DNA from: Cyclobacteriaceae bacterium
Lineage (GTDB): Bacteria; Bacteroidota; Bacteroidia; Cytophagales; Cyclobacteriaceae
Assembly (NCBI GenBank): GCA_024644875.1
Contig: JAHEGY010000018.1
Location: 1 to 54,543, forward strand
Length of the DNA stretch: 54,543 nt
Direction: 5' to 3'
The position numbers and the translations under genes are program-made. Shown here piece by piece: positions 1 through 54,543 of this stretch. The notes under the pieces are model-generated. The model worked only from the letters and a program-made list of their open reading frames with translations. It was not told where the DNA came from and ran no database searches. The first letter of the stretch is position 1, and the number at the start of each line of letters is the position of its first letter.

Positions 1-13
1 GATTTAAGAGCTG

Positions 14-181
14 ATGAACAGAATAAAAGCAGTACTTGAGAAAAAGGGTATTAAACAAAAATGGTTAGCTGAAAAGCTAGAGAAGAGTTATAATATGACA
101 AATTCATATGTTCAAAACAGAAGTCAACCTAGTCTTAAGGATTTAACCAGAATAGCCAATATTCTTGATATTGATGTGTGA
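14..181 (+). CDS. Short XRE-type helix-turn-helix regulator, possibly C-terminally truncated
   Basis: A 55-residue reading frame opens at ATG 14, with an in-frame TAA at 5-7 just before it. It encodes a compact helix-turn-helix of the XRE/Cro type: KKGIKQKWLAEKL forms the first helices, NSYVQNRSQPSL the recognition region, and LTRIANILDIDV the closing helix. This layout resembles the small 60-70 residue XRE regulators common in Bacteroidota. The TGA at 179-181 stops the protein directly after IDV, where relatives usually carry a short extra tail. The frame stays open for nine more codons (KNFLNTWQR) before the next stop, so a nonsense change is possible. It sits about 120 bp before the Tm-1-like operon on the same strand and could regulate it, but nothing shows this directly. 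It may belong with genes left of the window. Confidence 0.65.
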   Translation: MNRIKAVLEKKGIKQKWLAEKLEKSYNMTNSYVQNRSQPSLKDLTRIANILDIDV

Positions 182-303
182 AAAAACTTTCTAAATACCT
201 GGCAAAGATGAAGACTTGGTCACCATTGTAACCGTAGAGCTAAAATAATCCATTGATATTTAAGTGTATTGGCAATCACCCCAGGACAAAAAAACGTCTT
301 GTT

Positions 304-1503
304 ATGAAAAAAAATGTATACATAGTTGGAACATTCGATACGAAAGCCAACGAATTAAACTTTGTGAAAAGTCGTCTCGAAGTGCTAGGGGTATCATGTA
401 TATCAGTAGATGTGAGCACATTGCCTCACGATTCGCAGGCAGATATAAAGCCTGCAGATCTGAATCAAGATTTAGAAACTAAGACATATGACACACGTGG
501 GGAGTCGCTTGCGGCAATGGGACAAGCTCTAAAAGATTTTTTGTTAAATCGAAAAGATATTGCCGGAGTAATCGGACTAGGAGGGTCTGGGGGTACTTCA
601 CTGATCTCCCAGGCATTTCAAGCTCTCCCCGTTGGGCTTCCCAAGATTATTGTATCCACGATGGCTTCTGGTAATATCAACCCTTACATAGGAGCAAGTG
701 ATATTTACATGGTTTATTCTATTACGGATATTAACGGAATAAACAGTATATCCAATACCATTCTTGCCAATGCAGCACATGCTTTAACTGGTATGGTTTT
801 GAACGCTCCTCCGGAATACCATTCTGAAAAGCCACAGTTAGGACTTACGATGTTTGGTGTAACAACATCATGTGTGAATACTGTAGTGAAATCACTGGAA
901 GATAAATATGATTGCCTGGTATTCCATGCAACCGGCGTAGGAGGACAAAGCTTGGAAAAGCTGGTGGATTCTGGGTTCATCTCCGGCGTTCTGGATATTA
1001 CCACTACAGAGATTTGTGATCATTTGATGGGTGGTGTACTCAGTGCAGGAGAGGATCGAATAGGGGCCATTATTCGCAACAAGATGCCATATGTGGGATC
1101 TGTAGGTGCTTTGGATATGGTGAACTTTGGTGCGATGGATACGGTGCCTGAAGCATTCAAGGACAGGAATCTGTACAGGCACAATGATCAGGTCACACTA
1201 ATGAGGACTAGTATTGAGGAAAATAAGAAAATGGGCCTTTGGATTGCCAATAAATTGAACCAGACGGAAGGAGAGGTCAGGTTCTTACTACCAGAAAAAG
1301 GTGTTTCTGCCATTGATATCGAGGGTATGAGCTTTTATGATCCGGAGGCTGATAAAGCCTTGTTTGATACGCTGGAGTCGAATATAAAGCAGACTAGTAA
1401 GAGACAGCTGATCAGGCTTCCTTACAATATTAACGACGATGCTTTTGCAGAGGCTCTCGTCAAGAATTTTGAAGAAGTAATGTCTAAAGTATATCCTAAA
1501 TAA
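304..1503 (+). CDS. Tm-1-like ATP-binding domain protein (UPF0261 family)
   Basis: A 399-residue protein of the UPF0261/Tm-1-like family, whose plant member Tm-1 binds ATP and inhibits tobamovirus RNA replication. The bacterial function is not established. Visible features are the N-terminal strand VYIVGTFDTKANEL, a glycine-rich loop (GVIGLGGSGGTSLI, about residues 95-110), a second turn (HATGVGGQSLEKLV) and the closing segment VSAIDIEGMSFYDPEA, all typical of the family. An in-frame TTG lies 51 nt upstream, but family members begin close to the VYIVGTFDTK strand, so ATG 304 is the better start. It is followed 10 bp later by a cupin and then a TIM-barrel gene on the same strand, an apparent operon. 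In plant Tm-1 the UPF0261 and TIM-barrel parts are fused, so a shared pathway is likely. Confidence 0.88.
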   Translation: MKKNVYIVGTFDTKANELNFVKSRLEVLGVSCISVDVSTLPHDSQADIKPADLNQDLETKTYDTRGESLAAMGQALKDFLLNRKDIAGVIGLGGSGGTSLISQAFQALPVGLPKIIVSTMASGNINPYIGASDIYMVYSITDINGINSISNTILANAAHALTGMVLNAPPEYHSEKPQLGLTMFGVTTSCVNTVVKSLEDKYDCLVFHATGVGGQSLEKLVDSGFISGVLDITTTEICDHLMGGVLSAGEDRIGAIIRNKMPYVGSVGALDMVNFGAMDTVPEAFKDRNLYRHNDQVTLMRTSIEENKKMGLWIANKLNQTEGEVRFLLPEKGVSAIDIEGMSFYDPEADKALFDTLESNIKQTSKRQLIRLPYNINDDAFAEALVKNFEEVMSKVYPK

Positions 1504-1513
1504 CTATTTAATC

Positions 1514-1912
1514 ATGAGTTTTATTTTAAAGAAAAACACTAAAGAGGAAACGGTAGAATGGGGAAAGATGCGCTGGCTCACGAATCCTGCCAATACGGCT
1601 TCCAAGCATTTAACCACGCTAGAGGTTATCATCAAACCCGGTGAAGGGCACGATTTTCATTTTCACCCAAACCAGGAGGAAATGATCTATGTAATGGAAG
1701 GCCAGCTTGAGCAGTGGATTGAGCAGAACAAAGAAACGTTGAATCCAGGAGATAGTGTATTCATACCTAAAGGTCAAATACACGCTTCATTTCAAATGGG
1801 ACAAAAACCTGCTGAACTTTTCGTCGTGCTAGGACCTTGTGCAGATAATGATCTGGGATATGAAATTGAGGAGGTGAGTGATCAGGAACCATGGGCTTCA
1901 CTTAGAGATTAA
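1514..1912 (+). CDS. Small single-domain cupin protein
   Basis: A 132-residue one-domain cupin. Motif 1 is clear in GHDFHFHPNQEEMIYVMEG, with the His-x-His and Glu metal ligands. Motif 2 is GDSVFIPKGQIHASF with the last His, though the usual final Asn is replaced by Phe. The intact ligand set predicts a metal-binding beta-barrel that could be an isomerase, a dioxygenase-like enzyme or a sugar- or acid-binding protein. The substrate cannot be read from sequence. It lies between the Tm-1-like and TIM-barrel genes with gaps of 10 and 12 bp, so it probably acts in the same pathway. No signal peptide is seen, so it should be cytoplasmic. Confidence 0.87.
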   Translation: MSFILKKNTKEETVEWGKMRWLTNPANTASKHLTTLEVIIKPGEGHDFHFHPNQEEMIYVMEGQLEQWIEQNKETLNPGDSVFIPKGQIHASFQMGQKPAELFVVLGPCADNDLGYEIEEVSDQEPWASLRD

Positions 1913-1924
1913 GTTCTAATTACT

Positions 1925-2752
1925 ATGCATAACAAACAAGAGATCTTAAAGAAGTTTAGAGAAATGATTAAAGAGGGCACTCCGATTATTGGTGGGGGTG
2001 CAGGAGTAGGTCTGTCAGCCAAATCTGAAGAGGCTGGAGGTATTGACTTGATAGTATTATATAACTCAGGTCGCTACCGAATGGCTGGGAGAGGGTCTTT
2101 ATCTGGTCTTCTGGCCTATGGCAACGCCAATGAAATCGTGAAGGAAATGGCCATGGAAATAATACCGGTGGTCAAGCATACACCGGTACTGGCTGGTGTG
2201 AACGCTACTGATCCTTTCATCAATTTCGATTATTTCTTCAATGAGCTCAAAGCCCTTGGCTTTGTTGGTGTTCAAAACTTTCCTACCGTGGGACTGATTG
2301 ATGGAGTTTTCAGACAGAATTTAGAGGAAACAGGAATGGGATTTGATAAGGAGGTAGAAATGATTGAAAAGGCAAATAGGTATGACCTGCTGACAACACC
2401 ATATGTATTTAGTGAGGAGAATGCCATCGACATGACAAAGGCAGGAGCAGACATCATCGTTTGTCACATGGGACTAACTACGTCAGGAACTATTGGTGCT
2501 AAGACAGCAAAAACGCTGGACGAAAGTGTTTCATTGATCAACTCATGGGCAGCTGCCGCCAGGAATGCAAAAGAAGATGTGATTGTATTATGTCACGGAG
2601 GACCTATAGCCATGCCTGAAGATGCGAAATATATAATTGACAACTGTGACGATATTCACGGCTTTTATGGTGCTAGTAGTATGGAAAGGTTGCCTACCGA
2701 GATGGCTATTAAATCACAAATTGAGCAATTCAAAAAAATTAACAGAGGTTAA
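1925..2752 (+). CDS. Phosphoenolpyruvate hydrolase-like TIM-barrel protein
   Basis: A 275-residue protein of the PEP-hydrolase/TIM-barrel family, related to the PEP mutase superfamily and to the C-terminal half of plant Tm-1. Recognisable parts are the N-terminal [19 protein letters not shown] loop, [52 protein letters not shown] and the C-terminal [11 protein letters not shown] and [12 protein letters not shown] loops. These line the active-site end of the barrel. The reaction is not known for this branch, and the label PEP hydrolase comes only from homology. It is the last gene of the three-gene run, starting 12 bp after the cupin stop. The module probably processes a small carboxylate or phosphorylated acid. 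Confidence 0.85.
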
Positions 2753-2894
2753 TCTATTTCGGGCTCCAGCCACTTTACCATATCTATAATCGATAACTGA
2801 TTTTATGTTAAATACTCGCTTCGCTCGTATTGAGGGATTCGCTTGGGAATTGTTATATAATTTACATTATGTTAAATAGAGGGTGTGAAATAAA

Positions 2895-2918
2895 GACGGC
2901 CCTTAATATTGGGCCGCC
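2895..2918 (-). terminator. Intrinsic terminator of the minus-strand TPR gene
   Basis: GGCCC at 2898-2902 and GGGCC at 2911-2915 form a stem around an 8-nt loop, with one extra C:G pair outside (2897 with 2916). Read on the minus strand the stem is followed by a U-rich run (tctttatttc). It lies about 45 bp after the stop of the gene at 2961. Two copies of ttatgttaaata (2803-2814 and 2867-2878) lie further left and have no clear role. Confidence 0.7.
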
Positions 2919-2960
2919 CTAAAATATATTGTGAAACTCCCCTATTTTCAGGGTATTACT

Positions 2961-4136
2961 TTATTGTTGTTCTAATTCTGAAGTCGCTCCTAATGCATCA
3001 AGTTTCTCCTTAACCTCATTAACTTTTTCATATTCTTTCATCAAAGCATATAAGGTCTGCAGTGTCTGTAATGTGCTGATATCCTCTGGATTCACTTCAT
3101 GTGCCTCTTCAAAATACGGAACAGCCGTCGTAAAAACTTCGTTTGCTCTGGCCTCAACCGCCTTGCCTTCTTTCTTGTAAGTATCCAGATCCATGTCCTG
3201 AGCCTCTTTTAGGATCTCTGCACCCTGGTTATATTTATTCACCCCAAGGTTATATAAAGCTTCAAAATATTCCGGATTTTTCTCAAGACACTTCTCATAC
3301 CATTCACTGGCTGAGACATAATCTTCAGCTGCATCATAAATGTATCCCATTTCATAATACAAAAGATAATTGTCGGGATCATTTTCTATAGCCGCAGAAA
3401 GTGATGCTTTAGCCTCGTCAGTTTTATTAGCCATGATTAAAAGTGTTATCTCATCCTGCTTAAGGTCATGATCTTCCGGGAATTGAGCCCTTGCTCGCTT
3501 AGCTGCTTCCAAAGCGGCTAATGTATCATGCACGACGGCTCTGTAAACGTAAATAATGTTTCTGTGGACATTTACATCGGCCATTTTATTGTCAGCAAGA
3601 TAATTGAAATTCTCTAATGCCAGCTCAGTATCATCCAATTGCTGGGCGGCATAACCGGTATATTGCCATGCTGTAGTATCATTTGGGAAGACCATTTTTA
3701 CCATATCAAAATAAGCAATAGAACCTTCATAATCACCGCTTTGATAGGCTTCTACCGCCCCATTAAATGCTGCACCATACAAGGCAACAATACGCTGATC
3801 CGAGAATATGTAATAAGTACTGGTCTCAGGTTCCATTTCTTTCACTTTAAGAAAGGCTGTTGCAGCCTCACTATAGGCATCATCACTTAAGGATTTAACA
3901 GCCTCATCTTCAGAGTTATAAATTGCTTCATAGATAAGACCACGGTAATACCATGTTTTTACCTTGTCTTTTGTTTTTTCATGCGTAGTGGCAGCATCAA
4001 TAATCATTTGAGCTTCAGCCACTTCTCCTTTGTCAAGAAGTATTTTAGCTTTTTCTATCTTAGGAGTTTTCTCCTTCTGGGCAAAAGCAACACTTACAGT
4101 AAGGAGCAAAAATAAAATTAACCTAATCTTTTTCAT
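2961..4136 (-). CDS. Exported tetratricopeptide-repeat protein
   Basis: A 391-residue protein with a signal peptide (MKKIRLILFLLLTVSVAFAQ, cut after AFA) and TPR helices through the rest. Clear repeat units include AEAQMIIDAATTHEKTK near 40-60, YEGSIAYFDMVKMVFPND near 135, NYLLYYEMGYIYDAAEDY near 260 and EYFEALYNLGVNKYNQG near 290. TPR arrays are protein-binding scaffolds, and this one should sit in the periplasm or at the outer membrane. No catalytic motif is seen. It lies 68 bp downstream of gyrA on the same strand, so it may be partly read from the gyrA promoter. A hairpin with a U-tract follows the stop. Confidence 0.85.
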   Translation of the reverse strand: MKKIRLILFLLLTVSVAFAQKEKTPKIEKAKILLDKGEVAEAQMIIDAATTHEKTKDKVKTWYYRGLIYEAIYNSEDEAVKSLSDDAYSEAATAFLKVKEMEPETSTYYIFSDQRIVALYGAAFNGAVEAYQSGDYEGSIAYFDMVKMVFPNDTTAWQYTGYAAQQLDDTELALENFNYLADNKMADVNVHRNIIYVYRAVVHDTLAALEAAKRARAQFPEDHDLKQDEITLLIMANKTDEAKASLSAAIENDPDNYLLYYEMGYIYDAAEDYVSASEWYEKCLEKNPEYFEALYNLGVNKYNQGAEILKEAQDMDLDTYKKEGKAVEARANEVFTTAVPYFEEAHEVNPEDISTLQTLQTLYALMKEYEKVNEVKEKLDALGATSELEQQ

Positions 4137-4204
4137 GATTTCAAGATATTTTTACTTAAATAATTAATTTAATACAGATATATAATACGCTGTAAATCAG
4201 CATT

Positions 4205-6676
4205 TTAATTTGATTCTAAATTTTCCTCTTCGATCTTCTCTATTTTCTCAACACTGCTGATTTCATCATTCTCATTTAATTTGATCAGCCTTACTCCCTG
4301 AGTGGCCCTGCCCATTACGCGTAATGTATCAACAGCCATTCTGATTGTGATGCCTGATTTATTAATAATCATCAGGTCATCCGTGTCGACCACTACTTTT
4401 AAAGCAACAAGCTTGCCAGTTTTTTCTGTTATATTGATGGTTTTAACTCCTTTGCCGCCTCTGCGGGTAATTCTATAATCATCAATCTGGCTCCTTTTAC
4501 CATATCCTTTTTCAGAAACCACCAATAAATTGGCATCCGACCTGGTTATACAGACCATATCAACCACACGGTCTTTTTCACCCTCAAGGGTAACCCCCCT
4601 CACTCCCGCTGCATTCCTTCCCATTGCCCGGATATCAGTTTCATGGAAATGTATAACCTTGCCTGATCGTTTTCCAATAACAATGTGATTATCACCATTG
4701 GTCAGTGCTGCATTCAATAAACGGTCGCCTTCATTGATGGTAATCGCATTTATGCCATTCTGGCGTGGCCTTGAATACGCTTCAAGTAATGTCTTTTTAA
4801 TGGTACCTTTCACGGTACACATCATTATATAATTATTGTTTATATAATCCTGATCCTGAAGGTTATGTACATTAAGAACAGCTCTTACTTTGTCATTCGG
4901 ATCAATATTGATCAGATTTTGAATGGCTCGACCTTTGGATGTTTTGACACCTTCGGGTATCTGATAAACCTTTTTCCAGAATACCTTGCCGAATTCTGTA
5001 AATATCAGTAGATAATCATGGGCATTCGCGATGAAAAGATGTTCGGTAAAATCATCATCTTTTGTGATAACTCCCTTGGAACCAACTCCTCCCCGGCCCT
5101 GTGTTCTGTATTCTGAAGATTGGGTTCGCTTAATATACCCCTGATGAGAAATGGTAATTACCATCTCTTCGTTAGGGATCATATCTTCTATGCCAATTTC
5201 ATCTGAATCATGCACTATATCAGTCCTTCTCTCATCTCCATACCTTTCTTTCAGTGCAATCAATTCATCCTTTATAATGCTCATCCTCAAGACCTTATCA
5301 TCAAGAATGGTTTGAAGCTTTTTAATGAGCTCCTGGAGTTCCTTATATTCTTCTTCTATTTTTTCGCGCTCAAGGCCTGTCAGTCTTTGAAGACGCATGT
5401 CCAGGATCGCTTTTGCCTGCATCTCAGAAAGTTTGAACCGTTCCATTAAACCTAACCTGGCAGTTTCAGGATCCCTTGATTTGCGAATGAGATCGATGAC
5501 TTCATCAATATTGTCCAGTGCTATGATATAACCCTCAAGAATGTGCGCGCGCCGTTCTGCTTCTTCCAGCTCAAATTGCGTTCTTCTGACCAATACGTCG
5601 TGTCTATGGCTTACATACCTGGATATCAAATCTTTAAGATTCAATATTTGAGGCCTTCCTTTAACTAAGGCAACATTGTTTACCCCGAAAGATGATTGCA
5701 GTTGAGTATGCTTGAAAAGATGATTCAGGACGATGTTAGGAATTGCATCACGTTTGATATCGTATACTATTCTCAACCCGTCTCTGTCAGATTCGTCACG
5801 TATATCAGAAATGCCCTCCAGTCTTTTCTCGTTAACAAGTGCAGCAGTTTTTTCTATCATTGCTGCCTTATTGACCTGATACGGAATTTCCGTAACTATG
5901 ATCTGTTCCTTTCCTGATTTACTAGTAATAATTTCGGTTTTGGCCCTGACAACCACTCTGCCTCTTCCTGTTTCAAAAGCGGATTTTACACCTTGATAGC
6001 CATAAATGATACCACCTGTTGGGAAATCAGGTCCCTTGACATATTGCATCAATTCATCAATCTGGATATCATTGTTGTCAATAAATGCAACAATGCCGTC
6101 TACGACTTCTGAAAGATTATGAGGTGGCATATTTGTAGCCATGCCAACTGCAATTCCCGAAGCCCCGTTTACAAGAAGATTCGGGAGCTTTGCCGGAAGA
6201 ACCGTTGGCTCCTGTAATGAATCATCGAAATTCGGTTGAAAATCAACTGTATTTTTGTTGATATCATTCAGCATTTCCTCTGCAATTCGCCTGAGTCTTG
6301 CTTCAGTATATCGCATGGCTGCTGGTGAATCACCGTCTATTGATCCGTAATTTCCCTGCCCATCTACCAAAGGATAGCGCAGAGACCATTCCTGTGCCAT
6401 TCGGACCATCGTATCATAAACGGAAGAATCTCCATGAGGGTGGTATTTACCCAACACCTCTCCTACTATTCTGGCTGATTTTTTATATGGCCTGTTGTAG
6501 GTAACTCCCAACTCAAGCATTCCATAAAGCACTCTTCTATGGACCGGCTTCAATCCATCCCGTACATCCGGCAGTGCCCTGGAAACTATTACTGACATTG
6601 AATAATCTATGTAGGCACCCCGCATCTCCTCCTCAATGTTGATAGGAATAATGTTTTCGTTCGCTCCTTCTGCCAT
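4205..6676 (-). CDS. gyrA: DNA gyrase subunit A
   Basis: GyrA makes and rejoins the double-strand break in the gyrase A2B2 complex that introduces negative supercoils. The 823 residues have the normal layout: an N-terminal winged-helix/tower cleavage domain, then a six-bladed C-terminal beta-pinwheel. The catalytic Tyr is Y123 in [10 protein letters not shown]. The quinolone pocket [10 protein letters not shown] carries S84 and D88, matching the sensitive Ser83 and Asp87 of E. coli. The first-blade GyrA box is degenerate (QGRGGVG rather than QRRGGKG), and a closer copy (TRRGGKG) occurs at 737-743. The tail is acidic ([14 protein letters not shown]). The start [18 protein letters not shown] fits the family. 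A TAnnTTTG box lies 33 bp upstream. The neighbouring parC at 27815 is the second type IIA A subunit in the window, with a distinct tail. Confidence 0.97.
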
Positions 6677-6708
6677 TAACTGTGGTTAAAATAGAAAAAT
6701 TATGGACG

Positions 6709-6716
6709 CAAATTTA
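6709..6716 (-). promoter_or_regulatory. Candidate -7 element of gyrA
   Basis: On the minus strand this reads TAAATTTG, a full match to the Bacteroidota -7 consensus TAnnTTTG, 33 bp before the gyrA ATG. No TTTG is present 19 bp upstream, so the -33 half is weak. Confidence 0.5.
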
Positions 6717-6769
6717 CATAAAATTATGTTATTTCGGAGCATAATTTGTTCCTTAATTTATGAACCAAG

Positions 6770-7864
6770 CTAATACCCCCCTGAGACTTTGCGCCGGTTC
6801 ATTCTCCACCACCTGTATTTATGAAGATTGGGATAATTCTCACCTACTTTTGGATTCTGCTTTTTATAGAAAGGTTGTCCCCGATATCCTTTGTTCCCAT
6901 GAATATGCTTTTTCTGATATCGGCAGGTTTTATTGGTAAATTTTTTCGGATAATCATATCCCGGAGGGGTCCTGGCGTTCAATCGGCAGCGTGGAAGTTC
7001 CGGGATGGTATATCTGAAACCCACATGAACAAATAAGGCAGGATATCTGTGACGGACACTTCCTCCAAAATCAGGTAAATCCATCTTATAACTTTTAAAT
7101 TCATAGGAAGGCCTGATATATCCTTTCAAATATTCCGAAAACTCGTATTCAATTGGTATTCCTATATTAAAATATACCCCCTGATTTATCAGACTTTTAT
7201 CGTATGCCCCTCCCATCCATATTTTTCCGATTTGTATATCAGCATAATAAGTCCAGTACATAAAATCATATACCCTGGCTCCCACTGTTCCAAAAACACG
7301 TTTCAAATTGGTTGTTTTAACATTTGGCGAATATTGCCCAAGTGCATCAGCCCCCGTATACGGGCTCATAGTAGGTAAATGATGAATTTCAAAAGCTGCA
7401 CCTCCGCCGATCCTAACCCGATCAAATAAATCCACGCTGATCAGAAGTGTAAATGGAATAGCACCCGAACTCCCTTTATATCCTAATTTTGCAGTATCAC
7501 TAAGAACCTGGTTTTGAAGATCAGTTGATGAATTTCGTGTGACATTTGCTGAATCCGGTGCATTTAACCAATTCTGATAACCAAAAAAGGGAGATGCAGA
7601 AGAATCCTGCAGGGTAAATAGATATAGACCACTGTCCGTGGAATCAGTTTTATTTAATACACCATATCCAGGAAGATCATGCTTATAAAACGTTCTGCCA
7701 TATCCACTGGTAAATGTTATTGATATTTTATTCAGGATCTGTCTGAACCGGCTGATTTGTGCTTCTTTCTGGGGCACGTAATAATAGGGGTCAGTAACCT
7801 GGCTGAATGCAGGAGCAAACAGGATGAACAACGGGACAAGGATAAGTAGCTTTTTTTTTACCAT
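6770..7864 (-). CDS. Outer-membrane beta-barrel protein with a basic C-terminal tail
   Basis: A 364-residue protein starting at ATG 7864; an in-frame TTG lies 12 nt further up, but the ATG gives a clean signal peptide (MVKKKLLILVPLFILFAPAFSQ). The middle has alternating amphipathic strands, such as ITFTSGYGRTFY, RIGGGAAFEIHHL, VFGTVGARVYDF and ALFVHVGFRYTIP, and looks like a small outer-membrane barrel. The last strand is not at the C terminus. After FRYTIPEL come about 73 residues rich in Lys, Arg, His and Tyr with almost no acidic residues, including KHIHGNKGYRG and KKQNPKVGENYPNLHKY. I recall similar tails in other Bacteroidota barrels but know no assigned function. It lies 93 bp downstream of gyrA in reverse order and is probably transcribed separately. 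Confidence 0.7.
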   Translation of the reverse strand: MVKKKLLILVPLFILFAPAFSQVTDPYYYVPQKEAQISRFRQILNKISITFTSGYGRTFYKHDLPGYGVLNKTDSTDSGLYLFTLQDSSASPFFGYQNWLNAPDSANVTRNSSTDLQNQVLSDTAKLGYKGSSGAIPFTLLISVDLFDRVRIGGGAAFEIHHLPTMSPYTGADALGQYSPNVKTTNLKRVFGTVGARVYDFMYWTYYADIQIGKIWMGGAYDKSLINQGVYFNIGIPIEYEFSEYLKGYIRPSYEFKSYKMDLPDFGGSVRHRYPALFVHVGFRYTIPELPRCRLNARTPPGYDYPKKFTNKTCRYQKKHIHGNKGYRGQPFYKKQNPKVGENYPNLHKYRWWRMNRRKVSGGY

Positions 7865-7900
7865 TAAAACGGTCAATACCCCTTTTTGGCCGGTTTTTGC

Positions 7901-8515
7901 TTATCTAACGTCAAAAGTATCTAAAAATTTTCTAAAAATAATGGTTTTTGACAATTCCAGTTTATCACCAATATGCTGTACTTTTTTGAATTCGATTTTT
8001 GATATTTTCTTTTTGTCGGATAAATCTTCATGAGTATCATCCCAGAAGAAGGAATGAAGGAATCTTATGAACATATATGGGGCATTCATTAAACTTTTCT
8101 TAAATTCCCTGTCTGATACCCTGGAGGCATCCAGGTCATCTCCTTCAATCAATGATTTATCAAAGGATTTTTCCATGGCTAGTCTAATGGTTTTAAAAAA
8201 TTGATTCTCCCATTTTGGAGCGTTTTTCACCAGAAAACTCATCGCATATACTACCGGATCTTTTTTAAGATAATGCCCTCCTTTTGAAATGGTCCTGGCC
8301 TTTTTATTTAAAGCCATTTCCTCCATAAGACTTATTTCTCCTGTTGAAAGGGCAATGGAGATACTGGGCATCATGATAATTAGACTCAAAAAATCGTGGT
8401 CACTGATATCAAGGTGTGGCGCCTCTTTATTTCGAAATGCATTCTTGAGATCCTGAACAGATTCAAGAACATCATGATCTTCGAGAATGATGCTTATTTC
8501 GTTAGCGGTTAACAT
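7901..8515 (-). CDS. Conserved-looking hypothetical cytoplasmic protein
   Basis: I do not recognise this 204-residue protein. It has no signal peptide or membrane segment and appears mostly alpha-helical, with many charged residues. Visible segments that could be conserved are EEMALNKKARTISKGGHYLKK (about 85-105) and the C-terminal stretch LSKTIIFRKFLDTFDVR. No catalytic or nucleic-acid-binding motif is evident, although the K/R-rich segment KKKISKIEFKKV could bind an acidic partner. Its stop lies 36 bp before the barrel gene start on the same strand, so the two could be co-transcribed. It is divergent from the ABC exporter operon, with a 219-bp intergenic region. Its length, composition and orderly start support a real gene. 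Confidence 0.7.
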   Translation of the reverse strand: MLTANEISIILEDHDVLESVQDLKNAFRNKEAPHLDISDHDFLSLIIMMPSISIALSTGEISLMEEMALNKKARTISKGGHYLKKDPVVYAMSFLVKNAPKWENQFFKTIRLAMEKSFDKSLIEGDDLDASRVSDREFKKSLMNAPYMFIRFLHSFFWDDTHEDLSDKKKISKIEFKKVQHIGDKLELSKTIIFRKFLDTFDVR

Positions 8516-8734
8516 TATGGTCAGTATTTATCTCATTAAAGTTAAAATAATTAATACGCATTCCCTCAATATTTCTATGACAATTTGGCGTCCGATATCG
8601 AACATTTGTTACTTCAAATCCGTACAACATAATTAAACCATCATTCAAATTTAAATAGAATTGTCTGAGTGTCAGGTAATTAAGATTTTGGTATAGTTAT
8701 AGATACATGCTCGCTGGAAAAGTACGCCTTAATT

Positions 8735-9418
8735 ATGATAGAATTAAAAGAGATAAGAAAGTCCTACGATGTGGGAAAACAGAAGCTTGAAGTGTTAAAA
8801 AGTATTGATTTGCATATAGAAGCCGGGGAACTGGTTTCAATAATGGGTTCTTCCGGATCGGGCAAGTCTACTCTTCTGAATATAATAGGAATACTTGATG
8901 AATATGATTCGGGAGACTATACCCTGAATGATACCCTGATAAAAAACCTTTCTGAACGAAAAGCCGCATTTTACCGAAACCGTTTTTTAGGTTTTGTCTT
9001 TCAGTCTTTCAATCTTTTATCTTTTAAAAATGCACTGGAAAATGTAGCCTTACCTCTTTATTACCAGAAAGTGAGAAGAAAAAAGCGTAACATCAAGGCT
9101 ATGGAATACCTCGATATGGTTGGATTAAAAGAATGGGCTGAGCATATGCCAGGAGAATTGTCTGGCGGGCAGAAACAAAGAATAGCCATTGCGCGGGCTT
9201 TGATCGCAGATCCAAAGGTTATTCTGGCAGATGAACCTACAGGCGCATTGGATTCACAAACTTCCTTTGAAGTAATGGAGATATTTAAAGAGGTGAATGA
9301 TGCCGGTAAAACCATTCTGATCGTAACACACGAAGACGATATTGCACATAAAACGGATCGCATTATTAAATTAAGGGATGGAATTATTGTAGATGAAGAA
9401 ATAGCGATAGCATCTTAA
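8735..9418 (+). CDS. ABC transporter ATP-binding protein, MacB/LolD type
   Basis: A 227-residue nucleotide-binding subunit with every core motif: Walker A GSSGSGKSTLLNI (about 38-50), Q-loop FVFQSFNLL, signature LSGGQKQRIAIARAL, Walker B VILADEPTGALD, and the H-loop ILIVTHEDDIA. The length and the A-loop tyrosine region match the stand-alone ATPases of MacB/LolCDE-type mechanotransmission systems. It heads a four-gene operon with two permeases and a membrane fusion protein, the first permease beginning 10 bp after this stop. It should couple ATP hydrolysis to export of a peptide, lipid or drug across the envelope. The substrate is unknown. Confidence 0.93.
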   Translation: MIELKEIRKSYDVGKQKLEVLKSIDLHIEAGELVSIMGSSGSGKSTLLNIIGILDEYDSGDYTLNDTLIKNLSERKAAFYRNRFLGFVFQSFNLLSFKNALENVALPLYYQKVRRKKRNIKAMEYLDMVGLKEWAEHMPGELSGGQKQRIAIARALIADPKVILADEPTGALDSQTSFEVMEIFKEVNDAGKTILIVTHEDDIAHKTDRIIKLRDGIIVDEEIAIAS

Positions 9419-9428
9419 CCTCAAAGAA

Positions 9429-10673
9429 ATGTTTGATCTGGATAAGTGGCAAGAGATATATTATACCATTAAACAAAATAAACTGCGCACCTTTTTAACC
9501 GCGTTTAGTGTGTCATGGGGGATATTTATGCTTGTTTTATTACTGGGAGCCGGAAAAGGTCTTGAGAATGGTGTTAACAAGGAATTCGAGGAAGACGCTG
9601 TAAATAGTATCTATGTATCACCTGGTCGCACAAGTATGCCTTATAAGGGCATGAAACAAGGTCGATACATCAGACTTAAGAATAGTGATTATAGCTCGAC
9701 CAAATCTGAAATTGAAGGCATTGACCACATCACAGGAAGATATTACTGCTCAGGTGAATTTACTGTAAGGTATAAGGACCGGTATTCCAGCTTTTCTGTG
9801 ATTGGCGTTCATCCGGATCATGCATTTATCGAAAACCAGAAAGCCTTCCAAGGCAGGTATCTTAATGAAAATGATCATAGAGAAAGAAGAAAGGTTGTTA
9901 TAATGGGAACCGAAGTGAGCCAGATATTATTTAAGAATGAAGATCCGATAGACAAGTGGATACATATAGGTGGCATTCAGTATAAAGTAGTGGGAATTTA
10001 TGATGATGCCGGAGATGGTGATGAAGATCGTCGCATTTTTATCCCAATCTCAACAGCACAACTGGCCTATAATGGATCTAACTATATACATAATATGGTT
10101 TTCACCGTAGGAGATGCATCTGTCAAGGAAAGTATTGAGATGGTTGATAAGGTGAAAAGCGATCTTTCCAAACGCTATAAGTTTGATCCCAGTGACAACA
10201 GGGCATTGTTCATATGGAACAATGTAGAAAATTACCAGCGCTTCGTCAACCTTTTTAATGGCATACGGATCTTTATCTGGATTGTTGGGATTGGGACCAT
10301 AATCGCTGGAATTGTAGGTGTTAGTAATATAATGCTCATTGTGGTCAAAGAAAGGACCAGGGAAATTGGGGTCAGAAAGGCACTTGGGGCTACGCCCAAT
10401 TCTATTGTAGGTCTCTTTTTACAGGAAGCTATTGTAATAACAGGTATTGCCGGATACATCGGTTTACTCGGCGGAATTGGTTTAATTGAATTTATTAATT
10501 ATTCACTACTTGAATTCAGTGTTGATGCTCCTTATTTCAGAAATCCTGAGATCCATCTTCAGACAGCGATTGGGGCAACATTATTGTTAATATTCTCCGG
10601 AGTTATAGCAGGATATATTCCGGCTAAAAAAGCTTCAAAGATCAGACCAATAGAAGCATTAAGAGATGAATGA
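9429..10673 (+). CDS. MacB-type ABC transporter permease, first copy
   Basis: A 414-residue permease with the MacB/FtsX topology. One transmembrane helix near residues 20-43 (LTAFSVSWGIFMLVLLLGAG) is followed by a large periplasmic MacB_PCD domain (about 50-270). Three C-terminal helices near 280-405 follow, containing the FtsX motif (SNIMLIVVKERTREIGVRKALGA). The N terminus MFDLDKWQEI is nearly the same as that of the next gene, so the pair arose by duplication. It probably forms a heterodimer with that paralogue. The nucleotide-binding domain is encoded separately just upstream rather than fused as in E. coli MacB. Confidence 0.9.
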   Translation: MFDLDKWQEIYYTIKQNKLRTFLTAFSVSWGIFMLVLLLGAGKGLENGVNKEFEEDAVNSIYVSPGRTSMPYKGMKQGRYIRLKNSDYSSTKSEIEGIDHITGRYYCSGEFTVRYKDRYSSFSVIGVHPDHAFIENQKAFQGRYLNENDHRERRKVVIMGTEVSQILFKNEDPIDKWIHIGGIQYKVVGIYDDAGDGDEDRRIFIPISTAQLAYNGSNYIHNMVFTVGDASVKESIEMVDKVKSDLSKRYKFDPSDNRALFIWNNVENYQRFVNLFNGIRIFIWIVGIGTIIAGIVGVSNIMLIVVKERTREIGVRKALGATPNSIVGLFLQEAIVITGIAGYIGLLGGIGLIEFINYSLLEFSVDAPYFRNPEIHLQTAIGATLLLIFSGVIAGYIPAKKASKIRPIEALRDE

Positions 10674-10714
10674 TATTAAACTAAAGATAGAAGAATTCTT
10701 AAAAAGAAATAGAA

Positions 10715-11977
10715 GTGTTTGATTACGACAAATGGCAGGAAATATGGGCAACCATAAAAAAGAATAAGCTAAGAACTGCATTGACTATGTTTGGCGTTTT
10801 CTGGGGCATTTTTATGTTAATGGTCTTGCTGGGTTCGGGTAATGGTCTCGAAACAGGCGTGAGGATAGGATTTGAAAGTTGGGCAACTAATGCCGGATTT
10901 ATGTGGGGAAATAAAACCACTATGGCCTATGAGGGATTCAAACCAGGCAGATATCTGAGATTTTATAATGAAGATATCATAGCATTGCGTGAAAATGTAA
11001 AAGGACTGGACAAGCTGGCTCCCCGCAATTCACTTGGAAGCTGGCGAGGCGGCAACAATGTTTTCAGAGGCAATAAATCCGGGCCATTTAATGTCTATGG
11101 AGACTATCCCGATTTCCAGCATATACAAATTGTAAATATGGTCAAAGGAAGACACCTGAATGATTATGATCTCAAAGAAAAACGTAAGGTTGCAGTTCTC
11201 GGTCAGGAAGTTGTTAATGTACTTTTTAAATCTGATGAGGATCCAATTGGAGATTATATAAAGATTAATGGTATTTATTTCAAGGTTATAGGTGTGTTTA
11301 AATCACTGCGAACAGATGAAATGGCAACCAGGGACATGCAGACAGTTTACATTCCATTTTCCACTTTTCAACAGGCATTCAATTACGGGAACAGGGTCGG
11401 ATGGTTTTCATTCACTGCCCAGGAAGGCATACCGGTAAGTCTTGTTGAAAAGAACATGAAAGATGTCCTGAAAAAACGTCACCATGTAGATCCTGAAGAC
11501 CATGCCGCTATTGGTTCCAACAACCTGGAAGAAGAATTCGGACGCATAAACGGTCTTTTCTTTGGAATATCTCTATTTAACTGGATTGTAGGAATAGGGA
11601 CATTGTTTGCCGGAGTAATTGGCGTGAGCAATATTATGTTGATTATCGTTAAGGAACGAACCAAGGAAATAGGGATCAGAAAATCTATGGGTGCTACCCC
11701 CCTATCAATAATATCTCTTATTCTACAGGAATCCATAGTATTGACAGCATTTGCCGGATACATCGGCCTTGTATTGGGAACCTTTCTACTGGAAGGCATT
11801 AACTATGCAATGGAAAAGTTCGATTTAAATTCTGATATGTTTGCCCATCCGGGGGTAGATTTCAGAATCGCATTGACAGCATTTGGAATATTAATTATAT
11901 GCGGTGCTTTTGCCGGATTGATCCCTGCAAGAAAAGCCGCCTCAATAAGTCCCATTGAAGCAATTAGAGTTGAATAA
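10715..11977 (+). CDS. MacB-type ABC transporter permease, second copy
   Basis: A 420-residue paralogue of the preceding permease, with the same one-plus-three helix plan, periplasmic MacB_PCD domain and FtsX motif (SNIMLIIVKERTKEIGIRKSMGA). The start is GTG at 10715. It is supported by alignment of its first residues MFDYDKWQEIW with MFDLDKWQEIY of the first copy, and no ATG fits. A tiny open frame of 18 codons (10666-10722) overlaps both the previous stop and this start and might couple translation. Sequence divergence in the periplasmic domain suggests the two copies have different roles in a heterodimer. Confidence 0.9.
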   Translation: MFDYDKWQEIWATIKKNKLRTALTMFGVFWGIFMLMVLLGSGNGLETGVRIGFESWATNAGFMWGNKTTMAYEGFKPGRYLRFYNEDIIALRENVKGLDKLAPRNSLGSWRGGNNVFRGNKSGPFNVYGDYPDFQHIQIVNMVKGRHLNDYDLKEKRKVAVLGQEVVNVLFKSDEDPIGDYIKINGIYFKVIGVFKSLRTDEMATRDMQTVYIPFSTFQQAFNYGNRVGWFSFTAQEGIPVSLVEKNMKDVLKKRHHVDPEDHAAIGSNNLEEEFGRINGLFFGISLFNWIVGIGTLFAGVIGVSNIMLIIVKERTKEIGIRKSMGATPLSIISLILQESIVLTAFAGYIGLVLGTFLLEGINYAMEKFDLNSDMFAHPGVDFRIALTAFGILIICGAFAGLIPARKAASISPIEAIRVE

Positions 11978-11987
11978 ATTAATTAAA

Positions 11988-13061
11988 ATGAAAACAGTTT
12001 TCAGAGTATTATTAGTATTGATTTTAATAACAAGCTTTGTAGGTACTGGTTATTTCCTTTACCAAAAATCAAAGGAACCACCGGTAGTATTTAGTACTGA
12101 AAAGCCATTTTATACCGATATTATATATAAAACCGTGGCGACCGGATCAATTGTACCCAGAAAGGAAATTGATCTAAAATCTCAGGTATCTGGGGTGGTT
12201 GAGAAAATATTTGTTGAAGCCGGAGAGATTGCAAAAGAGGGTGATATTATCGCTAAAATCAAAATTATTCCTGATGTGGTGGCCCTAAATAATGCGGAAG
12301 CAAACTTAAATGCTGCCATTATCAACTATAAAAATGCCGAGAAAGAGATGAATCGGCAAAAGAAATTGTATGATGATAAGATCATTTCAGAATTTGACTT
12401 CAACAGGTATATGCTGGAATATAACCTTAGACGGCAGGAACTGGATGCTGCAGAAAACAATCTGGATCTTATCAAGGAAGGTGCTTCAAAAAAGTCAGGT
12501 AGTGTTTCTAACCTGGTCAGGTCAACGGCCGACGGCATGATACTTGACGTTCCGGTGAAACAGGGAACCTTTGTGATTGAATCTAATACATTCAATGAGG
12601 GTACTACCATTGCCACAGTTGCCAATATGAATGAAATGATCTTTGAGGGAAAGGTAGATGAATCTGAGGTCGGGAAATTAAAAGAAGGCATGGGTTTACT
12701 GCTAACAATTGGTGCGCTAGATAAAGAGACATTCATGGCAGACCTGGAATACATTTCTCCAAAAGGAGTTGAAGAAGAAGGCGCCATACAGTTTGAAATA
12801 AAAGCGGCCATAAATCTGAAAGAAGGAACCTTCCTGAGAGCCGGCTATAGTGCCAATGCCGATATCGTACTGGATAAAAGAGATAGCGTTCTTGCTATTA
12901 AAGAAAGTAATTTGATATTTGAAGAAGATAAGATATTCGTGGAAATGGAGACCGGAGATCAGGTCTTTGAAAAAAGAGAAATTGAGACCGGACTGTCTGA
13001 TGGTATAAATATCGAGATATTGAGTGGATTGGATCCCGATGATGAAATAAAGAAATTATAA
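11988..13061 (+). CDS. MacA/HlyD-type membrane fusion (periplasmic adaptor) protein
   Basis: A 357-residue periplasmic adaptor. ATG 11988, 10 bp after the permease stop, is a better start than a TTG 33 nt earlier, because it gives a clean signal-anchor (MKTVFRVLLVLILITSFVGTGYF). The domains run in order: half of the lipoyl/barrel-sandwich fold (DLKSQVSGVVEKIFVEAGE, about 60-80), an alpha-helical hairpin (about 95-165, with NNAEANLNAAIINYKNAEKE), the second lipoyl half (STADGMILDVPVKQG), then a beta-barrel and membrane-proximal domain. It should bridge the two-permease ABC exporter to a TolC-like channel. No such channel is in the window, so the channel must be supplied from elsewhere. Confidence 0.9.
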   Translation: MKTVFRVLLVLILITSFVGTGYFLYQKSKEPPVVFSTEKPFYTDIIYKTVATGSIVPRKEIDLKSQVSGVVEKIFVEAGEIAKEGDIIAKIKIIPDVVALNNAEANLNAAIINYKNAEKEMNRQKKLYDDKIISEFDFNRYMLEYNLRRQELDAAENNLDLIKEGASKKSGSVSNLVRSTADGMILDVPVKQGTFVIESNTFNEGTTIATVANMNEMIFEGKVDESEVGKLKEGMGLLLTIGALDKETFMADLEYISPKGVEEEGAIQFEIKAAINLKEGTFLRAGYSANADIVLDKRDSVLAIKESNLIFEEDKIFVEMETGDQVFEKREIETGLSDGINIEILSGLDPDDEIKKL

Positions 13062-13092
13062 ACAGGATCAGTTATTATCTGCTTATATCATC

Positions 13093-13127
13093 CAGAGCCT
13101 GGAGTTCTGGGTAAACAACAGGCTCTG
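13093..13127. terminator. Stem-loop between convergent genes
   Basis: CAGAGCCTG (13093-13101) and CAGGCTCTG (13119-13127) form a perfect 9-bp stem with a 17-nt loop. It lies midway between the convergent stops at 13061 and 13147, the position expected for a shared terminator. Neither side has a strong U-tract. Confidence 0.5.
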
Positions 13128-13146
13128 AATTCTATAATACTAAATA

Positions 13147-13590
13147 TTATTCGAATTTAGCGGTTATGACATCATACCTGGCTTTCATGTCAGGATCATC
13201 CTTAATGCCTGACCGGATGGCTTTATATTTGCTTGATCCAATAGCATACTTTGCCATAAGATTAATAAGATCCTTCGCGGCTTGTTTCCTTTCGTCAATC
13301 TCTCCATTAACAGTATCTAAAAATTTGATCTCCCATTCAAGTGCTTCAATGCCAGCAAGTTTATCTGCATCACCTTTGGTTGCCTGCAATTCCTTAAATC
13401 GTTGACCGGTCATCCCCTCTTGTTTTGAAATTAAATCATTTACTAACGGACTAATGGATGATGTTATGCTCTTTACCCCAGCATTAGCTATAGCATAAGC
13501 TTTTAAGTCATCATCTGTTATTTCAACATCCTGGGCATTAGCAAATCCAATCCCAATTACAAAAACAAGAAAATACATTAGTTTCTTCAT
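13147..13590 (-). CDS. Small exported protein, DUF4168-like
   Basis: A 147-residue secreted or periplasmic protein. The signal peptide is MKKLMYFLVFVIGIGFANAQ, followed directly by DVEITDDDLKAYAIANAGVK. The mature part is alpha-helical, with repeated Asp and Lys and a region KELQATKGDADKLAGIEALEWE. The opening D-x-x-L-x-x-Y-A pattern and the F/K-E-L-Q-A-x-x-G-D segment recall DUF4168 proteins, whose function is unknown. I hold that assignment loosely. It stands alone on the minus strand, facing the exporter operon, with 224 bp before the next gene on its upstream side. That gap is AT-rich and holds no full TAnnTTTG box that I could find. Confidence 0.75.
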   Translation of the reverse strand: MKKLMYFLVFVIGIGFANAQDVEITDDDLKAYAIANAGVKSITSSISPLVNDLISKQEGMTGQRFKELQATKGDADKLAGIEALEWEIKFLDTVNGEIDERKQAAKDLINLMAKYAIGSSKYKAIRSGIKDDPDMKARYDVITAKFE

Positions 13591-13814
13591 CTTACAATCA
13601 ATTTAATTTTATCAATTTATTTATTTTATATTAATTACAATTTTAACTAAGTGCCGAAATAACAAATTTTTAAATTGAATGGCAAAGGGAAAGTAAAAAA
13701 AATTACACTATAAGTACTTGGTAATTAGCCTAATAAATACTTAAACGATAATAAAAACCATAATACATGTTCCTTCCGGTAAGATAAAATCATCGGTATT
13801 ATTTATAATCTCAC

Positions 13815-16212
13815 CTAAAATTTGATCTTGAATCTAATATTAAAAAATCGTCCGGATAAGGAATTTGGAACAGCATAATAGATATTGTTAAAATCTTTTA
13901 CCCAATAATAACTCACTGGATTATTCCTCCCTGTTAAATTCAAAACTTCAATCCCTAACCATAAGGATTCCAGAAAGTTAACTTTTTTCATATAAAAGAT
14001 CTTTGATAATCCTATATCGATTCTCTGGTAAGATTCTCCTCTAAAAATATTGCGGTATTCGATATTGTTAGGTGGTCCAAAGGGCAAGCCAGATGCATAA
14101 TTAAGATTCAGGTATACCCTATAGGTAGGATTTTTTGGAAGATGATCCTGAAAGAAGATATTAAAATTAACTAACTGGTCGGTTGGTCTGGATATCATGC
14201 CTCTGTCATCAATGGATAGATCTTCTTTTGTCGATAAAAACCCTATACTGAACCACGATTCATCACCCGGAACAAATTCTCCGCTTACCCTGAAATCAAA
14301 TCCTGCAGCATAACCACTGGCTACATTATCAGCATAGTACCTGATTCTGACATTATCAATATCATAGGGTATAATATCATCCAGATATTTATAATACGTT
14401 TCCACGGTTAGCTTAAAAGGACGTCCCCAGAAACTAAAATTATAATCCATCCCGGCTATGGCGTGATATGATTTTTGAGCATCCACCCCAAGGTTCAGAC
14501 TCCCGTCAAATCTTCTGAATTCACGATAGAATGGTTGCTGCTGGTATAATCCCACCGCGGCCCGAAAAACCATATCCTTTTTCCAGGATGGGAAAAATGA
14601 ATATTGAATCCTGGGGCTGATAAGGAAATTATCATTAATGTCCAGGTAGTTGAAACGAAGCCCGTACGCAAGCATATGTCGATTACTAAAATTAATATGA
14701 TGCTGGATATATCCAGTCAATACATTTCCTTTTGTATGATTATCAGCATCAATGTGTTCGGTAATGGTAACATAGTCTGCTGAATCAATAAAACTGTATT
14801 CCTGGATATGATCATCAAATTCCTGATAGGCATAACCAATTCCAAAACCTAAATGACTTTTATCAGAAATTATAAGCTCATTCCTTAACTCTGTATTTAA
14901 AATTTGAGCATTAAGTTGATTTCTCGCTGACTCAAAATCAGTCCCGATACCCCGCAAGCTAATACATTTATTAAACGTTTCTGATTCCGGCCTTTTATCT
15001 ACATCACATATCCTGTAACCCGCTTCAATGTCGAAATACTCCCTTTCCTGAGTATAGTAGTTTGAAAAAATCAGATTTGACCTAAACCTTTCTGTAAACC
15101 GGTGTGTTAATTTAAACGCACCCTGATACGTATTATAATTTAACAATTCCCTTCCAACAAAAGCGACATAAATATTTAACGGCTGGTTAAAGGTTCCAAA
15201 CTCCGTCTCACGACTTTCCGGCTCCACGGTATATCGGTTCCTGGAAAAAGCAAATAATAGACCCAGTTCCGTTTTTGGAAGATTCCCGATTTTCTTATTC
15301 CCCAGATTAAAATGAAAATAGGATTGAATATCGGTATACCTGGGGTAATATTCACCTTCCGTTTCAAGAGTATTTAAAAGATATTCAGATCTTTTATGCC
15401 TTGCCCCAATAAGATAGGATATCCTATCTTTTTTAATGCTTCCCCCCAGATGAAATGTTCCCCCTAACAATCCGATAGCCAGGGAACCATTAAACGCTTC
15501 AGGTCTCTTATAAGTCACATTAAGACTGGATGAAAGTGCATCTCCGTATTCCGGCTGCCATCCACCCGATGAAAAATTAACTTCCTGTGTCAGATCCGGA
15601 TTGACAAAACTCAGGCCTTCCTGTTCCCCTGATCGGGTCAAGAATGGCCGGTAAACAGGTATATCGTTTACATAGACCAGGTTTTCATCAAAATTACCTC
15701 CTCTTACCGAATAAGTGCTGGAAAGTTCATTATTACTGACCACCCCCGGTAGTGTTACAAGCACCTGGTTGAAGTCATTAAAAGGTGTTGGTAAATATTC
15801 AATATTTCTGGGTTCCAGGGTATATACGCTTACCTGATCTCGCACTAGATCACCAGGGCCTGATGTAATAGAAATACTATCCAGCACCCGTAGTCTCTGA
15901 CTTAAGATCACATCAATCTTTTTCCTTTCACCTGCTTCCAGCTGTAGCGTGCGCTTATAAATTTCATAATTGAGATGTTGCACAATAACGGTAAAATCAA
16001 CCCTTGATGGCAGTGACAATTCATAATATCCCAGGCTATCGGTGGTAGTGCCGGTATTGAATTCGGGGATGGAGATTGAGGCTGTATGAACCGGAATGTT
16101 CAGAGAATCTTTTATGGTACCGAACAGAATGCCCTGTTGTGCCACAAGCATTACAGGCAGTATACTTAAATATAATAGTACAAGAATAAATGTAATTGAA
16201 GAAAGACCTTTC
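13815..16212 (-). CDS. TonB-dependent receptor with carboxypeptidase-like regulatory domain
   Basis: A 799-residue outer-membrane receptor; the start is GTG at 16212-16214, so the first base of the gene is 16214. A signal peptide (about 1-25, ending MLVAQQ) is followed by a carboxypeptidase-regulatory-like beta-sandwich (GTIKDSLNIPVHTASISI to about 105). A plug domain comes next (about 125-230, with FNQVLVTLPGVVSNNE, TYSVRGGNFDENLVYVNDIP and a YGDALSSSLNVTYK end), then a 22-strand-type barrel ending in SGRFFNIRFKIKF with the terminal Phe. Ligands of such receptors include siderophores, glycans and peptides; this one has no SusD partner nearby. It is the last gene of an eight-gene run and starts 10 bp after rpe. 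No better ATG occurs before the signal peptide. Confidence 0.9.
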
Positions 16213-16224
16213 ACCCCTGAAGTA

Positions 16225-16875
16225 TCAAACTGTATTTTTTAATACATTTATTGTATTTATTGGGTTTTCTGATTTGAACACAAATGTGCCAGCTACAAAT
16301 ACATCAACGCCAGCATCATGTAATTGTTTTATGTTATCCGTTGAAATACCACCATCTACCTGGATTAAAAGTTCAGGATTCAATTCTTTGGATAAAGTTC
16401 TTAGATCCTTTACTTTTTCATATGAAGATTCAATAAAATTCTGGCCACCAAATCCCGGATTTACGGTCATAATAAGGACCATATCCAAGTCCTTAAGAAT
16501 AGGCTTAAGAAGACCAACATCAGTATGTGGATTGAGCGCCACACCAGCTTTTGCACCTGTATTTTTTATCTGCTGAACAGTACTGTGTAAATGAGGACAT
16601 GCTTCATAATGAACTGTAATCAAATATGCTCCTGCCTCTGCAAATCTTTCTATATACTGTTCAGGATTAACGATCATCAAATGAACATCAAGAGGTTTAT
16701 TTGAACATGATTGAATAGATTTTATTATCGAGAACCCAAATGAAATATTAGGGACAAAAACGCCATCCATAATATCCAGATGGATCCAATCTGCTTCGCT
16801 TTTATTGATCAATTCAATTTGAGACCCCAGATTTAAAAAATCAGCATTTAAAATTGAGGGTGATATTAAAATCAT
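16225..16875 (-). CDS. rpe: Ribulose-phosphate 3-epimerase
   Basis: A 216-residue TIM-barrel enzyme of the pentose phosphate pathway that interconverts D-ribulose 5-phosphate and D-xylulose 5-phosphate. Typical motifs are SPSILNADFLNLG at the N terminus, the metal-binding WIHLDIMDGVFVPNISFG (His, Asp), LDVHLMIVNPE with the second His, and MTVNPGFGGQNFI. The phosphate-binding and catalytic QVDGGIS (Asp) and GTFVFKS loops follow. Length and order match the family. It lies between the T9SS subtilase (25 bp gap) and the TonB receptor (10 bp gap), so this housekeeping enzyme is embedded in an envelope-protein operon. Confidence 0.96.
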   Translation of the reverse strand: MILISPSILNADFLNLGSQIELINKSEADWIHLDIMDGVFVPNISFGFSIIKSIQSCSNKPLDVHLMIVNPEQYIERFAEAGAYLITVHYEACPHLHSTVQQIKNTGAKAGVALNPHTDVGLLKPILKDLDMVLIMTVNPGFGGQNFIESSYEKVKDLRTLSKELNPELLIQVDGGISTDNIKQLHDAGVDVFVAGTFVFKSENPINTINVLKNTV

Positions 16876-16900
16876 TATTAGAGAATTTTAAGTCAAAAAA

Positions 16901-18553
16901 TCAGGGAATCAGGATCTTAACCTTTCCACTATCCTTTCCTGAATATAAGTGTAAAACATAAATTCCAGGTGATAATTTTTTCAGATCAAGTTCAAATCTG
17001 CTTCCACTTTTTATCTTTTCTGCTCTATGAGAGAAAACCATTGAGCCGTTTATATCAAATATTTGGATTTCTATGTCTCTAATGATAGACACAGTTCCTG
17101 TCAGTTCAACAAACAACCGGTAATTCTTTACAGGATTCGGATAGATCTTATATCCTTTTTCCGAAAGATCATCATCTATGGAAGTTATTTCAGATTGTAT
17201 TGCTTTAAAATCAGGGATTCCATACCCTATTAGGGTATCCGGAGAATTATACTGTGTGCTTCCTTTCTTGATCAATTCAATGATCTCCATATTATTCAGG
17301 TCAGGATAAGCCTGCCAGACTCCGGCAGCCAATCCTGCGACAAGGGGTGCCGCATAAGAGGTTCCGGATCCATAAGTCAATGAACCATTCCAACCTACTA
17401 TGCTGGTTCCTTTACCTAGGGCACTGACTTCAGGTTTTATCCGGTCGTCTGATGTTGGTCCCGTTGAGCTGAAAATTTGATATTCTTCATTTTCATTAAC
17501 AGCTCCAACTGCAATTATAGAATCTGCATCAGCTGGGGCAACCAATTTGCCCCACAATTCATCATCACCTTCATTGCCAACACTTACAACACATAATATT
17601 CCTTTTGATGAGGCTATATCATTTGCCTGGGTAATTATTGCAGTATTTCCATCCATATCCTGGAAATTGTAATCCATTGATGGATCGTCGAAAAAATTAT
17701 ACCCTAATGAAGTATTTATAATATCCACACCTATGCTATCGGCATATTCCGCAGCAAACAGCCAGTTATACTCTTCAATATTATATTCTGTGGGTACGTC
17801 TTCTGTTACACATAAAATTACATCCGCATCAGGAGCTACTCCAACAAATACTTCATCAAGATATGCTGTTATTGTTGAAAGTACACTTGTCCCATGATCA
17901 TCATATCTGTATACGTTATTTGAATTCTCCACAAAATCCCAGACAGCGACCACCTGATTATTTTCATACATACGCGTAAAATAAGGGCTAATATTTGTAC
18001 CAATAAATCCTGCGTCGAATACGGCTATCATTTTTCCCTGCCCTGAAAATCCAGCGGCGTGCATTTCGTCCGCACCAATCATATCATTCTGAATTGCATT
18101 AGTTAGTTCTGCTGTTTCAGTAGTTTGATTAAGGAATTCTGTTGTTGAGGATTCATATACCGATTCATAATTAAGTCGCTGGCCAGGTGCTACAAACTGC
18201 ACTTCCGTTACATATGCTAGCTGTTCAATTTCTGTTATCCTTGATTCATGTGCTTCAATAAGTACACCGTTAAGCCATTTAGTCTGATAAAAAACGTGCA
18301 CGCTATCAATATTATTGAGCGCATTTATATAAAGGTTGTTCACCGGGAGATCCTGTAAGGTCACAGGAATGTTATATTTTATCCGTCTTTCGATGGCTCT
18401 ATCTGACAAATATGCCTCCGGATTATCCAATGTATAGACTGATTCAGATTTAGCATCAAAAAACACCATGTATCTGTTCACCTGTGCTGACACCACCTGG
18501 TTCAGGATAGTCAGACACATAATTAAAGTCACTGCCAATTTACTCATACCCAT
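16901..18553 (-). CDS. Subtilisin-like S8 serine protease with type IX secretion sorting domain
   Basis: A 550-residue secreted subtilase. The signal peptide (about 1-23, ending VVSAQ) is followed by an N-terminal prosegment containing YLSDRAIERRIKYNIPV. The catalytic domain has the Asp in MIAVFDAGF, the His in DDHGTSVLS, the oxyanion region VVSVGNEGDDE and the Ser in GTSYAAPLVAGLAA. The last 80 residues form a type-A T9SS sorting domain, with YKIYPNPVKNY, an IFDINGS turn and LSPGIYVLHLYSG. It should therefore be exported through the outer membrane and kept on the cell surface or released. Two near ATGs (18553 and 18547) both overlap the 3' end of the upstream lipoprotein gene, suggesting translational coupling. 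All catalytic residues are intact. Confidence 0.93.
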   Translation of the reverse strand: MGMSKLAVTLIMCLTILNQVVSAQVNRYMVFFDAKSESVYTLDNPEAYLSDRAIERRIKYNIPVTLQDLPVNNLYINALNNIDSVHVFYQTKWLNGVLIEAHESRITEIEQLAYVTEVQFVAPGQRLNYESVYESSTTEFLNQTTETAELTNAIQNDMIGADEMHAAGFSGQGKMIAVFDAGFIGTNISPYFTRMYENNQVVAVWDFVENSNNVYRYDDHGTSVLSTITAYLDEVFVGVAPDADVILCVTEDVPTEYNIEEYNWLFAAEYADSIGVDIINTSLGYNFFDDPSMDYNFQDMDGNTAIITQANDIASSKGILCVVSVGNEGDDELWGKLVAPADADSIIAVGAVNENEEYQIFSSTGPTSDDRIKPEVSALGKGTSIVGWNGSLTYGSGTSYAAPLVAGLAAGVWQAYPDLNNMEIIELIKKGSTQYNSPDTLIGYGIPDFKAIQSEITSIDDDLSEKGYKIYPNPVKNYRLFVELTGTVSIIRDIEIQIFDINGSMVFSHRAEKIKSGSRFELDLKKLSPGIYVLHLYSGKDSGKVKILIP

Positions 18554-19301
18554 ACCCTATCAATTCCTGCTTGAAATCGATGCCTTGTTCTATAATTTGT
18601 TTTCCAAGACATTCATTTTCAGTACAATAGTGCAAAATAATAGATTCTTTATAAATAAGACCTACATTCTCAGCATAAATTTCACTTCTCTGATCCTTCA
18701 TCACAATGGAATCCGGATTATATTCCTGAATCACCTTCAGTGTGGAATTAAAATCCATATCATTCAAACTAAATGGCTGGTAGACATCTTCGTAAGTGTA
18801 TAGCTCTTCCTCCATGGTATTAAATGCATTTCCGTCCCATCTCTTTTGATCTGATACTGGAAACACCAGTTTGGTGAAAGGTATATTATTTTCACTGACC
18901 ACAACCTTGGTTTCGGATTTGATGACTGTCCAAACAGAATCAATTTCCCAGGAAATTATATCATCATTTCTTTTAAATCTACTCAGAGTATAGGTTAATC
19001 CTCCTGTCTGGTTAATGAAACTGTCACCCACTTGTTCCTTTAAAAAATAATTAATAGTGTCCGGAGGATTCAGAATTGTGTATTTGATCTCCTGAATCTT
19101 ATATTCCCGGTATTCTCCTGTTGTTAATGGGTAAAAAGCTTGTCCGGATGCCTTCTGATCGAGTTCGATAGTTGATTCACATCCAATTATCAGGATCAGG
19201 ATCACTCCTGAAAGGGTAGCAAATAAATTATTTATTAATGGTTTAATTCTGGCTGCTTTCAAATCTCTCAACAGGAAATATATTGCTGCAAAGATAATCA
19301 A
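18540..19301 (-). CDS. Putative lipoprotein of unknown function
   Basis: A 253-residue protein with a hydrophobic N terminus and a lipobox (LILIIGC), giving a predicted lipidated Cys near residue 42. The distance from ATG 19301 to the Cys is long. An in-frame TTG at codon 14 would give a more usual signal of about 28 residues, so the true start is uncertain. The ATG overlaps the nucleoside transporter stop by 4 nt. After the Cys the protein has aromatic and acidic beta-type segments (YPLTTGEYREYKI, GGLTYTLSRFKRNDD) and no known catalytic motif. Two Cys occur late (HYCTENECLG) and may form a disulfide. The gene overlaps the following subtilase by 14 bp, so the two may act together at the cell surface. 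Confidence 0.75.
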   Translation of the reverse strand: MIIFAAIYFLLRDLKAARIKPLINNLFATLSGVILILIIGCESTIELDQKASGQAFYPLTTGEYREYKIQEIKYTILNPPDTINYFLKEQVGDSFINQTGGLTYTLSRFKRNDDIISWEIDSVWTVIKSETKVVVSENNIPFTKLVFPVSDQKRWDGNAFNTMEEELYTYEDVYQPFSLNDMDFNSTLKVIQEYNPDSIVMKDQRSEIYAENVGLIYKESIILHYCTENECLGKQIIEQGIDFKQELIGYGYE

Positions 19302-20587
19302 ACCATAATGGCCCCTGCAATAGTTGCTGTCATTAATGTTGCCAGGGTTGCTGCCAGAAGAGCTTTCAAACCTAATCGGGAGAGATCAGCCTGCCTGTTT
19401 GGCGCAATCCCCCCTATCCCCCCTACCTGAATCGCAATACTGCTGAAGTTTGAAAAACCGCATAACGCATAAGTCGCAATTATAACAGACTTTTCACTTA
19501 ACAAATCATTTCTAAGTAATTCACTTAAGCTTTCATAAGCCACGAACTCATTAATAACAGTCTTTTGTCCAATCAGACTACCAACCTGGAGGGTTTCCGA
19601 CCAGTCCACACCGATAGCAAAGGCAAAAATCCTGAAGACCTGACCCAAAAGATATTCCAGTGACAAGCCACTAAATTGTCCTTCAGTTTTTGATATTATT
19701 ATCTCATTAAGCCCCGTCCAGGCGCCGATCATATCTCTTAGGATATAGTTTAACAGAAATATAATGGCGATAAAGGCAAGCAACATGGCCCCTATATTTA
19801 GAGCCAGTTTCAATCCTTCTGAAGCACCTTTGGCAAGAGCATCTATCAGGTTAACACCCATTTGTTCTTTGGAAACCGAAAGGTCTCTATCAATCTTATC
19901 GAAGTCCCTTTCCGGAATTAATATTTTAGACATTACAATCGCAGCCGGAGCATTCATTATAGAGGCACTTAAAAGGTAAGCTGCAAATCGCGCCTGTTCT
20001 GCCGGGTCATCCCCACCTAAGAAAGTAACATATCCGGCAAGTACACCTCCGGCTATTGTAGCCATTCCTCCTGTCATGAGACACATCAGTTCTGATTTGG
20101 TCATTTTCGAAATGAATGGTTTGACGAGTAAAGGGGCCTCAGTTTGACCAAGGAAAATATTGCCAGCGGCAGAAAGACTTTCTGCACCCGAGAGGCGCAT
20201 TGTTCGAACCATAACCCAGGCAATTCCTTTTACAATAAATTGCAGTACGCCAAGATAATAGAGGCCAGTGGATATGGAGGCAAAAAAAATGACCGTGGGA
20301 AGTACTCTGAAAGCAAAAATATACCCATAATCAGTCCGGGCCAATCCATTGAACAGAAACTGAGCTCCATCATTGGAGAAACTAAGCAGTTTTACAAAAC
20401 CGCGACTGATCAGGTCAAACATGCTTTCCACGAATGGCACCTGAGTTATAAGGATACCAAACACCAACTGCAGGCCTACGCCCATACCGACAAGCTTCCA
20501 GTCAATGTGTTTTTTATCTCTGGAGAAGGCATAAGCAACTAAAAGCAAAAATACCAGGCCGAATAAACCCCTAAGAATAGCCACCAT
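19298..20587 (-). CDS. nupC: Concentrative nucleoside transporter (NupC/CNT family)
   Basis: A 429-residue inner-membrane transporter with about 9-10 hydrophobic helices. CNT hallmarks are the N-terminal LRGLFGLVFLLLVAYAFSRD region, FLGQTEAPLLVKPF (about residues 145-160), MTGGMATIAGGVLAGYV, and the C-terminal NEFVAYESL and ALCGFSNFSSIAIQVGG segments. These include the nucleoside- and Na+/H+-binding half-helices. It should import nucleosides with a cation gradient. The gene sits 13 bp after the bifunctional nuclease gene, so uptake of nucleosides released by nucleic-acid breakdown is a reasonable joint role. It overlaps the next gene by 4 nt. Confidence 0.93.
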   Translation of the reverse strand: MVAILRGLFGLVFLLLVAYAFSRDKKHIDWKLVGMGVGLQLVFGILITQVPFVESMFDLISRGFVKLLSFSNDGAQFLFNGLARTDYGYIFAFRVLPTVIFFASISTGLYYLGVLQFIVKGIAWVMVRTMRLSGAESLSAAGNIFLGQTEAPLLVKPFISKMTKSELMCLMTGGMATIAGGVLAGYVTFLGGDDPAEQARFAAYLLSASIMNAPAAIVMSKILIPERDFDKIDRDLSVSKEQMGVNLIDALAKGASEGLKLALNIGAMLLAFIAIIFLLNYILRDMIGAWTGLNEIIISKTEGQFSGLSLEYLLGQVFRIFAFAIGVDWSETLQVGSLIGQKTVINEFVAYESLSELLRNDLLSEKSVIIATYALCGFSNFSSIAIQVGGIGGIAPNRQADLSRLGLKALLAATLATLMTATIAGAIMV

Positions 20588-20600
20588 GTTCGATTATAAA

Positions 20601-21206
20601 TTAATTTCTTCTGTTCAACTCATCGCGGATCTTGGCAGCTTTTTCATAATCTTCCTCTTCCAAAGCTTTATTCAACATCTCCTTTAATTTATCATATGAA
20701 TGATCCTTCAGGGGTTTGTCCTCAGAAGTAGTTGAAGTTTTGGGCTCATCTTTCTTGATTTCAGCGGTTAAATCGGAGGCCTCATCTTCGGACTCATCAG
20801 TAAGGATGATACCCGCATCCGTCATGATTTTTTCATAGGTATAGATTGGTGCACTAAATCTCAGACCGATGGCTATAGCATCAGAAGGACGGGCATCGAT
20901 TTCCACGGTCTTGCTATCATTTTCACAAACTATTTTAGCGAAAAACACACCCTCCTTCAAATCTGAGATCACAATCTCTTTAATCGTATAGTTAAAAGAA
21001 TGTCCGAACGATTTAAACAGGTCGTGAGTCATTGGACGATTCGGGATAATTTTTTCGATTTCTATGGCTATGGCCTGGGCTTCAAACATGCCTATTATAA
21101 TAGGCAGTCGCCTGTTCCCATCCGTTTCTCCAAGCACTAAAGCAAAAGATCCTGATTGGGATTGACTAGACGATAATCCCAGTATTTCCAGTTGAATTTT
21201 TTCCAC
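20601..21206 (-). CDS. Bifunctional nuclease family protein (DUF151) with C-terminal UVR motif
   Basis: A 201-residue protein. The N-terminal 135 residues are the DUF151/BFN fold, with LGETDGNRRLPIIIGMFEAQAIA and the signature ARPSDAIAIGLRFSAPIYTYE. Plant and bacterial members have been described as RNase/DNase enzymes. A charged, Glu- and Asp-rich linker follows, and the last 35 residues are a UvrB/UvrC interaction helix pair (KEMLNKALEEEDYEKAAKIR). This fusion is common in Bacteroidota and suggests docking to a UVR-motif partner. It lies between etfA (9 bp) and nupC (13 bp). Confidence 0.9.
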   Translation of the reverse strand: MEKIQLEILGLSSSQSQSGSFALVLGETDGNRRLPIIIGMFEAQAIAIEIEKIIPNRPMTHDLFKSFGHSFNYTIKEIVISDLKEGVFFAKIVCENDSKTVEIDARPSDAIAIGLRFSAPIYTYEKIMTDAGIILTDESEDEASDLTAEIKKDEPKTSTTSEDKPLKDHSYDKLKEMLNKALEEEDYEKAAKIRDELNRRN

Positions 21207-21215
21207 TATAAAAAA

Positions 21216-22181
21216 TCATTTATTTTGTCGAATAACTTCAATTAACTTAGGAACCACCTCAAAAGCGTCTCCTACTATTCCATAATCAGCATTTTTAAAA
21301 AATGGCGCTTCAGGATCATTGTTGATAACAACAATGACTTTCGAGGAACTGACTCCAGCCAAATGCTGAATTGCTCCCGATATTCCAATTGCAATATACA
21401 AATTTGGCGCTACTTTTATACCGGTTTGGCCAACATGTTCATGATGTGGTCTCCAGCCTACATCTGATACCGGCTTGCTACAACCAATGGCAGCCCCCAA
21501 CTCTTCAGCAAGTTCTTCAACCATGCCCCAATTTTCAGGTCCTTTCATCCCTCTGCCTGCTGATACAACAATGTCAGCTTCGGGTAACAAGATCATCCCC
21601 GTTGTTCTATCTGTGCCAGTTATTTCAGCGTCTATCAAATCAGGATTCAATTTCAAATCTGAAATTTCAATTGATGCACTCTTCTGGTTCTCAATTAATC
21701 CGATGGCGTTTCTTTTAATTGAAATTATCTTTTTAGGAGAAGCCAAAATCAGATTCTCGAAGGCTTTTCCGGAATAAATACTTCTACTTACAGAGAATTC
21801 AGTATTTAGATCAGGTAATTCAGATACATTCGTGGCTATGCTTGCGTTCTGTAATACAGCGATTTTGGCTGCAATCGGATCGGCAAGTGCAGATTGAGCG
21901 GTTATAAAGATATCCCCCGATTCATTATTCATAATATCATTCAGGGCATGGGCATATACATTTATAACAGCCTGGTCAAAAGCCTGGTCATTTACATGGA
22001 TCAGCTTATCACATCCATATAATCCTGTTTTTTCACCCTCGGATGATTCTAAAGCTCCAAAAACCACGCATACAACCTTTGCGTTTACTTTTTTTGATAG
22101 CTCACTTCCGTAGGATATCGCTTCCAGGGATGTGTTCCTTATATTTGATCCTTCTTTTTCTAAAAATACGATTATGGACAT
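21216..22181 (-). CDS. etfA: Electron transfer flavoprotein subunit alpha
   Basis: A 321-residue ETF alpha subunit (FixB family), which carries FAD and passes electrons from acyl-CoA and other dehydrogenases to ETF-ubiquinone oxidoreductase. The N-terminal domain resembles the beta subunit. The C-terminal FAD domain holds VVSAGRGMKGPENW, the GWRPHHEHVGQTGIKVAP loop, and the signature YIAIGISGAIQHLAG through VINNDPEAPFFKNADYGIVGD. Length and motifs match the normal alpha subunit. It starts 9 bp after etfB. No dehydrogenase or ETF-QO gene is in the window. Confidence 0.95.
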   Translation of the reverse strand: MSIIVFLEKEGSNIRNTSLEAISYGSELSKKVNAKVVCVVFGALESSEGEKTGLYGCDKLIHVNDQAFDQAVINVYAHALNDIMNNESGDIFITAQSALADPIAAKIAVLQNASIATNVSELPDLNTEFSVSRSIYSGKAFENLILASPKKIISIKRNAIGLIENQKSASIEISDLKLNPDLIDAEITGTDRTTGMILLPEADIVVSAGRGMKGPENWGMVEELAEELGAAIGCSKPVSDVGWRPHHEHVGQTGIKVAPNLYIAIGISGAIQHLAGVSSSKVIVVINNDPEAPFFKNADYGIVGDAFEVVPKLIEVIRQNK

Positions 22182-22190
22182 TATACTTAA

Positions 22191-22928
22191 TTAAATCACT
22201 TTTGCTTCATTCCTTAACAATTCATGAAGTTTTTCAACTTCATCGGGATCAATAAGCTGAATGCCTCCTTTTTCTTTGGGAAGCTCAAAATTCTTATTTC
22301 TTGACCGGGTTTCAGAATCATAGGCTTCAACAACCTCAAAAGGTTTTGTCCGTGCCGTCATTATTCCCCGCATATTAGGAATTTTCCATTCTGCTATAGG
22401 CTCCTGACAACCAGCGATCAAAGGTAAACTAGTTTCCAGGTACTCTTTGCCTCCTTCAATTTCACGAGTCATTTTAACTTTTGAATCGTTAATTTCAAGT
22501 TGCATGACCGGAGAAAAAGCAGGAATCCCAAGCATTTGGCCTACGAGTGAGTGCACAATCCCCCCATTAAAATCTATAGATTCCCTGCCCATCAATATAA
22601 GGTCGTATGTTTCACCCTTAACGTGACTTGCTATCTGTGTCGCCACAAAAAAGGTATCCATAGGATCCGCATCAATCCTAATCGCCTCATCAGCGCCAAT
22701 GGCAAGTGCCCTTCGTAAGCTGGGATCAGATTCAGATTTGCCCACATTCAGCACGGTAACGTGTGCATTATTCGAAGATTTCAAATCAACCGCTTTCGAT
22801 ATTGCATAATCTTCATATGGCCCGATTATATACTGCACATTCGTACTGTCAAATTTTGTATTGTTATCTGAAAAAGCAATTTTTGACGTTGTGTCAGGAA
22901 CATGGGTTATACAAACCAGAATTTTCAT
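22191..22928 (-). CDS. etfB: Electron transfer flavoprotein subunit beta
   Basis: A 245-residue ETF beta subunit (FixA family) that binds AMP and forms the heterodimer with EtfA. Motifs are the N-terminal KILVCITHVPDTTSKI, ALAIGADEAIRIDAD, and the segment LILMGRESIDFNGGIVHSLVGQMLGIP, which carries the adenine-binding region. It is the first gene of the long minus-strand run ending with the TonB receptor. A TAAATTTG -7 box lies 18 bp upstream. It is divergent from a small TPR gene across 77 bp. Confidence 0.95.
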   Translation of the reverse strand: MKILVCITHVPDTTSKIAFSDNNTKFDSTNVQYIIGPYEDYAISKAVDLKSSNNAHVTVLNVGKSESDPSLRRALAIGADEAIRIDADPMDTFFVATQIASHVKGETYDLILMGRESIDFNGGIVHSLVGQMLGIPAFSPVMQLEINDSKVKMTREIEGGKEYLETSLPLIAGCQEPIAEWKIPNMRGIMTARTKPFEVVEAYDSETRSRNKNFELPKEKGGIQLIDPDEVEKLHELLRNEAKVI

Positions 22929-22946
22929 AAATCATGAGATTTTATT

Positions 22947-22954
22947 CAAATTTA
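22947..22954 (-). promoter_or_regulatory. Candidate -7 element of the etfB-led operon
   Basis: The minus strand reads TAAATTTG, matching TAnnTTTG, 18 bp before the etfB ATG. No TTTG lies at the expected distance upstream. It may drive the whole eight-gene run. Confidence 0.5.
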
Positions 22955-23005
22955 TACTACCTGATTAAGATAAGGAACTATATTCCAAATTAAAATTATT
23001 CCATC

Positions 23006-23332
23006 ATGAATGATCGAATAAAAGAGTTAAAAAATCTACTTTTAGATGATCCGGATGATTCATTTCTGCATTACGCACTGGGTTTGGAATACATCAAGGC
23101 AGGTAATACTGAACTGGCACTTGAAAGGTTCGAAATGCTCTTGTATGAAGATCCTGGTTATCTTCCGGTATATTACCAGGCAGCACATCTTTATTTAGAG
23201 AATAATGATAGAGAAAATGCTGAGATTGTTTTTAAAAAGGGGATTGCCCTGGCAAATCGACTTCGAAATATCAAAACTTATCAGGAACTGATGAATGCTT
23301 ACAATAATTTCCTCTATGAAGAGAATGATTGA
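23006..23332 (+). CDS. Small tetratricopeptide-repeat protein
   Basis: A 108-residue cytoplasmic protein made of about two and a half TPR units. DDSFLHYALGLEYIKAGNTELALERFEMLLYEDPGY (residues 16-51) is quoted here only in part: the diagnostic pieces are HYALGLEYIKAGN and EDPGYLPVYYQAAHLY. A further unit follows at NDRENAEIVFKKGIALA. It has no signal peptide and probably acts as a small protein-binding module. Similar short TPR proteins are common in Bacteroidota. It is alone on the plus strand, divergent from etfB and convergent with rplT. Confidence 0.82.
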   Translation: MNDRIKELKNLLLDDPDDSFLHYALGLEYIKAGNTELALERFEMLLYEDPGYLPVYYQAAHLYLENNDRENAEIVFKKGIALANRLRNIKTYQELMNAYNNFLYEEND

Positions 23333-23363
23333 TATTAAGTCTTTTTCTAAAGGAATCATGTTC

Positions 23364-23394
23364 AAAAAAAAAGCCAGATACTTGATCCGGCTTT
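23364..23394 (-). terminator. Intrinsic terminator of the infC-rpmI-rplT operon
   Basis: AAAGCC (23370-23375) pairs with GGCTTT (23389-23394), with three further pairs after one mismatch and a 5-nt loop. On the minus strand the stem is followed by a run of nine T residues (complement of 23364-23372). It lies just after the rplT stop, and the small TPR gene converges on it from the other side. Confidence 0.85.
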
Positions 23395-23412
23395 CTGTAT
23401 TTTTAAGTGATA

Positions 23413-23760
23413 TTACTTCTTGACTTTGTCTACTATAGCTTTAAAGGCCTCCGGGTGATTCATCGCTAAGTCGGCCAATACTTTTCTGTCAATTTCTATA
23501 CCTGATTCTCTCAGGCCACCCATAAACTTGGAATAAGATAATCCATATTCACGGACGCCAGCATTTATACGCTGGATCCATAATTTTCGGAATTCTCTCT
23601 TTTTTGCTTTACGGTCTCTGTAAGCATAAGTCCATCCTTTTTCAACAGCATTTTTTGCTACTGTCCAAACATTTTTCCTTCTTCCCCAATAGCCTTTGGC
23701 ATGCTTGAGGACTTTTTTTCTTCTTGCTTTTGAAGCTGAATTGTTAACTGATCTTGGCAT
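23413..23760 (-). CDS. rplT: 50S ribosomal protein L20
   Basis: A 115-residue L20, the early-assembly protein that binds 23S rRNA. It has the expected very basic N-terminal extension ([20 protein letters not shown], then [10 protein letters not shown]) and the C-terminal globular part with [20 protein letters not shown] and [15 protein letters not shown]. It is the last gene of the conserved infC-rpmI-rplT cluster, 71 bp after rpmI. In several bacteria L20 represses its own operon by binding the leader mRNA; whether this happens here cannot be seen. Confidence 0.98.
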
Positions 23761-23831
23761 TTTTTTTCGTTTTTGGCTGTTGGTGCCTTATTAGGGTCTT
23801 ACATACCAGAAGCCGGGTTAAACATTAAACC

Positions 23832-24026
23832 TTAGATGTTCAACATCTTTTTTACTCTCGGAGCATCTGATTTATGAACCAATGTGGCGTGTTCCAGATT
23901 TCTCTTTTGTTTTGTCTCTTTCTTGGTCAGGATATGACTTTTATAAGCATGTTTTCTTTTTATTTTACCTGTACCAGTAAGTTTAAAACGTTTCTTTGCT
24001 CCAGATTTTGTTTTTACTTTAGGCAT
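23832..24026 (-). CDS. rpmI: 50S ribosomal protein L35
   Basis: A 64-residue L35, with the family start [20 protein letters not shown] and the basic [16 protein letters not shown] segment, ending VKKMLNI. Length is standard. It lies 12 bp after infC and before rplT, the normal order. Confidence 0.98.
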
Positions 24027-24038
24027 TTTACCGTTTAT

Positions 24039-24566
24039 TTATTTTATTTTTCCCTTTGGAGATAATATTACAGTCATGCGTTTACCTTCTAATCTCGGCA
24101 TCTGTTCTACTTTGCCATAATCTTCCAGTTCCTGCATAAATTTCAATAATAAAATCTCACCTCTTTCTTTAAATACAATTGTTCGACCAACAAAATGAAC
24201 ATAGGCTTTAACTTTAGCGCCATCTTTTAGAAAGTTTAAAGCATGCTTGGTTTTAAAGTTAAAATCATGATCGTCCGTATTGGGTCCAAATCTAATTTCC
24301 TTGACCACCGTTTTCTGAGCCTTAGCTTTTATCTCTTTCTGCTTTTTTTTCTGCTCGTATTTGAATTTAGAGTAATCAATGATTTTGCAAACAGGGGGAT
24401 CAGCCTTTGGTGAGATCTCAACAAGATCTAAACTCATTCCCTTTGCCATCTGCAAGGCCTCTTCAATAGGGTATACTCCTACGTTAACATTTTCACCAAC
24501 AACCCTCACTCTGGGGGATCTAATTTTCTCATTGATGCGGTAGGGTTCTTCGACCCTCCCTCTCAT
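24039..24566 (-). CDS. infC: Translation initiation factor IF-3
   Basis: A 175-residue IF-3, which keeps ribosomal subunits apart and checks start codon and initiator tRNA pairing. The N-terminal domain has [20 protein letters not shown] and the linker [17 protein letters not shown]. The C-terminal domain has [21 protein letters not shown] and the final [15 protein letters not shown]. The ATG at 24566 gives a short N terminus. The frame is open upstream to an ATC at 24588-24590, which would add IRPRNRYA, a basic lead similar to other Bacteroidota IF-3 proteins. Since infC often uses a rare start codon (AUU in E. coli) for autoregulation, ATC may be the true start. It lies 138 bp after thrS. 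Confidence 0.96.
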
Positions 24567-24619
24567 TGCATATCTATTTCTTGGTCTGATAGTATAAACT
24601 GCTTTTTATAAATGAAGTG

Positions 24620-24627
24620 CAAATATC
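24620..24627 (-). promoter_or_regulatory. Possible internal -7 element before infC
   Basis: The minus strand reads GATATTTG, seven of eight positions of TAnnTTTG, 30-54 bp before the two possible infC starts. A TTG lies 26 bp further up. It could give thrS-independent expression of infC-rpmI-rplT. Confidence 0.35.
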
Positions 24628-24669
24628 GCTAATTATTTATTTTATCTTAAATCCAACAGAGAAATTTTT

Positions 24670-24688
24670 ACATATCCAGTTGATATGT
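24670..24688 (-). promoter_or_regulatory. Small hairpin between thrS and infC
   Basis: ACATATC (24670-24676) and GATATGT (24682-24688) form a perfect 7-bp stem with a 5-nt loop, just after the thrS stop. It has no U-tract in the direction of transcription, so an mRNA-processing or stability role is as likely as termination. Confidence 0.4.
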
Positions 24689-24704
24689 GTCAATAATAGG
24701 GAAT

Positions 24705-26657
24705 TTATTGGACATTTTCCAAACTTTTATCTACTTCCCCTGAAAAATATTTAATAAAATCTTCAAGATCGTATTTCCCAACATCACCCTCTTTTCGTTT
24801 TCTTAGAGAAACTTGATTAGATTTCTCCTCTGCTTCCCCGACAATCAGCATCATAGGGATCTTATTTATTTCCGAATCCCTGATCTTTTTCCCAACTTTT
24901 TCATCCCTGCTGTCAACATATCCTGTAATCCCATTCACCTCAAGCTGCTTGAAGACTTTGTCCGCGTATTCGGTGTATTTTTCTGATACGGGAATTACGA
25001 CAACCTGATCAGGAGCTATCCATAAAGGAAAATCTCCCCCGCAATGTTCGATCAGCAAAGCAACAAATCTTTCCATTGAGCCAAACGGGGCACGGTGTAT
25101 CATGACTGGTCTGTGTTTCTGGTTATCTGCACCAATATACTCCAGATTAAATCTTTTTGGAAGATTGTAATCGACCTGGATCGTACCCAATTGCCAGCTT
25201 CTCTGCAAGGCATCTTTAACCATAAAATCCAGTTTCGGACCATAAAAAGCCGCTTCACCTAACACAGTTACAGTTTTTAATCCTTTTTCTTCAGTAGCTT
25301 CGATTATATCCTTTTGGGCTTTTTCCCATGCCTCATCATCTCCAATATACTTTTCTTTATTTTCAGGATCACGTAAAGAGATCTGAGTTGTAAATTCCTC
25401 AAAACCAAGTGCCTTGAATACATATAGGACCAGGTCAATTACATTCTTAAATTCCTCTTTTACCTGGTCAGGCCTACAGAAAATATGTGAGTCGTCCTGA
25501 GTAAATCCGCGTACTCTCGTAAGACCATGCAACTCACCACTCTGCTCATATCTGTAGACTGTACCAAATTCGGCCAGACGCAATGGTAATTCTTTGTAAC
25601 TTTTGGGTTTTACAGCATATATCTCACAATGATGCGGACAGTTCATTGGTTTTAAAAGGAATTCCTCATTTTCGTTCGGAGTATGAATAGGTTGAAAGCT
25701 GTCTTTTCCATACTTGTCATAATGCCCGGAGGTAACATATAATTGCTTATGGCCTATGTGAGGAGTTACAACCCCCTGATAACCTGCTTTGACCTGGGCT
25801 TTACGGAGGAAATTCTCTAACCTTTCCCGTAATTGAGTGCCTTTGGGCAACCATAATGGTAATCCAAGCCCAACTCTTTCAGAAAAAGCAAATAATTCAA
25901 GCTCTTTTCCTAATTTCCTGTGATCTCTCTTTTTTGCTTCTTCGAGTAATGTCAGATATTCTGTTAATTCCTTTTGTTTTGGAAAGGATATTCCATATAT
26001 GCGGGTTAGTTGCTTATTCTTTTCATCACCCCTCCAGTAAGCTCCGGCAATATTTAATAATTTTACAGCTTTTATAACGCCGGTATCAGGAATATGAGGA
26101 CCACGGCACAAGTCGATAAAATTACCTGAGTGATACAAGGTTATCTCTCCATCTTCAAGGTCTTCAAGTAGTTCCAGTTTATATTCATCTCCCTTATCCT
26201 CAAAATAGCTAACAGCTTCGTTTTTTGATTTTGGTTCACGTATATATTCATTTTTCTGCCGCGCAATTTCCAGCATCTTTTTTTCTACGTTTTCAAGATC
26301 TGTTGTATCAAATTCCTGACTTCCAAAATCAACATCATAATAAAATCCATTATCAATAGAAGGACCTATGCCAAATTTTATTCCCGGATAGATAGCTTCC
26401 AGGGCTTCCGCCATTAGATGTGCTGAACTATGCCAGAATGTCGATTTTCCCTCAATATCTCTCCAGGTAAGCAATTTAACTTCGGAGTCATTGGTTATTG
26501 CCCGGTTTAAATCCCACACTTCATGGTCGACCTTTATAGACAGGGCATTTCGGGCTAGCCCTTCACTGATACCCATGGCGATTTCGTAACCGGTTACTCC
26601 ATTCTTGTATGACCGGACACTTCCATCAGGAAACTTAATATTTATATTTCTACTCAT
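24705..26657 (-). CDS. thrS: Threonine--tRNA ligase
   Basis: A 650-residue class II aminoacyl-tRNA synthetase that charges tRNA-Thr. In order it has the TGS domain (residues 1-62, [21 protein letters not shown]), the editing domain with [17 protein letters not shown] and the second-site [10 protein letters not shown], and the catalytic core. The core carries the zinc ligands in [13 protein letters not shown], class II motif 2 in [22 protein letters not shown], and a late [15 protein letters not shown]. The anticodon-binding domain (from about 545, [15 protein letters not shown]) ends the protein. It is complete, and its editing HxxxH and CxxxH pairs look intact. It starts directly at the stop of the upstream TPR lipoprotein and leads into infC-rpmI-rplT. 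Confidence 0.98.
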
Positions 26658-27764
26658 TTATTGTTCAATACTTTTTGGTTTTAAAGTAGGAAGTATAGGC
26701 CTAGATTCATACTCCCTCCTAATTCTCTGCAAATATGCAATATAATTCTCAAGTTTCTGCATTTCTGACAGCGCATAAGGATCTCCCTGGTCATATTCAA
26801 GCACTTTACTGTAAGCGTTATAGGCATTATACACTTGTTCCTTGGCCCTATGTGCCTTTCCCAAAATATAATAAGCATCATTCAGCTGGTCATCAATTTC
26901 AAGGGCTCTTTCTGCAAAATAAATAGCAGAATCATAATCAAATGTATCCAGATACACATCAGCAAGGTTTAGAAATGGTCTGTAACCAGGATTATCCTCA
27001 TCAATCAATCTGAAAGATATCTCCTTTGAGTCCTTATACATTTCCTTCATATTGTAGATTTTAGCCAGCGCATTTTTCAGGTCGCTATTATCAGGTTCTT
27101 TTTGAAGGTATTCATTAACCATCCCATAGGCCTCATCGGCTTTATTTGAGGACATCAAAAGATCAGAGTAAAGAATGATCCCGTTCATTTCCTCATATCC
27201 ACCATTCAGGGCTTTTTCGATATATTGATAAGCGTTTACAGTATCTTTGAATTTATAATAATACAATCCCTTTAAATAAGAAAATTTTGGTTCTCCTTCA
27301 TTTTTATCGATACAATAGTTTATATGGTCTATCGCTTTGAGAAAATCTCTATTTTCAGCATATAGGTAAGCGAGTTGTTCATTTAAATCGATTGATTCAA
27401 TTTCGTCATAATTATACAAGTATTCAGCTGCTTCAAGTGCCTGGTTCACACTATCCAATTGTAAATTTAACTGGATTTCCAATATCCGGCACCTTGTGTT
27501 CTTCTCTGAATTGCTTATTAAGGATAAAGTCTGGTATGAACTATCAAAATCCTGGAGTTCATAAAGCATTTCTGCCTTTTTAAGTAATAATTCACTGGAG
27601 TAGGGTTCACTTTCGAGTAGTCCATTAATGTAGGCCAGGGATTCATTAGAATTGAGAATCTTAGTTCCCTTATCTATTATTATTGCCTTATTGTCATCTG
27701 ATGAACCACAGCCTGCCAATCCACACAAATAAACTAATAATAATATATAGAGAGATGTCTTCAT
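26658..27764 (-). CDS. Tetratricopeptide-repeat lipoprotein
   Basis: A 368-residue lipoprotein. The signal and lipobox are MKTSLYILLLVYLCGLAGCG, with lipidation predicted at Cys19. The rest is an array of TPR helix pairs, for example LLKKAEMLYELQDFDSSYQT near 60, FSYLKGLYYYKFKDTVNAYQ near 155, LADVYLDTFDYDSAIYFAERA near 275 and AYYILGKAHRAKEQVYNAYN near 300. It probably scaffolds proteins at the periplasmic face of a membrane. Its stop abuts the thrS ATG, so it may be the first gene of the thrS-infC-rpmI-rplT transcript. A TATCTTTG box lies only 7 bp before its ATG. Confidence 0.85.
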   Translation of the reverse strand: MKTSLYILLLVYLCGLAGCGSSDDNKAIIIDKGTKILNSNESLAYINGLLESEPYSSELLLKKAEMLYELQDFDSSYQTLSLISNSEKNTRCRILEIQLNLQLDSVNQALEAAEYLYNYDEIESIDLNEQLAYLYAENRDFLKAIDHINYCIDKNEGEPKFSYLKGLYYYKFKDTVNAYQYIEKALNGGYEEMNGIILYSDLLMSSNKADEAYGMVNEYLQKEPDNSDLKNALAKIYNMKEMYKDSKEISFRLIDEDNPGYRPFLNLADVYLDTFDYDSAIYFAERALEIDDQLNDAYYILGKAHRAKEQVYNAYNAYSKVLEYDQGDPYALSEMQKLENYIAYLQRIRREYESRPILPTLKPKSIEQ

Positions 27765-27771
27765 TTAGATA

Positions 27772-27804
27772 CAAAGATAAAATATCGACAGAGGATCTTC
27801 ACAA
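27772..27804 (-). promoter_or_regulatory. Candidate promoter of the TPR lipoprotein-thrS operon
   Basis: On the minus strand TTG is followed after 22 bp by TATCTTTG, a full TAnnTTTG match. The box ends 7 bp before the ATG at 27764, so the transcript would have almost no leader. Confidence 0.55.
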
Positions 27805-27814
27805 TTAATAAAGC

Positions 27815-30800
27815 TTAATCTCCAAATAAATCAAGTTGATCATCGTTCTTGCGGGGTTGATCGAAATTAAGATCTATCGTACTTCCTACTTCAAATATTT
27901 CATCTTCAGAACCTTTTTCCTGATCTACTGAAGTATCAGTATTTTTATCTTCTTTGGCAATGGATGGATCATCTACTTCTGGTGAAGGTGTCTGATTTTT
28001 AACTTTCTTTCTTTTTTGAACAGATTTGATTTTTTCAACTTTCTGGTCCACTTCTATATCTGCTGATCCAGATCCCTTATTTTCTAATTCCCGGGCTGCC
28101 TCAGTAACTTTTGAATTCTGTTCATTATTTTCAGGTTTTGCAGCAACTTTATTATCAATTGATCCTGATTGCTCTATTTCCAACTTTGCATCAACTTCTA
28201 TAACTGATGTCTCGGAAAACCTCATTTCTGGTTTATGATCAACTTCAACTTTCTTTGATCCGGATTCCTTAACGGCCGGTCCTGTCTTTTCTTTCTTCTG
28301 GATAGCTTGGTCATCTTTTCTCGCCGGATCTGATTTAGATGGTTTTCTTTTATTGTCAATTGATGATTGAACGGGGTCTTCCTCAAAATCATCATTTAAA
28401 TCCTTTGACACTACTTTACTTTCTGCTTTTGAAGATCTACTCCCTTCTTTTCCTTGCCGGGAGGATACATTCCCTTCTTTTTTTCTAATGCGTTCCGATT
28501 TGTTAGACTTAGCCGCTTTGGGTGCAGACTTAGCTTCCTTAACCTCTTCCTGTTTTAATTCTTTACCATTAAGCAGTTCTACCTTCCTGATCTTATTATT
28601 GGATAGTTTATTTCCTATCGCTTTCCATCCCTTTGTTTCAATCAATTCATCAAGAAGAAGCTCATCGGTCTTTTTGGCATCTTTTCGTTTTACACTGTAA
28701 TGCACCTTGATTTTCTGATTCCTAGTATTTGTGGCTACCTCGAGTCTACTGCCTTTTTCCTCTGATATGAAGTTGAATTTCTTCCCGGTCGATAAGGTTT
28801 CTATTACAAACCGTTTAATATAGAATGTTTTATTTCCACCATGATAGTAAACAGCAGATATGATATCATTTGGTTCGAATTTGTCTATAAGAATGACTTT
28901 CTCAGGTTCGTAGCGGTTGGTTAGATCAAAGCTGGTCAGGGTATATGAACCATCTTTAGTCAAAACAATGATCTGGTCTTCGGGTTTAAAATTACCAAGA
29001 TATTTACCCCGGTTGTCCCTGTTGAGTCTTCCAACGGTTGGGTCATACCAGATATCAAGACCTCCTAAAGTGGAAATACCTGCCGTTTTGAGTTGAATTT
29101 TACGTACCGGATACTTCGTTAAAGTATTACCCTGTGATCCTCTTCCTTTAATTTCAATGGAAGTAAAATCAAATTCAAAGATCTTTTTCCTGGCTTTGCT
29201 GCCTGATGTAAGATTTACAGTTATGCTTTCAGCTTCACCATTGGGATTGGCAGTAAAATATAACACTTTAGAACCCTTATGTCCCTTAGTGAGATCATAT
29301 TCTTTATCCCGGGTAACACCCATAACCTGGAAACGCTTTACCATAGATTTACCGGTCTTTCCATCAAGGTATACCATATTGTAAACCATTCGTTCATCGT
29401 TTTTATTGAAAACAGCTGTATGCAGGATATCCTTACCCATAAATACCTTTTCTGCAATCCTTGAAACTTTAAACTTACCATCTTTTCTGAAAGCGATAAC
29501 GTCATCAAGATCAGAACATTCAATTATAAATTCGTCTTTTTTAAGCCCGTATCCAATAAAGCCATCTGACCTGTTTACAAAAAGTTTTTGATTGTTCGCG
29601 GCTACCACGGTTGCAGCAATTGAATCGAAATTCTTGATCTCTGTTTTACGATCTTTGTCCTTGCCGTACTTTTCTTTCAAATTTTTAAAATAGTCTACAG
29701 CATAATCCACCAGGTTTTTAAGATTGAATTCTACCTTACTGAGATCATCTTCAAGTTTCTTCAGACTTTCATCAGCTTTTAAGGAATCATATTTAGATAT
29801 CCGTTTAATTTTTATTTCTGTGAGACGGACAATATCTTCTTCCGTAATTTCCCTGTAGAACTGTTTTTTATAAGGTTCCAGTCCCTTATCAATTGTTTTT
29901 ATGACTGCTTCCCAGGTTTCACATTCTTCAATATCCCGGTAAATCCGGTTTTCAATAAAGATCTTCTCTAAAGAAGAAAACAATATTTTCTCGAGAAGTT
30001 CAGCCCGCTTTATTTCAAGTTCCCGTTTTAACAGTTGCAAGGTTTGATCGGTATTGATCTTAATGATCTGGTGAACATCCATGAAATGGGGTTTTTCATC
30101 CAGAATTATACATGCATTTGGGGATATAGATACCTCACAATCGGTAAAAGCATATAAAGCGTCAATGGTTATATGCGGGGATTGACCAGGAGCAAGATAA
30201 ATCAGAACTTCTATATCTTTGGCCGTGTTGTCAACTACCTTTTTGATCTTGATTTTCCCTTTTTCACTCGCTTTTATAATGGAATCTATTAAACTTGTTG
30301 TTGTGATCCCAAAAGGTATATCCTTAATAATCAGTGTTTTATTATCCAGCTCCTCGATTCGAGCCCTTACCCTGACCTTTCCACCCCGCAATCCTTTGTT
30401 ATATTCACTGAAGTCAGCCATTCCGCCTGTCGGAAAATCAGGAAAAAGCTGAATCTTTTTATTATTCAGAATATTAATAGAGGCATCTATTAATTCATTG
30501 AAGTTGTGTGGCAATATCTTTGTTGACAAACCTACAGCAATCCCTTCCACTCCCTGAGCAAGAAGCATTGGAAATTTAACAGGCAGGGTTATCGGCTCCT
30601 TCTTTCTCCCATCATAAGATAATTGCCATTCGGTAGTTTGGGCATTGTATACCACCTCGAGGGCAAACTTCGATAGCCGTGCTTCTATATATCTAGCAGC
30701 TGCCGCTTTATCACCCGTTCTTATATCACCCCAGTTACCCTGAGTATCGATGAGTAGGTCTTTTTGGCCAAGACCTACTATTGCATCGGAGATGGAGGCA

Positions 30801-31066
30801 TCGCCATGGGGATGATACTGCATTGTATTTCCGATAATATTAGCTACTTTATTATAGCGGCCATCATCCATCTCCTTCATGGCGTGGAGAATTCTTCTCT
30901 GGACAGGTTTGAAACCATCCTGTAAGGCTGGAACAGCTCTTTCGAGAATTACATAGGAGGCATAATCCAGAAACCAGTTTTCATACATACCGGAAACTGG
31001 CAATATATCATGGATCTTTTCATTTTCGGGTAGTTTCTCAAATACGTTGTTGTTGTCTTCTCCCAT
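27815..31066 (-). CDS. parC: DNA topoisomerase IV subunit A
   Basis: ParC is the cleavage subunit of topoisomerase IV, which unlinks sister chromosomes. The 1083-residue protein has the normal N-terminal cleavage domain with YHPHGDASISD (85-95) and catalytic Tyr Y126 in AAAARYIEARL, a tower and coiled-coil region, and a degenerate beta-propeller. From about residue 850 a long, charged, low-complexity tail begins, rich in Lys, Glu, Ser and Asp. It holds imperfect repeats such as VEVDHKPE, IEVDAKLE and IEVDQKVE. The protein ends in QLDLFGD (1077-1083), an exact match to the sliding-clamp-binding consensus QL(S/D)LF. It starts 2 bp after parE, which tells ParC from GyrA. The tail makes it much longer than the 750-900 residues usual for the family. 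Confidence 0.95.
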   Translation of the reverse strand: MGEDNNNVFEKLPENEKIHDILPVSGMYENWFLDYASYVILERAVPALQDGFKPVQRRILHAMKEMDDGRYNKVANIIGNTMQYHPHGDASISDAIVGLGQKDLLIDTQGNWGDIRTGDKAAAARYIEARLSKFALEVVYNAQTTEWQLSYDGRKKEPITLPVKFPMLLAQGVEGIAVGLSTKILPHNFNELIDASINILNNKKIQLFPDFPTGGMADFSEYNKGLRGGKVRVRARIEELDNKTLIIKDIPFGITTTSLIDSIIKASEKGKIKIKKVVDNTAKDIEVLIYLAPGQSPHITIDALYAFTDCEVSISPNACIILDEKPHFMDVHQIIKINTDQTLQLLKRELEIKRAELLEKILFSSLEKIFIENRIYRDIEECETWEAVIKTIDKGLEPYKKQFYREITEEDIVRLTEIKIKRISKYDSLKADESLKKLEDDLSKVEFNLKNLVDYAVDYFKNLKEKYGKDKDRKTEIKNFDSIAATVVAANNQKLFVNRSDGFIGYGLKKDEFIIECSDLDDVIAFRKDGKFKVSRIAEKVFMGKDILHTAVFNKNDERMVYNMVYLDGKTGKSMVKRFQVMGVTRDKEYDLTKGHKGSKVLYFTANPNGEAESITVNLTSGSKARKKIFEFDFTSIEIKGRGSQGNTLTKYPVRKIQLKTAGISTLGGLDIWYDPTVGRLNRDNRGKYLGNFKPEDQIIVLTKDGSYTLTSFDLTNRYEPEKVILIDKFEPNDIISAVYYHGGNKTFYIKRFVIETLSTGKKFNFISEEKGSRLEVATNTRNQKIKVHYSVKRKDAKKTDELLLDELIETKGWKAIGNKLSNNKIRKVELLNGKELKQEEVKEAKSAPKAAKSNKSERIRKKEGNVSSRQGKEGSRSSKAESKVVSKDLNDDFEEDPVQSSIDNKRKPSKSDPARKDDQAIQKKEKTGPAVKESGSKKVEVDHKPEMRFSETSVIEVDAKLEIEQSGSIDNKVAAKPENNEQNSKVTEAARELENKGSGSADIEVDQKVEKIKSVQKRKKVKNQTPSPEVDDPSIAKEDKNTDTSVDQEKGSEDEIFEVGSTIDLNFDQPRKNDDQLDLFGD

Positions 31067-31068
31067 CG

Positions 31069-32943
31069 CTATATTACTTCCTCTAAAATCAGATCTTTTT
31101 CAATTTTCAAGTTATCGATAATAAAATTCTGTCGATCCGGTGTGTTTTTCCCCATATAAAATTTCAAGAGATTTTTGATGCTTGTGTCTTTATGCAAAAT
31201 GACCGGTTCAAGCCTGATATTCTCCCCTATAAAACCTCCGAATTCATCTGGCGATATCTCGCCCAGACCTTTAAATCGGGTTATTTCAGGTTTAGAGCCT
31301 AACTTTTCCATAGCCTGCTGCTTTTCCTCTTCATTATAACAGTAATAAGTTTCTTTTTTATTTCTTACCCTGAAGAGTGGTGTTTCCAGAATATAAACAT
31401 GACTGTTCCTGATCAAGTCCGGGAAAAACTGCAGGAAAAAGGTTAACAAAAGTAACCTGATGTGCATGCCATCAACATCAGCATCTGTGGCAATAACTAT
31501 TTTGCTGTAACGAAGCCCTTCTATTCCGTCCTCAATGTTTAAAGCATGCTGCAGTAAATTGAATTCTTCATTTTCATAAACGACTTTCTTAGTTAGTCCG
31601 AACGAATTCAGAGGCTTTCCCCTTAAGCTGAATACAGCCTGGATTTGAACATTTCTTGATTTGGTTATAGACCCGCTTGCCGAATCACCTTCGGTTATAA
31701 AGATCATCGTTTCATTTTTGAGATCACTTTTCTGATCATCCAGGTGGATCCTGCAATCTCGAAGTTTTTTATTATGCAGATTTGCCTTTTTTGCTCTTTC
31801 ATTGGCCAGCTTCTTAATACCAGCAATATCCTTTCTCTCCCTTTCAGACTGAAGAATCCGTTTATAAAGAGCATCCGATACCTCCTGGTGTTTGTGAAGA
31901 TAATTATCAAGTTCTTTCTTAATAAAATCAATCACAAAAGTCCTCATAGTGGGTCCACCCGGAAACAGATTAATAGATCCCAGTTTTGTTTTTGTCTGAG
32001 ATTCGAATACAGGTTCTATTACTCTTACGGATATTGCACCCACAATACTGGCTCTGATATCCGATGCATCGAAATCCTTTTTAAAATAATCCCGGATTGT
32101 TTTTACTATAGCCTCACGAAACGCACTCAAATGGGTGCCTCCCTGTGTTGTAAACTGACCATTAACAAATGAATAATATTCTTCCCCGTACAGGTTATTA
32201 TGTGATAGTGCTATTTCAATATCTTGACCTTTAAGGTGAACGGGGGGATAACGTAAGCTTTCTGTATCCGTTTTATTATTGATCAGATCAAGAAGTCCAT
32301 TCTCAGAGTGAAATTTAACGCCGTTAAAGTTTATGGTTAATCCGGCATTCAGGTAAGCGTAATTCCAGATTTGATTTTCCAGATATTCCGGAATAAAGTG
32401 ATAATTCTTAAACACATCAGGATCAGGTTCAAACACAATTAATGTTCCATTACGCTGACTTGCCTTCTTGTTTTTAAGTTCCTTCAACAAATTGCCTCTG
32501 CTGAATTCACCAGATGTTGTCTTGCCATCCCGGAAGGATTGAACCCTGAAATACGCGGACAGGGCATTCACAGCCTTTGTCCCAACACCGTTCAGCCCAA
32601 CTGATTTCTGAAAAGCCTGCGTATCATATTTTCCACCAGTGTTGATCTTTGACACGCAATCAATTACTTTTCCCAATGGTATTCCTCTTCCATAATCCCT
32701 GACTTCCACCATATGGTTGCCAACTTTTACGTCAATAGTTTTGCCATAACCCATCACATGCTCATCAATGGAATTATCGATTACTTCCTTTACAAGAACA
32801 TAAATACCATCATCCTGCGCAGATCCATCCCCGAGTTTTCCGATATACATGCCCGGTCGCATTCTGATATGCTCTTTCCAATCAAGGGATTTTATCGTAC
32901 TTTCATCATAAATGAACTGTTCGCCATTTGATTTTTTATCCAT
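31069..32943 (-). CDS. parE: DNA topoisomerase IV subunit B
   Basis: A 624-residue ATPase subunit of topoisomerase IV. The GHKL ATPase domain shows the N-box [20 protein letters not shown], the G1 box [11 protein letters not shown] and the [14 protein letters not shown] lid. The transducer domain follows ([17 protein letters not shown]), then the TOPRIM domain with [12 protein letters not shown] and the Asp pair [13 protein letters not shown]. The C-terminal part ends [16 protein letters not shown]. It is complete and comes just before parC. The 215-bp upstream region holds a near match to TAnnTTTG but no clear full promoter. Confidence 0.96.
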
Positions 32944-33100
32944 CTACCGGTTCTTTTTCTAATGGTTGACCAAAATATTTCTTATGATTAATGAGTGAAT
33001 ATACAAGTAAATTCATGCCAAAAAAACTAGATTTATGACATTTTTTCATCGACAAATATTAGGTAAATAGTTATATGTTCCTGATACAATGAGAGTTATT

Positions 33101-33154
33101 TTATACCATTTAAACTTTTCAATTAAATAGGTGGGTTTGCTACTTATGGTATAA
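33101..33154. repeat. Perfect 9-bp inverted repeat with a 36-bp spacer
   Basis: TTATACCAT (33101-33109) and ATGGTATAA (33146-33154) are exact inverted copies, just beyond the stop of the gene at 33159 and upstream of parE. No U-tract follows either arm. It may be a weak terminator or protein-binding site, or chance. Confidence 0.4.
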
Positions 33155-33158
33155 CTTT

Positions 33159-33599
33159 TCAGGATTTCTTAAGTATCATAAATACCGGTAGCATTACAAG
33201 CCACAAAATAACAATCAGCGGTCCTATATAAACTAAAAGCTGTATACTCCCATATGTGTAATTTACGGCATTATTTGCAAAACCAATAAATATTAAATTG
33301 GTTATGATAAATAGATTGACGGATAAGTGAAATCCCTGAAACCAGGTAAATAAAAACGGGCGCTGGATATTGAATTTTGTTTCACTTCCTTTTTTAAATA
33401 ATATAAAAATGATCTGGACGATCACAAATACGAATAATGAAGAATAAAAAAATGTGCCTTTCGAAATTGCTTGAACTGATACACCATTCTTATCAAAAAG
33501 TATCCCAAAAGGATCCGGCAGAAAGGCATAAACAAGCAATAGGGTAACCAGGAAAATTACTATAGAAACATTAGTGAAAAACTTGAGAAATTTGTTCAT
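33159..33599 (-). CDS. Small integral membrane protein of unknown function
   Basis: A 146-residue inner-membrane protein. The start is ATG 33599 (MNKFLKFFTNV); an in-frame TTG 60 nt upstream would add a polar stretch and is less likely. Four hydrophobic helices are visible: IVIFLVTLLLVYAFL (about 12-28), FFYSSLFVFVIVQIIFILF (about 48-66), FHLSVNLFIITNLIFIGFA (about 85-103) and LLVYIGPLIVILWLVMLPVF (about 118-140). Short loops separate them, and there is a Lys-Lys tail. I know no family for it. A TAATTTTG box lies 15 bp upstream. It is divergent from the lipoprotein at 33723. Confidence 0.75.
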   Translation of the reverse strand: MNKFLKFFTNVSIVIFLVTLLLVYAFLPDPFGILFDKNGVSVQAISKGTFFYSSLFVFVIVQIIFILFKKGSETKFNIQRPFLFTWFQGFHLSVNLFIITNLIFIGFANNAVNYTYGSIQLLVYIGPLIVILWLVMLPVFMILKKS

Positions 33600-33614
33600 C
33601 TCTTGATTTTTAGG

Positions 33615-33622
33615 CAAAATTA
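33615..33622 (-). promoter_or_regulatory. Candidate -7 element of the small membrane protein gene
   Basis: The minus strand reads TAATTTTG, matching TAnnTTTG, 15 bp before ATG 33599. This supports the ATG over the upstream TTG, which would overlap the promoter. A TTTG occurs 25 bp further upstream, longer than the usual spacing. Confidence 0.45.
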
Positions 33623-33722
33623 TTCTGTTTGGGGATGAATTGTGATGCAAAGCTGACAATTAATTTCAAAATAATATAAATTAACAAGCTTATAATGATA
33701 ATTCCCGTTTAAAGAATTTCAT

Positions 33723-34115
33723 ATGAAATTTATTACCGCTATTCTGTTCATATTTTTAATAAGTGGTTGTGTTGAAGAAGCACAGGTCAGCTTTGACAAT
33801 GACTCATGGAAAACAGATGCAAATGGTTGTAAGAAAATCAGGTTGGGGATATATAAAGAAATACTAGAAAGTCAAGATGAAATCCTGAGCCTGACGAATA
33901 GACAGATCATCAGAATTCTGGGTAAGCCGGATAGAAATGAACTCTACGGTCGAAATCAGAAATTTTTTATATATCAAATTTCCCCGGCCTCAAAATGCAA
34001 CATAACAAACAATAGAGAAACACTTTTCCTTTTTATTCGATTTAATGCAGTGGGGTTATCTCAGGAGGTTTTTGTTCAGGGTGCCCCAACTTTTATAGAT
34101 AAAACATCTACTTAA
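33723..34115 (+). CDS. Small putative lipoprotein with BamE-like segment
   Basis: A 130-residue protein with a short signal and lipobox (MKFITAILFIFLISGC), with lipidation predicted at Cys16. The segment LTNRQIIRILGKPDRNELYG, followed by a strand pair (KFFIYQISP, ETLFLFIRFN), recalls the BamE/SmpA fold, where a lGkPd-like turn follows a helix. The match is weak and the function unknown. Two further Cys (Cys36 and one near residue 97) could form a disulfide. Its last 8 bp overlap the convergent ROK kinase gene. Confidence 0.72.
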   Translation: MKFITAILFIFLISGCVEEAQVSFDNDSWKTDANGCKKIRLGIYKEILESQDEILSLTNRQIIRILGKPDRNELYGRNQKFFIYQISPASKCNITNNRETLFLFIRFNAVGLSQEVFVQGAPTFIDKTST

Positions 34116-35013
34116 AACAAAGTGAGGCAGCACCAACGATTCCTGCTTCGTTTGCCAGGGTAGCTTTTTTTATTTCTATCCGGCTGGTATAATAGGGTGT
34201 TAGGTTTTTCATGAGCACCTTTTCCATAGGTCCTATTACGAAATTATAGCTCTGAGAAATACCTCCACCAACAATAATTGTTTTAATATCAAGTAAGCGA
34301 ATCGTTGATACCAGTGCTTCCCCAAGTAAGACACCTATTCTCGTGAATACTTTTATTGCCACTTTATCATCTTCTTTTGCTGCCGCAAGGACTTTTTTAG
34401 TATCCCAGTTTTCAACCTTATTGCCCAGGATCTGACTCGTATTTTTCTTTAACATGTCGTTCAGCATTTCCTTCAATCCCGCTTTACCAATAATTGTTTC
34501 CAGTGTTTTTCCATCCTGGGACATAATATGACCGATCTCCATCGGATTGCCATCTCCACCTCTGAAAATATGGTGATCAATTATAGCAGCACCGCCAACA
34601 CCGGTCCCCAGGGTTATAAATACATAATTTTCCGGCACCTTTTCTTTCCCAAAATAATACTCTCCCAGCGCAGCAACATGAGCATCATTATCTAGATAAA
34701 AATGTTTGCCCGGGTGATTAGATTCTAACCTATCCAGCAGATTTGTATTCCCCAGGTCTCTTAAATTGGGTAATTCCAATGTACTCCGGGCATCACGGGA
34801 AATTGTGCCGGGTACACCTATCCCGATTTCTTCAACTTCCGGATGATTCTCAAATTCATTTTTCAAAACATCACTGAATCCCTGGACAAAATCTTCCATT
34901 TTTCGAAGATCTTTTGTGGGATATTTTACCTTTTCCAATAATCCGTATTTCGAATCCACAAGTCCGATCTTAATATTCGAACCACCAATGTCAATCCCGA
35001 AAAAATGTGCCAT
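34108..35013 (-). CDS. ROK-family sugar kinase lacking the zinc-binding cysteines
   Basis: A 301-residue ASKHA-fold kinase of the ROK family, probably phosphorylating glucose or a related hexose. The phosphate-1 loop is FFGIDIGGSNIKIGLVD (4-20), the catalytic region is YLDNDAHVAALGEYYFG (with the catalytic Asp), and the adenosine/phosphate-2 loop is ITLGTGVGGAAI. MEIGHIM supplies the conserved Glu and His. Where most ROK proteins have the zinc motif CxCGxxGCxE, this one has TLETIIGKAGL, with no Cys. Such cysteine-free forms include polyphosphate-type glucokinases, so ATP or polyphosphate could be the donor. It is divergent from the aldolase, across 324 bp, and close to a sugar symporter. Confidence 0.88.
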   Translation of the reverse strand: MAHFFGIDIGGSNIKIGLVDSKYGLLEKVKYPTKDLRKMEDFVQGFSDVLKNEFENHPEVEEIGIGVPGTISRDARSTLELPNLRDLGNTNLLDRLESNHPGKHFYLDNDAHVAALGEYYFGKEKVPENYVFITLGTGVGGAAIIDHHIFRGGDGNPMEIGHIMSQDGKTLETIIGKAGLKEMLNDMLKKNTSQILGNKVENWDTKKVLAAAKEDDKVAIKVFTRIGVLLGEALVSTIRLLDIKTIIVGGGISQSYNFVIGPMEKVLMKNLTPYYTSRIEIKKATLANEAGIVGAASLCFK

Positions 35014-35337
35014 GCGCTGTTTAAGTATAAATGTTGAATTATCTGCGAAATATAAAAAATACTGTTAAAACAATTGCCACAAATGTTAAAAAAAAGAGTT
35101 TGATCCCCTTAATGATCCGGATTATTTAAAAGGGCTATGTCCCAACCCGTAATCTTTGGATATTTACTTGCATTTAGTGCTCTATTTTAACTAAAAATCA
35201 TTTTTATTGATCATATTTGCACTGCCAAAATGATCATGGCAAACTGGCCGGGAATTCATCAGGTCTATCCTTACAGAAATTTTTTTGAAACGTTCATATT
35301 GTAAATAATTTTAATAATAATTTAAATTCATTTTAAA
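35014..35337. promoter_or_regulatory. Intergenic region between the divergent ROK kinase and fba
   Basis: No gene is seen. The region holds two dyads: an imperfect one centred on TCCGGA at 35106-35134 and a perfect TGATCAT-N15-ATGATCA at 35208-35236. The second dyad overlaps CATATTTG at 35212-35219, seven of eight positions of the -7 consensus, facing fba. This looks like a shared control region for two sugar-metabolism genes. The rest is AT-rich leader. Confidence 0.45.
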
Positions 35338-36414
35338 ATGAGTATAGGTAAAAAATTCAGAGCTGGAGTTTTATATGGTAACGAGGTTAAGGAGTTACTA
35401 GATTATGCAAATGAAAATAATTTTGCATTGCCTGCTGTTAACGTTATCAGCACCAGTACAGTAAATGCTGCAATTGAAACGGCACGCGACATTAATTCAC
35501 CAATTATCATCCAGTTTTCCAATGGAGGAGCTGTATTCTTTGCTGGAAAAGGCCTTTCCAATGAAGATCAGAAAGCTGCTATTACAGGGGGTATTGCCGG
35601 CGCACACCACGTCAGGGCAATGGCCGAAGCTTACGGAGTCCCTGTAATCTTGCATACAGACCACTGTGCTAAGAAATTATTGCCATGGATTGATGGTTTA
35701 TTAGATGCAGGAGAAAAGTATTATGAAGAAACTGGTCAGCCTTTGTATAGCTCGCATATGCTTGACTTATCTGAAGAACCGATTGAAGAAAATATCGAAA
35801 TTTCAAAGAAGTATCTGGAAAGAATGGATAAACTGGGTATGACACTTGAAATTGAACTAGGCGTTACCGGTGGAGAAGAAGATGGGGTAGACAACACCGA
35901 TGTTGATAGTTCTAAGTTATATACTCAGCCTGAAGAAGTTGCTTATGCTTATGAGCAATTAAACCGAATCAGTGAAAACTTCACGATTGCCGCTGCATTC
36001 GGAAACGTTCACGGTGTATACAAGCCTGGAAATGTTGTTCTCACTCCAGTTATTTTAAAGAATTCACAGGAGCATATTAAAGAGAAATTTGGAACAGGGG
36101 ATAATCCTGTAAATTTTGTGTTTCATGGTGGTTCCGGTTCTGAACCTGAGAAAATTACAGAAGCCATTGAATATGGTGCGGTAAAAATGAATATTGACAC
36201 AGACACACAATGGGCATTCTGGGCCGGTGTTCTGGAGTATTACAAAGCCAACGAAGGTTATCTTCAAGGTCAAATTGGAAACCCGGAAGGAGAAGATAAG
36301 CCAAATAAGAAAAAGTACGATCCAAGAGCTTGGTTACGGGAAGGTGAAAAAACTTTTGTTGCACGTTTAAAACAAGCATTTGAAGATTTGAACTGTGTTA
36401 ACAGGAATGCGTAA
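35338..36414 (+). CDS. fbaA: Class II fructose-bisphosphate aldolase
   Basis: A 358-residue zinc-dependent aldolase of glycolysis and gluconeogenesis that splits fructose 1,6-bisphosphate to glyceraldehyde 3-phosphate and dihydroxyacetone phosphate. Family motifs in order are NENNFALPAVNVISTSTVNA, the catalytic and zinc-binding VILHTDHCAKK (Asp and His), LEIELGVTGGEEDG (Glu), AAFGNVHGVYKPGNV (His) and the phosphate-binding FVFHGGSGS (His). The substrate-phosphate segment GAVKMNIDTDTQWAF is also present. Length equals that of the E. coli type. It ends in a strong terminator. It is divergent from the ROK kinase. Confidence 0.97.
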   Translation: MSIGKKFRAGVLYGNEVKELLDYANENNFALPAVNVISTSTVNAAIETARDINSPIIIQFSNGGAVFFAGKGLSNEDQKAAITGGIAGAHHVRAMAEAYGVPVILHTDHCAKKLLPWIDGLLDAGEKYYEETGQPLYSSHMLDLSEEPIEENIEISKKYLERMDKLGMTLEIELGVTGGEEDGVDNTDVDSSKLYTQPEEVAYAYEQLNRISENFTIAAAFGNVHGVYKPGNVVLTPVILKNSQEHIKEKFGTGDNPVNFVFHGGSGSEPEKITEAIEYGAVKMNIDTDTQWAFWAGVLEYYKANEGYLQGQIGNPEGEDKPNKKKYDPRAWLREGEKTFVARLKQAFEDLNCVNRNA

Positions 36415-36437
36415 TTGAACTGTTAGAAATAATTTCG

Positions 36438-36470
36438 AACCGTACCATGATTTCTGGTACGGTTTTTTTT
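36438..36470 (+). terminator. Strong intrinsic terminator of fba
   Basis: AACCGTACCA (36438-36447) and TGGTACGGTT (36455-36464) form a perfect 10-bp stem with a 7-nt loop, followed by an unbroken T run to 36470. It is the clearest rho-independent terminator in the window. Confidence 0.95.
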
Positions 36471-36727
36471 ATTTTATATCTATTATAATCATCTCTGATC
36501 CCAAAGATTATTCCTCTTACATCCCAATTCGAGGATTTAGATCACCTCTTTAATTCAAATGTTTTGGACCACCTGCAAGCACAATGCATGTATAGAAAAG
36601 TTATTAAGATCCATTGAAATGTACAATTGAATTGTTGGATTTAAGAGGATTCTATTATCTTTAAAAGGACATTTCAACTCCCGCTAACATTGAGGAATAA
36701 CTACAACTCTTAAAGTAAAAATAAATA
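36471..36727. other. Intergenic region between fba terminator and sugar symporter
   Basis: No gene is seen. The only order I find is a 13-bp palindrome, ACAATT-G-AATTGT (36623-36635), about 90 bp before the symporter ATG, which could be an operator. The rest is AT-rich, and I find no full TAnnTTTG box. Confidence 0.35.
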
Positions 36728-38230
36728 ATGGCACAAAAACCACGATTAAGTTTCTGGCAGATCTGGAATATGAGTTTTGGATTTCTTGGAATCCAATTTG
36801 GGTTTGCACTCCAAAATGCCAATGTAAGCCGTATTTTTCAAACACTCGGTGCTGATGTAGATGCTATACCTATTTTGTGGGTTGCAGCACCTGTAACGGG
36901 CCTAATTATTCAACCTATAATTGGTCATATGAGTGATAAAACCTGGGGAAAACTGGGCCGCAGAAGACCTTATTTCCTGGTTGGTGCGATATTGGCTTCT
37001 ATGGCATTGATAATTATGCCTAATTCACCTGCATTATGGGTCGCAGCGGGTATGTTGTGGATCATGGATGCTTCCATAAATATAAGTATGGAGCCATTCC
37101 GGGCCTTTGTGGGAGACATGTTGTCTAGTGAACAGAGAACAGCAGGATTCGCCATGCAAAGCTTTTTTATTGGTACAGGCGCAGTCATTGCTTCCGCCCT
37201 GCCCTATTTGCTGACAAATTTCTTTGGAATCGATAATACAGCACCGGAAATGATGATCCCGGATTCGGTAAAATATTCCTTCTATATCGGTGCATCCGTT
37301 TTCTTCCTGGCGGTACTATGGACAGTGATCTCATCAAAAGAATATAGCCCCGAGGAATTGGCTTCATTTGATCAAGGTACAGATATTGAATCCGGCAAGA
37401 AAGGCAACCAATCCGAAGCCACTACCTATCATAAAAAGATCAATTATTTCAGGAAAAGTCTGTTATGGATACTGACTGGTATTATAGGCAGCTATATCGT
37501 TTACCATTATACCCTCGATAAGGAGCTTTACGTACTGGGTGTGGGAGCTGTAGTATTTGGAATTATACAGTTATTGACCGGGATAATGTTAAATAATAAT
37601 CGAACCAATGGGATGACGGAGATCATCGAGGATCTCTTCCATATGCCAAAGACCATGCGGCAGCTTGCCGTGGTGCAATTCTTCTCCTGGTTTGCCTTGT
37701 TCGCTATGTGGATATATACCGTCCCCGCGGTAACAAGTCATATTTATGGCACTTCAGATGTCACTTCAGAAGCTTATAATGAAGGCGCCAACTGGGTAGG
37801 TGTTTTAATGAGTGTTTACAATGGATTCGCAGCCCTAATAGCCTTTATGCTACCTGTTATAGCAAAACGCACCAATCGTAAAGTAACACATTTGATCGCC
37901 CTCCTATTTGGCGGGTTTGGGTTGATGTCCTTTTATATATTCAAAAACCCCTATATGCTGATCATATCAGAAATAGGAATTGGATTTGCCTGGGCAAGTA
38001 TTCTATCAATGCCTTATGCTATTCTGACAGGATCATTACCATCAAATAAAATGGGCGTATATATGGGTATTTTCAATTTCTTTATCGTTATACCACAGAT
38101 CCTTGCAGCCAGCATATTGGGTTTTATAACAAAAGATTTATTTGGCGGAGAAGCCATTTATGCCCTTATGCTTGGAGGAATATCGATGATCATCGCCGGA
38201 TTTATCACACTGAAGGTGGATGATAAATAA
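36728..38230 (+). CDS. MFS sugar/cation symporter (GPH/SLC45-like)
   Basis: A 500-residue transporter with about 12 hydrophobic helices. The N-terminal signature is LSFWQIWNMSFGFLGIQFGF, followed by QNANVSRIFQTLGA. The MFS motif A-like loop GHMSDKTWGKLGRRRPYF lies at about 66-84. Helices such as FVIGTGAVIASALPYLL-like regions follow, with a central cytoplasmic loop near 210-240. This combination is typical of glycoside/sucrose-type proton symporters of Bacteroidota, often found near maltose or other sugar genes. Here the neighbours are an aldolase and a ROK kinase, so uptake and phosphorylation of a glucose- or maltose-type sugar is likely, though the sugar cannot be read from sequence. It is separated from fba by a strong terminator. 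Confidence 0.9.
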   Translation: MAQKPRLSFWQIWNMSFGFLGIQFGFALQNANVSRIFQTLGADVDAIPILWVAAPVTGLIIQPIIGHMSDKTWGKLGRRRPYFLVGAILASMALIIMPNSPALWVAAGMLWIMDASINISMEPFRAFVGDMLSSEQRTAGFAMQSFFIGTGAVIASALPYLLTNFFGIDNTAPEMMIPDSVKYSFYIGASVFFLAVLWTVISSKEYSPEELASFDQGTDIESGKKGNQSEATTYHKKINYFRKSLLWILTGIIGSYIVYHYTLDKELYVLGVGAVVFGIIQLLTGIMLNNNRTNGMTEIIEDLFHMPKTMRQLAVVQFFSWFALFAMWIYTVPAVTSHIYGTSDVTSEAYNEGANWVGVLMSVYNGFAALIAFMLPVIAKRTNRKVTHLIALLFGGFGLMSFYIFKNPYMLIISEIGIGFAWASILSMPYAILTGSLPSNKMGVYMGIFNFFIVIPQILAASILGFITKDLFGGEAIYALMLGGISMIIAGFITLKVDDK

Positions 38231-38238
38231 GGGAATAA

Positions 38239-38267
38239 AATCCTTTTAAGAAAATTCTTTAAGGATT
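38239..38267 (+). terminator. Possible weak terminator after the symporter
   Basis: AATCCTT (38239-38245) and AAGGATT (38261-38267) pair, with more imperfect A:T pairs inside, just after the symporter stop at 38230. There is no clear U-tract, so this is only a candidate. Confidence 0.4.
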
Positions 38268-38366
38268 GTGGTGACGTTTAGGATATTGATGTTCTGCAAA
38301 ATGTTGTTGATCCTTTCTGATGTGAAAAGAATTTAAATGATTAAAAAGTCACCTGGGACTCAATTT

Positions 38367-39911
38367 CTACTTTTCCTTTCCCACTGGATTTTGTTTTCTC
38401 GGCAACTTTTTATCCCTTTCTGCGGTAAGATAGACAAATGAAGCAACAATCACCGCCATTTGCTGCAGATCCGGGATCAGTAATCTTTCATAAGTATCCA
38501 TATTGGCATGCCATGTCCTTAAGTCGTAATCGATGGGATCCTGAATAAACTGAAATCCCGGCAATCCAACATCATCAAAAGCTCTGTGATCCGTTCCTGA
38601 AGTATTACGTATGGTAACCGTCGGATGGTCTATCATATCACTCAGCGGTTCAAACCATTGTTCAAAAACAGGTCTTAACATATCATTTTCCTGCAAATAA
38701 ATCCCTCTGATCCTCCCGGTGCCATTATCAATATTATAATAGGCAGATAAATTATCATAATCAGGGTGCAGTATACCTTCTTCTTTATTGGCAAAGTGAT
38801 TTTTTACATAGTTTCTCGATCCATATAACCCCTGCTCCTCACCGGACCACAGGGCTATTCTGATAGTTCGCTTAGGGGTATAACCAATGGCCTTTAAGAT
38901 TCGAACCGCTTCCATCATTACAATACACCCAGCAGCATTATCAACTGCACCTGTGCCAGCATGCCACGAATCCAGGTGCCCTCCCAGCATAACAAGTTCT
39001 GACCGAAGATCCTTATCTGCTCCCGTGATATCTCCTACCACATTAAAAGAATTAAGGTTGTCTTCATAGAAAGTGGTTTTGACTTCTGATTCCACACTTA
39101 CCTTGATGTCTTTTTCTATTAGTCTGGCCATAAGATCTGCATGTTCCGGCGCCATGTCTAATTGAGCAAAGGATATTTTTGCCTCTGGTTTATAAGCATC
39201 ACCACCTCCACTTGTTTTAAAGGTCCCATGCTTTCCTCTCGATCCTCTGATCAGTAAGGCAATACCTTCCTCATTTAGCAGTTCGGTGATTTTATTATTA
39301 AGGGCTCTCCTCGCACGATATTGAGCGATTCTCTCAGGTGAATATCTGCCGGACTGTCCAATTCTTTGTTTGGCTTCCTCATCAAGTTCCTCTTCGGTAT
39401 ATCTGATCGCCTCCGCTTCAAATGATGGTGAGGTATCTGCTGAGGATTTAAGAAGCACAATCTTACCTTTCAACTTCCCCTTATAAGGCTCAAGGTCTTC
39501 TTCAGAGGTTACATCAATTAATATCACCTCATCTGAAACCGCGCCATTCGTAGAACCAGTCCAGGCCTTAGGTATTGCAATAAATGGAAAATAATAGGGT
39601 TCTTTCATAGCTACATAACATTTCTCTACTTTCCATCCCTTGCCAAATTCTCCCCATTCCTCCATCATAGCATTATCCAACCCCCAGGTTTTTAGTCGCC
39701 TCACAGCCCATTCACCAGCTCGTCTGTGACCAGGGGAATTGGTAAGTCGTGGTCCAAATGCATCAGTCAGGTAAAACGCCAGGTCATTTACATTTGAGTT
39801 TTTAAGGCCTTCCTGACGAATCTTATGAATGATCTCAAGATCAATAACTTCCTGAGATTCTGATAAGGTAGAAATAAGAAAGGTCAGGACTATAAATAAA
39901 AAATATCTCAT
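38367..39911 (-). CDS. Exported M28-family zinc metallopeptidase with PA-type insert
   Basis: A 514-residue secreted or periplasmic aminopeptidase-like protein. ATG 39911 gives a signal peptide (MRYFLFIVLTFLISTLSESQ); a GTG 24 nt earlier is less likely. The N-terminal part (20-120) is followed by a PA-like insert (about 125-280), then the catalytic domain. Zinc ligands are visible in LGGHLDSWHAGTGAVDNAAG (His, Asp), ALWSGEEQGLYGSRNYV (catalytic Glu-Glu), YYNIDNGTGRI (Asp) and the late TSGTDHRAFDDVGLPGFQF (His). Members cleave dipeptides and small peptides. It is divergent from mtaB across about 260 bp and shows no T9SS sorting domain. Confidence 0.9.
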   Translation of the reverse strand: MRYFLFIVLTFLISTLSESQEVIDLEIIHKIRQEGLKNSNVNDLAFYLTDAFGPRLTNSPGHRRAGEWAVRRLKTWGLDNAMMEEWGEFGKGWKVEKCYVAMKEPYYFPFIAIPKAWTGSTNGAVSDEVILIDVTSEEDLEPYKGKLKGKIVLLKSSADTSPSFEAEAIRYTEEELDEEAKQRIGQSGRYSPERIAQYRARRALNNKITELLNEEGIALLIRGSRGKHGTFKTSGGGDAYKPEAKISFAQLDMAPEHADLMARLIEKDIKVSVESEVKTTFYEDNLNSFNVVGDITGADKDLRSELVMLGGHLDSWHAGTGAVDNAAGCIVMMEAVRILKAIGYTPKRTIRIALWSGEEQGLYGSRNYVKNHFANKEEGILHPDYDNLSAYYNIDNGTGRIRGIYLQENDMLRPVFEQWFEPLSDMIDHPTVTIRNTSGTDHRAFDDVGLPGFQFIQDPIDYDLRTWHANMDTYERLLIPDLQQMAVIVASFVYLTAERDKKLPRKQNPVGKEK

Positions 39912-40156
39912 AGGTAAAAAATTAAACGATACCACTTACAATTAAGATGCGATTTTACGCAGTAAAAAGGTAAATTACTAAAATCAATTCAAAAATTTAA
40001 AACCGAAAATTCCGGTCAAAATACTATTTTTAAAGATATAATTGGATCAGGATAAGCTTGATTTTGGGCCTATTGTAGATATAAGATAAAAGATATTTAT
40101 TGATACATGAATTCTTCTACAATTACATTTTATATATCCATAATAAAAGAATTGTT

Positions 40157-40164
40157 TATTTTTG
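40157..40164 (+). promoter_or_regulatory. Candidate -7 element of mtaB
   Basis: TATTTTTG matches TAnnTTTG and ends 6 bp before ATG 40171. A transcript starting the usual few bases downstream would begin at, or almost at, the start codon. No TTTG lies at the standard -33 spacing. Confidence 0.5.
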
Positions 40165-40170
40165 CGGGAT

Positions 40171-41532
40171 ATGAGAACAGTGGCATTCTATACTTTAGGC
40201 TGTAAGCTAAACTTCTCTGAGACTTCAACCATTTCCCGTTTATTTGAAAAGGAAGGTTTCAGGAAGGTTAACTTCGAGGATGGAGCAGATATTTATATTA
40301 TAAATACCTGCAGTGTTACCGATAATGCCGACAAGAAGTGCAGGAAGGTAGTGAAGGAAGCTCAAAAGGTTGCAAATGACCCTTATATCATTATGATGGG
40401 CTGTTACGCCCAGCTGAAACCTCAGGAAATTGCCACAATCCCTGGTGTGGATGCGGTATTGGGTGCTGCTGAAAAATTCAATATCTTTGATTATATAAAG
40501 GATTTCAAAAAAAAAGAAAAGCCGACAGTTCATGCCTCACCTATCAGTGAAGCCGACTCTTATCATCAGGCCTTTTCTATCAATGATCGAACACGGACGT
40601 TTTTAAAAGTACAGGATGGATGCGATTATTCTTGTGCATTCTGTACTATACCCCTGGCGAGGGGAAAAAGCAGGAGCGATACCATGGATAACATCCTTAA
40701 AAATGCAAGGGAAATTGCTTCAAAAGGTGTTAAAGAAATTGTTCTTACCGGTGTTAATACCGGGGATTATGGAATTCTTAAAAATAAACGTGAATCCCGG
40801 TTTATAGATTTGATTCGGGAACTTGATAAAATTGATGGTATCGAAAGATTCCGGATTTCATCCATCGAACCCAATTTACTTACGGATGAGATAATCGATT
40901 TCGTTTCAAAATCTGAGCGTTTTGTTCCTCACTTTCATATTCCCCTTCAATCAGGATCAAATAAGATCCTGAAATTGATGAGGAGACGATATTTAAGAGA
41001 ATTGTACCTGGACAGGATTACTAAGATCCGGGAGCTTATGCCATTTGCCTGTATTGGCGTTGACGTGATCGTAGGTTTCCCCGGTGAGACTGATGAAGAT
41101 TTCAAGTCTAGTTACGAGTTTATAAATGAACTTGAAGTATCCTATTTACATGTATTTACCTACTCTGAACGTGCAAATACTATTGCGGTAGACATGCCAG
41201 GATCAGTACCCCTTAAGTTACGTAATGAAAGATCTAAAATGTTGCGAAACCTTTCATTCAAGAAAAGGCATAGGTTCTATAATGATAATCTGGGAAGAAA
41301 TGAGGTTGTACTTTTTGAACACGATATTGAGAATGGAAGGATGCATGGATTCACAGATAATTATATCCGCGTGGTGGCTAATTATGATCCTATTCTGATA
41401 AATGAAACACTTCCTGTTAAGCTCAGGGAAATCAATTCAAACAGACTGGTTGAGGTTGAAGAAATTTTTAAGGAACCGCAACGGAAAAATCTGACAAATT
41501 ACCTGAATGAACTAAGTTTATTCAAATCGTAA
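40171..41532 (+). CDS. mtaB: tRNA t6A37 methylthiotransferase MtaB
   Basis: A 453-residue radical-SAM enzyme that adds a methylthio group to N6-threonylcarbamoyladenosine at position 37 of tRNAs reading ANN codons. ATG 40171 is chosen over an in-frame TTG 9 nt earlier. The N-terminal UPF0004 domain holds three cluster-binding Cys in [23 protein letters not shown] and [10 protein letters not shown]. The radical-SAM domain has [13 protein letters not shown] (CxxxCxxC) and [15 protein letters not shown]. The C-terminal TRAM-type domain (about 375-440) binds tRNA. The TLGCKLN form and the lack of MiaB-specific features favour MtaB over MiaB or RimO. Its last 15 bp overlap the convergent ABC permease gene. 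Confidence 0.93.
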
Positions 41533-42765
41533 AGCCTCGATCGGGTCCAGTTTGGAAGCCTTGAAAGCAGGATAGGTACCTGAAATCAATCCCACAGCAA
41601 TACAGATAGCAAATCCTACAAATACCCATAACCAGGGAACAATAAAGGCCCCGCCGGCACTTATAAGGTTAGATATTAGATTCCCAATGGCAATACCAAG
41701 AATTACCCCTCCTATACCACCAAATATGCAGATCACAATGGCTTCTATTAAAAACTGCTCTCTGATCTTTCTGGGATTGGCTCCTATCGCCTTCCGAATA
41801 CCAATTTCACGCGTACGCTCTGTGACGGAAACTAACATGATATTCATTAATCCCACTGATGCTCCAAGTAATGTTATAAAACCTATTATGAACCCGCCAA
41901 TTCTCAGGTAGGAGCTTATATTTTCGAGTTCCTCTTCCAGGGTGAGGTTTCTGGATATCTCAAATGAGTTTTCCTGTCCTATAGGATCCTGGCGGATAGT
42001 CCTCATTAATCCCGTTGCCTGGCCCTGGGTAAATTCCATCTGTTCCGGGTTATCAACCCCAACATTTATGTAATAACTGAAGTTAGTCCAGCCAGTATTG
42101 AGACGGATAGCACTCTCAATAGGTATGATAACAGACCTGTCAGATCCACTATCTCCCCCAAGGGCACCTTCTTTCTTTAATATTCCGACTACTTTATATT
42201 TATTACCGAAACATGCAATCTCTTTATCCAGGGGATTTTCATTCGCATCAAACAACTTTTCAATCACCTGATTTCCAATCAATGCAACGGGTCTACCAAA
42301 TTTTACTTCATAGGAGGAAAAGTTCCTGCCAGTTTCAATATTATATCCCTGCAGGTTCAGATAGTTTTCATTGGCCCCTACAATTCTTATGTTGGGATCT
42401 GTTTTTTTAGAAAGTCTTTTTACCTCAGCATTCCATGAAACATAAGTGGAAACACTGACGGCTTGAGAATATTTAAATAGGTTTTTAAATCTCTTTACTT
42501 CAAAGTACTGTAATGGTTCATACTTTTTCTCTTCAACTCCGCTTCTATTACGTCCCCTGTCTGTCCGTTTTGAACGGATCTCAAAGGAATTAGCACCTAG
42601 ATTCGAAAAGCTACTATTTATAGAGGCCTTCATGCTATCAATGGCCGTAAGAATACCTACCAGGGATGTTATTCCTATGGCAATAATCAACGCTGTCAGG
42701 ATAGAACGTAATAAATTGGCTGAAATCGACCTTAATCCTTCTGAGATATTTACTAAAAGATTCAT
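41518..42765 (-). CDS. MacB-type ABC transporter permease
   Basis: A 415-residue permease with the same plan as the pair at 9429 and 10715: one N-terminal helix ([20 protein letters not shown], about 19-38), a periplasmic MacB_PCD domain, then three C-terminal helices with [20 protein letters not shown] and [20 protein letters not shown]. It ends [17 protein letters not shown]. There is no ATP-binding or fusion-protein gene beside it, so the partner ATPase must be elsewhere. Sequence similarity to the other two permeases is at the family level only. It overlaps mtaB tail to tail by 15 bp. Confidence 0.9.
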
Positions 42766-42865
42766 GAAAGCATACTTTTTATAAAGATAAATATACTTGG
42801 CAATCTTTATTCAATTAAGTAATATTACTCCAATGTAGAATAATTTATATGAAAGGTAATATAAG

Positions 42866-44140
42866 ATGGTAAAACTCTCCAGGCTGGTTCTGATGTTGTG
42901 CATTTCACTAATTATTGGGATGCATACTTCTGAGGCTGCATATGTATTGATACCCATGGATAACAGTCAGTCAAACCATTTGAAAGCATATGGGATTGCC
43001 TATTGGACATTGCAAAATGAAGTAGAGATCGACTGGCTCCTCAATTACCGTGGAGGAAGTTTTATGGTCAAATATTTACAAAAGATCGAAAATGAGTTGA
43101 TCATTCGGGGTGTGGCTTTTACTGTAATATCAGATGCACAATACAATCAAATATTGAATGAAATATCAAGTCCCTCCTCCAATACCGATGTGATGAAGTT
43201 GGAAAAAGCACCCCGGATTGCTGTTTATTCTCCAAAAAGCAATCAACCCTGGGATGATGCTGTTACCCTGGTATTGACCTATGCCGAAATACCTTATGAT
43301 GTTATTTTTGATGATGAAGTCATGTATGATGAGCTACTCAAATATGACTGGCTACATCTCCATCATGAAGATTTCACCGGGCAGTATGGGAAATTTTATC
43401 GAAATTACCGGAACTTCCCTTGGTATATACAGCAGCAACAGGAATTTGAAGCCAGTGCAAGGAAACATGGTTTTCAAAAAGTCTCCCAGTTGAAACTGGC
43501 CATTGTTAAGAAAATAAAATTGTATGTGATAGGTGGTGGATTTTTGTTTGCCATGTGTTCAGCTACAGATACCTTTGACATTGCCCTTTCTGCGGATGGT
43601 GTTGACATTTGTGAATACATGTACGATGGTGATCCGGCTGATCCGGCAGCACAGAAAAAACTGGTTTACGATAATACCCTGGCATTTCAGGATTTCAAAC
43701 TCGTGCGGGATCCACTTGAATACGAATTCTCTAACATAGATCAGAACGCACCGGAAAGAAATATCATAGCTGAAAATGATTTTTTTACGCTTTTCGAGTT
43801 TTCCGCCAAATGGGATCCCATTCCTACCATGCTGACACAAAATCATGAAAAAATAGTGAAGGGTTTCATGGGACAGACAACAGCTTACAAAAAGAGTCTT
43901 ATAAAGCCTGAAGTGGTGATAATGGGTGAAAACAAAGACCTGAACGAAGCTAAATATCTTCATGGGATCCAGGGTAAAGGATTTTTTACTTTCTATGGCG
44001 GACATGATCCGGAAGACTACCAGCATATTGTGGGAGAGGCCCCAACAGATTTAAACCTTCACCCGAATTCACCCGGTTACCGGTTAATTCTCAATAACAT
44101 TCTCTTTCCTGCTGCCAAGAAAAAGAAGCAGAAAACCTGA
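42866..44140 (+). CDS. Conserved exported protein often labelled asparagine synthetase B; function unproven
   Basis: A 424-residue protein with a signal peptide (about 1-24, ending TSEAA), so it should leave the cytoplasm. I recall close homologues across Bacteroidota that carry the label asparagine synthetase B. The sequence shows neither the N-terminal Cys2 glutaminase nor the SGGLDS-type pyrophosphatase loop of AsnB. Instead it has a likely Rossmann-like or GATase1-like core: RIAVYSPKSNQPWDDAVTL (about 112-131), a Trp/His-rich segment (YDWLHLHHEDFTGQYGKF, about 158-175) and a possible nucleophile elbow GGGFLFAMCSATD (about 230-242). Later segments are KGFMGQTTAYKKS and FTFYGGHDPEDYQH. It ends in AAKKKKQKT. 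It is followed 12 bp later by trmJ. Confidence 0.8.
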   Translation: MVKLSRLVLMLCISLIIGMHTSEAAYVLIPMDNSQSNHLKAYGIAYWTLQNEVEIDWLLNYRGGSFMVKYLQKIENELIIRGVAFTVISDAQYNQILNEISSPSSNTDVMKLEKAPRIAVYSPKSNQPWDDAVTLVLTYAEIPYDVIFDDEVMYDELLKYDWLHLHHEDFTGQYGKFYRNYRNFPWYIQQQQEFEASARKHGFQKVSQLKLAIVKKIKLYVIGGGFLFAMCSATDTFDIALSADGVDICEYMYDGDPADPAAQKKLVYDNTLAFQDFKLVRDPLEYEFSNIDQNAPERNIIAENDFFTLFEFSAKWDPIPTMLTQNHEKIVKGFMGQTTAYKKSLIKPEVVIMGENKDLNEAKYLHGIQGKGFFTFYGGHDPEDYQHIVGEAPTDLNLHPNSPGYRLILNNILFPAAKKKKQKT

Positions 44141-44152
44141 TAGCTTTCGCAA

Positions 44153-44860
44153 ATGAAAATTTCTTTCATATTGGTGGAGCCAGCCGTGCCAGAAAATATC
44201 GGCGCTTCTGCAAGGGCAATCAAAACGATGGGGTTCAAAGATCTGTGCCTTGTAAAATCCTCCTCCGTTCATCTTGACAAAAAATCGAAAATTCTGGCCC
44301 ATGGATCAGTGGATGTACTTGAGAATGCAAAAGTATATAAGCACTTTGATCATATGGTATCTGAATTCGATTTCCTTATTGCCACTTCCGCTAAACGAAG
44401 AAGGACCAATGAGAATTATATAGAGGGTGAAAATTTAGTTGATTTTTTAAAGCAGCGTGAGGGAAATTTAAACCGGATTGGGATAGTATTTGGCCGTGAA
44501 GAGTCGGGTCTGACCAATGATGAGATCAGGAAATGCGATCTTATAACTTATGTTCCAATTGCTAATCCTTATCCCTCATTGAACCTATCACAGGCTGTGA
44601 TGATTTATGCTTATTTACTGTCGGTGGTTTTAAGGGTTGAATCAGCACCAGAGGCTGAAAAAAACATGGATAAAGTAAGTCAAGAAGAAAGCTTATCAGC
44701 GCTTAAAAGGAAAGTGAAAAACCTGCTTGAAGAGATAGAAATAAAGCAGTCGCATATCATTGGACCGAGGATCATGGAGAGACTCACTTATCTGAAGAAA
44801 GAGGATATATCTCTGCTGCATTCCACCTGTAATTCAATGCTTGAAAAGATGAAGAGCTAA
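44153..44860 (+). CDS. trmJ: tRNA 2'-O-methyltransferase of the TrmJ/SpoU family
   Basis: A 235-residue SPOUT-fold methyltransferase. The three SpoU motifs are present: motif 1 VEPAVPENIGASARAIKTMG, motif 2 IGIVFGREESGLTNDEI, and motif 3 YVPIANPYPSLNLSQAVMIY. Together they build the knotted SAM site. The opening EPAVPENIG and the C-terminal helical extension (from about 165) match TrmJ, which methylates the 2'-OH of residue 32 in the anticodon loop of some tRNAs. It starts 12 bp after the conserved exported protein gene. It converges on the porin gene, with 6 bp between stops. Confidence 0.9.
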   Translation: MKISFILVEPAVPENIGASARAIKTMGFKDLCLVKSSSVHLDKKSKILAHGSVDVLENAKVYKHFDHMVSEFDFLIATSAKRRRTNENYIEGENLVDFLKQREGNLNRIGIVFGREESGLTNDEIRKCDLITYVPIANPYPSLNLSQAVMIYAYLLSVVLRVESAPEAEKNMDKVSQEESLSALKRKVKNLLEEIEIKQSHIIGPRIMERLTYLKKEDISLLHSTCNSMLEKMKS

Positions 44861-44866
44861 AATTCT

Positions 44867-46705
44867 TTAATCATAAAACATCCAGCTGAGGCCAAGATCG
44901 AGACCTTTCGGCTGACCAGGATAATAGGGCGTTGCAAAATAGCCTCGTCCAGCTTTTTGATTTATATACGCGTATTTAAGAAATAACCGAACAGTTTTAA
45001 TCTTAATATTTACAAAAACATTAGCCAAAAAATAACTGGGTAATTCAAAATCATTCTGCAAATAAAACTGCTGTGTAACAGGATCATATCCATCAGCAAA
45101 GTAATTACTCTGATAATGACCATTTACACCAATAGACATCAATAACTTCTCGTTGAACATGAACCTTGAGTAGTAAATACTGGAGTTTACAAATATTGGC
45201 GGGATCCTGAAAACATCCCTCGCTTCTTCATCGCCTGACTTAAAAGTATAGATAAACTGGTTGTCCCAATGCAGGTATTTACCAAATTGAAAATTGAGAT
45301 CAATACCCGGAGAATAAAGCTGAGCAAATCCGGAAGCTTGTTTGGGCATTTTATCAGGACCAAAGTATATATAATTCTTAAGCATAGAAAGATTTAAGAA
45401 CGGCCTGATGGCTATTTTCTTTAAGGGTATCTTGAATAATGCCCTGATATTATCTGACTGGACTGATCCAAAACTATTATACCATTCATAATGATTGCTG
45501 AAATATCTTTCATGTATAAATCCGGGATCATACATCATCCGCTGATAAGACAATTCCCAGAATCGATTTTCATAAACACCCCTTATCTTATGATTCCCAT
45601 TATTCAACAAAAGTTCCCCTTCAACCATGAGATAATAGGAGCTGTCATTGTCATATCGTAAACTACCTCCAACATAACCTTCAGTTTTGTTTTCCACATC
45701 AGTCAGGTAGTTCTGATAGAACCTAACCTGGCGATAACGATAGAAAGCATTGTAAAATGCCTTTTTCCAATCACCCTTCACACCCGCCTCATTGGTTATA
45801 TCATTTATCTTATTTTTATTCCATGTTTCAGTAGTATTAAACAGGATTCGGTCATAGAATTCCTGATTCGTAGAGACCTGCGGATCTGAAAAATAATTTG
45901 TAATCAGGGAAGAATAAAATTCATTATAAATGGCAAAAGCAGGATTCAGCTGGTATTGTTGATATAAATAGTACTTTACATTCAACTCGGAACTGCTTAC
46001 CTCCTCCAGGTTAACCTCAGCATTATCGTTGAAAAAATCATTATTATTCTGAAATCCCGTTGTATCAACTCCCCCACTTTCAGCAACCTTATGATTCATT
46101 CTGGTATATGCCCCAAGTGCAAAATAGTTACTATCAGGAGTCCAATAGTACATGTAAAAATTATATGATAAGCCCCTTACCGCATTATCTCCTCTTCCGG
46201 TACTGCTGATCTGTTTATCCATCGTATGCCATAAAAGATTGAATCCAAAATTCCAGTTGGGTTTTATATTCTGACTGAAGGATATATCTGTAATATTTCT
46301 ATTTCCTGATCCGAAAACTACATATAAATCAGTGTGGGGAGAACGTGTATCGAACAATTTGATATCTTCTACAGGTAATCCAAACATAGAATAAGTGTAA
46401 TATCCGGAGGTCTTCCCAATGATTGAGGGAGGTTTGTAAAACATTGGTTTTGTGGAGGTCCCAGAAAGGCCCAAGTCCTGTAATTTGTATCTATTTTTTT
46501 CCATAGGTGAAAATCGCTCAAACCCAGTTATTGTTGTATCAGGATGGGAGGAAACATTCCTGTTGAACTTTATATCTTTAAGGTATTTGAAATTTGTGGT
46601 GGTAGCGTCATATACGGTTTGAGTAGAATCATCCAGAATCTGGGAGAACAGGTTGCTCGCAATCAATAGCATTAAAAAACTCAGGAAAAATAGTTTCTTG
46701 CTCAC
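44867..46705 (-). CDS. Outer-membrane porin of the Porin_10 type
   Basis: A 612-residue outer-membrane barrel with a signal peptide (MSKKLFFLSFLMLLIASNLF, cut near SQI). The family pattern is the N-terminal plug-like stretch with TSGYYTYSMFGLP and HTDLYVVFGSGNRN, then many amphipathic beta-strands alternating with Asn- and Asp-rich loops. It ends in a short aromatic segment (GLDLGLSWMFYD). Such proteins are called putative porins in Bacteroidota; substrate and pore type are unknown. It starts one base after the lpxK stop, so the two are probably co-transcribed, linking lipid A synthesis and an outer-membrane barrel. Confidence 0.85.
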   Translation of the reverse strand: MSKKLFFLSFLMLLIASNLFSQILDDSTQTVYDATTTNFKYLKDIKFNRNVSSHPDTTITGFERFSPMEKNRYKLQDLGLSGTSTKPMFYKPPSIIGKTSGYYTYSMFGLPVEDIKLFDTRSPHTDLYVVFGSGNRNITDISFSQNIKPNWNFGFNLLWHTMDKQISSTGRGDNAVRGLSYNFYMYYWTPDSNYFALGAYTRMNHKVAESGGVDTTGFQNNNDFFNDNAEVNLEEVSSSELNVKYYLYQQYQLNPAFAIYNEFYSSLITNYFSDPQVSTNQEFYDRILFNTTETWNKNKINDITNEAGVKGDWKKAFYNAFYRYRQVRFYQNYLTDVENKTEGYVGGSLRYDNDSSYYLMVEGELLLNNGNHKIRGVYENRFWELSYQRMMYDPGFIHERYFSNHYEWYNSFGSVQSDNIRALFKIPLKKIAIRPFLNLSMLKNYIYFGPDKMPKQASGFAQLYSPGIDLNFQFGKYLHWDNQFIYTFKSGDEEARDVFRIPPIFVNSSIYYSRFMFNEKLLMSIGVNGHYQSNYFADGYDPVTQQFYLQNDFELPSYFLANVFVNIKIKTVRLFLKYAYINQKAGRGYFATPYYPGQPKGLDLGLSWMFYD

Positions 46706-47758
46706 TTAATCTTCTGTTTTATCTAGCACCTTTTGAATGAAATCTTCAAATTCTGATTCACCCTGAGCAAATTTATAGGTTATAGGTTGAAAAAATACAG
46801 GATATTCCATTAAAATATCCTTTAACTTAGTGCCAATTATCCTCATAATATCCTTTTCAGTAAATAAAATGCTTAGGGACTGATCATTTTGCGTTCTATA
46901 AAAGGCAATTATTCGCTCCAACTCCTTCCTGGAAAAGTAATGATGATCATTGAAATTAAAATGCTTGATCAGATGAAAATTCCTCCTGATATGATCAACT
47001 AAAGGCCGGGGATCAGCTATGGCTGTAACTAGAATAACTTTTTCAGTGAACTGATAATTCTTATTCAGTAACGGTACCTGTGGGCCATATTGGGTGCTGA
47101 CAAAGAAGATTGGTACACTTTGTTTTGTATATTTTGATATAGAGCCCTTTATATTTTCAAGCTCCCTATTGTCGATATCTTCCGGACACTTCGTTACGAT
47201 AACAACATCAGCCCTGCTCGCATTATTCCTGGATTCCCTAAGATTTCCAGCAGGCATCAGGATATCATTATAAAATGGCCTGCTATAATCATTTAAAAGT
47301 ATGTTACATGAAGGAATTATTTTCCTGTGTTGATAAGCGTCATCAAGAAGAATGAGGTCAGTATCTGGCAGGATACTGAGAATTTGGGGTATGGCATACA
47401 GTCTGTCTTCACATACCGCTACGTCAATTTCATTTTTAAATTTATTATAATATTGAAAGGGTTCATCGCCAATAGTTTTTGCATTGTCATGCTGCTCCGC
47501 TATCAGGAATCCATTGGTCTTTCTCCTATACCCCCGGCTAAGGGTTACGATTTTACGATGATCCTTGAGTGATCTAATCAGATATTCAACTACAGGGGTC
47601 TTACCGGTTCCTCCAACAGTCAAATTACCTATTGAAATCGTTGGGATACTGATATTAAAAGATTTAAAGAAACGAATATCATACAGCCAATTACGGAAGG
47701 AAGTGACCAGGTGGTATAATAAAGAAAATGGAAAAAATAAAATCCTCATGTACTTCAT
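46706..47758 (-). CDS. lpxK: Tetraacyldisaccharide 4'-kinase
   Basis: A 350-residue membrane-associated kinase of lipid A synthesis that phosphorylates the 4' position of the disaccharide precursor. The N-terminal helix (MRILFFPFSLLYHLVTSF) anchors it to the inner membrane. Motifs are the Walker A loop ISIGNLTVGGTGKTPVVEYL, VTLSRGYRRKTNGF, IGDEPFQYYNKF, and LILLDDAYQHRKI with the catalytic Asp and His. A second ATG 9 nt inside (47749) is an equally possible start. The predicted TATATTTG -7 box lies about 45 bp upstream. Confidence 0.94.
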   Translation of the reverse strand: MKYMRILFFPFSLLYHLVTSFRNWLYDIRFFKSFNISIPTISIGNLTVGGTGKTPVVEYLIRSLKDHRKIVTLSRGYRRKTNGFLIAEQHDNAKTIGDEPFQYYNKFKNEIDVAVCEDRLYAIPQILSILPDTDLILLDDAYQHRKIIPSCNILLNDYSRPFYNDILMPAGNLRESRNNASRADVVIVTKCPEDIDNRELENIKGSISKYTKQSVPIFFVSTQYGPQVPLLNKNYQFTEKVILVTAIADPRPLVDHIRRNFHLIKHFNFNDHHYFSRKELERIIAFYRTQNDQSLSILFTEKDIMRIIGTKLKDILMEYPVFFQPITYKFAQGESEFEDFIQKVLDKTED

Positions 47759-47802
47759 TAAAGCGAAGATAAAAACTTATGGAACCTAAGCAATACTGTG
47801 AG

Positions 47803-47810
47803 CAAATATA
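47803..47810 (-). promoter_or_regulatory. Candidate -7 element of lpxK
   Basis: The minus strand reads TATATTTG, matching TAnnTTTG, about 45 bp before the lpxK ATG. A perfect 6-bp dyad (AGTATT-N4-AATACT, 47810-47825) touches its upstream edge and may be the weak terminator of the preceding gene. Confidence 0.45.
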
Positions 47811-47835
47811 GTATTAAAAAATACTGTCAGAGATT

Positions 47836-48420
47836 TTAATCGTGGATTTCCTGTTCCAGAGTTTGTGAAACTAGAGATTTTATTTTGAATATTTTCTTAG
47901 GAGAAATATTGTTGTCTTTATACTGTTCGATTGGTTTTCCTTGGTGTTTTATTAATTTATTAATTCTATCCCAGTTGAGCTTGTAGTCTGAAAATCCGGA
48001 TTTTTTCATTTTCTTGGACAGCTGAACATAAAAATACCTTAAGTAGGCTTTCTTCCAGTTCAGTTTATAAATATCAACCTTATAATGCTCGCCAATCGCT
48101 AATATTTCACGGCTGATCCTGTTGTTTTTTTCTAGAACATCCAGAGACTTACGCAAGATCTTCTCATTTATACTTGTCTCCTGCTTTTCCTGTTCTTCTG
48201 TTGGCTCTTTTTGCTTCAGCCCGCTGACAGTCTTAAGTAATTCCTGTAACTGATGTTCAATTACTTTAAAAAGTGACTGCTGTTCATCATATTGGTTTTT
48301 TATCTTGATTAATTGCTCAATGAGCTCTCTTTTTTTGATCTTCTTTTTGATAGCCTTTTTATCCGAATCCGACTGAAGATAAGTGTTTAATATATCATAC
48401 AATGAATCCTTTTCTGTCAT
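47836..48420 (-). CDS. Coiled-coil-rich hypothetical protein
   Basis: I do not recognise this 194-residue protein. It is very rich in Lys, Glu, Gln and Ile, with heptad-like spacing in residues 20-125 (for example KKKIKKRELIEQLIKIKNQY), so an extended coiled coil is likely. A Glu/Gln-rich break (KEPTEEQEKQE, about 72-82) separates two helical parts. The C-terminal half has aromatic residues (LNWKKAYLRYFYVQLSKK) and a basic end. There is no signal peptide or membrane helix. It could be a structural or regulatory protein. A long hairpin lies in its 5' region, 37 bp before the ATG. Confidence 0.7.
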   Translation of the reverse strand: MTEKDSLYDILNTYLQSDSDKKAIKKKIKKRELIEQLIKIKNQYDEQQSLFKVIEHQLQELLKTVSGLKQKEPTEEQEKQETSINEKILRKSLDVLEKNNRISREILAIGEHYKVDIYKLNWKKAYLRYFYVQLSKKMKKSGFSDYKLNWDRINKLIKHQGKPIEQYKDNNISPKKIFKIKSLVSQTLEQEIHD

Positions 48421-48456
48421 CTGAGGTTTGAATTAAATTGTAATGCAAGTGAGACA

Positions 48457-48489
48457 AATGAAATTACCTCCCCCACGGTAATTTTCATT
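48457..48489. promoter_or_regulatory. Long imperfect hairpin upstream of the coiled-coil gene
   Basis: AATGAAATTACC (48457-48468) pairs with GGTAATTTTCATT (48477-48489), a 12-bp stem with one bulged base and an 8-nt loop. On the minus strand it lies in the likely 5' untranslated region of the gene starting at 48420. The loop reads GTGGGGGA on that strand. It could be an operator, an RNA control element or a terminator for an unseen plus-strand RNA. Confidence 0.55.
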
Positions 48490-48661
48490 TTTAAGAAAAT
48501 TTTGATATATATAAACCCTTTGGTCATCTTAACTGTAGTGCTTTAATTATATACCTGGATGTTAATCGTTGGTACAATACAAAAATACAAAAAACGAGTT
48601 TAATTATAAATTAAATCCAATAAAATAACTTATAAATACAATTCTAATAATTGCAAAATTT

Positions 48662-48680
48662 AAGGAACATTCCTTTTTTT
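48662..48680 (+). terminator. Orphan terminator-like hairpin
   Basis: AAGGA (48662-48666) and TCCTT pair around a 4-nt loop, followed by a T run through about 48681. No plus-strand gene lies just upstream, so if real it would end a small RNA or chance transcript. Confidence 0.35.
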
Positions 48681-48887
48681 TGCTTTTAACCGGCCACTCC
48701 CAGATCTGATATGTTACGTAAATTCCGATCACAATCACAATCAGATCAGCCAAGTTTATAATATATGTAAACCGAGATTAACTATTCACAATCTAAGGTA
48801 AATATCGAAAGAATACAATTAAAAACGAATATAATTATAAAAAATTCAAAACTTTTATTTGTAATAAATAATTAATCGCTTATTTCT

Positions 48888-48895
48888 TAGATTTG
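48888..48895 (+). promoter_or_regulatory. Candidate -7 element of the nif3 operon
   Basis: TAGATTTG is a full TAnnTTTG match, 34 bp before the nif3 ATG. A TTTG at 48858-48861 lies 26 bp upstream, longer than the 19 bp seen in the best promoter of the window. Confidence 0.5.
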
Positions 48896-48929
48896 ATTAG
48901 AATAAATACATTCAAATAATTTAAAAACA

Positions 48930-50027
48930 ATGGTACGCATCAGCGACATAACGGAATATCTTGAGCAGACAGCCCCGCTCTCGCTTCAGGAAGAATATGA
49001 CAATGCAGGCCTGCTAACTGGAAATAAAAGCCAGGAACTTAAAGGAGTGCTAATTAGTCTTGATACTACTGAAGACGTAATTGATGAAGCGCTCAGGTTG
49101 GGCTTTAATATGGTCATATCCCATCATCCAATCATTTTTAGAGGATTAAAAAAAATAACTGGTTCCAATTATGTTGAAAGAGTTATAATAAAAGCCATTA
49201 AGAATGATATTGCGCTTTATGCAATTCATACCAACCTTGATAATGTAAAGAATGGAGTCAATAAGAAAATTGCTGATAAATTAGGGTTATCTAATGTCAG
49301 GATTTTGAATCCAAAAGCCTCCGGCCTGTTTAAATTGGTAACCTTCGTTCCTAAAGAAAATGTTATGGATGTGCTCAATGCTATGCATGATGCAGGTGCA
49401 GGTGTAATAGGTGAATATGATCATTGCAGTTTTAGAATAGGTGGCACCGGCCGTTTTAAGCCTAATGAAAATGCGAATCCTCATATCGGTGAAAGAAATG
49501 AAATTGAAGAGGTGGAGGAAGAACGTGTAGAATTAATTTATCCGCAATATTTAGGTCCAAAGGTTCTGGAATCATTAAGAGCGTCACATCCTTATGAAGA
49601 AGTAGCCTATTATATTCACAAAATAGAAAACAAGTCCAAAGATGTTGGAAGTGGTATGATCGGACATCTGGAAACTCCTTTGAATATAAAAGAATTCCTT
49701 CTTTTACTTAAACAGAAATTTTATCTCGAACAAGTTAAATATACACCCATTCAAACCAGGATGATCAAAAAAGTTGCTGTTTGTGGTGGATCTGGTTCTT
49801 TCCTGATTAAAGCAGCAAAAAATGCAGGTGCAGATGCATTTATAAGCGCTGATATTAAGTATCATGAGTATTTTGATGCGGAGGGAAAAATATTGATTGC
49901 TGATATCGGACATTACGAAAGCGAAGTGTTTACAAAAGAATTGATTTTTGAGTTATTAAAGAAAAAATTTAGTAACATTGCACTCCAATTATCAGAGGTA
50001 AACACTAATCCAATAAAATATATTTAA
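48930..50027 (+). CDS. NIF3-like dinuclear-metal-centre protein with CutA/PII-like insert
   Basis: A 365-residue member of the NIF3/DUF34 family. The two Nif3 halves flank an insert. The N-terminal half has DNAGLLTGN, SHHPIIFRGLKKI with the two metal-binding His, and YAIHTNLDNVKNGVN. The C-terminal half supplies further ligands in ISADIKYHEYFDAEGKILI and DIGHYESE. Residues about 130-235 form a CutA/PII-like insert (ASGLFKLVTFVPKENVMDVL and SHPYEEVAYYIHKIEN), as in the longer Firmicute/Bacteroidota type (YqfO). Possible roles include GTP cyclohydrolase-like or metal-insertion chemistry, none settled. It is 6 bp from a C4 zinc-ribbon gene, a common pairing. Confidence 0.92.
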   Translation: MVRISDITEYLEQTAPLSLQEEYDNAGLLTGNKSQELKGVLISLDTTEDVIDEALRLGFNMVISHHPIIFRGLKKITGSNYVERVIIKAIKNDIALYAIHTNLDNVKNGVNKKIADKLGLSNVRILNPKASGLFKLVTFVPKENVMDVLNAMHDAGAGVIGEYDHCSFRIGGTGRFKPNENANPHIGERNEIEEVEEERVELIYPQYLGPKVLESLRASHPYEEVAYYIHKIENKSKDVGSGMIGHLETPLNIKEFLLLLKQKFYLEQVKYTPIQTRMIKKVAVCGGSGSFLIKAAKNAGADAFISADIKYHEYFDAEGKILIADIGHYESEVFTKELIFELLKKKFSNIALQLSEVNTNPIKYI

Positions 50028-50033
50028 ATATAC

Positions 50034-50825
50034 ATGGAAAGTACGGTAGCCCAGAAGTTAGAAGCACTTGTAAAACTTCAATCTTTAGATTCACAGCTAA
50101 ACGAATTAACGAAAATCAGAGGGGCTCTTCCCGACGAAGTACAGGATCTCGAAGACGAAATAATAGGGTATGAAACGCGTATCGCTAATTATGTAAAAGA
50201 GACTGAAGCCATCGAAACCGGGATTGAAGAAAAAAGAAATGCCAAGAAGAATGCTGAGCAACTGATCGCTAAATATGAAGAACAACAAATGAATGTTCGG
50301 AATAACAGGGAGTATGATGCGATAACAAAGGAAATTGAGCTTCAGCAACTTGAAATTCAGATTTCAGATAAAAAGATCAACGAATCTTACGAATCAATAA
50401 AGAATATTGAAGAGCTCATTGAAGAAACCAAAGCATTACTCGATGAGAGGAACAAAGACCTGGCCAGTAAAAAAGCAGAGCTGGAAGTTATTGTAGCAGA
50501 AAGTGAAGAAGAAGAGCAGAAGCTAATGAAGCTTCGGGAAAAAGCTACAAAGAATATTGAGGAGAGGCTTCTTAAGTCCTATACTAAGATCCGGAATAAT
50601 GCCAAAAATAACCTGGCAGTGGTATCCATTAAAAGAGGAGCTTGTGGCGGTTGTTTTAATATAGCTCCTCCCCAAAGGCAAGCAGAGGTACGTGAAAGGA
50701 AAAAATTAATAGTCTGCGAACATTGTGGACGTATTTTGGCTGACGTTGAAGATGTAGTTGAAGAACCGGAAAAGAAAAAGAGAACCAGAGCTACTACCAG
50801 CCGGGCAAAAAAGAAAACTAAATAA
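50034..50825 (+). CDS. Coiled-coil C4 zinc-ribbon protein (DUF164/CdsZ type)
   Basis: A 263-residue protein. Residues 5-190 form a long antiparallel coiled coil rich in Glu, Lys and Ile (YVKETEAIETGIEEKRNAKK and similar). A zinc ribbon follows with Cys pairs in RGACGGCFNIAPPQ and LIVCEHCGRILAD, and the protein ends in a basic stretch (KKKRTRATTSRAKKKTK). This is the family placed beside NIF3 genes, thought to bind nucleic acid or a partner through the basic end. All four Cys are present. It starts 6 bp after nif3. Confidence 0.9.
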   Translation: MESTVAQKLEALVKLQSLDSQLNELTKIRGALPDEVQDLEDEIIGYETRIANYVKETEAIETGIEEKRNAKKNAEQLIAKYEEQQMNVRNNREYDAITKEIELQQLEIQISDKKINESYESIKNIEELIEETKALLDERNKDLASKKAELEVIVAESEEEEQKLMKLREKATKNIEERLLKSYTKIRNNAKNNLAVVSIKRGACGGCFNIAPPQRQAEVRERKKLIVCEHCGRILADVEDVVEEPEKKKRTRATTSRAKKKTK

Positions 50826-50840
50826 AGCACCTGAAAAAGC

Positions 50841-52337
50841 TTGATCAAGATATTTACAAAGCGGGCATTACTTTTGTGTTGTCCGCTTTTGTTTTTTTCC
50901 TTGATTCCTGTATTTAGCCAATCCTATAATAAAGAGCTGGTTTACGCTTATCAAAAAGTATTGGATCTGGATTTTAGAAATGGAATTCCAACGCTTTCTA
51001 AAGACACCTATGAATCCAGTGATGATAAAGTCTTTCGAATCTATATACTTAACCTGCAAAATACATTAGATCTTCTCCTGGTACATAACCCTGAAAAATA
51101 CAAGTCTCTCAACAGGATTGAAAAAGCATATAACCAGATTCTGGGTGATCTGAATAACAACGACCCGTTTGTCAATTATCTTAAAATCGAAATCAAGGTA
51201 CATCGGGGACTTTTAAGGATAAAATATGGTGAAAAGCTTTCCGGGGCATTCAATCTCATACAGGCATTTCGAAATATCAGGTCATTTGAAGAGAAGTATC
51301 CCGGACATATCTATACTTTAAAAATATCGGGATTATTGAATATTATTCTGTCACTTTTCCCCGATCAGCATGATTGGATTTTAAATATGTTTCAAATAGA
51401 TCCTGATTTTACCATGGGCATGAATTATCTGAAAGAATTGTCTGAGACCAAATCTGTTTACATGCGTGAAGGACTATTGATTTATGCTCTAGGTGAATCT
51501 TTCTATGGTGACCATCCGGGTGAGGCAGTTTTACAATTAAAATCTCAAAAACAATTATTTAATAAAAGCCTGTTGTTCAATTACTTGATAGGGCTTTCTG
51601 CAATTAAAAATAGAAATAATAAAGAGGCCATTGTTTATTTTGATAATTGTCTCAGCTTTGGCAGATCCTACTTACAAATCCCCTCAATTAATTACTACCG
51701 GGCTGAATCGTATATCAAGGAGTTAAACTTTAACAAGGCCTCATATTTATACAATCTTTACCTTACTAAGCCAGATGCAAAGCATTATATTAAAGATTCG
51801 AATTATAAACTATACAATCTATCATTCCTTTTTAGCCTGCCTGATGGTGATCATGAAAACTTCAGGCTTAAGGTACTGTCAGAAGGAAGTATGGAAACCG
51901 GGGCTGACAGATATGCTTACAACAGAATAACAGAGAATTATGTTCCGGATAGTACACTTTTTATTTCAAGACTGCTGTTTGATGGAGGATATTTTGAAAA
52001 ATCCCTTGAGATCCTGAAAACTGGAAATAGTTCGAATTACAGTAAAACCGAGGATATATGTGAATTTTATTACCGTTATGCAAGAAATTACCAGTCACTT
52101 ACAGAATATGAACAAGCTATCGGTTTTTATAAGAAAGTATTAAAAATAGCAGGCTCTGAAGAATTCTATTTCTGGGGAAATGCGACTTTAAACCTGGGAC
52201 ATATTTACTCAAAGAAAGGATCATATACAAAGGCCAGGAAGTATTATAAACTTGCCTTAAAATATAAGGGTGACTCGTATCAGAACAGTATAAAGACTGA
52301 AGCCACAGCTGGACTTAAGAAGATCTCAGATTTTTAA
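50841..52337 (+). CDS. Exported tetratricopeptide-repeat protein
   Basis: A 498-residue protein with a signal peptide (MIKIFTKRALLLCCPLLFFS, cut near VFSQS). The best start is TTG 50841; no ATG precedes the signal, and the gap to the upstream gene is only 15 bp. The mature protein is helical, with divergent TPR-like repeats in the middle and clearer ones near the end: EFYYRYARNYQSLTEYEQAI (about 398-417) and NATLNLGHIYSKKGSYTKAR (about 443-462). It probably binds other envelope proteins. It may be read from the nif3 operon promoter. Its 3' end overlaps dnaB by 4 bp, with a hairpin shared by both. Confidence 0.82.
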   Translation: MIKIFTKRALLLCCPLLFFSLIPVFSQSYNKELVYAYQKVLDLDFRNGIPTLSKDTYESSDDKVFRIYILNLQNTLDLLLVHNPEKYKSLNRIEKAYNQILGDLNNNDPFVNYLKIEIKVHRGLLRIKYGEKLSGAFNLIQAFRNIRSFEEKYPGHIYTLKISGLLNIILSLFPDQHDWILNMFQIDPDFTMGMNYLKELSETKSVYMREGLLIYALGESFYGDHPGEAVLQLKSQKQLFNKSLLFNYLIGLSAIKNRNNKEAIVYFDNCLSFGRSYLQIPSINYYRAESYIKELNFNKASYLYNLYLTKPDAKHYIKDSNYKLYNLSFLFSLPDGDHENFRLKVLSEGSMETGADRYAYNRITENYVPDSTLFISRLLFDGGYFEKSLEILKTGNSSNYSKTEDICEFYYRYARNYQSLTEYEQAIGFYKKVLKIAGSEEFYFWGNATLNLGHIYSKKGSYTKARKYYKLALKYKGDSYQNSIKTEATAGLKKISDF

Positions 52338-53890
52338 AAAGGGGCCTTTGAATCCCCTCTGTCTTTCTTTTTGTTTTCATCACTGCTATTGATCCGGCTT
52401 CTGAAAGTAAAATACCCATTGCCCTGATCCCCGCCATCTGCAGCGCCGGGAGTACCAAAGCCTTCATAACTCTCCTCAAGGTCATCAAATTTCGTCAGGT
52501 GGCCAATAAATTTAAGTTTCACAGTACCGAGGGAACCATTTCGGTGTTTCGCAATATTTATTTCACCAATACCCTTTGTACTCTGGCCATTTTCATCTTC
52601 TGTAATTTTATAGTACTCTGGCCGGTATAAAAAGAGGACCATGTCAGCATCCTGTTCTATGGAACCCGATTCCCTGAGGTCAGATAGTTGGGGTCGTTTA
52701 TCTCCTCCCCTGGTTTCAACCGCACGGCTCAGCTGTGAAATAGCAATAACAGGGATATTCAATTCTTTGGCAATATTTTTTAAGGCCCGTGAAATTGAGG
52801 CTATTTCCTGTTCCCTGTTGCCACTCGATGAGGTTTTGGATTTATCACCTGACATCAACTGAAGATAATCCACGATTATCAACTCAACACCATGTTGAGC
52901 CACCAGTCGTCTGGCTTTCGCCCTCAATTCGAGGATGGTCAAGGCCGGTGTATCGTCAATATAAATAGGAGCCTCTGTCAACTTAGAAGTCTTATATACC
53001 AATTGTTCCCATTCATAGTCTTCAAGATTTCCCTTTTTGATCTTATCTCCTTCCAGTTCAGCTTCAGCAGATATTAACCTGTTCACCAGCTGTATGGAAG
53101 ACATCTCAAGAGAAAAAATTGCACAAGGGCGATTAAAATCAACCGCTGCATTTCTTAATGCTGATACCACAAGAGCAGTTTTACCCATTCCCGGTCGGGC
53201 GGCAATAATGATAAGGTCGGATTTTTGCCATCCGGATGTTAATCTGTCCAGGGCCGTAAACCCTGATGGTATTCCGGTAAGGCCATCCTTCTGATTCTTT
53301 TTTACTTCCAGTTCCTTGATTGCATCATTCATCAAGGAACGCATGCTATCAAAATTCTTTCGTATATTGGTTTCAGAGACATCAAAAAGTGACTGCTCTG
53401 TTTTGTCAAGCAACTCGAAAACATCCGTTGAATCTTCATAGGCATCTTTCTGTATCTCAGATGAGATCTGTATCAGTGCACGCTTTATGGCCATTTCTAT
53501 TATTAGCCTGGCATGATATTCAATGTTCGCTGAAGAATTTACTTTCGAGGTCAGGCTGGTAATATAATAGGCACCTCCCACAAATTCAAGTTTCCCCTTT
53601 TTCCTCAAACGGTTCGTTACGGTCAATATATCCACAGGTTCAGAATCCTCAAATAATTCCCTTATTACCTCATAGATCTCGCTGTGGGCATCTTTGTAAA
53701 ATATCTCAGGTTTTAAAATTTCAATAACCTGAGACAGGGCGTCCTTTTCAAGCATAAGCGCCCCTAAAATAGCCTCTTCCAGCTCTGGTGCTTGCGGTGG
53801 CAACTTTCCCAGATGGGCACTTAGGTCCAGGTTAGCAATTGACCTTCCCCTCGGTCCTATTCGAATTTTTGATGATTTATCTGACTCCAT
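52334..53890 (-). CDS. dnaB: Replicative DNA helicase
   Basis: A 518-residue hexameric helicase that unwinds DNA at the replication fork. The N-terminal domain starts with APELEEAILGALMLEKDAL. The RecA-like domain has Walker A IIAARPGMGKTALVVSALRN (about 225-245), Walker B VDYLQLMSG, SRALKNIAKELNIPVIAISQ, and the DNA-binding loop region RAVETRGGDKRPQLSDLRESG with IEQDADMVLFLYRPEYY. The N terminus has an extra basic stretch (KIRIGPRGRSIANLDLS), and there is no intein. The end is charged (SDENKKKDRGDSKAPF). A TACATTTG promoter element is 31 bp upstream. Confidence 0.97.
   Translation of the reverse strand: MESDKSSKIRIGPRGRSIANLDLSAHLGKLPPQAPELEEAILGALMLEKDALSQVIEILKPEIFYKDAHSEIYEVIRELFEDSEPVDILTVTNRLRKKGKLEFVGGAYYITSLTSKVNSSANIEYHARLIIEMAIKRALIQISSEIQKDAYEDSTDVFELLDKTEQSLFDVSETNIRKNFDSMRSLMNDAIKELEVKKNQKDGLTGIPSGFTALDRLTSGWQKSDLIIIAARPGMGKTALVVSALRNAAVDFNRPCAIFSLEMSSIQLVNRLISAEAELEGDKIKKGNLEDYEWEQLVYKTSKLTEAPIYIDDTPALTILELRAKARRLVAQHGVELIIVDYLQLMSGDKSKTSSSGNREQEIASISRALKNIAKELNIPVIAISQLSRAVETRGGDKRPQLSDLRESGSIEQDADMVLFLYRPEYYKITEDENGQSTKGIGEINIAKHRNGSLGTVKLKFIGHLTKFDDLEESYEGFGTPGAADGGDQGNGYFTFRSRINSSDENKKKDRGDSKAPF
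52340..52358. terminator. Bidirectional terminator over the dnaB and TPR stop codons
   Basis: AGGGG (52340-52344) pairs with CCCCT (52354-52358) around a 9-nt loop. On the plus strand a T-rich stretch follows, ending the TPR gene. On the minus strand CCCCT is followed by TTTT, which includes part of the dnaB stop codon region. The hairpin lies inside dnaB's last codons and 3 bp after the TPR stop. Confidence 0.6.
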
Positions 53891-53921
53891 TAACCCCTAT
53901 GAAAACTGAATTTTGTGTTAA

Positions 53922-53929
53922 CAAATGTA
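53922..53929 (-). promoter_or_regulatory. Candidate -7 element of dnaB
   Basis: The minus strand reads TACATTTG, matching TAnnTTTG, 31 bp before the dnaB ATG. No TTTG lies 19 bp upstream, so the -33 half is weak or replaced by an activator. Confidence 0.55.
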
Positions 53930-53979
53930 AGTCATCCAGCCAGGTATAAAAAAGAAATTCTGAATAAGTTTTGGTATTT

Positions 53980-54042
53980 TTATCCACAACCCGCCATGGT
54001 ATTATCAACAAATAAAAATTACTTTTTAACAATTTATTAACA
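53980..54042 (+). promoter_or_regulatory. Three phased DnaA-box-like sites between dnaB and mpl
   Basis: A perfect DnaA box, TTATCCACA, lies at 53980-53988. TTATCAACA (54002-54010) has one mismatch and TTATTAACA (54034-54042) two. All three point the same way and start 22 and 32 bp apart, close to two and three helical turns. They sit between divergent dnaB and mpl, in AT-rich DNA, upstream of both promoters. Confidence 0.5.
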
Positions 54043-54060
54043 TCATTTTAATTAAGTCCC

Positions 54061-54091
54061 TTTGGCCCATCATTAGATTATTATAAATTTG
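54061..54091 (+). promoter_or_regulatory. Full consensus Bacteroidota promoter of mpl
   Basis: TTTG (54061-54064) is followed after exactly 19 bp by TAAATTTG (54084-54091), matching the TTTG-N19-TAnnTTTG consensus at every fixed position. The ATG at 54102 is 10 bp beyond the -7 box. Confidence 0.8.
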
Positions 54092-54101
54092 AAACCATAA
54101 T

Positions 54102-54543
54102 ATGATCAACCCTGACCAACACATCCATTTTATTGCAATCGGCGGAAGTGCTATGCATAATCTGGCCATTGCATTGCATCAGACAGGATATTATATAACA
54201 GGATCAGATGATGATATTTTTGAGCCGTCCAGATCAAGGTTATCGGAGAATGGATTATTGCCTTTGGAACTGGGTTGGCATCCAGAGAAGATAACCATAA
54301 GAACTAAAGCAGTTATCCTTGGAATGCATGCCAGGATCGATAATCCAGAATTAAAAAGAGCCATCGACCTCGGCATTCGAATATATTCCTTTCCGGATTT
54401 CGTATATGAATCTTCTAAAAATGCAAAAAGAGTAGTGATTGCAGGTTCGCATGGAAAAACCACCATTACTTCTATTATAATGCATGTCCTGCGCTATGCA
54501 GGTAAAGAATTTGATTACCTGGTTGGCGCCGGCATAGAAGGAT
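54102..54543 (+). CDS. mpl: Mur ligase family protein, Mpl/MurC type (5' part, runs off the window)
   Basis: The first 147 codons of a Mur ligase, cut by the window end. The N-terminal Rossmann domain opens IHFIAIGGSAMHNLAIALHQ, with TGYYITGSDDDIFEPSRSRL, then VILGMHARIDNPELKRA and the ATP-binding loop VVIAGSHGKTTITSII (P-loop with Ser rather than the usual Thr after Gly). The HARIDNPEL segment and the early GSDD/FEPS pattern fit the Mpl-type UDP-N-acetylmuramate:tripeptide ligase used in peptidoglycan recycling. In Bacteroidota such genes are often annotated just peptidoglycan synthetase. MurC is the alternative. It is divergent from dnaB, with a full consensus promoter. Confidence 0.87.
   Translation, partial: MINPDQHIHFIAIGGSAMHNLAIALHQTGYYITGSDDDIFEPSRSRLSENGLLPLELGWHPEKITIRTKAVILGMHARIDNPELKRAIDLGIRIYSFPDFVYESSKNAKRVVIAGSHGKTTITSIIMHVLRYAGKEFDYLVGAGIEG

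Follow-up and report, generated by a model that had tools for sequence, protein, structure and literature searches.

A conserved putative sliding-clamp-binding motif at the C terminus of topoisomerase IV subunit A in Bacteroidota

The question raised by this locus is why topoisomerase IV subunit A (ParC), a component of the decatenase, should end in a peptide of the kind that ties polymerases to the sliding clamp, DnaN. How topoisomerase IV finds precatenanes is debated even in Escherichia coli, for which MukBEF and SeqA have been proposed (PMC7803763, as far as its available text goes). The window analyzed here, meaning the whole stretch of 54,543 nucleotides from a Cyclobacteriaceae bacterium (contig JAHEGY010000018.1), encodes a ParC whose last residues are VGSTIDLNFDQPRKNDDQLDLFGD. 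The preliminary description of this DNA had claimed that the protein terminates in QLDLFGD (positions 27818-27838, minus strand) and that QLDLF is an exact match to the beta-clamp-binding consensus. Both claims hold: the seven residues are seen in the open frame, where the pentamer QLDLF (residues 1077-1081; 27824-27838, minus strand) is followed by the two residues GD (27818-27823, minus strand) and the stop codon (27815-27817, minus strand), and the pentamer also fits the consensus of the clamp-binding motif (CBM) as given in the available part of a clamp review, Q-phi-x-[L/M]-[F/L] or Q-phi-x-[L/M]-x-[F/L] (PMC11139829). According to the same part of that review, the clamp pocket takes both pentamers and hexamers, the flanks of CBMs are usually acidic, and all known CBMs use one pocket, so that any client competes with the polymerase.

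The parC gene (27815-31066, minus strand; PF00521, NF009397) is an open frame of 1083 codons, and its product comprises a catalytic core and a C-terminal beta domain followed by a disordered tail. The protein scores 1393.8 bits against the NCBIfam model NF009397 (PRK12758), above the cut-off of 780, and stays below the cut-offs of the classical parC_Gneg and parC_Gpos models (TIGR01062, 210.9 of 628.9 bits; TIGR01061, 194.8 of 813.25 bits); by these profile scores, it is a ParC of a type different from that of E. coli. Tyr126, located in AAARYIEARLS and presumably the active-site tyrosine, is invariant in 67 aligned ParCs. With a type IIA A-subunit core that carries this tyrosine, a ParE of its own, encoded directly upstream on the same strand (parE, 31069-32943, minus strand), and a separate GyrA (gyrA, 4205-6676, minus strand), the protein meets the test for topoisomerase IV subunit A as far as sequence can tell; decatenation activity is inferred, there being no enzyme data. 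Neither the end of ParE nor that of GyrA, the paralogue used as an internal control (its product ends in EEENLESN), carries the motif. Directly downstream of parC lies a gene for a TPR-repeat protein (26658-27764, minus strand; Pfam TPR matches), with an N-terminal stretch that resembles a lipoprotein signal (MKTSLYILLLVYLCGLAGCGSS).

The tail that bears the motif spans residues 835-1083 (27818-28564, minus strand) and has a high content of K, E, S and D. In the AlphaFold2 model, its pLDDT is under 50 throughout and no secondary structure is present; the tail in the model of an Algoriphagus ParC is likewise under 50 and without secondary structure. On these two models, the motif resides in a flexible, accessible segment, as is expected of a CBM. 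The tail had been described as a low-complexity segment of about 230 residues with three imperfect repeats. The repeats are indeed present, namely VEVDHKPE (28226-28249, at residue 940), IEVDAKLE (28178-28201, at residue 956) and IEVDQKVE (28034-28057, at residue 1004), all on the minus strand, but the tail, counted from residue 835, is about 248 residues long. At the DNA level, the repeats are merely short two-copy matches. A function for them was considered and dropped, and the tail is treated as a spacer, given that the DNA repeats are weak and that this tail is the longest among 175 sampled ParCs, extending 238 residues past the aligned core compared with a median of 41. Across this sample, the tail length appears peculiar to the species of the window, and the motif is not.

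Conservation of the motif was assessed in ParCs retrieved in four overlapping draws: 60 genomes from the same family (59 with matches), 49 from the order (47), 70 from the class (64) and 70 from the phylum (21). The resulting sample consists of 179 distinct genomes, in 175 of which the C terminus of ParC is complete (four cut rows were left out; one ParC of the sample has in-frame stops). The controls are 267 open reading frames (ORFs), each running from stop to stop over 150 codons or more, taken from twenty 20-kb stretches in genomes of the same kinds. Within the last 12 residues, a canonical CBM is found in 98 of the 175 ParCs and a relaxed one, which allows any residue after Gln and a wider choice of hydrophobic residues, in 123; among the control ORFs, the corresponding counts are one and seven, and the single canonical match, in an ORF that is GNAT-like by its sequence, is probably due to chance. 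When the last 60 residues were shuffled, the canonical motif appeared in 0.15% and the relaxed one in 1.4% of cases. The preliminary description had warned that five-residue motifs occur by chance and that conservation would be decisive, and these counts settle that caveat in favor of the motif.

The distribution of the motif is broad. At least one canonical motif is present in ParCs of 39 of the 69 families sampled, and at least one relaxed motif in 53. Among named relatives, examined as the best 80 of 586 confirmed matches, 48 carry the canonical and 58 the relaxed form (47 and 57 of 77 after exclusion of three genomes already in the main sample), including species of Pedobacter, Mucilaginibacter, Hymenobacter, Cyclobacterium, Dyadobacter and Pontibacter. 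The expectation that QL(S/D)LF would be kept while the linker varies is largely borne out, both in the genomes sampled within the class and in the four from another class of the phylum (family f74), with the proviso that the wider modern consensus fits the ParC endings better than QL(S/D)LF does. Absence of the motif in close relatives had been named as an observation that would refute the idea, and this is partly what we see, as 20 of 60 own-family ParCs lack the motif in the last 12 residues. Because sequence counts overstate independence, the phylogeny provides a fairer figure: when 168 ParC cores, 122 of them from proteins with the motif in the last 16 residues, are placed on a FastTree tree, the distribution of the motif requires 22 changes compared with 32-45 for shuffled labels, and parsimony assigns the presence of the motif to the root, under either midpoint rooting or the use of f74, which forms a clade, as the outgroup. 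Judged by the tree, the terminal motif of ParC is ancestral and common and is not obligatory. The motif is kept across orthologues as expected of a CBM, 52 of the 175 ParCs without it at the terminus notwithstanding, so its conservation is confirmed and extended at the level of sequence. Outside the phylum, only E. coli ParC and three loci titled Calditrichota or Neomarinimicrobiota were tested.

The form of the motif varies in a way that can be compared with known CBMs. When the last 14 residues are considered, 124 ParCs have a relaxed motif, which is a pentamer in 91 and a hexamer in 33. Position 2 is occupied by L, I or M in 101 of them and position 4 by L in 109, and the motif closes with F in 100 and with L in 20. 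Over the six residues that precede it, acidic charges are in net excess by a mean of 1.5. The interchange of pentamers and hexamers fits what the clamp pocket accepts, and the acidic flank is usual for CBMs, according to the available text of PMC11139829. In 42 of the 124, the ParC of the window among them, one to eight residues follow the motif. The most common form within the family is QLGLF (30 sequences), the five positions of which are encoded by 2, 5, 4, 6 and 2 different codons, with 5 and 6 for the two leucines; this silent variation implies that the protein sequence is kept rather than the DNA. The same QLGLF terminates E. coli DNA polymerase II (...TGQLGLF), likewise as a pentameric CBM at the very C terminus, and the peptide binds the clamp at 1.7 uM; the difference is that Pol II is a polymerase, whereas the client proposed here is a type IIA topoisomerase. 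Similarly, a known replicative polymerase subunit, again unlike ParC in kind, ends in a hexameric CBM plus a single acidic residue, comparable to the hexamers of the 33 ParCs.

A partner with a suitable pocket appears to be available in the same genome. DnaN was found by family search and aligned to E. coli DnaN, and of the 12 residues of subsite I named in PMC11139829, nine are identical (R152, T172, G174, H175, R176, L177, P242, V247 and M362, the last as M366); L155 is replaced by Met and V360 by Leu, both conservatively, and R246 by Asn. Elsewhere in the pocket, N320 is kept (as N321), Phe replaces Y323, and Asn and Ala occupy the positions aligned with V344 and S346. By this alignment, the peptide pocket is present and largely kept, its second half (subsite II) being less conserved. 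Of the two DinB proteins of the genome, one (L295) terminates in SGSQLILDL, whose final hexamer, QLILDL, is of a form shared with many ParCs, and the other carries QITLF some 50 residues before its C terminus. DnaE contains QQSLF, matched by the relaxed pattern only, at frame residue 930, which we take to be near the position of the internal motif of E. coli alpha, and a second DnaE has only poor relaxed matches. In their sequences, the ParC endings thus share forms with known clamp clients of the same organism.

The 52 ParCs whose last 12 residues contain no relaxed motif are heterogeneous. Eleven have an internal match to Q..[LMIF][FLWM], 18 have only an element resembling GxTIELDF, and 23 have neither; with or without an internal match, the GxTIELDF-like element occurs in 27 of them. 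The 20 own-family members of this group comprise eight with the internal match (two of these just outside the last 12 residues), 11 with the GxTIELDF-like element only and one with neither. Several ParCs with neither element still end in LF without a Gln. In one family (f4; L090, L091 and L094), the ParCs end at the folded domain, the tail having been lost, and the ParC of genome G033 (L050) has an end rich in Lys and Arg rather than an acidic one with the motif. Five ParCs (L161, L162, L163, L192 and L193) have a shortened C-terminal domain, with a profile match over the first half only, and ends such as SPDLFD, DPELF plus a few residues, DDALFGDEDE, and QIKLEI or QMKMEI.

The ParC of the window itself contains the second short element, as VGSTIDLNF (residues 1060-1068; 27863-27889, minus strand). 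The pattern G.[TS][IVL][EDQN][LF] is present in the last 40 residues of 52 of all 175 ParCs and in none of the 267 control ORFs. The element lies on either side of the clamp motif, depending on the ParC, and many ParCs that have no terminal QLxLF carry it at the C terminus or close to it. It resembles LQLELDF, the most abundant hexameric clamp peptide from phage display mentioned in the available text of PMC11139829, from which it differs in having Thr where that peptide has Gln. It could serve as a second, weak and Gln-less clamp site or bind something else; neither of the two AlphaFold2 models gives it any structure. Some tails combine several elements: the ParC of L047 has two motifs, QASLF and QQSLF, and L047, L049, L052 and L076, as well as the named relatives L231-L233, L237 and L240, have one or two internal Q[AQT]xLF, often followed by Gly, Ala or Glu, along with a terminal end resembling TIELEL or TIDLDI, so that there are several candidate motifs per ParC. 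In Pedobacter and Mucilaginibacter (L255, L261, L265, L267, L270 and others), the end is preceded by a conserved stretch resembling K(I/V)DFEITNPDDIDIDDKGQLGLF, longer than the bare motif and perhaps a local form of the second element.

The paralogous subunits serve as natural controls. None of 30 ParE C termini, found within the 80 named loci (the best of 586), has the canonical or the relaxed motif. The GyrA set comprises 130 rows, with 12 others left out as cut, unreadable or second homologues. Where a ParC of this kind is present, the motif is found in none of 38 complete GyrAs (9 from the same family and 29 others), whereas in phylum genomes where this ParC was not found, it is present in 36 of 92 (among the loci L314, L319, L322, L325, L337, L339-L347, L390 and L395-L408), distributed over six separate clades of the GyrA tree, on which absence of the motif is the parsimonious root state. 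"Not found" here denotes the lack of a match to the ParC profile or, for some genomes, a GyrA search that mostly produced just one homologue. For five genomes of the class to which the window belongs, an assembly gap may account for the missing ParC, and none of these five has the motif on GyrA. In family f79, all 26 sampled GyrAs carry the motif (DGQIDLF, GQIELF, QIDLDF and similar), with some silent codon variation, and all sampled GyrAs of f88 (three) and f96 (four) match at least the relaxed pattern. In f75, f80 and f87, there is a second A-subunit homologue, and none of the seven GyrAs of these families in the set has the motif. Such a distribution is compatible with a motif tied to the task of unlinking sister chromosomes and not to one gene, where unlinking by a lone gyrase is itself an inference. 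Still, 56 of the 92 GyrAs from genomes without this ParC lack the motif.

How such a peptide would act can be outlined as follows. Once Okazaki fragments have been completed, clamps stay on the new DNA for a while, especially on the lagging strand, and hence clamp binding would give topoisomerase IV an address behind the fork. The ParC tail peptide is predicted to dock weakly in the hydrophobic pocket of DnaN, and the ParC2E2 enzyme would carry two such peptides on long flexible tails, the linker leaving strand passage unhindered. One inference further, the decatenase would by such binding accumulate on the freshly replicated sisters behind the fork, the site of precatenane formation. The preliminary description had proposed this placement, and the sequence evidence supports it. 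What has been observed is the motif itself, how widely it is conserved, the disorder around it and a largely kept pocket; on these grounds, we assign a probability of roughly 0.78 to the reading that the C-terminal peptide is a genuine CBM that docks in DnaN and that topoisomerase IV is thereby tethered to clamps behind the fork; the binding, the position and the faster unlinking are inferred. Against a tether stand the 52 ParCs without a terminal motif, the 56 GyrAs without one from genomes in which this ParC was not found, the substitutions in the DnaN pocket, the poor matches in the second DnaE and the seven relaxed matches among control ORFs. A clamp tether is also not needed for trailing the fork, since E. 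coli ParC has no motif, and yet topoisomerase IV trails there (PMC7803763, available part). More tentatively, and with somewhat less than even confidence, we suggest that Bacteroidota generally tether to the clamp whichever type IIA topoisomerase unlinks the sisters, and that this strategy evolved repeatedly: ParC would have had the motif from the start, lone GyrA would have acquired it on several occasions, and the clamp would mark new DNA. Two tails per heterotetramer, in some lineages with two or three candidate motifs per tail, could then hold the clamps of both sisters and pick inter-sister crossings.

The alternative that survives best accepts the binding and reverses its meaning: the motif would bind the clamp in order to restrain topoisomerase IV or to serve repair, not to promote unlinking. 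The single shared pocket, for which a client competes with the polymerase (PMC11139829, accessible text), is compatible with this, as is the report that E. coli topoisomerase IV is kept away from the replisome (PMC7803763 and PMC11253446, each available only in part). The contrast between GyrAs of genomes in which this ParC was not found and those that coexist with it fits a need of the unlinking enzyme better, and we regard restraint as unlikely, without being able to discard it, as there is no direct test. Far less probable is that the tail binds another replisome partner instead of the clamp, such as DnaX/tau of the clamp loader, which binds Pol III alpha next to the C-terminal CBM of alpha; the pentamers and hexamers interchange in accordance with the clamp consensus, the same forms recur in DinB and DnaE, and the DnaN pocket is largely kept.

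Equally improbable, in our estimate, is regulation of ParC by its own tail folding back on the core. Acidic tails of GyrA modulate DNA wrapping, many GyrA tails in the phylum are acidic too, and the ParC tail places acidic, conserved short elements beside a DNA-binding beta domain. Intramolecular docking was rejected on the two AlphaFold2 models with their low-confidence, structureless tails, although such models often miss weak contacts; the Gln motif does not call for a regulatory role of this kind, which the linker may have nonetheless. We give slightly less credence still to an SSB-like design, in which an acidic tail with a hydrophobic C terminus would recruit the partners of SSB. Acidic residues do precede the final Leu-Phe in many ParCs, but the SSB tip needs a free end with hydrophobic residues at the very C terminus, and Gln and its spacing are not known as features of SSB; the test for such a tip is not met, in view of the GD after the motif here and the trailing residues in 42 of 124 ParCs. 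A chance match in a low-complexity tail, for which the one control ORF with the five-residue motif can be adduced, is ruled out for practical purposes by the control ORFs (Fisher p about 4e-48, a value that takes no account of common descent, which the tree addresses), the shuffles, and the GyrA and ParE paralogues.

Setting these alternatives aside, a clamp-bound topoisomerase IV can be compared with what has been described elsewhere. In E. coli, topoisomerase IV associated with MukB or trailing SeqA is also a ParC decatenase on newly replicated DNA (available parts of PMC3950513 and PMC7803763); there, however, ParC ends in ...PRRASSGDSEE, without a CBM, and recruitment is by the SMC complex MukBEF via the C-terminal domain of ParC. 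Clamp clients with a CBM that are not polymerases are known as well, a recent example being E. coli RecBCD, with QVEMEF in the nuclease-helicase subunit RecB (PMC13254535, in the portion available). In the main text of that paper, the words topoisomerase and ParC are absent, as are topoisomerase, ParC and gyrase in the main text of the clamp review PMC11139829. The accessible portion of a predicted interactome (PMC10863985) pairs DnaN with PolA and contains ParC only as ParC2E2, and the available parts of PMC11253446 and PMC13220808 mention topoisomerase IV without a link to a clamp motif. In searches of open-access literature, which exclude subscription papers and preprints, we recognized no report of a clamp motif in ParC or GyrA, and this absence is not proof. 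CBM proteins are therefore a known kind, whereas a type IIA topoisomerase as a client was not found in print.

If the proposed reading is true, it would provide a direct and simple answer to how topoisomerase IV is placed in bacteria whose ParC, or lone GyrA, carries the clamp peptide. A type IIA topoisomerase would also join the clients of the sliding clamp as a new kind of enzyme, and two drug targets would be physically linked.
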